Below are positions 1 to 46,916 of a stretch of 46,916 nt of DNA, piece by piece; the first letter of the stretch is position 1; each line of letters starts with the position of its first letter. A program made the translations under genes and the position numbers. Source of the DNA: Vulcanimicrobiota bacterium (lineage in GTDB: Bacteria > Vulcanimicrobiota > Vulcanimicrobiia > Vulcanimicrobiales > Vulcanimicrobiaceae); contig PLED01000096.1 in assembly GCA_003136355.1 (NCBI GenBank), forward strand, positions 1 to 46,916. Reading direction: 5' to 3'. The notes below the pieces were generated by a model. That model was not told the origin of the DNA. It worked only from the letters and a program-made list of their open reading frames with translations, and made no database searches.

Positions 1-1185
1 GCACCCGGAAATGCCGGCACTGCGTCGCGCGGCGTGAATTGGGAGGTCGCGCCGACCAACGGCAAGGCGCTGGGCGCGCGCTGCAAAGCCGAAGGAATCG
101 ATCTCGCCGTTATCGGCCCGGAAACGGCAATCGCGTCGGGAGTCGGCGATCGTCTGCGCGAGGCGGGAATCGCGACGTTCGGCCCGGGTCGTTCCGGCGG
201 ACGTTTGGAGTCGAGCAAAATCTTCGCCAAAAAGTTTATGGAGCGCCACAACATCCCGACCGCGCGCGCGGTCGTCGTGCATTCGCTCGGCGCCGCGCAA
301 AAAGTGCTCGACGAGTGGAACGGCGCGTGCGTGATCAAAGCTGACGGATTGGCATCGGGTAAAGGCGTTGTCGTGACTGCCGATGCAGTCGAAGCGCGCA
401 GCGTGCTGGAGGAGTGGTACGGCGGAAACCGCGTGCCGGGCGGCGGCGCGGATGTGCTACTCGAGGAAAAGCTCGAGGGGCGCGAAGTCAGCGTCTTCGC
501 GATCGGCGACGGGCGCGCGCTGTTTCCGTTTGCGTCGGCTTGCGATTACAAACGCGCGGGCGACGGCGATACGGGTCCGAACACGGGCGGCATGGGCGCA
601 TATTCGCCTCCGCATGGTTTTCCAAGTGACCTCGACGCGCAAGTGCAGGAACGTATCATCGGGCCGGCGCTGCGCGGGTTGCAGGCCGATGGCGAGCATT
701 ACATCGGCGTGCTGTATTGCGGGCTGATGTGGACGCAGAACGGTCCGTATGTGATCGAATTCAACGCGCGGTTTGGCGATCCGGAGACGCAAGTGTTGAT
801 GCCGCGCATCGATGGGGACTTCGCGCTCTTGCTTAAGTCAGCGGCGGATGGAACGCTGGATACGGGTGTAGCGTCGTTGGGCGAACGCGCATGCGTGGGC
901 ATCGTTCTCGCCAGCGCGGATTATCCGCGCAGCAGTACGCCGCTTGCGGACTTGCCACGCGACATGGCGCTGCCTGAAGACGTGCACGCGTTTTGGGGAA
1001 CGTCCACGCCGCAAAACGGTTCGGTGAAGTCGGCGGGCGGCCGGGTTCTTACGGTGAGCGCGCTCGGCGACGATTTACCAGCGGCGCGTGCGCACGCCTA
1101 CGACGCGGTGCGCGATCTCACACAGCGGTTCGGCTCGGCCACCGGCCTTACGTTCCGACGCGACATCGCGCTAGTTACAAGGTAG
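1..1185 (+). CDS. purD: Phosphoribosylamine-glycine ligase (GAR synthetase), 5' truncated by window start
   Basis: Frame is open from base 1 (APGNAGTASRGVNWEVAPTN...), typical PurD N-terminal motif; ATP-grasp motifs DGLASGKGV, GPNTGGMGAYSP, EFNARFGDPETQ. Confidence 0.96.
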   Translation, partial: APGNAGTASRGVNWEVAPTNGKALGARCKAEGIDLAVIGPETAIASGVGDRLREAGIATFGPGRSGGRLESSKIFAKKFMERHNIPTARAVVVHSLGAAQKVLDEWNGACVIKADGLASGKGVVVTADAVEARSVLEEWYGGNRVPGGGADVLLEEKLEGREVSVFAIGDGRALFPFASACDYKRAGDGDTGPNTGGMGAYSPPHGFPSDLDAQVQERIIGPALRGLQADGEHYIGVLYCGLMWTQNGPYVIEFNARFGDPETQVLMPRIDGDFALLLKSAADGTLDTGVASLGERACVGIVLASADYPRSSTPLADLPRDMALPEDVHAFWGTSTPQNGSVKSAGGRVLTVSALGDDLPAARAHAYDAVRDLTQRFGSATGLTFRRDIALVTR

Positions 1186-1190
1186 CGCGG

Positions 1191-1253
1191 CCCCTTCGAC
1201 AGGCGCATCTACGATGCGCTGCTCAGGGTGGTTCGACAGGCTCACCATGACAA
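1191..1253. repeat. Hairpin repeat copy A (two units; second unit is the GGTTCGACAGGCTCACCATGACA variant)
   Basis: CCCCTTCGACAG-GCGCATC-tac-GATGCGC-TGCTCAGGG then TGGTTCGACAGGCTCACCATGACA; fills the purD/AttH convergent gap. Confidence 0.9.
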
Positions 1254-1255
1254 CG

Positions 1256-2308
1256 TTACAGAATAACGCGCTCGACGTAGCCCGTCAGTTCGACGTAGCC
1301 TTGACCACGCGCACGGTTCGTCGCGGCGTCGCGTACGTCGGTGGCGCCTTCCCAATACGACGGCGACGAACGCAAGACCAATTCTTGGTTTGCAAGCACG
1401 GGCGTAACGTTGAGATCGAGAGACGCTGAAGGCACGCGTACGCGCCAACTGGCCGGATACAATGCGTGCGTAGCGCCACTGCGCCACCGGCTGGTTGCGG
1501 TGACGGTGAATTGGTTGAGCGAAAGCGGGCGCACGCGGCCGTCGCGTTCGATGAGACTGCCCGACGATTGCGGTTCGATCGTGTTGTCCGGCCGGCGGAA
1601 CAGGTAGATCATCAGCTCGCGGCCATCGTCGAGTTGCAGCGACATCCAATCCCAGCCGGTCTCTTCGGAGAGCAGCTGGTTGGTGCCGAACTCATGATCC
1701 ATCCATGATGTACCGCTCACGGCGAGCGTCTTGCCCGCATACGTCAGCACGCCTCGCGTGTGCAGGCGCGAAAACGAATAGTAGTGCGACGCGCAGCTCG
1801 CGCACGCGCCTTTGCGAAAGAGACCGTCGTGGCCGTGAATCGCGGGCGGTTTGAGTGGCTGCTGCGTGAGGGCGAGACGCGTATCGCCGTCATCGGCATG
1901 CAATGTCATGGGGAAGCCCTTGAGCGACCATGTATCCACGTTAACGGCCAGCTTTCCGACGGCGGCCGCGCCCAAGCCGAGAGCAGAGCGCGCGACGCGT
2001 TCGGCGTGAAAGAATTTCCCGCCATTCTGATCGGTGAGCGCAAAATGCGCGGCATAGACTTGATCGCCGCGCCACTTACTGCTGCCGAGGATGCGTTGGG
2101 CTCGCGCGACGTCTTGGGGCCGCACGCGCGCGCGAAAGAATGTGACCTCGTAGCCGAATTTGCGTCCGTCGGCGGCTTTGAGATGTCCGGTGAAATACCA
2201 CCACTCGGTTTGGTATGAGGGATGCGATCCGTGGTCGGCCGGAAAATGAAACGTATAAGGCGCCGTTGCGATGGCAAAAGCAGCCGCGGCGGCGATGAGC
2301 AGTTTCAT
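1256..2308 (-). CDS. AttH/CrtC lipocalin-like secreted hydrolase family protein
   Basis: Signal peptide; FHFPADHGSHPSYQTEWWYFTGHL, DGRELMIYLFRRPD, typical of COG5621-like proteins; start overlaps the permease stop. Confidence 0.85.
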   Translation of the reverse strand: MKLLIAAAAAFAIATAPYTFHFPADHGSHPSYQTEWWYFTGHLKAADGRKFGYEVTFFRARVRPQDVARAQRILGSSKWRGDQVYAAHFALTDQNGGKFFHAERVARSALGLGAAAVGKLAVNVDTWSLKGFPMTLHADDGDTRLALTQQPLKPPAIHGHDGLFRKGACASCASHYYSFSRLHTRGVLTYAGKTLAVSGTSWMDHEFGTNQLLSEETGWDWMSLQLDDGRELMIYLFRRPDNTIEPQSSGSLIERDGRVRPLSLNQFTVTATSRWRSGATHALYPASWRVRVPSASLDLNVTPVLANQELVLRSSPSYWEGATDVRDAATNRARGQGYVELTGYVERVIL

Positions 2309-4863
2309 TCTGCGCGCACCGCGTCGGCGGTTGCGATTCGCGCGGCTACCTGGGCAGGATAGATGCCGGCGAGAATTGCGGCGATCAGCACCAGCAGCAG
2401 CGATTCAGCCAGCGGCCAATACGGTACGTGCAAGTGCATCGGCCAGCCGAATGCTTGGCGGTCGATAACGTAGATCAACAGCAACCCCAGTAACATTCCC
2501 GCTCCGATTCCGAATAAACCGCCGAGCACGCCGATGAGCGTTGCTTCGTATAGCACCATATTTCGCACCGAGCGGATCGTTAAACCCAAGTAGCGCAGCA
2601 CGCCGATTTCACGCCGGCGCTCGAGGACGAGCGCGAAGAGCGTGCTCACCACACCCATGACGGCGATCGTGATCGCGATGATATTGAGCGCTTGCGTGAT
2701 GAGGAACGTGCGATCGAAGATGGCGAAGACGACCGCGCGCAGATCGTGGGTGGTTTGCACTTCGACGCGCAGGGGGAGCGCAGCCCGAATGACGCGGGTG
2801 CGTAGGGCATTGAGGTCGGTGCCCGGCTTGGCGTAGACCGAAAACATGCCGGCGGAGTCGTCGCGATAGAGGCGGTTGAACGTGCGCTGGTCGACCATCA
2901 CAGTGCCGGCGTCATTCGAATAATCGTCGTAGATGGCCGCAATGCGGAAAGATGTCGGTCCGGCGGGCGTGTCGAGCACGAGTGCATCGCCCGGATGCAG
3001 ATTCGCCTTTTCCGCAAACGGCGCGCTCACGATGACGCGTGTCGTCCCGGGGAGCGTGCGCGCAAGGGTTGCAGCGTCGGCGCCGCCGGAAACGCGCACC
3101 CAATCGCGTTGTCCGATCGTGCGGAAGTCCGTTCTTGCAAGCGTAATCAGCGATCCGCGACACGGAATCTCTACGCCGCGGAACGTGTCGACGGCGGCTA
3201 CACCCGGCAGCGCGCGAATGCGTTCCGGAATCTTCGCCGGAATGCGCGCGTCGTAGACTTCACCTGAAACGCCCATCGGCCGGACAAAGAGATCGGCGAT
3301 CAGTGTTTGGTCGAGCCATGCGGCCACAGTCGCGCGCAGCGAGAAGACGCTGACGGAGACGCTCACGATCATGGCCACGGCGATCGCCAGCGCCGCGATC
3401 GCCAGACTGTTGCGGCGCGGCGTTCCGCCGAAATTCGCCGCGGCGAGCATGGCGGCGGATGAAAAACCATAGCCGAGGTTTTGCAGCAGGCGCGCCGTCA
3501 CGATCACGCCGAGCGGCACGCACAGCGAGGCGCCCAATATGATGCATAGGGCCGACGCGTAACCGAACAACGGAAGTCCGTCGATGGCCGGCGCTTGCGC
3601 TAAAATGTAGGCGACGCCGAGCAGCAACAGTCCGCCCAGTGACAGCAAGATCGCGAGGCGGGTCATCCGCGGTTCGAAGCCGCGCGAGCCCATGACACGC
3701 GAAGGTTGCGTGCGGGCCGCTTCGACTGCCGGCGCGATCGCGGAGATCATCGCGACGGCAATGCCGAAAAGCAGCGCTTCGATCATGAGACGCGGATCGT
3801 AGAGAACGCGATCGACGTGCGTTCCAACATAGAGCGTGTTCACCGTGTGGGTTACGGCTCCGACCGCTAGACGCGCAAGAAAGTATCCGAAGATTAAGCC
3901 GAGGAAAGAACCGAGCACGCCAAACAGCGCGCCTTCAGTCAAGAAGGCAGCGAAGATCTGTCTGCGCGTCGCGCCAACTGCACGCAACGTTCCAATCTCG
4001 GCGCGCCGCTGCACGACCGAGATGGCGACGGTATTGTAAATCAGGAACGCGCCCACGAGAAGGGCGATCAAGGAAATTGCGGCGAGGTTCACTTGGAAGC
4101 TGCGCAGCAGGCGGCGGACTTCGTCCGTGCGGGTCGCCGGTTCCACGACGCGAGTTCCGGGCGGAACGATCTTTCCGAGTGCGGCTTTCACTTGCGCGAG
4201 ATGTTGCGGCGCGACGATGCAGTCGATGCGATCGATCGTACCGACTTTTCCGAAGAGTTCTTGCGCCGTGACGATGTCGACGAAGACGACGCTCGAGTCC
4301 GCGGCGCTCACGGTGCGCGGGACGATCGCCGCTACGGTAAACGTGACGGGCCGCCCGCCGGCGAGGGCAGCGAAACTGCTACCGATGTGCAGTCCCAAGC
4401 GATCGACGACGCGCTGCGAAACGATCGCGCCGCGACCATCCATCAGACCGTAGGGGTCGGAGGTGTTGCCGCGCACGTCGACGCCTTCAGGCAGCGGCTG
4501 CAGCAAATCTATTCCGAGCACACGCAGGATCTCGCCGGAGTTCGGGTCGCCTTGACGCGCGCCCACGACGATCGAATCTTCGATGACCGGCGAAGCTTGC
4601 ACCACATCGGGCGCGCGCATCACTTTCAAAAGCGTGCGTTCGTCGAATCCGCGTCCTTCACCGAGGACTTGCAGGTTCACGCGGCTCGTTACGATGTTCA
4701 CGTTGGAGGAGAACGAGGCGATTGCGGTCGCATTTGCGAGATCGATGGCGACGAACAGCGCGATGCCGAGCCCGATCGCGAGCAGCGTTACGAAAGACCG
4801 CAAACGGTTTTGCCACATGTAGCCGAGCACTAAGCTTCGGAAGAGGGTGAGGAGCGCTTTCAT
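2305..4863 (-). CDS. ABC transporter permease, FtsX/MacB-LolE type, fused double module
   Basis: 852 aa; duplicated FtsX-type TM blocks (RRAEIGTLRAVGATRRQIFAAFLTEG and RRREIGVLRYLGLTIRSVRNMVLYEA). Confidence 0.93.
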   Translation of the reverse strand: MKALLTLFRSLVLGYMWQNRLRSFVTLLAIGLGIALFVAIDLANATAIASFSSNVNIVTSRVNLQVLGEGRGFDERTLLKVMRAPDVVQASPVIEDSIVVGARQGDPNSGEILRVLGIDLLQPLPEGVDVRGNTSDPYGLMDGRGAIVSQRVVDRLGLHIGSSFAALAGGRPVTFTVAAIVPRTVSAADSSVVFVDIVTAQELFGKVGTIDRIDCIVAPQHLAQVKAALGKIVPPGTRVVEPATRTDEVRRLLRSFQVNLAAISLIALLVGAFLIYNTVAISVVQRRAEIGTLRAVGATRRQIFAAFLTEGALFGVLGSFLGLIFGYFLARLAVGAVTHTVNTLYVGTHVDRVLYDPRLMIEALLFGIAVAMISAIAPAVEAARTQPSRVMGSRGFEPRMTRLAILLSLGGLLLLGVAYILAQAPAIDGLPLFGYASALCIILGASLCVPLGVIVTARLLQNLGYGFSSAAMLAAANFGGTPRRNSLAIAALAIAVAMIVSVSVSVFSLRATVAAWLDQTLIADLFVRPMGVSGEVYDARIPAKIPERIRALPGVAAVDTFRGVEIPCRGSLITLARTDFRTIGQRDWVRVSGGADAATLARTLPGTTRVIVSAPFAEKANLHPGDALVLDTPAGPTSFRIAAIYDDYSNDAGTVMVDQRTFNRLYRDDSAGMFSVYAKPGTDLNALRTRVIRAALPLRVEVQTTHDLRAVVFAIFDRTFLITQALNIIAITIAVMGVVSTLFALVLERRREIGVLRYLGLTIRSVRNMVLYEATLIGVLGGLFGIGAGMLLGLLLIYVIDRQAFGWPMHLHVPYWPLAESLLLVLIAAILAGIYPAQVAARIATADAVRAE

Positions 4864-4866
4864 TCG

Positions 4867-4926
4867 CCTCTCGACATGCGCCCTGAGGGGCGCTGCTCGG
4901 GGTCCTTCGACAGGCTCAGGATGACA
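4867..4926. repeat. Hairpin repeat copy B
   Basis: CTCTCGACAT-GCGCCC-tga-GGGGCGC-TGCTCGGGGTCCTTCGACAGGCTCAGGATGACA; abuts the permease start codon. Confidence 0.88.
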
Positions 4927-4953
4927 CTCATTGCTACCATCACACTGCCGCCA

Positions 4954-5607
4954 TCACGTCAGGCGGCCGTCCTGGAGGTGGATTGAGCGGTCGCACTGCT
5001 TCGCGGCTTCGGGGGAATGTGTCGCCATCAAAATCGTTTGACCGCGATCGGCGATGTCACGCAGAAGGTGAAGAACCGTGGTGCCGGAGTGCGAGTCCAG
5101 ATTTCCGGTCGGTTCATCGGCCAAGACCAGAGCGGGTTTATGAATGATCGCGCGCGCGACGGCGGCGCGCTGGGCTTGGCCGCCGGAAAGTTGTGAAGGA
5201 TAGGACGCGGTTTTGTCTGCGATCCCGACGGCTTCGAGCGCCTCTTCCACGCGGCGGTCGATTTCTTTTTGCGGGCACCGCCGTAAAATGAGCGGAAGCG
5301 CCACGTTGCCGGCGACCGTCATCGCGGGCAGCAGGTTAAAGAATTGGAAAACGGTTCCGATTCGATTGCGCCGGAGCGCCGTGAGTCGATCGTCATTGAG
5401 CCGGGTCGTCTCTTGGCCATCGACAAAAACGCTCCCAGAGGTCGGAAGGTCGATGCAGCCGGCCAAGTTCAGCAGCGTGCTTTTTCCGCAGCCGCTCGGG
5501 CCGACAAGCGCGACCATTTCGCCGGGAGCAATTTCAAAAGAAACGCCGTCGACTGCGCGCACGCCGTCATAATCCTTGGTCACCGATACCATCGCAAGGG
5601 CGCGCAC
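4954..5607 (-). CDS. ABC transporter ATP-binding protein (LolD/MacB-like)
   Basis: Walker A GPSGCGKST, signature LSGGQAQRAAVARA, Walker B ALVLADEPTGNLD. Confidence 0.95.
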   Translation of the reverse strand: MRALAMVSVTKDYDGVRAVDGVSFEIAPGEMVALVGPSGCGKSTLLNLAGCIDLPTSGSVFVDGQETTRLNDDRLTALRRNRIGTVFQFFNLLPAMTVAGNVALPLILRRCPQKEIDRRVEEALEAVGIADKTASYPSQLSGGQAQRAAVARAIIHKPALVLADEPTGNLDSHSGTTVLHLLRDIADRGQTILMATHSPEAAKQCDRSIHLQDGRLT

Positions 5608-5617
5608 GCCCGCCTTG

Positions 5618-5655
5618 TTCTCGCTGCGCTCCCGCGAGCCCGCTCCAGCATGACA
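5618..5655. repeat. Divergent hairpin repeat copy C (GCTG..CAGCATGACA outer arms)
   Basis: TCGCTGCGCTCCCGCGAGCCCGCTCCAGCATGACA in the lolD-like/purF divergent gap; shares the ATGACA terminus, outer arms GCTG/CAGC. Confidence 0.5.
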
Positions 5656-5683
5656 AAACGTAGGCCTTCCGAACTAACGAGGC

Positions 5684-7051
5684 ATGTGCGGCGTCGCGGG
5701 AATCTATGCACCGGGGCACGACGCGGCGCGGCTTGCTTTTTTTGCACTCTACGCGCTGCAACACCGCGGCCAGGAGTCGGCGGGCATCGCCGCCGCGGAC
5801 GGCGGCGCGCTGCGATCGCACAAAGAAATGGGCCTCCTCGGCGCCATCTTCGATGAAGAGAATCTGCGCGATCTGACCGGCTACATCTCCGTCGGACATA
5901 CGCGGTACTCTACGACCGGTTCCTCGATCGTCGTCAATGCACAGCCGCTGCTCGAACAAAGCGTGCTGGGCGATTTTGCATTTGCACACAACGGCAATTT
6001 GACCAACACCGACGAGCTGCGCGAGACGCTTTCACCGGGCGTGACGCTGCAGGCGACATCGGACTCCGAAGTCATGGCGAAGCTGATCGTCGAGGGCAGC
6101 GGATCGATGATGGATCGGATTATATCGCTGCTGGAGCGAGCGCGCGGCGCGTATTCGATCGCGCTGTGCACCAAAGACGAACTCTACGCGTTTCGCGATC
6201 CCTGGGGCGTGCGGCCGTTATGCTTGGGAACGTATGGCCAAGGCGGCTACGTGGTGGCTTCCGAGTCGTGCGCGCTGGCGACGATTGGCGCGAGCTATGT
6301 GCGCGAACTCAAACCCGGCGAAGTTATCCGCGTGTCCAAGGACGGTTTCGAATCGGTGATGGTGCGGCCGGGAGAGAAGGCGGCGCTTTGCATGTTCGAG
6401 TACATTTACTTTGCACGTCCCGATTCAAATTTCAGCGGCGAATCTGTCTACATGGCGCGCTACCGGATGGGACGCGAACTTGCGCGCGAGTATCCGGTCG
6501 AAGCCGACGTGGTGATGGCGGTTCCCGACTCTGCGATTCCGGGCGCGATCGGATATGCGGCCGAAGCGCAACTGCCGTATGTCGAGGGGCTGATCAAAAA
6601 CCGGTACATCGGACGCACGTTCATCAGCCCCCAGCAAGATATGCGCAGCCGCGGCGTGCACTTAAAGTTCAATCCGGTCGTCGAGAACCTCAACCAGCAG
6701 CGCGTCGTCGTCGTCGATGATTCGATCGTGCGCGGAACGACGACCCCGCGCATCGTGGAACTGTTGCGCGAAGCGGGCGCATCGGAAGTGCACGTGCGCA
6801 TCAGTTCGCCGCCGATCATGCATCCGTGTTATCTCGGCGTGGATATGGCGACGTACGACGAATTGATTGCCGCCAACCTCACGGTCGAAGAGATTCGCCA
6901 GCGCATCGGCGCCGATTCGTTAGGCTATCTCAGTCTCGACGGCTTGGTCGCTTCGACGGGCCGCAAACGGGACGAGATGTGTTTGGGCTGCTTGACGGGC
7001 ACGTATCCGAACGTTCCGGCCTGGCACGCTTCGCGCGCCGCTCCCGTTTAA
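5684..7051 (+). CDS. purF: Amidophosphoribosyltransferase
   Basis: MCGVAGIYAPG (N-terminal Cys nucleophile), HTRYSTTGSS, VVVVDDSIVRGTTTPRIV PRPP motif. Confidence 0.97.
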   Translation: MCGVAGIYAPGHDAARLAFFALYALQHRGQESAGIAAADGGALRSHKEMGLLGAIFDEENLRDLTGYISVGHTRYSTTGSSIVVNAQPLLEQSVLGDFAFAHNGNLTNTDELRETLSPGVTLQATSDSEVMAKLIVEGSGSMMDRIISLLERARGAYSIALCTKDELYAFRDPWGVRPLCLGTYGQGGYVVASESCALATIGASYVRELKPGEVIRVSKDGFESVMVRPGEKAALCMFEYIYFARPDSNFSGESVYMARYRMGRELAREYPVEADVVMAVPDSAIPGAIGYAAEAQLPYVEGLIKNRYIGRTFISPQQDMRSRGVHLKFNPVVENLNQQRVVVVDDSIVRGTTTPRIVELLREAGASEVHVRISSPPIMHPCYLGVDMATYDELIAANLTVEEIRQRIGADSLGYLSLDGLVASTGRKRDEMCLGCLTGTYPNVPAWHASRAAPV

Positions 7052-7063
7052 CGAACGAACGCA

Positions 7064-8392
7064 ATGCGCCGAGCTTTGATAGTGGCCGTATCTCTGTTTG
7101 CCTTGGGCGTGCCAGCCTGTAGCGGCACGAATGCGGTACCCGCAACCGTGCCGCCGGATACGCCAAGCTTTATCGACGCGTGCATAAACGCGACGCCGCC
7201 GCCTGCACCCGCGTCCACGCCTGGCGTGGTGCCCCAGTTGCGCGCGTTTGTGAAAACGCCGATTCGCGGCTTGATCGATTTGGGGCAGATTAACTTCGAA
7301 ATCATGCCCCCGGCGCCATACAACACGCTGTACTATGCCTGCCTGAGTCAAACCGAAATCTCCGGCATAGTCGTGAACGACACGTGGGCCGATCTGCAGC
7401 CTGATTATGCCGGCCAACCGCTTAACACGGCGACCATCGATGCCGCGCTGCAGTTGGTTGAACGATACAATCGCTTTCCGGGGCGCTCGCTCGGCGTGCG
7501 ACTTCGCGTATGGGCCGGCCTCTATGCGCCGGATTGGGCCAAAGCTATCGGCGGCCCGGCCGTGGACATCTGCGATCAGGGCGCGGTACCGCAGCCCGTA
7601 CCCACGTCGACGACGCCGACGCCGTGCCCGGCCGCAGCCATCAAGACCGTCGGACGGTTTTGGTCGGATGCCTACGACGCAGCGTGGCGCGCGCTTCAAA
7701 GTCAGCTTGCGTTGAAGTACGACAACGATCCGTTCGTCACTGAGGTTTCGCTGAGTTCGTGCAGCTCGCTGACGAGCGAGCCATTCGTTCAACCTGAAGA
7801 CAACTATTCACACGCGAACATGCAAGCCAGCGGTTACACCGATGCCGGCTACCAGATGTGTTTGGCGGGTGCCGTTGCGCGCGACTATGCGCCATACTGG
7901 CACGCAACGCCGGTTGATTTTTCATTCAATCCATTCCAGCTCATCGATCCGGTTCCGAAGCAGAGCGACCTCGCCTTCACTGAAAACACGATCGACGCGT
8001 GCCGGGCGCAGCTCGGCAGCCGATGCATCTTGCTCAACGAAACGATGGGAAAGTTCACGCCGGCGCCATCGCCGGCGCCCGGAGCAACTCCGGCGGGCGC
8101 CGCGGAATATTTCGCGATGTGGGAACACATGCATGACGCCGGCGGCACGATTGCCTTTGAGACAGCATCGCCGCCCAACCTTTTGATCGCATGGGGTTCC
8201 AATCTCACGGGTTGGAGCGCAGCGGTGACTATGGCCATTAGGTACGGCGCATCGTCGCTCGAGCTGTTCCCGCCCCAGCGCTCCGGAGTACCCTGCACGA
8301 CGCCGCCCACGCGACTATGGGTCGAGGGTTACACGTGTTTCAGCGATAGCACTATGGCCGGCTGGAAGGGGCAGCTTACGCCGGCGAATTAG
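7064..8392 (+). CDS. Secreted lipoprotein, putative TIM-barrel/glycosidase-like fold
   Basis: Lipobox LGVPACSG; VNDTWADLQPDYAGQ.. and VRLRVWAGLYAPDW segments resemble barrel hydrolases; no confident family. Confidence 0.7.
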   Translation: MRRALIVAVSLFALGVPACSGTNAVPATVPPDTPSFIDACINATPPPAPASTPGVVPQLRAFVKTPIRGLIDLGQINFEIMPPAPYNTLYYACLSQTEISGIVVNDTWADLQPDYAGQPLNTATIDAALQLVERYNRFPGRSLGVRLRVWAGLYAPDWAKAIGGPAVDICDQGAVPQPVPTSTTPTPCPAAAIKTVGRFWSDAYDAAWRALQSQLALKYDNDPFVTEVSLSSCSSLTSEPFVQPEDNYSHANMQASGYTDAGYQMCLAGAVARDYAPYWHATPVDFSFNPFQLIDPVPKQSDLAFTENTIDACRAQLGSRCILLNETMGKFTPAPSPAPGATPAGAAEYFAMWEHMHDAGGTIAFETASPPNLLIAWGSNLTGWSAAVTMAIRYGASSLELFPPQRSGVPCTTPPTRLWVEGYTCFSDSTMAGWKGQLTPAN

Positions 8393-9219
8393 GGGAAGCG
8401 CTTTTCTTTTACGTCTTCCGCGAACGACTGCAGAGCCGCGGTCGCGTTGGTTCCGACGGATGCGTAGCGTTTCGCGAAACTCGGTGAATCCGGATACATG
8501 CCGAGCACGTCGTGCAGCACGAGCACTTGCGAATCGCAGTGCGGACCGGAGCCGATGCCGATCGTCGGAATGGTCAGCATTTCGGTGAGTTCGCGAGCGA
8601 CTTCGTGATCGATCACTTCGAGCACGATGGCATAGGCGCCGGCAGCTTCGATCGCTTTCGCGTCGGCGACTAACCGTTCGCGATTCTTGCGCATCTTGTA
8701 GCCCGGACCTAAACTTGCCGTTTGCGGCATGACGCCGATGTGTCCGACGACGGGAATGCCCGCACTGTAAATCGCACGGATGCGATCGGCGACGAAGGTT
8801 CCGCCTTCCATCTTCACCGAACACGCGCCGCCGTCTTTGACCAAACGGATGGCGTTGCGCGTGGCGTCTTCGTCGCTAACTTGGTACGAGCCGAACGGCA
8901 TGTCGACCATGATGTGCGCGCGCGACGTGCCGCGCACGACAGCGCTCGCGTGGTGAACCATATCTTCGATCGTTACGGGCGTTGTTTCATCGTAGCCGAG
9001 CACGACGTTACCGACGCTGTCGCCAACCAAGATGACATCGATGCCGGCCTTTTCGGCGAATTGCCCGAACGGCGCGTCGTACGCCGTCACGATCGGAAAG
9101 ATCGTGCGGCCCTTGCGGCGCTTTATCGCGCCGGCGGTGACGCGGCGGACCGTGCCCTTTTCGGGTTCGTACGGACGCGCGTTTTCCAGGACGTTCTTGT
9201 GTACGGTGTGCGTAGCCAC
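8389..9219 (-). CDS. panB: 3-methyl-2-oxobutanoate hydroxymethyltransferase
   Basis: TAYDAPFGQFAEKAGIDVILVGDSVGNVVLGYDETTPVTIEDMVHHASAV. Confidence 0.97.
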   Translation of the reverse strand: MATHTVHKNVLENARPYEPEKGTVRRVTAGAIKRRKGRTIFPIVTAYDAPFGQFAEKAGIDVILVGDSVGNVVLGYDETTPVTIEDMVHHASAVVRGTSRAHIMVDMPFGSYQVSDEDATRNAIRLVKDGGACSVKMEGGTFVADRIRAIYSAGIPVVGHIGVMPQTASLGPGYKMRKNRERLVADAKAIEAAGAYAIVLEVIDHEVARELTEMLTIPTIGIGSGPHCDSQVLVLHDVLGMYPDSPSFAKRYASVGTNATAALQSFAEDVKEKRFP

Positions 9220-9233
9220 AGTCGACGAACCTT

Positions 9234-10397
9234 CTACAAGCGGTTGAGCACCCCTATGAAAAGCAACGCGCCGGTGCGCTCGTCGCGGATTGCAAAGATG
9301 AAGGAATGATCCACGACAAAAACGGGCGGTCGACGCGGGGATAGGCTTATGCCCAGCCTTGCCATCTCGACCGACGTTGCCGCCGCTGCGGTTGTTCCGG
9401 CCTCGTCCACGCGAACGTACGATGCGTGCTCAACGTCGGCGATAAAAAGTTCTCGAGGAAGATACATTCGCGTGAAATCCGCATTTCTTGAGAATGCGAT
9501 ACCCATTCCTAAAGCGCCGAGCGAATCGTTTAGGCTACGTTTATAACGCGCGGTAAAGCGCGGCATCGAGAATCGTATGTACTGAGGACGCAGCGCCCGC
9601 CTGTCGCGCTCAAAGCGCTGTCGCGTAAGCGTCTTCAGCAAATTCAGCGCATTGTTGTGGTCGGGAAGGATGATATAAGCAGCAAAGCCGCCCCGGCCAT
9701 ATGGTGCCCGCAACTCCCTGTAACCACGCTCTTGCGCCGTTTCAAAAGATCCCACCAGCGTCATCATTTTGACGGTCGTTTGCGTTCCGTCGGCGCTGCT
9801 AAATCGGTGCGGTTGGGTAGACTCTTTCGCGAATGGCAGCGTCCAATTCGCTTGAAATGCTAGCGCATTTGTAAGGTAGGCGAAGTCCTCAGGATGCGTC
9901 GCATCGATTAGGTGACTGATGAGGCCGAGTGTATGTGCGCTCACCCAACTATTGATCTCTGCCGCTGCGCGCGGACTTTCGAAATGTACCGCGCGAGCTT
10001 CGGCAGCATACTTGTCGCGTATCAAATGCATATAGCTCGGAAGGGGAGGGTCCGCGGCGCGGAGCCAGATCGCATCGGCTAGGCCCACTCGCGCATCACG
10101 ATTTGTCAGCGTCTTGCGAATGAGCGCGGCATTGCTATCGGCAAGGTTCTCTCGCTCGGGCTGCCGGAGCGCACGCAGAATCGCCGTACGCGTTTCGCCG
10201 TTTGCCCCGTCGGCGGCCATGGAAAGCGCGATGCCTATGCTCAGCGGCGAGATGAAGACGTTCTCATTGGCTCGTGATGCGAGCCGTTGTAAGAGCGTTA
10301 TGCCGAACGCGTCGAAGTTTGCCGGACGCGGCGATGGAGCCGGTGCGGACACGCCTAAACACAGAAGCGCCACGGTGAGCGCCGTCCAGCGTTTCAT
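9234..10397 (-). CDS. Secreted serpin (serine protease inhibitor), copy 1
   Basis: Signal peptide; VFISPLSIGIALSMAADGANGET; hinge GTTAAAAT; C-term HSFIFAIRDERTGALLFIGVLNRL. Confidence 0.95.
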   Translation of the reverse strand: MKRWTALTVALLCLGVSAPAPSPRPANFDAFGITLLQRLASRANENVFISPLSIGIALSMAADGANGETRTAILRALRQPERENLADSNAALIRKTLTNRDARVGLADAIWLRAADPPLPSYMHLIRDKYAAEARAVHFESPRAAAEINSWVSAHTLGLISHLIDATHPEDFAYLTNALAFQANWTLPFAKESTQPHRFSSADGTQTTVKMMTLVGSFETAQERGYRELRAPYGRGGFAAYIILPDHNNALNLLKTLTRQRFERDRRALRPQYIRFSMPRFTARYKRSLNDSLGALGMGIAFSRNADFTRMYLPRELFIADVEHASYVRVDEAGTTAAAATSVEMARLGISLSPRRPPVFVVDHSFIFAIRDERTGALLFIGVLNRL

Positions 10398-10426
10398 AGG
10401 TCGTCAGCGATTCGATAAGCGACAAT

Positions 10427-10442
10427 GTGACGCCCGCGTCAC
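10427..10442. promoter_or_regulatory. Palindrome TGTGACGC-CC-GCGTCACA (core 10426-10443)
   Basis: Perfect 8-bp arms, 2-nt spacer, in the divergent gap between serpin 1 and the lipoprotein ORF. Confidence 0.4.
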
Positions 10443-10471
10443 AGACGACCGGCGCCGTTCATTTTTCTACT

Positions 10472-11059
10472 ATGATTCGCGCGCTCGTCTCGGTTCTCGC
10501 CTTTGTCATGGCAAGCTGCGCGCACATGGTGCCGCCGGCGCCGCTTCCGCCGCAGCCGCCGCAAGAAGCGAACCCGATCATCATCATTAACGGGCGTCCC
10601 GAGCGTTCGGCGCCGCGCATCATTCAAACAGCTGCGCCTAAAAGGCGCGCCTCGGTTCCATCTGCGACTCCGGACGTGGTTGCTATTGGTTGGTCACTGC
10701 GTGATACACTCGTATGGGATGGAAGAAATGCTGCTGCAGGACACGCCGTACATCGAATACCTGGACGGCAAGGCGTATCCGAAAGCCGTGAGCCCAAAGG
10801 CGAGGCACTCGGTCGTTCAGGGAGCCGCGCTCACTATTTTGCGGCGATGCAGTGCTGGGATTGGAATCGCGGGAACCGAGTGGGATTTCCGCCTCGGGAT
10901 TGCCGATGGAACGCAGACGATGTTCGTGCGGGACGTTGCCGTCCTCATGTTGGAACGTCTGCGCTCGCTGCCGGAGCCCGAGCGGGAGCAGCCACCGTTC
11001 GCGCCGGATGTCGCCGTGGAAGTACGCTCGCCGTCGTACCGCCCCGCGTTCGCCGCTGA
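10472..11059 (+). CDS. Putative short lipoprotein; 3' part overlaps the Uma2 gene in another frame (may be decayed)
   Basis: MIRALVSVLAFVMASCAHMVPPAPLPPQPPQ signal peptide/lipobox; sequence after about residue 75 runs antiphase to the Uma2 ORF. Confidence 0.4.
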   Translation: MIRALVSVLAFVMASCAHMVPPAPLPPQPPQEANPIIIINGRPERSAPRIIQTAAPKRRASVPSATPDVVAIGWSLRDTLVWDGRNAAAGHAVHRIPGRQGVSESREPKGEALGRSGSRAHYFAAMQCWDWNRGNRVGFPPRDCRWNADDVRAGRCRPHVGTSALAAGARAGAATVRAGCRRGSTLAVVPPRVRR

Positions 11060-11255
11060 AAAAGTCGTGCGCTATCTGCGTACGGGTGCGGTGTTGGTGT
11101 TAGACGTCGATCCGACCAGGCGCGCGGTGTTCGCTCACTCAGCTAGCGGCGTTCACACATTCGGCGAAAGCGAACGCTTTACGCATGAATCTACACCGTG
11201 GCTTTCGTTCGATGTCGCGGAGCTTTTCAGCGATATCGATCTATTGATGTCCTGA
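10719..11255 (+). CDS. Uma2 (DUF820) family putative PD-(D/E)XK endonuclease
   Basis: MEEMLLQDTPYIEYLDGKAYPK..., FAPDVAVEVRSPS...KVVRYLRTGAVLVLDVDP. Confidence 0.8.
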   Translation: MEEMLLQDTPYIEYLDGKAYPKAVSPKARHSVVQGAALTILRRCSAGIGIAGTEWDFRLGIADGTQTMFVRDVAVLMLERLRSLPEPEREQPPFAPDVAVEVRSPSYRPAFAAEKVVRYLRTGAVLVLDVDPTRRAVFAHSASGVHTFGESERFTHESTPWLSFDVAELFSDIDLLMS

Positions 11256-11263
11256 TCGCGGGG

Positions 11264-11326
11264 CCCTCCCTTCGACTCGCGACCTTCGGCCGCTGCTCAG
11301 GGTCCTTCGACAGGCTCAGGATGACA
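11264..11326. repeat. Hairpin repeat copy D
   Basis: CCCTCCCTTCGACTC-GCGACC-ttc-GGCCGC-TGCTCAGGGTCCTTCGACAGGCTCAGGATGACA; overlaps the serpin 2 stop codon. Confidence 0.9.
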
Positions 11327-12479
11327 ATATCGAGTTAATCACGCCTATAAAAAGCAGCGAGCCCGTCTGTTCGTTGCGCAGCGCAAAGATGAACGGGCGA
11401 TTGACGATGAACTGTTTCGGCGGTTCCTGCATCGCAGTGGTGACAATTGTGACCGCGGTTGCGGCGGCCGCCGTCGTTCCCTTTTCGTCAACGCGCACGT
11501 AGGCTTGGTGGCGTACGTCAGAAATCGTCAGCCCCGGCGGGGGCGTATGCATGAGCGAGAAGTCCGCCGCTCCGGAAAACGCGATGCCCATGCCGAGCGA
11601 CTTCAAGACGTTAACAAGCGACGTATCGTAAGTGGCTGTGAACTTCGGAAGCATGACCTGAAGGCGTTGTGTCGTCATGCTCGCGGCGATGCGGTCGAAA
11701 TTGAGGGCGTTCGTGTACGTCAAGAATTTGGTTGCCGTGACGCCGGCGTTGGGCAGGATGATGTAAGCGGCGTAGCCGCCTTTACCGTAAGGCAGGCGAA
11801 TCGCGCTGGAGATCGTGCCGTCGAACTCTTTGAACATGCCGGTTTCCGACATCGTCGGAACGATTGGTTTCGATCCGTCCGCGTTGGTGAAGGGTCGCGG
11901 ACGCGTGTCGTCTTTTTTGAACGGCTGCGACCAGTCGGCTTTAAAGGCTAGCGCGTTGGTGAGATAGGCGAAGTCGGACTTTTGCGTTTGCGTGATAAGC
12001 TTGTCGATCAGTCCGAGCGTATGCGACTTCGTCCATCCGTTGATCGCAGCTGCTGCCGACGGATTGCCGAATTGGAGCGCTTGCGCTTGCGCGCCGTAGC
12101 TTTTCTTTAGGAGAGAGACGTAGGCGGCTTTCGGCGGAATATCTTGCCGGAACCAAAGCGCGTTGGCGACGCCGACCTGGGCGTCGTGATTTCCGGCGAG
12201 CGCGCTCATCAGCGCTGCGTTCGCGGGCGCGAAGGAAGTGGCCGAGAAGCCGAGCGCGTGCGCGATCGCCGCGCGCGTCTCTCCGCGGGCTCCGTCGGCT
12301 GCCATCGAGAGCGCCATCCCGATGCTCAGGGGCGAGATAAAAACGTTTTGGTTTTTGGCTTGCGGCGCGAGACGCTGAAGAAGCGCAATTCCGAAGCCGT
12401 CGTAGTTGGCCGGCTTGGATGCGGGCGCCGCCGCACTCAGGCTGCCCAGCACCGCTGCCAATATTAACCATCTCTTCAT
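11316..12479 (-). CDS. Secreted serpin, copy 2
   Basis: Signal peptide; FISPLSIGMALSMAADGARGET; hinge GTTAAAATAV; NRPFIFALRNEQTGSLLFIGVIN. Confidence 0.95.
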   Translation of the reverse strand: MKRWLILAAVLGSLSAAAPASKPANYDGFGIALLQRLAPQAKNQNVFISPLSIGMALSMAADGARGETRAAIAHALGFSATSFAPANAALMSALAGNHDAQVGVANALWFRQDIPPKAAYVSLLKKSYGAQAQALQFGNPSAAAAINGWTKSHTLGLIDKLITQTQKSDFAYLTNALAFKADWSQPFKKDDTRPRPFTNADGSKPIVPTMSETGMFKEFDGTISSAIRLPYGKGGYAAYIILPNAGVTATKFLTYTNALNFDRIAASMTTQRLQVMLPKFTATYDTSLVNVLKSLGMGIAFSGAADFSLMHTPPPGLTISDVRHQAYVRVDEKGTTAAAATAVTIVTTAMQEPPKQFIVNRPFIFALRNEQTGSLLFIGVINSILSS

Positions 12480-12536
12480 AGTAGAAAGAACGATTCTAGC
12501 AAGCAGGCCGTTACGCCCTACCGAAGGAGGAAACTG

Positions 12537-14762
12537 ATGCGTTTCGCAGTTTCGGCACTGCTGCTTTCCACGTTGTTTCTGACCGCGTGCTCTTCCAATT
12601 TACCGCGGGTGCTCAATCCCGGCAGCGCCACGCAGGCACTGGATCTCTCGCCTTCGCCGGTGGAACTCACCAACGACACGCCGGTTTCGTCGTTCACGGC
12701 GCAAAACGACGTTCCCGGCCTTTCCTATACACCAAGCGCGGACCCGAGCTGTCAGAACTCGTCAGGCGGCATCTACGTCGGCGGCGACGGCCAGGCACAG
12801 ATCGACGTGGCGGGCGCACCGCTCATGTTCACCGTTTACGCAGCCGGAGCGCCGCCTTCGACGTGCACGGTCACCGTGCGTTCGTCCAACGGAGATTCGG
12901 CGACGGTCGACGTCTCCTATCAAGTGATGCTCGTGCAAGCGATTGGCGAAAAATCCGATGCGATTACGATGGCGGTCTCGCCGGGTGTGAACCCCAGTGC
13001 GACCACGATCACGAAACTGACGCAGATCATTTCTCTGGCTGCCAGCGGGTTTAGCGGAACGATGACGGCCTCGGTGAGCGGCTGTCCGGCGACGGGAAGC
13101 GGCCTTCAAGTCAGTCCCAAGCAGATCGCCGGCGCGAGCGGAACGTTTGTCGTCGCGGCATTCGGGCAAGGCAACATGTCGTTTTCGTGCAACGCGATTA
13201 TTACCGACAGCGTGAACAATAGCGTCACCGTCCCGATAACGGTTTCGATCGGCGCCCTCAACAAGTTTACCGTTACTCAATCGGGCAAGCTCCAGTTTGC
13301 CTGCGCGGGGACGACGGTTCCCAAACATTGTCAAACGATTCAAACCATCACGATGCAGGAAGCCGGCGCGACGAGTTTTGCGATCGCCGATAAACCGTCG
13401 CTCATACACACGTGCGCGAATTCGTTCAACGGCCCGCTGAAGATGGTGACCACGCCGACCGGCGCGCCGCTGAACAGCGTGCCTGGGCCGACGGCGACCG
13501 TCGCGTTCGACGGTTTGTTGCCGATCGCCGCATTGGGCTGCTCGCGGATCGTCGTGACCGATGGGCGCTCGCCGGAGCAAACGGTTAACGTTCCGGTCGA
13601 CGGTGCTCTCGCCGCCGCGCCGCCGCCGGCTATTTCAACGGCGGCTGCGCCGGCTTGTAAGGGCAACGATCCGTTGGTCGCCGTTCCGGGCGCGCCGCAC
13701 GGGATGTACGTGTGGAATCCGAACGCATTTCCGAAGTACCTTACGCCGCTTGCGAATGACGTGATCGGGATCGATCACACATTGTGCGGAGCGAGCTTGG
13801 TGATCTCGTGGGCCGACTTGGAACCAACGAAGGGAAATTTCAACTGGCAATTCGTTGCGGACGAGGCCAAACCGTACACGGATAAAGGTTTGACGGTCAA
13901 TCTGCTCTTCTCGGATTCAACCGAAGGTCCGACCAACAACATCACGCCGGCTTGGGTGACCGATCCGGCAAGCGCGGGTGGCGATGGAGCACCGACGGTG
14001 ACCTGCACGGGTCAGCCGACGATTCCGGTGTTTTTCAGTCAAATTTTCGAGAACGACTGGGAGGCGTTTATTGCGACCGTTACGCACCAGTACAGCTTCA
14101 ACAATTCGGGGCTTGCACCGAGCGTCGGTTATCTGCGCTTTGCCACTGCCGGCGGAGCGGAAGCGCTTCCGCCGACAGGTTACAACGACGGCGGCGCGTG
14201 TCAGTCGCTGTGGACTGCGGCCGGCATGACCTACCCGGTTTGGAAGCAACACGAAATCAACATCGTGAATACGATGGCGGCGCAGTCGACCGACAAGCAA
14301 ATGATCGTTTCACTCCCCGGGCTCTCGGGCGGACCGAATAAACCGGGCACCAACACGACCGACGTTTACGATATGTCGAATGCGGTTGCGGCTGTTGCGG
14401 CGTCCAAGCACATCGGCTTCTCATTTGAAAACCTCGGCACGAAACCCGTCTCACCGCCGGCGCCCTGCAATCCGGCGGCCAATCTTATCGACTTGCACTG
14501 GTGCCAGGCGTATCACACATATGCGGGAGTGGTTCCGCTGAACATGCAGCCGATCACCGCGAGCAGTAACCATAACGACGGGACGTTCGATATCGCGGAT
14601 CTGTTGCCGTACGCGCTCGATAACAACATCCAAGTCTTCGAGCTCTATCCGGACGAGTGGATCCAAGCCGACTCTCCGGAGTTCGCGGGCTTCCTCGGCC
14701 AAGCCGCGCATTATAAGGCGGCGCTAAATAATGCGTCGCTGGTCTTAGGGGTTTCGCCTTAG
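12537..14762 (+). CDS. Large secreted lipoprotein with N-terminal Ig-like/beta regions and C-terminal barrel-like domain
   Basis: RBS aggaggaaactg; lipobox LFLTACSSN; C-terminal LVISWADLEPTKGNFNWQFV. Confidence 0.75.
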   Translation: MRFAVSALLLSTLFLTACSSNLPRVLNPGSATQALDLSPSPVELTNDTPVSSFTAQNDVPGLSYTPSADPSCQNSSGGIYVGGDGQAQIDVAGAPLMFTVYAAGAPPSTCTVTVRSSNGDSATVDVSYQVMLVQAIGEKSDAITMAVSPGVNPSATTITKLTQIISLAASGFSGTMTASVSGCPATGSGLQVSPKQIAGASGTFVVAAFGQGNMSFSCNAIITDSVNNSVTVPITVSIGALNKFTVTQSGKLQFACAGTTVPKHCQTIQTITMQEAGATSFAIADKPSLIHTCANSFNGPLKMVTTPTGAPLNSVPGPTATVAFDGLLPIAALGCSRIVVTDGRSPEQTVNVPVDGALAAAPPPAISTAAAPACKGNDPLVAVPGAPHGMYVWNPNAFPKYLTPLANDVIGIDHTLCGASLVISWADLEPTKGNFNWQFVADEAKPYTDKGLTVNLLFSDSTEGPTNNITPAWVTDPASAGGDGAPTVTCTGQPTIPVFFSQIFENDWEAFIATVTHQYSFNNSGLAPSVGYLRFATAGGAEALPPTGYNDGGACQSLWTAAGMTYPVWKQHEINIVNTMAAQSTDKQMIVSLPGLSGGPNKPGTNTTDVYDMSNAVAAVAASKHIGFSFENLGTKPVSPPAPCNPAANLIDLHWCQAYHTYAGVVPLNMQPITASSNHNDGTFDIADLLPYALDNNIQVFELYPDEWIQADSPEFAGFLGQAAHYKAALNNASLVLGVSP

Positions 14763-14767
14763 GTTTT

Positions 14768-14828
14768 CCCTTCGACTGGCGCATCGAAGATGCGCTGCTC
14801 AGGGTCCTTCGACAAGCTCAGGATGACA
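14768..14828. repeat. Hairpin repeat copy E1
   Basis: CCCTTCGACTG-GCGCATC-gaa-GATGCGC-TGCTCAGGGTCCTTCGACAAGCTCAGGATGACA. Confidence 0.92.
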
Positions 14829-14836
14829 ACGTGTGA

Positions 14837-14882
14837 GGCGTTCTGCCGCGCCTAAGCGCGGCTTGACTCGCTCACCATGACA
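14837..14882. repeat. Hairpin repeat copy E2 (CTCACCATGACA variant), overlaps pepA 3' end
   Basis: GCCGCGC-ctaa-GCGCGGC stem-loop then TTGACTCGCTCACCATGACA. Confidence 0.65.
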
Positions 14883-16393
14883 CTCTTAGAGGTCTCGCCG
14901 TTTGTTGAGCCGTTGGCCGAGAGTTGTTCGGCAAAGGCCACAAAAGCGCGCACCGGCGTTCCGGTCGGACCCTTGGCTTGCCACGACGATTCGCTATCGA
15001 GATAGGCGGTGCCGGCGATATCGAGATGCACCCAGGGCGTATCGCCCGCGAAGGCTTTCAAGAAGGCCGAAGCGGTAAGCGTTCCGGCCGGGCGGCCACC
15101 GGTATTTTTGAGATCGGCGATATCGCTCTTCATTAGATCAGCGTATTCGTCGTAGAGCGGCATCTGCCAATAACGTTCGCCGGTCGGCTTGGCGGCGGCC
15201 AGGAACGCTTGCACCAATCCGTCGTTGTTGCTCACCGCGGCGCTGGCTGTATGGCCAAGCGCGATGACGCAGGCGCCGGTCAGGGTGGCGGCATCGACGA
15301 TCCGCGTGGCGCCGAGTTTGTTCGCGTAGCAGAGCGCGTCGGCCAGAATCAGCCGGCCTTCGGCGTCGGTGTTGATCACTTCGATTGTCTTGCCGTTCAT
15401 CGCGGTGAAGATGTCGCCCGGCTTGGTCGCGCGGCCGCCCGGCATGTTTTCGGTCGCGGGCGCGATGCCGACGACGTTGATCTGGGGTTTCAGTTTGCCG
15501 ATAGCACGCATCGCCGCGATTACGCCGGCCGCGCCGGACATGTCGTATTTCATTTCTTCCATGCGCTCCGGCGGTTTGAGCGAAACGCCGCCGCTGTCGA
15601 AGGTGATGCCTTTGCCGACGAGCGCGAGTAATTCTTTGCTCCCGGGATTTCCCTGGTATTTCAAAACGATGAACTTCGGCGGCTGCGAGCTGCCTTGCGC
15701 GACCGAAAGAAATGAACCCATGCCCTCTTGACGGCAGCGATCTTCGTCGAGGATGTCAACTTCCAGGCCCGAATCTTTGGCCGCTTGCTGCGCGGCTTCG
15801 GCCAGATGCGTGGGCGTCATGTCGTTGGCCGGCGTGATGGCCAGTTTGCGCGCGAAGTTTACCGCGTCGCCCAACACTTCTCCGCGCGAAATCCCGGCTT
15901 GTAAGGCCTGCTCGTCACAATCGCCGGCAATCAGCGTGAGCGTGTCGGCGCCGCTGCGTTTATCCGGAGACTTCTGGTAAACCGACGCGTCGAAACTTCC
16001 GGTGAGGGCGCCTTCGACCAGCAACGAAGCGGCGCCGGTTTCATTTCCTTTTACTTGCGGCGGAAGAACCAGTGCGATGTCGCGCACGTTGCGGCGTCCC
16101 AGATAACGCACGGCCGTACCGGCGAATCGCGCGAGCATGTACGGTTCGAATCGCTTTGCGTCGCCCAGGCCAATGAGCAGCACGCGCTTGAATGGTTTAT
16201 CGTGCGCGTGAACGAGGCTGACTTCGCCGAACTTCCCGCTGATTTCGCCTTTGAGCACCTCGCCGAGCGCGCCTTGCAGCTGCGTATCGATCTCTTTGGC
16301 CGCGCCTTCGAGCGCCGCGCCGGCGAAAATAGGCACGACGAGAGCGGCGGCGCGCACGGAACCCGGCGCATCATGAACGATACGAACTTGCAT
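14852..16393 (-). CDS. pepA: Leucyl aminopeptidase (M17)
   Basis: LVGKGITFDSGGVSLKPPERMEEMKYDMSGAAGV, NTDAEGRLILADALCY; start MQVRIVHDAPG. Confidence 0.96.
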   Translation of the reverse strand: MQVRIVHDAPGSVRAAALVVPIFAGAALEGAAKEIDTQLQGALGEVLKGEISGKFGEVSLVHAHDKPFKRVLLIGLGDAKRFEPYMLARFAGTAVRYLGRRNVRDIALVLPPQVKGNETGAASLLVEGALTGSFDASVYQKSPDKRSGADTLTLIAGDCDEQALQAGISRGEVLGDAVNFARKLAITPANDMTPTHLAEAAQQAAKDSGLEVDILDEDRCRQEGMGSFLSVAQGSSQPPKFIVLKYQGNPGSKELLALVGKGITFDSGGVSLKPPERMEEMKYDMSGAAGVIAAMRAIGKLKPQINVVGIAPATENMPGGRATKPGDIFTAMNGKTIEVINTDAEGRLILADALCYANKLGATRIVDAATLTGACVIALGHTASAAVSNNDGLVQAFLAAAKPTGERYWQMPLYDEYADLMKSDIADLKNTGGRPAGTLTASAFLKAFAGDTPWVHLDIAGTAYLDSESSWQAKGPTGTPVRAFVAFAEQLSANGSTNGETSKSVMVSESSRA

Positions 16394-16450
16394 GGTCGAC
16401 CTTTCGATTGGGTGAAGAGGACTTAAAATGCCGATCCGAGTCTTTCCCGC

Positions 16451-17443
16451 GTGACGCGCGATTCCTACGCCGCTGCAGGCGTGGATATCGCCGCGGGCAA
16501 CGAGGCAGTAGCGCGCTACAAAGACGTTATGGGCGGCTGGCGGCATGCGGGCCAGATCGACCAGATCGGCGGCTTTGGCGGGCTTTTCAGCCTTCCGGGG
16601 GATGCCGCACGCGCGCTCGCGGCTTCTACCGACGGGGTCGGAACCAAGCTGCTGATCGCGGCCGAGCTCGAGCGCTACGGCAGCATCGGCGCGGATCTCG
16701 TGAATCACTGCGTCAACGATATTCTCGTCGTCAATGCGACACCGCTGTTCTTCTTGGATTATCTGGCGGTCGGAAAGCTCGAGCCGGAGATTGCGGCGGA
16801 AATTGTGCGCGGCTGTTTCGAAGCGTGCAAGAAACACAACTGCGCGCTGCTCGGCGGCGAGACAGCGGAGATGCCGGGGCTTTACGCGCAGGGGCATTTC
16901 GATCTCGCCGGCACGATCGTCGGTTTGGTCGATTTGTCGGACGTGCCGAAGAAAGAAGACGTCGTGCCTGGAGATGCGATCGTCGGGTTGCCTGCGGTCG
17001 GATTACATACCAATGGGTATACGCTGGCGCGGAAGCTGCTCGACGTGCCGGCATTCGGCGACGCTTTGCTGGCGGAGCATCCTTCGTACTACAACGACGT
17101 GCGAGCGATACAAAAGGTTGCGCGCGTTCACGCGATGTCGCACATTACGGGCGGCGGGTTGCTGGAAAACATTCCGCGCACGCTTCCGGATAACGTCAAG
17201 GCGATCTGCGAGCAGTCGCGCTGGGAAGTGCCGGCGATCTTCGCTGAGTTGGTGAAGCGTGGCGATCTCGGACACGAAGAGCGCTACCGTACCTTCAATA
17301 TGGGAATCGGTTACACGCTCGTCGTTCCGCTGGCGGACGCGGCGAAAGCGATCTCGGCAGTGCAAGGTGCGAAAGTTATCGGCTGGATCGAAGCGCGTAG
17401 CGGCGACGAGCCGCGTGTCGTCGTTCACCCCGCGCGCGAATAG
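16451..17443 (+). CDS. purM: Phosphoribosylformylglycinamidine cyclo-ligase
   Basis: YAAAGVDIAAGNEAV, ASTDGVGTKLLIA, LLGGETAEMPGLY, HITGGGLLENIPR. Confidence 0.97.
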   Translation: MTRDSYAAAGVDIAAGNEAVARYKDVMGGWRHAGQIDQIGGFGGLFSLPGDAARALAASTDGVGTKLLIAAELERYGSIGADLVNHCVNDILVVNATPLFFLDYLAVGKLEPEIAAEIVRGCFEACKKHNCALLGGETAEMPGLYAQGHFDLAGTIVGLVDLSDVPKKEDVVPGDAIVGLPAVGLHTNGYTLARKLLDVPAFGDALLAEHPSYYNDVRAIQKVARVHAMSHITGGGLLENIPRTLPDNVKAICEQSRWEVPAIFAELVKRGDLGHEERYRTFNMGIGYTLVVPLADAAKAISAVQGAKVIGWIEARSGDEPRVVVHPARE

Positions 17444-17444
17444 C

Positions 17445-18590
17445 ATGGCGGGGCGGGAGCTCGTCAATCTTATCGTCGACCTCGATAGCGCGGCCCTCGG
17501 CTATACTCGCGGATCGTTCCAATGGTCCGTACTCGATCGCGGCCCCTTCGACACGCGCGCCGAGCGCGCTACTCAGGATGACAATGCTTTGTGGCCGTGG
17601 ATCGATTACGAGTTTGGCGGGACGTGGAGCTCCGAAGCGTTTGCCGGAAAAAATATCGTCGCGAAAAAAGGTGACCGGTTTGCGGGATTTGCGACCTACG
17701 ATTCGGCGGGGCTGAAATTTTCTTGGCTGCGCGGATTGGGAACGAAAGACGGCGTCGGGATCTTCGGACCGTTTGGGGTTTCCGCCGAGTTTCGCGGTTC
17801 GGAGTTGGGGCCGGCGTTGTTGCGGGCAGCGCTCGGAGGATTGCGCGGGGCGGGCTACGTGCGCGCGCTCATTCCGGCGGTCGGCGGCGACAAGCTCATC
17901 GACTATTATCAGAAGCATATTGGGGCGACGGTCGCCGAGCGATTCGATCGTTCGCGGTGGCGCGAGAAGAAATGGCGCACGGTTGTCCTCGCGTCGGGGC
18001 GGGGCACGAACTTTCAATCGATCATCAATGGCGTAGCGACGGGTGCGCTTCCGTTAGAGATCACGGCGCTGGTTTCCAATAACCCGAATGCCGTTGCGCT
18101 GCAGCGCGCGCGGGCGGCGCATATTCCCGCGATTTCGTTGCCGTGGGAGCGCGCCACGCAGCTGCGTCCGGATTACGATGCGCAACTCTCCGAAACGGTC
18201 CGGCGTGCGGAGCCGGATCTCGTTTTGCTTTTGGGGTGGATGCATCTGCTGGACGACCGTTTCATCGCCGAGTTTCCCGAGACGATCAACATTCATCCGG
18301 CTTTTCTCCCGTTGGCGGAGGGCGCGAACGAGGTGGTCTTTCCCGACGGCAGCTCCTCGCCGGCCTTTCGCGGTGCACGCGCGGTTCGCGACGCGCTGGC
18401 GTGGGGGAGCCGGTGGACGGGCGCGACCGCGCATCGCATTACGCTGCATACCGACCGCGGACCGGTGCTCGTGCGCAAACCGCTTGCGATAAACGCGGGT
18501 GAAACCGAAGACGGCGTTTTGGAGCGGCTCCACCCGATGGAGCATCAAGTGATGCGCGAGGCGATTATGCGTTGGGTGTTCGAGAGGTAA
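17445..18590 (+). CDS. purN: N-terminal GNAT-like domain fused to phosphoribosylglycinamide formyltransferase
   Basis: GNAT-like block GVSAEFRGSELGPALLRAALGGLRGAGY...YYQKHIGATV; PurN block VVLASGRGTNFQSIING...NIHPAFLP. Confidence 0.88.
   Translation: MAGRELVNLIVDLDSAALGYTRGSFQWSVLDRGPFDTRAERATQDDNALWPWIDYEFGGTWSSEAFAGKNIVAKKGDRFAGFATYDSAGLKFSWLRGLGTKDGVGIFGPFGVSAEFRGSELGPALLRAALGGLRGAGYVRALIPAVGGDKLIDYYQKHIGATVAERFDRSRWREKKWRTVVLASGRGTNFQSIINGVATGALPLEITALVSNNPNAVALQRARAAHIPAISLPWERATQLRPDYDAQLSETVRRAEPDLVLLLGWMHLLDDRFIAEFPETINIHPAFLPLAEGANEVVFPDGSSSPAFRGARAVRDALAWGSRWTGATAHRITLHTDRGPVLVRKPLAINAGETEDGVLERLHPMEHQVMREAIMRWVFER
17543..17583. repeat. Hairpin repeat copy F, in frame inside GNAT-purN
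   Basis: CCCCTTCGACAC-GCGCGC-cga-GCGCGC-TACTCAGGATGACA, translated RGPFDTRAERATQDDN. Confidence 0.9.
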
Positions 18591-18592
18591 CT

Positions 18593-18766
18593 TTAGGATT
18601 CGAGAATGTGCAGGCGGCGTTCGAATGCGTCGAAGCGGATATCCACGGAATCGAAGCGCTTGTTCATCTTGTACTCGAACTCGTCGAACCGGCGACCCAT
18701 GTCAGCGCGCAGTTCGGCCCGCAGCGAAGTGAGGTCTGCGGTCGTCCTTCGACTACGGGTTCGCAT
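18593..18766 (-). CDS. Small coiled-coil ORF (57 aa), start codon inside repeat G
   Basis: Reverse complement reads MRTRSRRTTADLTSLRAELRADMGRRFDEFEYKMNKRFDSVDIRFDAFERRLHILES*; heptad-like. Confidence 0.55.
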   Translation of the reverse strand: MRTRSRRTTADLTSLRAELRADMGRRFDEFEYKMNKRFDSVDIRFDAFERRLHILES

Positions 18767-18789
18767 TGCGAACCCTACTCAGGATGACA
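18745..18789. repeat. Hairpin repeat copy G
   Basis: TCCTTCGACTAC-GGGTTCGC-att-GCGAACCC-TACTCAGGATGACA. Confidence 0.92.
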
Positions 18790-18820
18790 TTGCCGGCGGC
18801 ATTCACCGTTACACCAAAGC

Positions 18821-19807
18821 CTAGCGGTTGACCGCCGCCATCGCGGCGTCCGGATAGCGGTTGCCGGCGGCGGCGCCTTGTGGAAAGATTTCCTCCAGTT
18901 GCTGCAGCTCGTCGCCTGAGAGCGAAACATCGAGCGCCTTGACGTTTTCTTCCAAATATTTGCGGCGCTTCGTGCCGGGAATCGGGACGATGTCGTCGCC
19001 TTGTGCTAGAAGCCACGCCAGCGCAATTTGCGACGGCGTAGCGTTTTTGGCTTTGGCGATTTTCTTGACTTCGTCGACGAGCTCGAGATTGCGTGCGAAA
19101 TTCTCGCCTTGAAAGCGCGGATGGTTGCGGCGCGTGTCATCCTCGGGCAAGTCTTCGGGCTTTTGAAAGTGTCCGCTCAAGAAGCCTCGGCCGAGCGGGC
19201 TGTACGGCACGAATCCGATCCCCAATTCGCGGCAGGCCGGCAACACTTCGCTTTCGGGATCGCGCGTCCAGAGCGAATATTCCGTTTGTACAGCCGTGAT
19301 TGGATGAATCTTGTGCGCGCGGCGAATCGTGGGCGCCGCGGCTTCGGATAATCCGACGAAACGGATCTTGCCGGCGCTGATGAGTTCGGACATCGCGCCG
19401 ACGGTTTCTTCAATCGGCGTATCCGCGTCGACGCGGTGCTGGTAGTAGAGATCGATGTGATCGAGCCGCAGATGCTTTAGCGAAATGTCGCACGCTTCTT
19501 TGACGTATTCGGGACGGCCGTTCACGCCTTTCCAACTGCCGTCGGCTCCGCGGACGTTGCCAAATTTCGTCGCCAAAAATACTTGATTTCGCCGATCGCG
19601 AATGGCGCGGCCGACGAGTTCCTCGTTTTTGCCTTGGCCGTAGACGTCGGCGGTGTCGAGAAAATTCACGCCGAGTTCGAGCGCGCGATGGATGGTCGCG
19701 ATCGATTCAGTATCGTCGCGGCCCGAGTAAAAATCGGACATGCCCATGCACCCGAGTCCGAGGGCGGAGACCTGTGGGCCGTTGCGGCCGAGCGTGCGGT
19801 GTTTCAT
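18821..19807 (-). CDS. Aldo/keto reductase
   Basis: [29 protein letters not shown]...[39 protein letters not shown]. Confidence 0.95.
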
Positions 19808-19879
19808 ACCGGATGGCTTAGGGCGAAACTGGCCTGCCCCTTCGTGGCGGAAATCCACCTTTTTTGGTATCATTCAACC

Positions 19880-20125
19880 ATGGCGATCAACTTGAAGGAC
19901 CCTGAGACCGAGGCGCTCGCGCGCGAACTGGCTCGCCAAACCGGCGAGAGCCTTACCGCCGCAGTGGGTCAGGCGGTTCGCGAGCGGCTGGAACGGTTGC
20001 GTTTGCGTCGGAGCCGCCGGGCGGCGCTCGAGCGGGTACTCATAAGCGCGTGGGAGTTGCCGCGCATTGACCCGCGAACGCCGGACGAGATCATAGGCTA
20101 CGACGAGCACGGACTGCCCCGTTAA
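19880..20125 (+). CDS. vapB: VapB-type antitoxin (PSK/Rv0623-like)
   Basis: MAINLKDPETEALARELARQTGESLTAAVGQAVRERL, followed by a PIN gene 3 bp downstream. Confidence 0.88.
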   Translation: MAINLKDPETEALARELARQTGESLTAAVGQAVRERLERLRLRRSRRAALERVLISAWELPRIDPRTPDEIIGYDEHGLPR

Positions 20126-20128
20126 GGC

Positions 20129-20518
20129 ATGATCCTCGATACCTCGGCCGTGGTCGCGTTGTTGCTTAACGAACCCGAAGCGTCCGAATTTCTAACGCTC
20201 GTGCAAACGGCGGATTCAGTCGCAATTGGTGCACCGACACTCCTCGAATGCGAAATGGTGCTCGCAAAGATCTTGGGGGCAGAGGGGCTCGTGCGCGTCG
20301 ACGAGTTTCTTAGAGTCCTTGGCGTTGAGATTCTTCCGTTCGGCGAACGTGAATTGGCCGTGGCGCGGACGGCTTTTCGAAGTTACGGGAAAGGACGCGG
20401 GCGGGCCGGACTGAATTTCGGCGATTGTTTTAGCTATGCAGTAGCGATCACGCGCGACGAACCCTTACTTTTTAAAGGTAGAGATTTTTCGCAGACCGAC
20501 GTGCGAACAGCTTCATAA
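20129..20518 (+). CDS. vapC: VapC-type PIN-domain ribonuclease toxin
   Basis: MILDTSAVVALLLNEPEA, LNFGDCFSYAVA, LLFKGRDFSQTD. Confidence 0.93.
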   Translation: MILDTSAVVALLLNEPEASEFLTLVQTADSVAIGAPTLLECEMVLAKILGAEGLVRVDEFLRVLGVEILPFGERELAVARTAFRSYGKGRGRAGLNFGDCFSYAVAITRDEPLLFKGRDFSQTDVRTAS

Positions 20519-20521
20519 CGG

Positions 20522-20914
20522 CTACTTACAATGAGCTAAACGGTTCAGCTTTGCGGCAAGCGCGAATGCAGCAGCGTCTTCATCGCGGTTGAAGACCCAC
20601 GTGCGCGCGCCACTTTTCTGGGTGCTGAACATGACGACGTCGCCTTTCGAAACTTGATCGCGCCGCATTTTCAAGCCTTTGGCCTGGGTCGTCATTGTAT
20701 GGTTGGTACCGACGCCCGTGCAACCCAAATCTTGTAGCTGCACGACGGTGTCGTCGCGAGTTCCGCCCGCTTCTTGTTCTTCGATGAGCAGACCATTGCC
20801 GGTTAACACGAACATGACAACCGAGGAACCGTGGTGCAGCGAGCCCAGCGTGTCTTTCGCCGAAGCAGAGAGCGGAAGAAGCGCCAGGGCGCAGGCTAAC
20901 GGTATGTAGCGCAT
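20522..20914 (-). CDS. Secreted hypothetical protein
   Basis: 130 aa with signal peptide MRYIPLACALALLPLSASA. Confidence 0.65.
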   Translation of the reverse strand: MRYIPLACALALLPLSASAKDTLGSLHHGSSVVMFVLTGNGLLIEEQEAGGTRDDTVVQLQDLGCTGVGTNHTMTTQAKGLKMRRDQVSKGDVVMFSTQKSGARTWVFNRDEDAAAFALAAKLNRLAHCK

Positions 20915-21005
20915 GGATACCTTTTTGCCAAGGATCGGCGCAAATAACCTCCGGCGTTAACGATTCGGCCATTGTACGGCAACGCGCCCTGATTATTCTC
21001 CAAGC

Positions 21006-21210
21006 GTGCCCAAAAAATCGGGAAATCGAGGTCGCGCTGCGGCTGCACGGATTTGTCTTTAAGGTGCAGGTGGGAAGCCACAAGCATTTCGAGCATCCGG
21101 TGTTGGGGATTAAAGTAACGATAGTGGGCGATCCGGGCGACGAAATGCGCACAGGAACGCTTCACCGATTGCTGAAAATCGCGGGCATTCCGAGAAGGCC
21201 GAGTTGGTAA
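21006..21210 (+). pseudogene. hicA: HicA-family toxin with apparent frameshift at an A6 tract just after its GTG start
   Basis: Frame reads ..KNREIEVALRLHGFVFKVQVGSHKHFEHPVLGIKVTIVGDPGDEMRTGTLHRLLKIAGI; no start codon in this frame, GTG CCC AAA AAa T is one base out. Confidence 0.75.
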
Positions 21211-21211
21211 T

Positions 21212-21424
21212 ATGAATTATCTTGTGATTGTCGAGGGTTCGTCTAAGAAGGGCTTCAGCGCGTATTCGCCCGACATCAACGTATTCGCCACGGGCAAGAG
21301 CGAACGGCAGGTTCGTCTCCGCATGGCCGCTGGAATCAAAGGCCACATTCGCTGGCTTCGCAGTACGGGCGATCGAGTGCCTCGACCCAAGACGAAGGCC
21401 TATATTCAGCCGGTCGATCCGTAG
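21212..21424 (+). CDS. hicB: HicB-like antitoxin
   Basis: MNYLVIVEGSSKKGFSAYSPDINVFATGKSERQVRLRMAAGIKGHI; directly downstream of the HicA frame. Confidence 0.82.
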   Translation: MNYLVIVEGSSKKGFSAYSPDINVFATGKSERQVRLRMAAGIKGHIRWLRSTGDRVPRPKTKAYIQPVDP

Positions 21425-21432
21425 GCTTTTCG

Positions 21433-22209
21433 CTAAGCGATGACGGTCGCGTTGCCCGCTAACGCGCCCGCGAGCGCGCCGGGCTGGGCGGCGCAAATGT
21501 AGGCGCGCTTCACACCGGCGCCGACGGCTTCGATGGCAGCGAGAATTTTCGGCCTCATTCCGCTCGCGCAGCTTTCGGATGCCGCGAATGTTTGCGCTTC
21601 GGCTACGGTGAGCTCGGCAATCGCGGAAGAAGGGTCGGCGGGATTGCGCAGCACGCGCGCCACGTTGGTCAGCGTGATATAGGCTTCGGCGCGCAGTGCG
21701 CCGGCGATCGCGCCGGCGGCGGTGTCGGCATTCACGTTGTATGCGTGGGCGGAGTCTTCGGAAATGGCAACGGGCGCGACGACCGGCAAGAATCCGCCGT
21801 CGAGCAAGGCTTGAAGTGGCGCCGGATCGACCGCGGTAATTTCGCCGACAAAGCCAAGATCTTCACCCGACGGCGAAGTCGCGCGCCGGGCGCGAATCAG
21901 GCCGCCGTCTTCACCGCTAATGCCGACGGCCGGAATGCCGCGTTGCAGACACGCGCGCACGAGGCGCTTATTGGCCGTCGCGCAGAGCACGGCTTCGACG
22001 ATATCGAGCGCATCGGTTTCGGTGACTCGCAGGCCGTCGATGCGCCGGGACCCTACCCCCCGGCGCGCCAGCGCTTCGTCTATCTCCGGTCCGCCGCCGT
22101 GCACGAGGATGACGGCGTGCCCGGCGGCCCGGAGTTCGGCCAGCTCGGCCAGGAGCGATTGGTCCCCGCCGGCCATGGCGTTTCCGCCATATTTCACGAG
22201 AATTTTCAA
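21433..22209 (-). CDS. argB: Acetylglutamate kinase (TTG start)
   Basis: KILVKYGGNAMAGG, VILVHGGGPEIDEALARRG, AYNVNADTAAGAIA. Confidence 0.95.
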   Translation of the reverse strand: MKILVKYGGNAMAGGDQSLLAELAELRAAGHAVILVHGGGPEIDEALARRGVGSRRIDGLRVTETDALDIVEAVLCATANKRLVRACLQRGIPAVGISGEDGGLIRARRATSPSGEDLGFVGEITAVDPAPLQALLDGGFLPVVAPVAISEDSAHAYNVNADTAAGAIAGALRAEAYITLTNVARVLRNPADPSSAIAELTVAEAQTFAASESCASGMRPKILAAIEAVGAGVKRAYICAAQPGALAGALAGNATVIA

Positions 22210-22255
22210 GGGCTAGCTTGCAATTCTATGCACTATATGCATAAATATACAACAT
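22210..22255. promoter_or_regulatory. 46-bp divergent argB/argF promoter region with ArgR-box-like AT-rich partial palindrome
   Basis: TATGCACTATATGCATAAATATACAACATATG; argR lies in the same cluster. Confidence 0.5.
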
Positions 22256-23227
22256 ATGTACGTCCTCGCGCCAGCCCCCACCCTCTACGGACGGCATTTT
22301 CTCACGGTCGACGACTTTTCGGCCGACGAGTTAGGGGCGCTGCTGCGCCTGGCCGCTTATCTGAAGGGGCGGCGGACCGCGGAACAGTCCTCGGTACTCC
22401 CCGGAAAAACGCTGGCAATGCTCTTCGAAAAGCCCAGCCTGCGCACGCGCGTTTCCTTTGAAGTCGCGATGACGCAACTCGGCGGGCACGTCATTTTCGC
22501 CGACGGCCAAGAATTTTTGATCGGCACGCGCGAGTCGCCCGAAGACGCTGCGCGCGCGCTTTCACGTTACGCCGATGCGATCGTCATCCGCACGCATGCG
22601 CACGAACCGCTGCAGCGCTTTGCCGACGCGGCGACGGTGCCGGTCATCAACGGTCTGTCGGCGGCGGCGCATCCGTGCCAGGCGCTCGCGGATCTGCTGA
22701 CGATGCAAGAGCGTTTCGGTTCGCTGCAAGGCTTGACGATCGCGTTTGTGGGCGACGCAAAAAACAACGTCGCAGCGTCGCTGGCGGAAGCGGCGGTGAT
22801 GGCGGGTGCAACGATACACTTCGGTTCGCCGCCGTCGCATCGTCCGTCGGAACATTTCCTCGCCAAACTCAAAGCGATGGGAAAGACGACCGGCGGTGAC
22901 GCGCGGGCGTTCTGCAGCGCGGTGCGCGCGGTGCGGGGAGCCGATGTCATTTACACCGACACCTGGACTTCGATGGGCGAAGAGGCGTCGACCGAACGCA
23001 ATCGCGCAGTACTTTCGCCCTTCCGCGTAACCGATGATCTCTTCACGCACGCGGCGGGACACGCGATTTTCATGCATTGTCTGCCGGCGCATCGTGGCGA
23101 AGAGGTTACCGCGGCCGTTATTGACGGGCCGCGCAGCGTCGTTTTCGATCAAGCCGAGAACCGCATGCACGCGCAAAAATCTTTGCTCGTCGCACTCATG
23201 ACGACGCTCAAGGGTTTTCCGCTATGA
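22256..23227 (+). CDS. argF: Ornithine carbamoyltransferase
   Basis: FEKPSLRTRVSFEVAMTQLGG, HPCQALADLLTM, FMHCLPAHRGEEV. Confidence 0.97.
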   Translation: MYVLAPAPTLYGRHFLTVDDFSADELGALLRLAAYLKGRRTAEQSSVLPGKTLAMLFEKPSLRTRVSFEVAMTQLGGHVIFADGQEFLIGTRESPEDAARALSRYADAIVIRTHAHEPLQRFADAATVPVINGLSAAAHPCQALADLLTMQERFGSLQGLTIAFVGDAKNNVAASLAEAAVMAGATIHFGSPPSHRPSEHFLAKLKAMGKTTGGDARAFCSAVRAVRGADVIYTDTWTSMGEEASTERNRAVLSPFRVTDDLFTHAAGHAIFMHCLPAHRGEEVTAAVIDGPRSVVFDQAENRMHAQKSLLVALMTTLKGFPL

Positions 23228-23231
23228 ACGG

Positions 23232-23292
23232 CCCCTCGACTGGCGCACCTGCGGTGCGCTGCTCGGGGTCCTTCGACAAGCTCAGGATGACA
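23232..23292. repeat. Hairpin repeat copy H
   Basis: CCCCTCGACTG-GCGCACC-tgc-GGTGCGC-TGCTCGGGGTCCTTCGACAAGCTCAGGATGACA. Confidence 0.92.
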
Positions 23293-23297
23293 ATAAA

Positions 23298-23765
23298 GTG
23301 AAGGAACGCAGACAAAGAGCCATCCTAACGTTGGTGGCGACGCGGCCGATTCATTCGCAAGAAGAGTTGGCGGCGATGCTCGATTCGCAAGGATACGAAA
23401 CGACGCAAGCCACGATTTCGCGTGACATCAAAGAGCTCGGGCTGGCAAAAGTGCCGATAAAAAACGGCAACGGAAATGGTCATCAGTTTAAATACGTGTT
23501 GCCGAGTCCGCAACTTTCGTTCGCAAGCCGCCTGCATCGCGCCGTCACCGAGCTGGTGACGAGCATTCAAAGCAGCGTCAATTTGATCGTGCTGCGCACG
23601 CCGCCAGGCAGCGCCATGCTGGTGGCGACGGCGATCGACGAAGCGCAGTGGCCGGAGATCATCGGTTCGATTGCCGGCGACGACACGATCATGGTGATCG
23701 TCCGCGATCCCAAAGAAACGCCCATCATCGTCCAGCGCTTCATCGATCTGCGGGAGTCCACGTGA
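23298..23765 (+). CDS. argR: Arginine repressor
   Basis: ERRQRAILTLVATRPIHSQEELAAMLDSQGYETTQATISRDIKELGLAKV. Confidence 0.96.
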   Translation: MKERRQRAILTLVATRPIHSQEELAAMLDSQGYETTQATISRDIKELGLAKVPIKNGNGNGHQFKYVLPSPQLSFASRLHRAVTELVTSIQSSVNLIVLRTPPGSAMLVATAIDEAQWPEIIGSIAGDDTIMVIVRDPKETPIIVQRFIDLREST

Positions 23766-24988
23766 ACGACAAGACCATCGTTTTAGCATACTCGGGCGGA
23801 CTCGATACGTCGGTGCTGCTCAAGCGCTTTTTGCTGGAAGGCTATGACGTCATCGCGCTGACGGCCGACCTCGGCGAGAGCGACGCCATCGCGGGCGGCG
23901 GGGCGGCCGCGGCGTTACATGCGGTGAAGGCCAAGGCGCTCGCGCTCGGCGCGCGCGAGGCCGTGCTCGTGGATGCGAAGGAACGTTTCATCGAAGACTT
24001 TGCGTTCCAAGCGCTGCACGCCAATGCTTTATATGAAGGCGTCTATCCGTTGTCGGCCGCGCTCTCGCGGCCGCTCATCGCACATCTTTTGGTGGAAACG
24101 GCGCACGCTCAGGGTGCTGCTGTCGTCGCACACGGGTGCACGGGTAAGGGCAACGATCAGGTGCGGATTGAGTTGGGCGTTCGCGCGCTCGATCCGCAAC
24201 TGACGTGTCGTGCACCGCTGCGCGAACAGCCGCTCTCGCGGCCCGACGCGATTGCCTTTGCAAAAGAGCACGGTGTACCGATCTCGCATACGCAAGAGAA
24301 GCCATATTCCATCGACGCCAATCTGTGGGGCCGTTCGATCGAAGCCGGCGTGCTGGAAGATCCGTGGAATGCGCCGCCCGAAGACGCGTACGCGTGGACC
24401 GCTCCGCCGCAGTTGCGGCCGGCGCAAGCCGACGAGATCGTCATCGAATTCGAAGATGGCGTTCCGCGCTGGGATCGCGCGGACGGCTGGGAAATGGTCG
24501 CGCGCCTCAACGTGCTTTCCGGAAAGCACGGCATCGGGCGGATCGATCTGGTCGAAGATCGCGTGATCGGTTTGAAGTCGCGCGAAGTGTATGAGTGTCC
24601 GGCTTCCACGGTGCTGATTGCGGCGCACAAGGCGCTCGAGCGCGTCGTGCTGACGCGCGACGAGTTGCGTTTTAAAGCGCTCTGCGATCAGCGTTACTCC
24701 GAACTGATTTACGATGGCTTATGGATGTCGCCGCTGCGCGATGCGTTCGATGCCTTTAACGCTTCGTTCGCGGCGCGCATAGGCGGAAAAGTGCGCTTGA
24801 GTCTGTATCAAGGAGTCGCAACGGTTACCGGTGTTCAGTCGCCCTACGGGATCTATTCCGAAGCGCTCGCCACGTATGGAAAAGGCGACGCTTTCGATCA
24901 CAACGCAGCTGAGGGGTTCGTGAAACTTCATGGCTTACCGCTGGAATTGGTCGCACGAGTTACGACGCCTCACCCCGAGTTGGTATGA
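23762..24988 (+). CDS. argG: Argininosuccinate synthase
   Basis: KTIVLAYSGGLDTSVLLKRFLLEGYDVIALTADLGE; GTGA overlap with argR. Confidence 0.97.
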   Translation: MNDKTIVLAYSGGLDTSVLLKRFLLEGYDVIALTADLGESDAIAGGGAAAALHAVKAKALALGAREAVLVDAKERFIEDFAFQALHANALYEGVYPLSAALSRPLIAHLLVETAHAQGAAVVAHGCTGKGNDQVRIELGVRALDPQLTCRAPLREQPLSRPDAIAFAKEHGVPISHTQEKPYSIDANLWGRSIEAGVLEDPWNAPPEDAYAWTAPPQLRPAQADEIVIEFEDGVPRWDRADGWEMVARLNVLSGKHGIGRIDLVEDRVIGLKSREVYECPASTVLIAAHKALERVVLTRDELRFKALCDQRYSELIYDGLWMSPLRDAFDAFNASFAARIGGKVRLSLYQGVATVTGVQSPYGIYSEALATYGKGDAFDHNAAEGFVKLHGLPLELVARVTTPHPELV

Positions 24989-26382
24989 GCGCCAACCTCC
25001 AATGGGGAGGGCGCTTTCAGGCCGCGCCGGATCCGGCGCTGATCGCTTTCGGTTCGTCGCTTGCAGACGATCTCGTGCTCGCGCCGTTCGACGTGCAGTG
25101 TTCGCGCGCGCACGTGCAGGGGTTGCGCGGGGGCAAGATCCTTTTGCAGGCGCAGGCGGACGATCTCTTGACCGCGCTCGACCGCATCGCCGCAGAGATT
25201 GAGAGCGGCGAGTTTTCGGCGTTTGCGTGGAATTGCGGCGCCGAAGATATCCACGGCGCGATCGATGCGCGCGTACGCGAACTCACGCCCGCGGGCGAGC
25301 AGCTGCATACGGGACGCAGCCGGAACGATCAGGTCGCAACCACGCTGCTGCTTTATGCTGCCGAACGCGCGGAAAATGGTAAGGCGCTCGTTGCGCGCAT
25401 TATCGGGCGGCTGCTCGATTACGCCGAGAACGAACTCAAAGCCGAAACGTTAATCGCGGGCACGACGCATTGGCAGCCGGCACAACCGGTGCTGTTGGCC
25501 TTTTATCTCGGTGCCATTGCCGAAGCATTCAATCGCGACATGCACCGGTTTTCGGAGACGGCGAATAAGGCGATGGAGGCGTGTCCGCTCGGCTCGGGCG
25601 CTTTGGCGGGCTCGACGCTGCCGCTCGATCGCAAGGTCGCATGCGCGTCGCTGGGATTCCGCGAGCCGACACGCAACGCGCTCGATGCGATTGGGAATCG
25701 CGACGGGGCGCTGGACGTGGCGCACGCATTCGTGCGCGCCCTCGTAGACGCCGCACGCATGAGTGAGGAACTCGTCATTTGGTTTACGCCGGCATTTGGC
25801 TACGCGCGCCTGGGCGACACGGCCTCGACCGGATCGAGTTTGATGCCGCAGAAACGCAATCCCGATCCGTTCGAGCTCGTGCGCGCGACGGCGGCGGATC
25901 TTAGCGCGCGTTACGCGGGTGCGGTGTCGTCGATCGCGACGCTCGGATTTTCCTATCATCGCGATTTGCAAGTCACGAAGGCCATCATCATCGCGATTGT
26001 CGAGCGCGGTATGGCGGCGCTCGGCGCCTTCGAGAGCGCGCTTTCCCACGTGACGTTCGAGCGCGAGCGGATGAATGCGTTGGCCGATGCGAACTTCACG
26101 GTTGCAACGGACGTTGCGGATGCGCTCATCGCAAACGGCGTGTCCGCGCGGGAAGCACACGCGGCGGTCGGCGCGGCGGTGACGCGCGCCGAAGAAGAAG
26201 GTCGCGGGCTGGATTCGACGGACTTGGCCCGGATGGCCGAAGAAGCGCAGCTGTCAGGACTCGAGGCGCCGCTCACCGCGCAAGCGTCGGTGCGGGCGAA
26301 GAAGACGTTCGGTTCGACGCATCCCGAAGAAGTCGCGCGCGCGCTCGGAACGCTGCGCCGCGAACTGGAGGCCACATCGTGA
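24985..26382 (+). CDS. argH: Argininosuccinate lyase
   Basis: LHTGRSRNDQVATT, TGSSLMPQKRNPDPFELVR. Confidence 0.97.
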   Translation: MSANLQWGGRFQAAPDPALIAFGSSLADDLVLAPFDVQCSRAHVQGLRGGKILLQAQADDLLTALDRIAAEIESGEFSAFAWNCGAEDIHGAIDARVRELTPAGEQLHTGRSRNDQVATTLLLYAAERAENGKALVARIIGRLLDYAENELKAETLIAGTTHWQPAQPVLLAFYLGAIAEAFNRDMHRFSETANKAMEACPLGSGALAGSTLPLDRKVACASLGFREPTRNALDAIGNRDGALDVAHAFVRALVDAARMSEELVIWFTPAFGYARLGDTASTGSSLMPQKRNPDPFELVRATAADLSARYAGAVSSIATLGFSYHRDLQVTKAIIIAIVERGMAALGAFESALSHVTFERERMNALADANFTVATDVADALIANGVSAREAHAAVGAAVTRAEEEGRGLDSTDLARMAEEAQLSGLEAPLTAQASVRAKKTFGSTHPEEVARALGTLRRELEATS

Positions 26383-27392
26383 CGCGGGTGCACGTGTGGG
26401 GCGCGTCGGGATACGGCGCATCGGAAGCGATCGTGTCTTTATCCGCGCATCCGCTGGTCGAATTGGGATTGCTGGAAAGCGCGAGTCTCGGCGGCGAGCC
26501 CGTTGGTTTGCATTTTCCGCGGTTGCGTACGCTCGATCGCTTTTTCGATTTTCCAGGCGCGATCTTGAGCGCGATCGGGCCGGACGACGTTGTCATCATG
26601 GGCGGAGCGCATGGTTCCGCCAAAGAGGTCGCGCCGAAGTTTTTGGAAGCGGGCGCGCGCGTGATCGACCTCTCCGAAGATTTCCGGCTGGCGCCGACGC
26701 GGGCGGTCTACGGGTTTCCCGAGCGTTACAAGGCGCAGATTGCCGGCGCGCGGTTCGTTGCGAATCCGGGGTGTTATCCAACCGCGACGCTGCTTGCGGT
26801 GCTGCCGCTGGCTCCATTCGACGTTACGCAGATCATCGTTGACGCGAAGAGCGGCATCACGGGCGCGGGACGTAAGCCGTCGGTGCGCGCGCTCTATGCC
26901 GAAGTTGCCGGCGATATTCACGCGTATGGTTTGGAAGGGCACCGGCACGAGGCCGAGATCGTGCAAGAGTTAAGCGCGGCGGGAATCGATGCGCCGCTAC
27001 TTTTTACGCCGCACGTCGTTCCGCTCGCGCGCGGGATGCTCGCCGATGCGTACATCGTGATGCGCTCTGTGCCGGATGCGAGCGCGGTGCGCGCTGCGTA
27101 CGCGCGGTATTATGCGGGCAATCCTTTTGTGCGCTTACTCGACGCGGGTGTGTCGCCGAGCGTTGCCGCGGTCGCATACACCAACGATGCGGAGATCGCG
27201 GTATCGGTCCACGGTAACGTGGTGCGAGCGATCTGCGCGATCGACAACCTCGGCAAAGGGGCCGCGACACAAGCCGTGATGAACATGAATATCATGATGG
27301 GATTTCCGGAGCAGAGTGGGTTGGTTGCGCGCCCTCTCGCTACGCTCGAGGTCCTTCGACCGGGCGCGCCGACGGCGCGCCGCTCAGGATGA
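26379..27392 (+). CDS. argC: N-acetyl-gamma-glutamyl-phosphate reductase
   Basis: VWGASGYGASEAI, FVANPGCYPTATLLA, GITGAGRKPS. Confidence 0.95.
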   Translation: MTRVHVWGASGYGASEAIVSLSAHPLVELGLLESASLGGEPVGLHFPRLRTLDRFFDFPGAILSAIGPDDVVIMGGAHGSAKEVAPKFLEAGARVIDLSEDFRLAPTRAVYGFPERYKAQIAGARFVANPGCYPTATLLAVLPLAPFDVTQIIVDAKSGITGAGRKPSVRALYAEVAGDIHAYGLEGHRHEAEIVQELSAAGIDAPLLFTPHVVPLARGMLADAYIVMRSVPDASAVRAAYARYYAGNPFVRLLDAGVSPSVAAVAYTNDAEIAVSVHGNVVRAICAIDNLGKGAATQAVMNMNIMMGFPEQSGLVARPLATLEVLRPGAPTARRSG

Positions 27393-27394
27393 CA
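27332..27394. repeat. Hairpin repeat copy I, spans argC 3' end and argJ start
   Basis: CCCTCTCGCTACGCTCGAGGTCCTTCGACCG-GGCGCGCC-gac-GGCGCGCC-GCTCAGGATGACA. Confidence 0.92.
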
Positions 27395-28621
27395 AGTAGT
27401 AATAAAATGATCGATCAACTCATACTGCCGCGGTTGGTGGCACTAAACGGTGGACTCGGAAACGTGCCCGGCGTGCGGTTAGCCGGCGTGCATGCGGGCG
27501 TGAAGAAGCGCAAGCGTGATTTGGCGCTGATTGCTTTTGACGGGCCGCAAGCGTGTGCTTCCGTTGTAACGACCAACGAAATTAAAGCCGCGCCGGTCTT
27601 GGTGACGCGCGAATCGCTCAAAACGCACGATTCGCAGATGCGCGCGATCGTCTGCAATTCCGGCAACGCAAACGCGTGTACGGGGACGAAAGGCGAACGC
27701 GACGCGCGCGCGACCGCGCGCCAAGCCGCGGCGCTGCTGGGAATTCCGAAGCAAAGCGTGGTGATCGCATCTACGGGCGTGATCGGCGTGCCGCTGCCGA
27801 TCGATCGCATCTCAAAATCGCTCGAGCGGGCTGCGGCGGACCTCGAGGCGGGGAGCGAAGCGGCGTGGGATGCAGCCGAAGCCATCATGACGACAGACCG
27901 TGTGCCGAAGTTGGCGGCGTACGCATTCTATGACGGCGAAAAACGCTACGTTGTGGGCGGTATCGCCAAAGGCTCGGGCATGATCGCCCCCAATCTTGCG
28001 ACGATGCTGGCATTTATCGCGACCGACGCGCCGATGTCGCAGGCCGATCTGCAGCGTCATCTGGTGGAAGCTGCCGACCGAAGCTTCAATATGATTTCCG
28101 TTGACGGCGATATGTCGACCAACGATTCGGCGTATGCGTTCGCTCCGATTGCGGAAACCGCTGCGCCCAAACATTTCGGCGCGGCACTCAACAAGCTGTG
28201 CGAGGAACTCGCGCAGGCCATGGTGGCGGACGGTGAAGGCGCGACCAAGACGCTCACGGTGCACGTGACCGGCGCCAAGGATGAGGCGCAGGCGCGCACG
28301 GTCACGCGCTCGATCATCAATCGCAATTCGGTGAAGTCGATGATCAATGGTGAGGATCCAAATTGGGGGCGCATAGTTGCCGCCGCCGGTGAGGCGCGGT
28401 GCGGCATGGATCCGGAGAAGTGGTCGCTCTATCTCAACGATCTGTTATGGGTCGACGTGGGCGCAGTCGAAGTGCTTTCGGAAGCCGAGGGGCACCGCGA
28501 GCTCGAGCACAAGAGCATTACGATCCGGCTCGACCTCGGCATCGGTCCCGCCGCAGCGACGGGTTGGGCTTGCGACATCTCGCGCGACTGGGTGCGCATC
28601 AATGCCAGTTACCGGACGTAG
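27389..28621 (+). CDS. argJ: Glutamate N-acetyltransferase / amino-acid N-acetyltransferase
   Basis: VRLAGVHAGVKKRKRDLALIAFDGP, GGIAKGSGMIAPNLATMLAF, EDPNWGRIVAAAGEA. Confidence 0.96.
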   Translation: MTSSNKMIDQLILPRLVALNGGLGNVPGVRLAGVHAGVKKRKRDLALIAFDGPQACASVVTTNEIKAAPVLVTRESLKTHDSQMRAIVCNSGNANACTGTKGERDARATARQAAALLGIPKQSVVIASTGVIGVPLPIDRISKSLERAAADLEAGSEAAWDAAEAIMTTDRVPKLAAYAFYDGEKRYVVGGIAKGSGMIAPNLATMLAFIATDAPMSQADLQRHLVEAADRSFNMISVDGDMSTNDSAYAFAPIAETAAPKHFGAALNKLCEELAQAMVADGEGATKTLTVHVTGAKDEAQARTVTRSIINRNSVKSMINGEDPNWGRIVAAAGEARCGMDPEKWSLYLNDLLWVDVGAVEVLSEAEGHRELEHKSITIRLDLGIGPAAATGWACDISRDWVRINASYRT

Positions 28622-29817
28622 TGGATAACCACTTACTCCAGAATTATCGCAGTGCGCCGGTTACGATCGTGCGCGGCGAGGGATGTTATCTTTTCGATGA
28701 TAAGGGCACGCGCTATCTCGACATGATCGGCGGCATTGCGGTATGCGCATTGGGGCACGCGCATCCCGGCATCGCCGAGGCGATTTCAAAACAGGCGCAT
28801 ACGCTGGTGCAATCGAGCAATCTTTTCGAACACGAGCCGGCGCGCTCGCTGGCAAACGAGCTGGCGAAGCGCTCGGAGTTCGACCGCGTCTTTTTCTGCA
28901 ACTCCGGCGCGGAGGCGAACGAAGCCGCCATCAAGCTCGCGCGCAAGTTCGCCTATCGAAACGGCGATACGAAACGCCGCACGATTCTTTCCTGTAACGG
29001 CAGTTTTCACGGGCGCACACTCGGCGCGCTGGCGGCGACGCCGAACGAGAAATATCAAGAGGGCTTTGGCCCGCTGCCCGGCGGTTTCCGCTACACGCCG
29101 TTCAACGATATCGAAGCGCTGAGGGCAGCGATCGACGATACGGTGGCCGCGTTCATCGTCGAGCCGGTGCAAGGAGAAAGCGGCGTCATTCCCGCAGCGC
29201 GAGAATTTTTGCAAGCGGCACGCGAGCTGTGCACGCAACACAGGGCGCTGTTGATCTTCGACGAGATCCAGTGCGGCATGGGGCGCATCGGCCCGCTCTT
29301 CGCGTTTCAACATTTCGGCGTGCGTCCGGATGTTATCACGATTGCCAAAGCGCTCGCCAACGGTTTGCCGATCGGCGCGATGCTGCTGACCGAACAGGTC
29401 GCAAGCGGTTTGCAGCCGGGCGATCACGGCACGACATTCGGCGGCTCGCCGGTACCGTGCGCGGCGGGACTCGCGCATATGCGGATTCGCGACGAAAGTG
29501 GGTTGCAGCAAAACGTCGAGCGCATGTCGGCGGTGCTGTTTAGCGGATTGCGCGAGATTGCACATGAGTTTCCGGACGTTTTCAGCGCGCCGCGGGGCCT
29601 CGGACTGCTTGCGGGCCTTCCCGTCAAAGAGCCGCACGACGCGGCCACGTTGGTGACGCACGCGCGCGAAAATGCTCGCGTGCTTTTCAATAAGGCCGGC
29701 AACAACACGATGCGGTTCGCGCCGCCGCTGATCGTTAGTGAAGATCAGCTATCGGTCGCGATGAGGGCACTGAGGGACGCGGCGCGGTCACTCTCGGTTC
29801 CGGTCGCAGCAAAATAA
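28621..29817 (+). CDS. argD: Acetylornithine aminotransferase
   Basis: Start GTG directly at argJ stop (VDNHLLQNYRSAPVTIVRGEGCYLFDDKG); FDEIQCGMGRIG, ITIAKALANGLPIGAML. Confidence 0.95.
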   Translation: MDNHLLQNYRSAPVTIVRGEGCYLFDDKGTRYLDMIGGIAVCALGHAHPGIAEAISKQAHTLVQSSNLFEHEPARSLANELAKRSEFDRVFFCNSGAEANEAAIKLARKFAYRNGDTKRRTILSCNGSFHGRTLGALAATPNEKYQEGFGPLPGGFRYTPFNDIEALRAAIDDTVAAFIVEPVQGESGVIPAAREFLQAARELCTQHRALLIFDEIQCGMGRIGPLFAFQHFGVRPDVITIAKALANGLPIGAMLLTEQVASGLQPGDHGTTFGGSPVPCAAGLAHMRIRDESGLQQNVERMSAVLFSGLREIAHEFPDVFSAPRGLGLLAGLPVKEPHDAATLVTHARENARVLFNKAGNNTMRFAPPLIVSEDQLSVAMRALRDAARSLSVPVAAK

Positions 29818-29852
29818 GCACCCAGCGAGAGAAGGCCGATAAACTAAGAGCG

Positions 29853-30593
29853 TTGCATCACGGCGATCGGCCGCTGGTGCTCGTCAATGTTTGGGACGTC
29901 GCCGGCGTAAAGATTATTGAGGAGCTCGGCCTACCCGCAGCGGCGACTGCCAGCGCCGCGATTTCGGCGTCGCTCGGGTATGACGACAACGAAGCCATTG
30001 GCCGGGATCTCATGCTGGCGAGCGTTGCCCGCATTGCGGGCGCGGTCGATATTCCGGTGACGGCGGATCTTGAGGCGGGTTATGGGCCTTCGATTGAGGA
30101 CGCGATCGCGACGGCGCGGGGAGCGATTGAAGTCGGAGCGGTAGGCTTGAATTTTGAGGATTCGGCGCACAAGGGCACGTCCGCGTTGTACGATGCCGGT
30201 TTGCAAGCCGAGCGAATCAAAGCGATCCGCCGAACCGGTGAAGAGCTCGGCGTTCCGCTTGTGATCAACGCGCGCACCGATGTATTCTTCCGCACGGAGT
30301 TACCGGACGACGAGAAGTTTCGCGAAAGCGTACGGCGCGCGGCGATTTACTTGGAGGCGGGGGCCGATTGCATCTACGTGCTGGGGCCGACAGACGAAGA
30401 TGTGATCGCACGGCTTGTGAAAGCGATTCCGGCACCCCTAAATATGCTCGCATTGCCCGATGCGCCGCCGATCGCGCGCATGGCCGAGCTCGGGGTAAAG
30501 CGCATCAGCTTCGGTCCGCGTCCGATGCGTCTCGCGATGAAGGCTTTTCGCGAGGCAGCGCAACGCGTTCGCGATCTCGGGACGTTTCCTTAA
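29853..30593 (+). CDS. Isocitrate lyase/PEP mutase superfamily protein (start uncertain)
   Basis: LVLVNVWDVAGVKIIEELGLPAAATASAAISASLGY, PVTADLEAGYG, GLNFEDS. Confidence 0.9.
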   Translation: MHHGDRPLVLVNVWDVAGVKIIEELGLPAAATASAAISASLGYDDNEAIGRDLMLASVARIAGAVDIPVTADLEAGYGPSIEDAIATARGAIEVGAVGLNFEDSAHKGTSALYDAGLQAERIKAIRRTGEELGVPLVINARTDVFFRTELPDDEKFRESVRRAAIYLEAGADCIYVLGPTDEDVIARLVKAIPAPLNMLALPDAPPIARMAELGVKRISFGPRPMRLAMKAFREAAQRVRDLGTFP

Positions 30594-30604
30594 TAGTATT
30601 AAAG

Positions 30605-30634
30605 AAAGGAGCACTCTTTCGGGTGCTCCTTTTT
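30605..30634 (+). terminator. Rho-independent terminator
   Basis: AAAGGAGCAC-tctttcgg-GTGCTCCTTTTT: perfect 10-bp stem followed by T-run. Confidence 0.88.
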
Positions 30635-30659
30635 GATGGTGTGAGCTCTGCCGCGGTTA

Positions 30660-30675
30660 GTCCTTCGACTCGCTA
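30660..30675. repeat. Partial repeat copy J (left half only) at the binding-protein gene 3' end
   Basis: GTCCTTCGACTCGCTAG; right half absent. Confidence 0.6.
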
Positions 30676-32340
30676 GTCGCCGGATAAGCGCCAGTTGGCA
30701 ACGTTCCAAAAGACGCTGTCGCTCGAGCCGCTCTCGCCGTGCAAGCGTGACGTGAACGTGTCGATCTCGCGGCGCTGGTAGATGAGAATAATCGGCAGCT
30801 CTTGATAGAGCAGCCGTTGGAGTTGCGCATAGATCGCTTTGCGTTTGGCGAGATCGAAGGTGCTGCGCCCGGCGGCGAGTAGCGCATCGATGCGCGGATC
30901 GCAGATGCGCGACTTGTTGTAGCCGTGCGGCGGGACGTTGCCGCAGGCGAATTGATCGGTGGTGTCCGGATCGTCGCCGTTGACGAACGAATAGAGCGCG
31001 AGATTGAATTTTCCGCCGTAGACCGGGCCACCCGAGCTAACGGGAGCGACGAACTGAGTGACGTTGAACGCTTTAAGCTCGACGCGCGCACCGACCGCGC
31101 GTTCGTACTGCGTGACCAGATTGCCCATGATCGCGTCGCCCGGCGTCGCCGCCTGAATGACCATGAGCAAATCGAGCGCCATACCGTTTTTCACGCGTAC
31201 GCCGTTCGGGCCGACATGCCAGCCGGCGGATTCTAAAAGCGCGCGCGCGCCGGACGGATCGTAGGGAATGTCGGGATACGCATTTTTGTCGTACGACCAG
31301 ATGAAGAGGCCGCGGCCGGCGTGGTCGCTGTTGAGCGCACCGCGCGTGCCTTTTGAAACGAGACCGCGAATGTCGATCGCTTGGGCGAGAGCGTGACGCA
31401 CGCGCGGGTTGTTCGTTTGTGGCGATTGCGTATTAAAGATGATCGAGCCGACGGCGCTGACCGGCGTGCTGAGCACGCGGTAACCGGGAATCTTGACAAG
31501 CAGTCGGTATTGCGCGAAGTCTTGGGCGTTGAAGTAGCCTTGGACTTCGTGCGTCTGCAGTAAATTGAGCGCGGTCTGCGCGTCGGGGATGAAACGGATG
31601 ACCAGGTGCTCGATGCGCGGCTTTCCCCCGAAGTAATACGGATTGGCGTGCATCTCGACGCGATCGCCATGCAGCCAGCTGTCGACGACGTACGGTCCCG
31701 AGCCGATCGGTTTGCGGTCGAAGTCGATGCGGTTGAAGTCGGGATATTTCGCGAGCAAATGTTTGGGCAGAATAGGAAAGCCTTGCGGCGCCATCACGAG
31801 CGTGAGCAGTGGCGAGAACGGTTCTTTCAAGTGGAGAACGAGGGTCGTCGGGTTCGGGGCTTGCGCGGATGCGATGCGGTCGTAGCCATAACGCGACTGC
31901 ACGTTGTTCGCCGGGTTGTTTACCGCGTCGATCGACCAAACGCAGTCGCTTGCGGTGAGCGGTTGGCCATCGGCGAACCGCACGTTCTTTCGCAGATGGT
32001 AGGTAACGGTGCGGCCGTCGGCGCTGATGCCGCCGTTCGCGATCGACGGAACGGCTGTGGCGACGTCCGGCACGAGTTCGCCGCGATCGTCGTATTTCAC
32101 GAGAAACGAGAAGAGCAGCTCGCCCCATTGCGTCTGCGACTGTCCGTTTTCGAGGGCGGGGTTGAGCGACATCGGCTCGCGCTGCTGCACGATGGCGAGG
32201 GTCGATCGGCCGATGGCGCTGCGTTGTTGGCCGCCTTGGGCGCACGCCGCGAGCGTCAGCATTAGTACGGCTATCGCGGCCCTCCCTTCGACTCGCTTCG
32301 CTCGCTCAGGACAGGCTGCTCGGGCGTGGTTCGGCTTCAT
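30673..32340 (-). CDS. Peptide-type ABC transporter substrate-binding lipoprotein (SBP family 5)
   Basis: LMLTLAACAQGG lipobox; EPMSLNPALENGQSQTQWGELLFSFLVKYDDRGELVPDVATAVP, YHLRKNVRFADGQPLTASD. Confidence 0.93.
   Translation of the reverse strand: MKPNHARAACPERAKRVEGRAAIAVLMLTLAACAQGGQQRSAIGRSTLAIVQQREPMSLNPALENGQSQTQWGELLFSFLVKYDDRGELVPDVATAVPSIANGGISADGRTVTYHLRKNVRFADGQPLTASDCVWSIDAVNNPANNVQSRYGYDRIASAQAPNPTTLVLHLKEPFSPLLTLVMAPQGFPILPKHLLAKYPDFNRIDFDRKPIGSGPYVVDSWLHGDRVEMHANPYYFGGKPRIEHLVIRFIPDAQTALNLLQTHEVQGYFNAQDFAQYRLLVKIPGYRVLSTPVSAVGSIIFNTQSPQTNNPRVRHALAQAIDIRGLVSKGTRGALNSDHAGRGLFIWSYDKNAYPDIPYDPSGARALLESAGWHVGPNGVRVKNGMALDLLMVIQAATPGDAIMGNLVTQYERAVGARVELKAFNVTQFVAPVSSGGPVYGGKFNLALYSFVNGDDPDTTDQFACGNVPPHGYNKSRICDPRIDALLAAGRSTFDLAKRKAIYAQLQRLLYQELPIILIYQRREIDTFTSRLHGESGSSDSVFWNVANWRLSGD
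32281..32321. repeat. Hairpin repeat copy K, inside the 5' coding end of the binding-protein gene
   Basis: CCTCCCTTCGACTCGCTTCGCTCGCTCAGGACAGG. Confidence 0.85.
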
Positions 32341-33344
32341 AACTCGAACGGCAGGTTGGGATCCGCCGATAGCGTCAGCGGATCCACGCGCACCGCTTCG
32401 CCTTGGTGCGCGGCGGCGGCGCCGATCATGGCGGCGTTGTCGGTGCAGTATTTCGGCGGCGGAATAAAGACCGGGACATTGGTTCGTTTTCCCCAGTCGC
32501 GCAGCGCATGTTGCAGCGCACTATTGGCGGCAACGCCGCCGGAGAGCACAACGCTCGTGTAGGGCTTTCGTTCGAAAGCCATCGCAAGACGCTGCATCAG
32601 CACGTCGACGACGGCGGTTTGAAACGAAGCGGCGATGTCCGCTTTGCTCGCTTTTTTGCCTTCGTCGGATTCGATGAAGTAGCGCACGGCGGTTTTGATA
32701 CCGGAGAAACTCATGTCGAGCGATCCCGGTTCGGCGCGATGGCGCGGAAATTTTATTGCTTGCGGGTTGCCTTCGCGCGCGAGTTTGTCGATTTCGGGGC
32801 CGCCCGGAAACGGAAGGCCGAGTAGACGCGCGGATTTATCGAAGGCTTCGCCGGCGGCGTCGTCGGTCGTGCGGCCGATGACGTGCATCTCCGTGGCGCT
32901 TTCTACTTCGACGAGCTGCGAATGTCCGCCGGAAACGAGTAACGTGAGGAGCGGATAGTGCGGCACGTCGCCGTCGCGATCGAGAAATGTCGCGAAGATG
33001 TGGCCGTGCAAATGGTTGATGCCGTAGAGCGGTTTGTGCAGCGCGAATGCGAGCGCTTTCGCGGATGCAACGCCAACGACGAGACTGCCGATCAATCCCG
33101 GCCCGCGAGTGACGGCGATCCCATCGATTCCATCGAGCGAAACACTCGCGCGCTGCGCGGCATCTTCGATTGCAGCAGAGAGAAGCGCGACATGTTGGCG
33201 GCTGGCGATCTCCGGCACGATGCCGCCGTATTTTGCATGGAACGCGTCTTGGTTCGTCGCGACGCTCGAGCACACGCGAATGCCATCCTCGACTACGGCA
33301 GCGGAGGTGTCGTCGCACGACGTTTCGATGCCCAGAATTAGCAA
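32337..33344 (-). CDS. tsaD: tRNA N6-adenosine threonylcarbamoyltransferase
   Basis: ILGIETSCDDTSAAVV, GGIVPEIASRQHV, LLVSGGHSQLV, VVLSGGVAANSAL. Confidence 0.97.
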   Translation of the reverse strand: MLILGIETSCDDTSAAVVEDGIRVCSSVATNQDAFHAKYGGIVPEIASRQHVALLSAAIEDAAQRASVSLDGIDGIAVTRGPGLIGSLVVGVASAKALAFALHKPLYGINHLHGHIFATFLDRDGDVPHYPLLTLLVSGGHSQLVEVESATEMHVIGRTTDDAAGEAFDKSARLLGLPFPGGPEIDKLAREGNPQAIKFPRHRAEPGSLDMSFSGIKTAVRYFIESDEGKKASKADIAASFQTAVVDVLMQRLAMAFERKPYTSVVLSGGVAANSALQHALRDWGKRTNVPVFIPPPKYCTDNAAMIGAAAAHQGEAVRVDPLTLSADPNLPFEL

Positions 33345-33346
33345 GA

Positions 33347-33781
33347 TTATGCGGCCTTGGATTTTTTGGGACGTCCACCTTTGCGGCCGTTGGCCCGCGA
33401 AGCAGCCGCTTTTTTCCGGCTGGTTAGACCTCGGGTTTTTCGCCCAAGGGCCCGGGCAAAAACCGATCCGAGCTCGTCAACGAGAAGACCAGGGACATAG
33501 ATGTCCACGTCAATCTCCCGAAACGTAATACCGTCGCCACCGGGTTGAATTTCCACGCTCGCAAGTTTGGCCGGCTTGGCGCCGGCAAGCTCTCGAATTT
33601 GCTTGCGGGGAAACCTGACGGCGATACCGTTGCGAAGTGTGACATCGAGTACGTCCTGATTGCGACTGTATCTCGCGCAGACCACGTCAAACGGATCGCC
33701 TTTCTTGGTGTTGCGAACTCCCCGATCGTACATGGCATCGGTCAGGGGAGGCACAGGGATACGTGCCGGCACCTTAGCCAT
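33347..33781 (-). CDS. DUF2442-domain protein (partner of DUF4160)
   Basis: DVTLRNGIAVRFPRKQIRELAGAKPAKLASVEIQPGGDGITFREIDVDIYVPGLL; basic tail ASRANGRKGGRPKK. Confidence 0.8.
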   Translation of the reverse strand: MAKVPARIPVPPLTDAMYDRGVRNTKKGDPFDVVCARYSRNQDVLDVTLRNGIAVRFPRKQIRELAGAKPAKLASVEIQPGGDGITFREIDVDIYVPGLLVDELGSVFARALGRKTRGLTSRKKAAASRANGRKGGRPKKSKAA

Positions 33782-34007
33782 TAAATTTCTCCCAGAGGTC
33801 GAAAAGCTTGCCGAAATGCGCGCCCACGAGTTCGCGCGCCCTCCGAACATCGCGCTTCGACATTCGGATATCGTACGGGCGCAAGGTTTCGTCTAGTTCT
33901 ATTTTGCATTTTTGCGGGCCCTTGATGACCTGCACGTGTGGTCTATGACCCCGTTCATCGCGAGTATTCACGACGATACGGAAGCCTTCAATCTCGACAC
34001 CCGGCAC
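33774..34007 (-). CDS. DUF4160-domain protein
   Basis: Residues FRIVVNTRDERGHRPHVQVI...; overlaps the DUF2442 start by 8 bp. Confidence 0.72.
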   Translation of the reverse strand: MPGVEIEGFRIVVNTRDERGHRPHVQVIKGPQKCKIELDETLRPYDIRMSKRDVRRARELVGAHFGKLFDLWEKFNG

Positions 34008-34018
34008 TATCTTTAAAA

Positions 34019-34039
34019 TAACCTACACGGAGTAGGTTA
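34019..34039. promoter_or_regulatory. Operator-like inverted repeat TAACCTAC-acgga-GTAGGTTA
   Basis: Perfect 8-bp arms between the divergent DUF4160 and Phd genes. Confidence 0.6.
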
Positions 34040-34083
34040 GTCAATAGTTGAGTGCGAGGCGTTCTTTTCCTATACTAGGTCAT

Positions 34084-34347
34084 ATGAGATTGATCTACTC
34101 GGCGTCTGAGGCCAAGGCGAAATTGTCCGAAATCATCGACCGAGTGGAAGTCGGGGCGACAGTACTGATTTCACGCAACGGGACACCGATCGCCGAGCTT
34201 CGTCCGTACAAAACTACCGTCCGGGATGCGGTAGCGCGCATTCGCGCCTTGCGGAGCCGAATCGCCAATCGGAACGCCGGGAAGCCGAAGTGGCCGCCAG
34301 ACGGAACGAGCTGGCGTGACATCGCGCATGACCGTCATCGCCGGTAG
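34084..34347 (+). CDS. Phd/YefM-family antitoxin (no adjacent toxin recognised)
   Basis: MRLIYSASEAKAKLSEIIDRVEVGATVLISRNGTPIAELRPY. Confidence 0.88.
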   Translation: MRLIYSASEAKAKLSEIIDRVEVGATVLISRNGTPIAELRPYKTTVRDAVARIRALRSRIANRNAGKPKWPPDGTSWRDIAHDRHRR

Positions 34348-35074
34348 CGTTTGCACCGGGGCCGCGCTGATCGCGCTGGCTGGATTGACGGCGTGCGCGC
34401 CGACCGACCACGGTGTTATTCTCAAAAACCTCCGGGTGCAACTTGCGCAGCAGTATCACGAGTGCGTTCCGTTGGGATGGGATCCGGTGCCGGTCTTTGC
34501 CGGTGCGTTTTACCGGGGGTATAGCACCGAATACGTCCCGGATGTTAAGTGGCTTCCCGCTCAGTGGATTGGAATCGTTCATTCACAAGATCTGAGAAAT
34601 CCCGACGTGCGAGCCAGCTACGACGTGCTCAACGAGCTCCTGCGCGTCGGCATGGTGGAACGAAACGTAATGCCCGGCGGATTCCGCTATCATCTCACTA
34701 TGCGCGCACTGGACTACTATTTTGAAAGGACGCAATACCGCAATAACCCGGGAGGCGAGTCCTACTTGTGTTATTCGGCCATCGTTCCGCAGCGCGTCCT
34801 TTGGAATCAGCCGATTCACATCGAGAAGGACAGAGATGGGCAGCCTATCCAGGCTTTTCGGGCTGCGTTCGAGTGGCGTGCGAGCCCAATCGCCGATTGG
34901 GCGAGCAGCGCGCTCTTGCGTTCGCACAGCGTCATCTTGCCGCCACTGGAAAGCCCAACGATTGCGAAATTCGTCAACGTTGACGGCGATTGGGTGATTC
35001 AAAACGTCTCCGCATCGATCGCCACCTTGCCACGCGTGACCGACGCCGCGGTATGGCCACCGTTACGACGATAG
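34328..35074 (+). CDS. Hypothetical lipoprotein
   Basis: MTVIAGSVCTGAALIALAGLTACAPTD lipobox; 5' end overlaps the Phd gene. Confidence 0.7.
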   Translation: MTVIAGSVCTGAALIALAGLTACAPTDHGVILKNLRVQLAQQYHECVPLGWDPVPVFAGAFYRGYSTEYVPDVKWLPAQWIGIVHSQDLRNPDVRASYDVLNELLRVGMVERNVMPGGFRYHLTMRALDYYFERTQYRNNPGGESYLCYSAIVPQRVLWNQPIHIEKDRDGQPIQAFRAAFEWRASPIADWASSALLRSHSVILPPLESPTIAKFVNVDGDWVIQNVSASIATLPRVTDAAVWPPLRR

Positions 35075-35084
35075 GCGGGATCGC

Positions 35085-35198
35085 ATGACGCGCGGTGATC
35101 ATCGTAAGCGGTCGCGGGCGCGCGGCGGATGTGTGCGGATAGTTTTTGTTATTTTAGCCGTGGTTGTGACAGTAGTCTTTCTGTGGCATCGCTTGTGA
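35085..35198 (+). CDS. 37-aa predicted single-TM small protein, GTGA-coupled to the downstream transporter
   Basis: MTRGDHRKRSRARGGCVRIVFVILAVVVTVVFLWHRL*; below the ORF-track length limit. Confidence 0.5.
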   Translation: MTRGDHRKRSRARGGCVRIVFVILAVVVTVVFLWHRL

Positions 35199-35953
35199 GC
35201 GCGCAGATGTTGCTGATTCTGGCCGTGGCGGCGGTCGGAATCCTGCATACGATGGTGCCCGATCATTGGGCGCCGATCGCGTTGCTCGCGCGTCAGCAAG
35301 GTTGGGGAAGAACGCAGACGGCGCGTGTCGCCACGGGCGCGGGGCTTGGGCATACGCTGTCGACTCTGGCGCTTGCGCTCGTCGTGTGGTTCGTCGGAAT
35401 ACTTGCGGCGCAGCGTTTAGGCGCGGCGCTTGGATATATTTCGAGCGGTGCGCTCATACTTTTCGGCGGATGGATTGCGATTTCGGCGCTGCGCGAGCTC
35501 CGAAGTGAAGAAGGAGGCGGTCACGCGCACCATCGGCACTTTCATTTGCACCGGCACGAGGGTGGCCTGGTGCACAGTCATCCGCACGAGCATCATGCTC
35601 ACGATCTGCATGAAGTAGAGGGAAATCTGGCGGTCGCGAGTGCGCCGATGCACGATCACGAGCATGCGCCGCAGTCGTCGCGGATGGCGTTGATGTTGAT
35701 TCTCGGGTCGTCGCCGATGATCGAGGGCATTCCGGCGTTTTTCGCCGCTTCCAAGTATGGCGTGCGGCAGTTGGCGATCATGGCGCTGGTGTTTGCGGTT
35801 TCGACGATCGTCACGTATGTCGCGCTCGTCTTACTCGGGCGCGAGGGGCTATCGCGCGTTAATCTCGGTCCGGTCGAACGATATGGGGAGGTGCTGAGTG
35901 GTCTGGTCATAGTCACGATCGGCGTCGTGTTTCTTATTTGGCCGGCTATTTAA
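35195..35953 (+). CDS. Nickel/cobalt (RcnA/UreH-like) membrane transporter with His-rich loop
   Basis: Multi-TM; loop GGGHAHHRHFHLHRHEGGLVHSHPHEHHAHDLHEVE; start GTG 35195 or ATG 35207. Confidence 0.75.
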   Translation: MSAQMLLILAVAAVGILHTMVPDHWAPIALLARQQGWGRTQTARVATGAGLGHTLSTLALALVVWFVGILAAQRLGAALGYISSGALILFGGWIAISALRELRSEEGGGHAHHRHFHLHRHEGGLVHSHPHEHHAHDLHEVEGNLAVASAPMHDHEHAPQSSRMALMLILGSSPMIEGIPAFFAASKYGVRQLAIMALVFAVSTIVTYVALVLLGREGLSRVNLGPVERYGEVLSGLVIVTIGVVFLIWPAI

Positions 35954-35999
35954 AGCAACATAACTATCACACCGATTATCCGGAAGCCAAGCTTCGGGC

Positions 36000-36024
36000 T
36001 GGACCGTGCGAGGATCGAACTCGC
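36000..36024 (-). pseudogene. tRNA 3'-end remnant (T-arm plus 3' acceptor strand)
   Basis: Minus strand GCGAG-TTCGATC-CTCGC-ACGGTCC-A; no matching 5' acceptor GGACCGT in reach. Confidence 0.5.
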
Positions 36025-36106
36025 GGCAGCGCGGAGTATCGAACCGGCTGTGCCATGTTCGCAAGTACGCGCAGCCCGCGGCCCTCGCCCAGCTCGGCCG
36101 TGGTTC

Positions 36107-36131
36107 GTCCTTCGACAGGCTCAGGATGACA
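36107..36131. repeat. Repeat copy L (single short unit)
   Basis: GTCCTTCGACAGGCTCAGGATGACA. Confidence 0.88.
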
Positions 36132-36158
36132 CTATGATGGCGCGCCGTATGTAAGGGC

Positions 36159-37889
36159 ATGGCACATTCCGAGCGTTCGGCCAGCATAAGGTACGCGTTC
36201 GTCGTGCTTTTGGCAGTGGCGTCGCTCGTGACGTGGCTGCCGGATTTGCGGCGCGATTTCGGCCACCCGCTTGGCAATCCGGAACTCGACATCAATTACA
36301 AGGGAGTCGTGACGGCAGCCGGACCACGGGCTATCGCGGCGGGCGTACGAACCGGCGATTCGATCGACTTGGCCGGAAAGAGCCCCGAACTGCGCGATCA
36401 GGCGCTCTATCCGGAAACCGCTGATCCCGGCAAGACCATTCTCCTGCCGCTGATATCACAGGGCCGTCATTACACGGCACGTATCGTCGCGGCGCCCGAA
36501 GTTCCAAACGTGCCGGTCATTGTGCTGCGGCAGCTCAGTGCGCTGTTGATGTTGGTTCTTGGCGCATTTCTGGTGTTAAAGCGCCCAAACATTGCAACAT
36601 GGGCATTCTTCATTTTCGCATTGAACGGCGGCGGCCCGGTTAATGATTTCTATTTGATGGGTCCCGCGTGGTGGTTTCCAATCGGAGATCTGTGGTCGGG
36701 AATTCTTACCTGGGTGCCGCCATTCTTTGGCGCGATATTTGCGCTGCACTTGCTGCACGAGGGCCCGTTGCCGGCCTGGCGCCGGCTGGTTGAATATGCG
36801 ATCTACGCCGTGATGCTGGCGGCGGTTGCATGCGGCGTCTTGGAAATCGTGCTCTTCGTCTATTTTGGCATCAATTGGGGCGAGGGCACGTTTATCTCCA
36901 CGAGTCTCACGCTGGTGGCGTACTTGAGCATACCGGCGATTCTGGTCGCGACATATGCGGAGAGCAAGGCGAGCACGCGCGAACGTTTGCGCTGGGTCAT
37001 TTGGGCTTTTTCGATTACCGCGATTGCCGCGCTGGTGGATTTTTTCGGATCGCAAGGAAACCTCGGTTTGTATCCGACGACGTATCTCGAGCATTCGCTG
37101 CTGACGCTCGCGTACACGCTTGTGCCCGCTGTGGCCGTGCTGTACACGATTCTCAAACATCGCATCATCGACGTAAACGTTGCGATCAGTCGCGCGGTGG
37201 TGTATGCGGTGCTCTCGACGATTATCGTCGGCATTTTTGCGCTGGTGGATATGTTCTTCTCGAGCGCGCTTTCGGCTTCGCGCGCCGGACTGTTCGCCGA
37301 TATGGGACTGGCGCTCGTACTCGGGTTTTCGTTCAACGCGTTGCATGCGCGCGTCGATCGATTTATGGATTGGCTGGTCTTTCGTGCGCGCCATCGCGCG
37401 GAAGAGCATGTGGCGACGGTGGCGTCGGCGATTCCCTATGCGCGCACGCCGGACCACGTCAACCGCTTGTTGATCGACGAGCCGGTACGCGCGTTCGCGT
37501 TGGCCGACGGCGTGCTGATGGCCGTGCTGTCCGACGGAACGTTGCAGTTCGTGCACGCGGCGCGCGGGCGTCCGGGGGAAGCGCCGGCCGAAGATGCGGA
37601 GTCGCTGATTGCGATCTTGCGGGCGCAGCGCAAGCCCTACCGGCTGACCGAACGGCACATGGCGCTGGCCGTGCCGCTGTTTTCGGAGATGGAATTGGAA
37701 GCGATCGCCTTTTACGGACCACATGCCAACGGCACCGATATCGACGGCGATGAACTGATGCTGATCGAACGCGCCGCGGTGGCAGCGGGTGCGGCGTACG
37801 CGCGCTTTAGGGCTGCGGCGTTGCGCGAGCGCGTGGCGGAATTAGAGGACGAGAACGCGCAGCTTAAAGCGGCGGTAACGGCCTCTTAG
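36159..37889 (+). CDS. Membrane sensor-like protein: periplasmic PDZ-like region, multiple TMs, C-terminal GAF-like region and coiled coil
   Basis: GPRAIAAGVRTGDSIDLAG; seven or so hydrophobic helices; no kinase or output motif seen. Confidence 0.65.
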   Translation: MAHSERSASIRYAFVVLLAVASLVTWLPDLRRDFGHPLGNPELDINYKGVVTAAGPRAIAAGVRTGDSIDLAGKSPELRDQALYPETADPGKTILLPLISQGRHYTARIVAAPEVPNVPVIVLRQLSALLMLVLGAFLVLKRPNIATWAFFIFALNGGGPVNDFYLMGPAWWFPIGDLWSGILTWVPPFFGAIFALHLLHEGPLPAWRRLVEYAIYAVMLAAVACGVLEIVLFVYFGINWGEGTFISTSLTLVAYLSIPAILVATYAESKASTRERLRWVIWAFSITAIAALVDFFGSQGNLGLYPTTYLEHSLLTLAYTLVPAVAVLYTILKHRIIDVNVAISRAVVYAVLSTIIVGIFALVDMFFSSALSASRAGLFADMGLALVLGFSFNALHARVDRFMDWLVFRARHRAEEHVATVASAIPYARTPDHVNRLLIDEPVRAFALADGVLMAVLSDGTLQFVHAARGRPGEAPAEDAESLIAILRAQRKPYRLTERHMALAVPLFSEMELEAIAFYGPHANGTDIDGDELMLIERAAVAAGAAYARFRAAALRERVAELEDENAQLKAAVTAS

Positions 37890-38461
37890 TAACTCCCGCG
37901 CGTCCAGTCGGTGGAGTCGCTCCAGTCGATACGTTGGCGATCCGGTGAAATGCGTCCGCTCATATGGATCTTCGGACTCCAACTTGTAACGAGGCCGCCC
38001 GGATTTATGAAGGTTCCGGTTGCGGTTTGACCGCGCTGGTTTGTTAGCGCCAGCGATCTGCCGTGCTGGCGGATGTAACAGCGCTTGGCGGGGTTACCGC
38101 CGAGGTACCAAATTCCGCTGACATCCGGGAGCGCGTTTGCTGCGGCCGGCATGCGCGTCCAGTAGGTGGAGTTGCTCCAAAAAATCGTTTGCAGACTGCC
38201 GGAAATATGCCCCTCAATTTGGAGGCTTGGGTCCCATCTGGTCGTGAGCTGGTTAGGCTGTACGAAGGAGCCGGTTGCGACTTGGTTGCGCTCGTTCGTC
38301 AACGTTAGTGAATCGCCGCGTTGAAGAATGAAGCAGGGCTTGGAGCGATCTCCGCCCTGATACCACGTACCGGTCAGGTTTGGCGTTCCCGCATCAGCTG
38401 CTGCGAACGGCACGGCCGCCATAACCATAAGTATGGCGACGATTACGGCGACACGTTTCAT
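37886..38461 (-). CDS. Secreted protein with two tandem ~65-aa repeats
   Basis: Signal peptide MKRVAVIVAILMVMAAVPFAAADA; GTWYQGG..FWSNSTYWTR and GIWYLGG..DWSDSTDWTR. Confidence 0.8.
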   Translation of the reverse strand: MKRVAVIVAILMVMAAVPFAAADAGTPNLTGTWYQGGDRSKPCFILQRGDSLTLTNERNQVATGSFVQPNQLTTRWDPSLQIEGHISGSLQTIFWSNSTYWTRMPAAANALPDVSGIWYLGGNPAKRCYIRQHGRSLALTNQRGQTATGTFINPGGLVTSWSPKIHMSGRISPDRQRIDWSDSTDWTRGSY

Positions 38462-38552
38462 GAAGCACACAGTACGAGGTGCGCTTGCAAGCGCCTCGTT
38501 AATGGCCTGACCGGATGGCGCATGCGAGACGCTAGCAGGCAGAACCCGCGTG

Positions 38553-38569
38553 GGCCCGCGTAGCGGGCC
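38553..38569. repeat. Perfect GC-rich hairpin GGCCCGC-gta-GCGGGCC
   Basis: 7-bp arms in the divergent gap upstream of the BNR gene. Confidence 0.5.
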
Positions 38570-38598
38570 ATCCTTTGGGGCGCGCATAAACACCCGGG

Positions 38599-41500
38599 AT
38601 GAAGCGCCTTTTTGCAGTCGCCCTTACCGCTATTTTTCTGGCCCCCATTTTCGTCGCCCCGATCTTCGTTGCGCCGTCTGCGGCTCGCGCCGCAACCCCG
38701 GCCCCCGACACGACGACCCCCACGCAAAAGCTCATGAGCAAATTGCAGTGGCGGAGCATCGGCCCGTTCATCGGAGGCCGCGTGGTGGCCGTCGCCGGCG
38801 TCCCGAGCGAACCGAGTTTGTTTTACATGGGCGGCGTGCAAGGCGGCGTATGGCGCAGCGGAAACTACGGAACGACCTGGGAAAACATCACCGACGGCCA
38901 GACCGACATGATGAACGGATACAGCATCGGCGCGCTCGCGGTGGCGCCTGGCAATCCGAAGGTCATTTATGCAGGCACCGGCGAGTCGGACCCGCGCGGC
39001 GACTTCGCGACCGGCGACGGGATCTATAAAACGACCGACGCGGGCAAGAGCTGGCATTATGCCGGTCTGCGCGACACGCATACGACCACCGCGATCGCAA
39101 TCGATCCGCGCGACTCAAACATCGTCTATGCAAGTTCGCTCGGACACGTATTTGCACCCAACGCAGAGCGCGGCGTCTTTAAGACCACCGACGGCGGAGC
39201 GACGTGGAGCAAAGTTCTCTTCGTCGACGAGAACACCGGTGCAAACGACGTGGTCATGGATGTGCGCAATCCCAACGTGCTCTACGCGTCGATGTGGCAA
39301 GCGTCGCGCAAGCCGTGGAATTTTACCAGCGGCGGTCCGGGCAGCGGGCTGTACAAGACGACCGACGCGGGCGCCCACTGGAGTAAAATCTCGGCCAATC
39401 CCGGATTCGCGACGGGCGTGCTCGGCAAGATCGGCGTGGGCGTTTCGGCGCGCGACGGGAACAGCGTCTATGCGATCGTGCAAGCGAAAGACGGGGGCGT
39501 GTTTCATTCCAACGACGGCGGCGCGACGTGGCAGCACGTTAACCGGGAGATGAAGCTGCGCCAGCGCGCCTTCTATTACACGGCGATTTACGCCGACCCG
39601 ACCAATGCCAAAGTGGCGTATGCGCCGCAGGTGGATGGCGTCTTCAAAACGACCGACGGCGGCAAAACGTGGAAGGCGATCACGCGTCCGGGCGATCATC
39701 ACATCATCTGGATCAATCCGCGCAATCCGAAAATCTTGCTCGAAGGTGACGACGGCGGTGCAATGGTTTCAGTCGACGGCGGTAAGACGTGGAGCTCCAA
39801 GCAGAATCAGCCGACCGATCAATTTTACAAAGTCGCAATCGACAAGCAGTTTCCGTTTCACGTTTACGGCGCGTCGCAAGATCACGGCGCGTTCGAAGGA
39901 CCGAGCGGATCGAACGAAGGCCTGGGCATCGGCGCCTGGCACGGCGTAGCGCTGGGCGAGAGCACGTGGGTCGCGCCCGATCCGAACAATCCCAACGTCA
40001 CCTACGGCAGTGGCTACCAGAGTTCGATGGCGCGTTTCGACATGACGACCGGCGAGCAGAAGAACGTGAGTCCGTGGCCCAAATACATGTCGGGCGTCTC
40101 GTCGGCTGAGAGCAAATTTCGGTTCGGCTGGACGCATCCAATCTTTTTCTCGCCGTCGAAACCGCACGAGCTTTTGGTGGCGGGCAACGTCGTCTTCAAG
40201 AGCGACGATTACGGCGAGCGCTGGCAGCAGATCAGTCCCGATCTCACGCGCAACGATCCGAGCACGGAAGGTCCGACCGGCGGGCCGGTCGATTTCGATC
40301 AGACCGGCGTCGAAACGTTTCCCGATATTTCCGCGCTGGCGGTTTCACCGTTAGCGTCCAATCTGATGTGGGCCGGCTCGGCCGACGGTTTGGTGCACGT
40401 CACGACCGATTCGGGCGCGCATTGGAAGCTCGTCACGCCGCCGGAGTTGCCGCAGTGGACGCAGATCAGCACGATCGAGCCGTCGCACGTGTCAGCGGGG
40501 ACCGCGTATTTATCGGCGTCGCGTTATCAGTGGGACGATTTCCATCCCTACATTTATAAGACGACGGATTACGGCGCGCACTGGAGCGCGATGAGCTCCG
40601 GCTTGCCCGACGACCAATACGTCTTCGCGGTGCGGCAGGATCCGCGCGATCCGCGCGTCATGTTTGCCGGAACGCGCAGCACGATTTACGTAAGTTTGAA
40701 CGGCGGCGGCAATTGGCAGCCGCTCACGCTCAATCTGCCCTACGTGCAGGTGCGCGACATCGCGATCGACGCGCGGCAGGGCGACGTTGTCGTCGCGACG
40801 CACGGCCGGTCGTTTTGGATTTTGGATAACCTCAGCGTGATAGAACAGCTCGCCAACGGCGTAAGCGGATCGCCGCTGCTCTTCGCGCCTGAGACGGCGT
40901 GGCTGACGCATGCATTCGATTCGGGATCTGCGCGCGCCGGCACCGGGCAAGGCCCGACGTATGGCACGAGCGTGTTCTTCAATTTGCCGTCGGATTATAA
41001 CGGCACCAGGCCCGCGACGCTCGCGTTTGTGGATGCGAATGGCCGCACGGTGCGCGGTTTCGATCTGCATCTGCATAACAAAAAAGAGAAGAAGCCTTCG
41101 GCGCAACAACTCGCGGCGATGGACGAAGTGCAGACGCGGGCGCAGGATCTGCACGATCTGACGGGCGCCGACGCCGGCATGAATCTCTTTGTGTGGGATA
41201 TGCGGTACGCGCCGGCGACCGAAGCGCGCGGTGTGCAGGCCTTCGGCACCGACGATTTCAGCGATACGGTGGACGGTCCGACGATCGTGCCCGGGAAGTA
41301 TTCGGTCGTGTTGAGTTACGGCGGGAAGAAGTGGCAGCAGCCGTTTCGCGTGACGCTCGATCCGCGGTTGCATCCGGCTGCGGGCGAGCTTGCGGCGCGC
41401 TTAGCGCTCTCGATGCGGATTCGCGGTACACTCGATGCGTTGAATCGCGCGGCAAATGCTGCGGAGACGGCGAGGGTGAGTTTCCCGGCGGCGAAGCGCG

Positions 41501-41724
41501 CGCAAGTGGATGCGGCGCTGGCCGACATGGTGCAGCTCAACCCGAACCGCTCGAGCGAAAGCGATCTGGCGCACGAAAGTAAGATGCGCGATGCGCTCGC
41601 GTTCCTGTTGGGTTCGCTCGACTTGGCGTACCAGGCACCGACGCCGGCGGAGTACGCGACTTACGACCAACTGCGGGCACAGGCTGCTACGGAGATGGCG
41701 CGCTTGCGGGCGGCGATGCAATAG
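38599..41724 (+). CDS. BNR/sortilin (VPS10)-type beta-propeller secreted protein
   Basis: Repeated GVFKTTDGGATWSKV / GLYKTTDAGAHWSKI / SxDGGKTW Asp-box motifs; 1041 aa. Confidence 0.9.
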   Translation: MKRLFAVALTAIFLAPIFVAPIFVAPSAARAATPAPDTTTPTQKLMSKLQWRSIGPFIGGRVVAVAGVPSEPSLFYMGGVQGGVWRSGNYGTTWENITDGQTDMMNGYSIGALAVAPGNPKVIYAGTGESDPRGDFATGDGIYKTTDAGKSWHYAGLRDTHTTTAIAIDPRDSNIVYASSLGHVFAPNAERGVFKTTDGGATWSKVLFVDENTGANDVVMDVRNPNVLYASMWQASRKPWNFTSGGPGSGLYKTTDAGAHWSKISANPGFATGVLGKIGVGVSARDGNSVYAIVQAKDGGVFHSNDGGATWQHVNREMKLRQRAFYYTAIYADPTNAKVAYAPQVDGVFKTTDGGKTWKAITRPGDHHIIWINPRNPKILLEGDDGGAMVSVDGGKTWSSKQNQPTDQFYKVAIDKQFPFHVYGASQDHGAFEGPSGSNEGLGIGAWHGVALGESTWVAPDPNNPNVTYGSGYQSSMARFDMTTGEQKNVSPWPKYMSGVSSAESKFRFGWTHPIFFSPSKPHELLVAGNVVFKSDDYGERWQQISPDLTRNDPSTEGPTGGPVDFDQTGVETFPDISALAVSPLASNLMWAGSADGLVHVTTDSGAHWKLVTPPELPQWTQISTIEPSHVSAGTAYLSASRYQWDDFHPYIYKTTDYGAHWSAMSSGLPDDQYVFAVRQDPRDPRVMFAGTRSTIYVSLNGGGNWQPLTLNLPYVQVRDIAIDARQGDVVVATHGRSFWILDNLSVIEQLANGVSGSPLLFAPETAWLTHAFDSGSARAGTGQGPTYGTSVFFNLPSDYNGTRPATLAFVDANGRTVRGFDLHLHNKKEKKPSAQQLAAMDEVQTRAQDLHDLTGADAGMNLFVWDMRYAPATEARGVQAFGTDDFSDTVDGPTIVPGKYSVVLSYGGKKWQQPFRVTLDPRLHPAAGELAARLALSMRIRGTLDALNRAANAAETARVSFPAAKRAQVDAALADMVQLNPNRSSESDLAHESKMRDALAFLLGSLDLAYQAPTPAEYATYDQLRAQAATEMARLRAAMQ

Positions 41725-41735
41725 GGTACGATAGG

Positions 41736-41758
41736 CTGTACGGGGATAAACCGTACAG
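41736..41758. promoter_or_regulatory. Operator-like inverted repeat CTGTACGG-ggataaa-CCGTACAG
   Basis: Perfect 8-bp arms just upstream of the DUF1778 antitoxin. Confidence 0.7.
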
Positions 41759-41767
41759 AGAGGTGCC

Positions 41768-42058
41768 GTGAAAGAACCTAATGGGCAGGCCGAGCGAGCC
41801 GAGCGGCTGGACCTTCGGATGCCGGAACCGGTGAAAGCCAGAATCCGCAAGGCCGCTGCTTTGTCAGGCCGGCAAATGAGCGATTTCGTGGTCGCGGCGG
41901 CGCTCGCTCAGGCCGAGGCGGTCGAGCAGGCGGTGGAGCGCTGGACGCTCGACGCTCAGGACAGCCGTTTCGTCATGTCACTGTTTGAGCAGCGCGAGCG
42001 GCCTCGTCTGCGTGCTCTGTTGCGGCTCTCAGCGCCGCGAGAAAAGGCCCCCACTTAA
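41768..42058 (+). CDS. DUF1778 (TacA-like) antitoxin
   Basis: ERLDLRMPEPVKARIRKAAALSGRQMSDFVVAAALAQAE; W-x-L-D...RFVMSLF tail. Confidence 0.9.
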   Translation: MKEPNGQAERAERLDLRMPEPVKARIRKAAALSGRQMSDFVVAAALAQAEAVEQAVERWTLDAQDSRFVMSLFEQRERPRLRALLRLSAPREKAPT

Positions 42059-42568
42059 ATCGGGCCGCTCGAAAACTTCGCGATTCAGCCGCTCGCGGAT
42101 CGTCACGATCGCGGGCGTTTTTCGTGCGGGGAGCCTGCGCTCGACACCTACTTACAGCGTTTCGCGCGAAAGCAGGATGAAAACAACACCACCCGTTTGC
42201 ACGTGTATGCGAGCGATGAGGGGGAGATCGCAGGATACTACACCGTTTCCGCGCTGTCGCTTGAGTTAACCCAGCTCCCCGAAGAACTACAACGCGGCCG
42301 CCCGCGTTTTCCCGTTCCCGCGACGCTTCTCGGCCGGCTCGCGCGTGATATTCGCTATGCGCGCTCGGGCGTTGGGCCGTTCTTGCTGAGCCACGCCATG
42401 CGTAACGCTTATGAATCAAGCCGAAATGTAGCGTCAGCGTTTTTGGTTATTGATTCCAAACCGGATGCGCTGGATTGGTATTTACGTCAGGCGGAATTCG
42501 AGACGTTACCTTCCAATCCGCTACGACTCGTTCTGCCGATCAGCGTGATCGCCGACCTACTGAGGTGA
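42059..42568 (+). CDS. TacT-like GNAT toxin; no canonical start at homologous N-terminus (first in-frame TTG about 42197)
   Basis: IGPLENFAIQPLADRHDRGRFSCGEPALDTYLQRFARKQ...GEIAGYYTVSALSLE; same frame as the antitoxin, immediately after its TAA. Confidence 0.8.
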   Translation: MGPLENFAIQPLADRHDRGRFSCGEPALDTYLQRFARKQDENNTTRLHVYASDEGEIAGYYTVSALSLELTQLPEELQRGRPRFPVPATLLGRLARDIRYARSGVGPFLLSHAMRNAYESSRNVASAFLVIDSKPDALDWYLRQAEFETLPSNPLRLVLPISVIADLLR

Positions 42569-42970
42569 CGTGATCATCCACTCGCTGCCGAAGCGATCCT
42601 GAAGTATTCCGAATTTTCCGCCATCGCCCCACTCGACGTTGTCGAGCGGCACGGTAATTTTCCCGCCGTCGGCGAGGGCTTCGAAAACGCGTTTACCTTC
42701 GGCCGCGGTCGATAGCTCTAACGACAGCGCGATGTTGCCGGCATCGGGATCCACGGCTTTTCCGGGCGGTCCGTCCGACGCCATAAACTCAAAGCCGGCC
42801 CCTTTGAAGTTGGCGTGCATGACCTTGTTTTGGTAATCCGCCGGCACTTCGTGGCCCATCGGCGCGCCTTCAAAACGAATAACGTTATAATCGCCGCCGA
42901 GGATTTTCTTGTAAAACGCGAGCGCCTCTTCGCAGCGGCCATAGAAGAAAATATACGGTTCTAATTTCAT
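42557..42970 (-). CDS. VOC/PhnB-like family protein
   Basis: MKLEPYIFFYGRCEEALAFYKKILGGDY...MHANFKGAGFEFMASDG. Confidence 0.92.
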   Translation of the reverse strand: MKLEPYIFFYGRCEEALAFYKKILGGDYNVIRFEGAPMGHEVPADYQNKVMHANFKGAGFEFMASDGPPGKAVDPDAGNIALSLELSTAAEGKRVFEALADGGKITVPLDNVEWGDGGKFGILQDRFGSEWMITSPQ

Positions 42971-42985
42971 GCCGAATTCTTTCCC

Positions 42986-43273
42986 TTAATGAACCGTTAT
43001 GACCGCTTTGAGGCCAGTTCCCAAGTTCGTGCACACGCTGCCGGTCGAGACGACGAAGTCGACGGTACCGCCGCGGTTCATCTTGCGCGCGAGGTTGAAA
43101 GCGTCGCGTTGACCGAGGCGCGATATCATGCTGGCATAGCTTTGCTTTCCGTTGCCCAGAAAGTCGCCCTGAATGACGAACGTGCCCGCCATCGGCGCGG
43201 CGCGGTTCGGGGTTGCGGCTTGGCCGGATTCAGGGACGAGCATAGCCGCGCACGCGGCCAGCGCTAAACGCAC
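42986..43273 (-). CDS. Small secreted hypothetical protein
   Basis: 95 aa, N-terminal signal-like MRLALAACAAMLVPESGQA. Confidence 0.45.
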   Translation of the reverse strand: MRLALAACAAMLVPESGQAATPNRAAPMAGTFVIQGDFLGNGKQSYASMISRLGQRDAFNLARKMNRGGTVDFVVSTGSVCTNLGTGLKAVITVH

Positions 43274-43314
43274 GAGGCGGCTGAAGCTGCCATTCGAGTT
43301 TCGCGAAACCGCCC

Positions 43315-43734
43315 CTAGGGTGGTGAGCCCTTTCCGGCGGCAAGCAGCACGCAGGCTTTGTCGATCCGGCGGTTGCGTGCATCCGGTTGTTCGGCCGAGT
43401 CGATCCAGCTAATAAAGTCCCGGCGCGCGTCCGGCGTGAGGTCGCTCCACCGGGCCTTCGCCTTCGGTGTGGCCTTGAGGGCTTTATAGAGATTGAACGG
43501 GACGATTGCGTAGCAGCACGGGCGCCGCTTTCCGGTCGCAAGCATGTCGCAGGCGCGTTCGACCCGGCGTTTGCGTGTTTCCGTTTGTTTGGCGGAGTCG
43601 ATCCAACTGATAAAGTCGCGGCGCGCGATCGGCGTGAGATCGCTCCACTGCGCCTTGGTCTTCGGTGCAGCCGCGAGGGCTTTGCGAAGATCCGTTGGCA
43701 TTTTGGGCTCTGATGCTTTTGCAGCCGGCTTCAT
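43315..43734 (-). CDS. YdeI/OmpD-associated-like protein with internal duplication
   Basis: Two copies of ALxxxPKxKAxWSDLTPxARRDFISWIDSAxQ...R(R/I)xxACxxLAxGK. Confidence 0.8.
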   Translation of the reverse strand: MKPAAKASEPKMPTDLRKALAAAPKTKAQWSDLTPIARRDFISWIDSAKQTETRKRRVERACDMLATGKRRPCCYAIVPFNLYKALKATPKAKARWSDLTPDARRDFISWIDSAEQPDARNRRIDKACVLLAAGKGSPP

Positions 43735-43813
43735 TCTGTCGCGATTATTTCGCAGTTCATTCCAACCCGTCCCGCAATCTGTGAGATAATGCGCGCATGA
43801 AATGCCCGCTCAC

Positions 43814-45244
43814 ATGTTAGACCGGCGCGAGTTTCTCAAGGGTGTGGCAGGCGCCGCCGCGCTCGGCGCAGCCGGAGTGGAGCTCCTTGCGGCGGCGCGC
43901 CGGCTGCCGTGGGAGGCGCTTGCGCGCCGGCTTTCGGGAAGCGTCGTGCTTCCCGGCGCGCGCGGATACGGTGCACTTGCGCTTCCCAATAACTTGCGGT
44001 ATTCCGCGCTGCGTCCGGCGGGCATCGCCATGTGCAAGAGCGCGCAGGATGTGAGCGCAGCGATTTTGTGGGCGCGCGAGAACGGCGTGCCGCTCGTGGC
44101 GCGTTCGGGCGGCCACTCATACGCGGGCTATTCTACGACGAGCGGGTTGATGATCGACATGGGCGAGATGAACGGTATAACGCTAGACAAGAGCACGGGC
44201 GTCGCGACCATTGCCGGCGGCGCGCGAAACGGCGATGCTTACAAGTATTTCGGGAATCGTAGTGTCGCAATCACGCACGGCCGGTGTCCGAGCGTGGGGA
44301 TCGCGGGCTTAGCGCTTGGCGGTGGTATCGGCTTCAATATGCGCGAGCACGGTCTGACGTGCGATCATCTGGTTGCAAGCGAGATCGTGCTGGCCGACGG
44401 AACGATTCGAACGCTGAGCGGTGACGACGATCTGTTGTGGGCGTGCCGCGGTGCGGGCGGCGGAAACTTCGGAATCAACACGTCATTTGCGTTCCAAACG
44501 TTCGATGTCGGTTCGATTACGGTTTGCGATCTGGTCTGGGACGAGCAGCCCGAACGCATTTTTGCAAGTCTGGTCGAGACGCTCGATCGCGCTCCCCGGA
44601 CGTTCGGTTCGAAAGTTTCCGCCAAAGCGCCGACTGGTTCTTCGGCAATACAAGTTGAGCTGCTCGGTCAGTTCACCGGTACGCCGGCCGGGCTGCGCGA
44701 ACTGCTCGGCGGCGCGTATGCGATCGCGCCGCCGAAGGGCGTCGTCACCATGGAGCGCTACTGGAAAGCGCAAGAAGTGCTCGCCGAGCCCGGAGTTCCA
44801 GCCTACTTCCAAGAACGCTCGCGGTTTTTCAATCAGGCGATCGATCACCGGGCGGTCGCGGTGATCTTGGATTGGTTGCGCAAATGTCCGAAGACTGCAA
44901 CATCGGCCGAATTCAAAGTGTTTCAAACCGGCGGCCGCGTGAACGATAAGAAGCCAAGCGAGACCGCGTTTGTGCACCGGCAGAGCCGGTGGCTCGGATC
45001 GATCGATCTCTATTGGGAACGCAATACACCTAGCGATATGCTGCGGCACTACTTAGCGTGGCTGAGCGGATTCTACGAAGCGATCGTCCCGTTCGCCAAA
45101 GGCGGCGCATACCAAAACTTCATCGACCCGTCGCTAACGGATTGGAAGCGCGCCTATCACGGATCCAATCTTGAAAGGCTCGAAGCCATCAAGAGACGCG
45201 TCGATCCGGACGGCGTGTTTGGGTTCCGGGAAGCGATTCCGTGA
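43814..45244 (+). CDS. FAD-binding (berberine-bridge-like) oxidoreductase, Tat signal
   Basis: DRREFLKGVAGAAALGAAG Tat motif; VPLVARSGGHSYAGYSTTSGLMIDMGEM, C-terminal BBE-type YxNFIDPSLTDWKRAYHGSNLERLEAIKRRVDPDGVF. Confidence 0.94.
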   Translation: MLDRREFLKGVAGAAALGAAGVELLAAARRLPWEALARRLSGSVVLPGARGYGALALPNNLRYSALRPAGIAMCKSAQDVSAAILWARENGVPLVARSGGHSYAGYSTTSGLMIDMGEMNGITLDKSTGVATIAGGARNGDAYKYFGNRSVAITHGRCPSVGIAGLALGGGIGFNMREHGLTCDHLVASEIVLADGTIRTLSGDDDLLWACRGAGGGNFGINTSFAFQTFDVGSITVCDLVWDEQPERIFASLVETLDRAPRTFGSKVSAKAPTGSSAIQVELLGQFTGTPAGLRELLGGAYAIAPPKGVVTMERYWKAQEVLAEPGVPAYFQERSRFFNQAIDHRAVAVILDWLRKCPKTATSAEFKVFQTGGRVNDKKPSETAFVHRQSRWLGSIDLYWERNTPSDMLRHYLAWLSGFYEAIVPFAKGGAYQNFIDPSLTDWKRAYHGSNLERLEAIKRRVDPDGVFGFREAIP

Positions 45245-45351
45245 CCGCCACCGACGCCGGACATCGGCTATGAGCGCGGGCCAGGCCGATGAAGGCCGAG
45301 TTAGCGGAGGCGTAACTGCGGTTTTGTAGAGAAAAACAAAATTAACTATTG

Positions 45352-45387
45352 CCTAATTTCGGTTTTTATAGTAAAGTCGAAATTAGG
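45352..45387. promoter_or_regulatory. Inverted repeat CCTAATTTCG-N16-CGAAATTAGG upstream of the fic gene
   Basis: Perfect 10-bp arms, right arm 2 bp before the ATG. Confidence 0.65.
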
Positions 45388-45389
45388 AT

Positions 45390-46700
45390 ATGGCTAAATA
45401 CGAGCAGCATACATGGACCCCTCGGCCGGACACTATCGGCTTGCCTCGGACCGCTCGCCAGGGCGGCACCTATTCCGTCTATATCCCTGACAAGCTGGCC
45501 AATCGCGCCTTTCTTTTCGGCGGGGCAGAAGCCGCCGACGCCGCCGACGCCGAGCGCGCGATCTTGGATTTGGATCGCAGCGCCACCACGTTGGCGGACA
45601 CGGAGGCCCTGGCTCGCCTTCTGCTGCGGGCGGAGTCGGTTGCTTCGTCTCACATCGAGGGTCTGATCGTCGCCCCTCGTCGCCTTCTTAGGGCCGACGC
45701 TGCGCGTCAACATGGCGACGAACCGCGCGATGTGACGGCCGCAGAAGTACTCGCGAACATCGACGCGATGGCGTACGCGATAGCGGCAGTAAACAATGGA
45801 GTACCGATCACGCCGGAGTTGCTACGCGAGACGCATCGGCATCTGCTCGAACCGGCCGCACTGTCCGAATATGCGGGGCAAACGCGTACCCAACAAAACT
45901 GGATCGGCGGTAGCTCATACAACCCCTTTTCGGCTGCTTTCGTGCCGCCGCCATGGGAAATGGTCGAGCCTTTGCTCGATGATCTGTGTGAGTTTTGCAA
46001 CGAGGACTCGCTCCCGTCGGTCGCGCAAGCCGCGATCGCGCACGCCCAGTTTGAAACGATCCATCCGTTCGTTGACGGAAATGGACGTGTAGGTCGTGCC
46101 CTCATTCACTTAGTGTTTCGCCGGCGCAAACTTACGACCGCCGTGTCGCCGCCCGTCTCACTCATTTTAGCGACACGCGCGCGGGATTACATTGCCGGTT
46201 TGAGCGGAACCCGTTACGACGGTCCACCGGATTCACAGCAAGCTGTCGATGGACTGAACATGTGGCTTGGCACCTTCGCCGCCGCTTGCACACGTGCTGC
46301 CGCCGACGCAACAGCTTTCGAACAACGCATTAGAAAAATTCAAGACGGGTGGCGCGAACGACTCAGCTCGATACGCAGACATTCCATCACGTTTCGTATC
46401 ATTGACGTGCTGCCCGGTACACCGATAATTACTCTGTCCGAGGTGCAGAAGCTGACCGGAAGCAGCTTGTCGAGCGCCGCCGAAGCAATGAAAAAGCTAG
46501 AGACTGCAGGTATCGTCGCACCACTGTTGGCCGGCCGCAAGCGCAGACAAGTTTATCAGGCACGCGAAGTCGTCGACGCATTCGCGGATCTCGAGAGGCA
46601 GCTGGCGTCGCCCGCCGGCGACACGCGAGTTGAAGCGCCGATTCGAGGGGTGCCTTGCGTGGTGCGCAGCAGTCCGGTGTTGCCGGGGTCGTCGCTGTAG
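45390..46700 (+). CDS. Fic-family AMP-transferase with N-terminal inhibitory motif and C-terminal winged-helix-like region
   Basis: HPFVDGNGRVGR active site; SSHIEG inhibitory-helix motif. Confidence 0.94.
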   Translation: MAKYEQHTWTPRPDTIGLPRTARQGGTYSVYIPDKLANRAFLFGGAEAADAADAERAILDLDRSATTLADTEALARLLLRAESVASSHIEGLIVAPRRLLRADAARQHGDEPRDVTAAEVLANIDAMAYAIAAVNNGVPITPELLRETHRHLLEPAALSEYAGQTRTQQNWIGGSSYNPFSAAFVPPPWEMVEPLLDDLCEFCNEDSLPSVAQAAIAHAQFETIHPFVDGNGRVGRALIHLVFRRRKLTTAVSPPVSLILATRARDYIAGLSGTRYDGPPDSQQAVDGLNMWLGTFAAACTRAAADATAFEQRIRKIQDGWRERLSSIRRHSITFRIIDVLPGTPIITLSEVQKLTGSSLSSAAEAMKKLETAGIVAPLLAGRKRRQVYQAREVVDAFADLERQLASPAGDTRVEAPIRGVPCVVRSSPVLPGSSL

Positions 46701-46916
46701 GGTTCCGTCGTAGGCGCCGACGATAGGTCCGTGCGCGAAATGCGCGGCGATGAGTTCGGCGTTATCGGCGATCATCACGTGGTTTCGCAGGTTGAATTTA
46801 TTTTCGTCGGCGACGCGGTCGTAGGCTTGGGCCGTCTGGTAGCTCACGCCCGGGTCGCGGATGGCGGTAGTGCCCCAGCGGTTACATTCGCGGATGGCGG
46901 CGATGGTGGCGCGGCG
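46667..46916 (-). pseudogene. YtcJ-like amidohydrolase remnant (truncated, with internal deletion; 5' part outside window)
   Basis: Frame 1: ..GTTAIRDPGVSYQTAQAYDRVADENKFNLRNHVMIADNAELIAAHFAHGPIVGAYDG; then another frame YSDDPGNTGLLRT. Confidence 0.75.

Follow-up and report, generated by a model that had tools for sequence, protein, structure and literature searches.

A palindromic repeat lies in frame within a GNAT-PurN fusion gene of an uncultured soil bacterium and within loops of other conserved proteins

The GNAT-PurN locus and its repeat copies

We analyzed a 46,916-base stretch of DNA, referred to as the window, from an uncultured soil bacterium (Ca. Eremiobacterota) of a soil and peat phylum. 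The window forms the first 46,916 bases of the 85-kb contig C87 of its own genome, G000 (2.52 Mb, 111 contigs). It contains a GNAT-PurN fusion gene whose product matches Acetyltransf_1 at residues 63-160 and Formyl_trans_N at residues 178-295. This fusion is general in the family; in sister families, the GNAT domain and PurN are separate genes, with matches on separate contigs. The relevant genes and repeat copies are as follows.

16451-17443, + strand: purM (AIRS, AIRS_C), its stop one base 5′ of the GNAT-PurN ATG
17445-18590, + strand: GNAT-PurN fusion gene, ATG at 17445, stop ending at 18590, 381 aa; orthologues compared
17511-17542, + strand: degraded first unit of a compound repeat, reading GSFQWSVLDR; codons compared with loci L071 and L072
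17543-17584 (core 17545-17583), + strand: intragenic long-form repeat copy, inner hairpin GCGCGC-CGA-GCGCGC, translated as PFDTRAERATQDDN
1171-1252, + strand: intergenic compound repeat copy
4882-4926, + strand: intergenic compound repeat copy
11282-11326, + strand: repeat copy over the 3′ end of the − strand gene 11316-12461, giving that gene's TGA stop (11315-11326)
14747-14891, + strand: repeat copy pair (14747-14828, 14847-14882)
18746-18789, + strand: intergenic long-form copy 3′ of GNAT-PurN, stem GGGTTCGC/GCGAACCC
23211-23292, + strand: intergenic compound repeat copy
27353-27394, + strand: long-form copy giving the last codons and TGA stop (27390-27392) of the gene 26388-27392
36109-36131, + strand: intergenic short-form copy

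The copy at 14847-14891 also gives the TAG stop of the − strand gene 14852-16837. Downstream of GNAT-PurN, a small ORF pair at 19583-20518 putatively encodes a VapB-like antitoxin and a PIN-domain VapC-like toxin, as judged by eye from the translations.

A sequence-only reading had placed a full repeat unit in frame near the N-terminus of GNAT-PurN, and our analysis bears this out. The core at 17545-17583 on the + strand, CCTTCGACACGCGCGCCGAGCGCGCTACTCAGGATGACA, follows the plan CCTTCGAC–hairpin–CTCAGGATGACA, and the ORF stays open across it, reading ...RGPFDTRAERATQDDNALWPWIDYEF in translation; the repeat stretch of the predicted protein runs ELVNLIVDLDSA...PFDTR. The pattern CCTTCGACN{3,27}CTCAGGATGACA matched 8 times in the window as opposed to 0.00 times in 100 dinucleotide shuffles. 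Both the identity of the repeat and its in-frame position are near certain.

Structure and distribution of the element

Element units measure 23-50 bp and often occur as compound head-to-tail pairs. Each unit is built from a 5-bp outer stem, an asymmetric internal loop and an inner hairpin of 5-10 bp with a 3-5 base loop, the last being absent from short-form elements. Core copies all end in ...ATGACA, which is TGTCAT on the other strand, where the element reads TGTCATCCTGAG-hairpin-GTCGAAGG. The outer stem was paired in 65 of 66 elements, compared with 40 on average and never more than 50 in 2000 shuffles, and its two central pairs covaried (CC/GG 49, GG/CC 13, CG/CG 3, mismatch 1; n = 66). 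The stem continues into the flanking positions, where T at −1 stood opposite A in 49/66 elements and A or G at −2 stood opposite T in 60/66, mostly as G-T. Inner stems of the 26 long-form elements had 21 distinct arm sequences and averaged 7.7 bp, as against 3.7 bp when shuffled; the inner stem conserves structure, not sequence. Folded alone as a single strand, the window copy scored mildly better than shuffles (z = −1.5); the evidence for structure comes from the covariation seen when copies are compared.

The 12-base tail CTCAGGATGACA occurred 106 times in the genome, while a reversed control word occurred 0 times. The pattern was present throughout the genus (all seven genomes) and patchy in the family, and the rest of the phylum had almost none. 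Similar sequences may occur in other phyla. One copy (L079:7205-7256) holds N bases, and assembly breaks may hide some copies in G000. No Rfam family matched the repeat, its DNA had no match in a plasmid collection at E 0.01 (a weak test with a 40-base query), and literature searches with its letters returned only unrelated primer-type matches; we found no described Eremiobacterota repeat in the literature searched. A search of the seven genomes of the genus for Y1_Tnp (PF01797), the REP-associated Y1/RAYT transposase, likewise gave no match, with a positive E. coli control.

Element density was very uneven along the genome, and long runs of elements shared an orientation: all 37 elements on contig C87 (85 kb) lie on the + strand, and contigs of the congener G006 behaved likewise (C4 16/16, C7 8/8 and C8 35/36 in one orientation). 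We considered two causes of these runs; coding strand does not explain them, and GC skew agrees in G000 and fails in G003. Separately, a long-form array with a spacing of about 59 bases, in which minus-strand copies are followed by plus-strand copies, was observed at G015:C1:68592-69634.

Different repeats at one place in GNAT-PurN orthologues

The insertion had been expected to span about 14-17 aa and to be unique to this lineage, and comparison of orthologues supported neither expectation. The same repeat is present in the sister species G005 and, degraded and shortened, in G002 (QGPFEWDVLTRAEHATQGDSG). A different repeat occupies GNAT-PurN of G006 (VPFDRLRMTS; AVPFDRLRMTSRPGRQTAPAHHE), and G015, which belongs to another genus, carries LPFDFACPERSELRERSRRAQDDS at the same place. 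The distance from the start to WIDYEF is 51 residues in G000 versus 49 in repeat-free congeners, a net gain of about 2 aa, and the upstream MAxRELVNLVVDL is conserved in all congeners. Because the net length differs by only +2 aa from repeat-free orthologues, the repeat replaced a variable segment between ELVNLVVDL and WIDxxFGGxWS and did not simply lengthen the domain. GNAT-PurN has no repeat in G001, G003 and G004, with G003, for example, reading ...GLAKTLRAIASAGFEIERVAPGEERFFS before WIDYEF. The sequence-only reading would have been refuted by orthologues with a conserved, equally long stretch free of the repeat. Taken literally, these three genomes do have such a stretch of similar length, and it points to replacement without canceling the exact repeat match.

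We also compared the codons directly 5′ of the core, where the residues SFQWSVLD had been taken as a plausible part of the GNAT-like domain. In G005 (locus L071) they read GGT CCC TTC GAA TGG GCG GTC TTG GGC CGT ACT CGT CCC TTC GAC and form a second, degenerate CCCTTCGA unit directly upstream of the core, an arrangement that the window's intergenic compound copies also show. The corresponding first unit of the window has decayed to GGA TCG TTC CAA TGG and can be identified as a repeat solely through the sister species (CCCTTCGAATGGG...), which still has CCCTTCGAATGGGCGGTCTTGGGCCGTACTCG where the window has the degraded unit at 17511-17542. Since G005 keeps this recognizable unit upstream of the core, SFQWSVLD is best read as repeat-derived and not as GNAT sequence, and the repeat-derived part of the predicted protein amounts to about 27 residues. 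An AlphaFold model of GNAT-PurN, built from a 9-sequence alignment, had a mean pLDDT of 51 and was too poor to place the insert.

A tree of the insert-free protein parts grouped G000, G005 and G002, with G006 next and then G003/G001/G004. Given this grouping, the simplest account is one compound insertion before the split of G000, G005 and G002, together with separate events in G006 and G015.

In-frame copies in other conserved proteins

We took a census of elements in 416 kb of G000, consisting mostly of stretches chosen for their repeat matches plus the window, so that its densities are not genome averages, and in 400 kb of G003 around its purN. In G000, where genes were called with a simple coding-potential gene finder (coding density 0.91), 17 of 82 unique elements lay inside predicted genes and 10 across a gene edge, as opposed to about 75 expected inside genes at random; element copies avoid genes overall. 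Not counting copies at protein ends (one N-terminal in MurD, several C-terminal) as true internal insertions, we found inserts in CtaD, RF3, YabN/MazG, Mfd, LigA, a GH38 mannosidase, PurL, QueG, an S9 peptidase and a molybdopterin dehydrogenase. Curated family matches flank the inserts on both sides in CtaD, RF3, Mfd, LigA, PurL, QueG, the S9 peptidase and the XDH-like protein. At the insert, the NAD-dependent DNA ligase LigA (L085:14013-16094) has 51 residues versus 12 in E. coli LigA, the 39 extra residues being repeat-derived with tandem VMVSDANT units; RF3 has 35 residues versus 5 in a solved RF3 reference (30 extra), and QueG shows a smaller excess at its loop relative to a solved protein. 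In G003, 12 of 46 elements lay inside genes, flanked on both sides by 20 or more residues, and their carriers, read by eye from the sequences, include QueG, PurL and UvrC-like, RecG-like and aspartate-semialdehyde-dehydrogenase-like proteins.

Genes read the element in either orientation and in several different frames. No read-through is possible in those frames that have an internal TGA, which fits selection against disruptive insertions. In all five genes that we compared between species (LigA, RF3, PurL, QueG and GNAT-PurN), the same loop held different repeats or none. The LigA loop contains repeats that differ in copy number and sequence in G000, G005, G006 and G003, no repeat in G001 and just a short VLS stretch in G002. 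RF3 has a different repeat-derived linker in nearly every congener and short linkers in other genera, while QueG carries different reverse elements in the same loop. In PurL, one and the same loop holds a forward element in G000 and a reverse element in G003, and this opposite orientation argues for separate insertion or replacement and against drift from a single insert in an ancestor. The coincidence of insertion sites is accounted for by permissive loops.

Constraint on the repeat codons and the origin of the insert

Constraint on a hairpin at the DNA level is not expected to track codon phase. In the 28 repeat codons of one species pair, G000 and G005, 11 changes fell on about 19.8 synonymous sites and 7 on about 64.2 non-synonymous sites (dS 1.0, dN 0.12, Fisher P ~ 7 × 10−5 on truncated counts), and the remaining GNAT-PurN protein pointed in the same direction (dN/dS 0.06-0.11). 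Because synonymous changes far exceed replacement changes within the repeat, it is very probably translated in the cell and constrained; drawn from 28 codons and a single species pair, the case for translation is strong but not final. Together with the orthologue comparison and the copies in other genes, this test supports the earlier proposals that the element moves and that repeats become protein sequence.

We consider it highly probable that a mobile, REP/MITE-like, TGTC-tagged palindromic element entered GNAT-PurN, where it was tolerated, translated and constrained, and that its family entered other genes as well. The copy in GNAT-PurN would go back to an ancestor shared by at least three of the species in the genus, in which it displaced a variable segment close to the N-terminus of GNAT. 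Since the reading frame stayed open, the copy would have been tolerated and translated, and would then have evolved under protein-level constraint. Members of the same family would likewise have come to lie in permissive loops of many conserved proteins in these genomes, in either orientation and in more than one frame, and these loops would exchange repeats between species. We infer that entry was neutral and that movement proceeded via a hairpin DNA intermediate handled by some enzyme; the inserted peptide probably had no function when it entered, and later constraint is possible.

Low replacement rates inside the purN repeat (dN/dS ~0.12) and the occupation of the same loops in most congeners could also arise from co-option, in which the element family would provide proteins with linkers or loops that improve or regulate them, the peptide itself being under selection. 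We regard this as improbable, given that the use of both orientations and several frames makes the peptides differ between genes, that G002 and G001 have no LigA repeat and that genes are depleted of copies overall.

The N-terminal site of the repeat leaves a small chance that translation begins downstream of it, for example at the TTG in AATGCTTTGTGG, which would make the repeat a 5′ leader. One in-frame TTG does lie just 3′ of the repeat, and REPs found at the N-terminus of annotated ORFs often lie outside the gene proper (PMC3733652). However, the genus and the family conserve the upstream MAxRELVNLVVDL as well as the distance of its start from purM, G005 lacks that TTG, and synonymous changes are in excess within the repeat, while the inserts in other proteins lie deep inside; such a start is very unlikely. 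The fragmentation of the G000 assembly into 111 contigs might speak for coincidence or for a wrongly joined metagenome contig. This is scarcely credible when zero matches are expected by chance and the separately assembled sisters refute it, with the same repeat in G005 and its degraded form in G002.

Beyond the entry of a mobile element into tolerant sites, we tentatively suggest that a few permissive loops of housekeeping enzymes (LigA, RF3, QueG, PurL and GNAT-PurN) may be landing and swapping sites for repeat cassettes, some of whose peptides come under selection, although we think this less likely than not. From one species to another, such loops would gain cassettes, lose them or exchange them for others in frame, even with the orientation reversed, for which PurL is an example. 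If true, new protein segments would be in permanent supply in a bacterium that lacks an obvious transposase for the element.

Relation to known palindromic elements

Most descriptions of protein-coding palindromic repeats concern obligate intracellular Rickettsiales; REP cases in other groups are scattered. The same behavior now appears in an uncultured soil and peat phylum, in about ten conserved proteins within the 416 kb sampled. Related species in which the same loops are empty or differently filled make it directly testable whether such inserts are tolerated or useful, and the search for a Y1 transposase, which found none, raises the question of what moves the elements. Annotators should be aware that a peptide like SLSKDPEQRAEG or PFDRLRMT within a protein can derive from a repeat.

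The element resembles several known classes in part. Like MITEs with open frames (RPE-1, ERIC and the Yersinia palindromic sequence; PMC2229807), it fuses in frame to host ORFs, but those are about 100-200 bp long with terminal inverted repeats (PMC2229807), whereas the units here span 23-50 bp. It shares its size, hairpin, dispersal and some intragenic copies with GTAG-tagged REPs accompanied by a RAYT (REPtrons), and differs from them in the lack of a Y1_Tnp match in the seven genomes of the genus.

Closer parallels are found in the CGTC-tagged REPs, which have a terminal CGTC (TGTC or CCTC allowed), complementary AT at stem positions 1 and 2, an 8-9 bp stem and a 4-5 base loop; TGTC variants are known, no transposase is dedicated to them, and intragenic inserts code for 20-30 residues (PMC3733652). 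Different REPs occur at about the same recB site in two Xanthomonas species (PMC3733652). The present element likewise has TGTC followed by AT, intragenic copies that code for 20-30 aa and no dedicated RAYT transposase. As for the AT of the stem, its second position pairs in 49/66 elements here, and its first pairs or wobbles in 60/66. In contrast, it has a 5-bp stem, an asymmetric internal loop and a 5-10 bp hairpin in place of the 8-9 bp stem and 4-5 base loop, its units are often head-to-tail and not head-to-head, a CCA tail was not seen, and its stem plan is not as given for CGTC-1 to CGTC-4. Because it departs from the 8-9 bp stem plan, even though it shares the tag and the lack of a transposase, we do not place it in the CGTC REP families.

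RPE-4, RPE-6 and RPE-7 are Rickettsia palindromic elements (PMC3767692, PMC3733652), of which RPE-6 and RPE-4 are the CGTC-1 and CGTC-4 REPs of Di Nocera and co-workers (2013, PMC3733652), and an RPE-bearing Rickettsia guanylate kinase is translated and active (PMC2229807). Unlike in Rickettsia, the host phylum here is GC-rich, uncultured and from soil and peat, and the element combines a 5-bp outer stem with an inner hairpin that can be exchanged, and frequently forms a compound pair arranged head-to-tail. As with these three RPEs, however, the palindromes are short, contain ATGAC and lie in frame within conserved and apparently functional proteins; orthologues have different element types at matching loci, and no dedicated transposase is known. 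On the best reading, the present element behaves like the Rickettsia protein-coding palindromic elements and is a related palindromic element in a new phylum.
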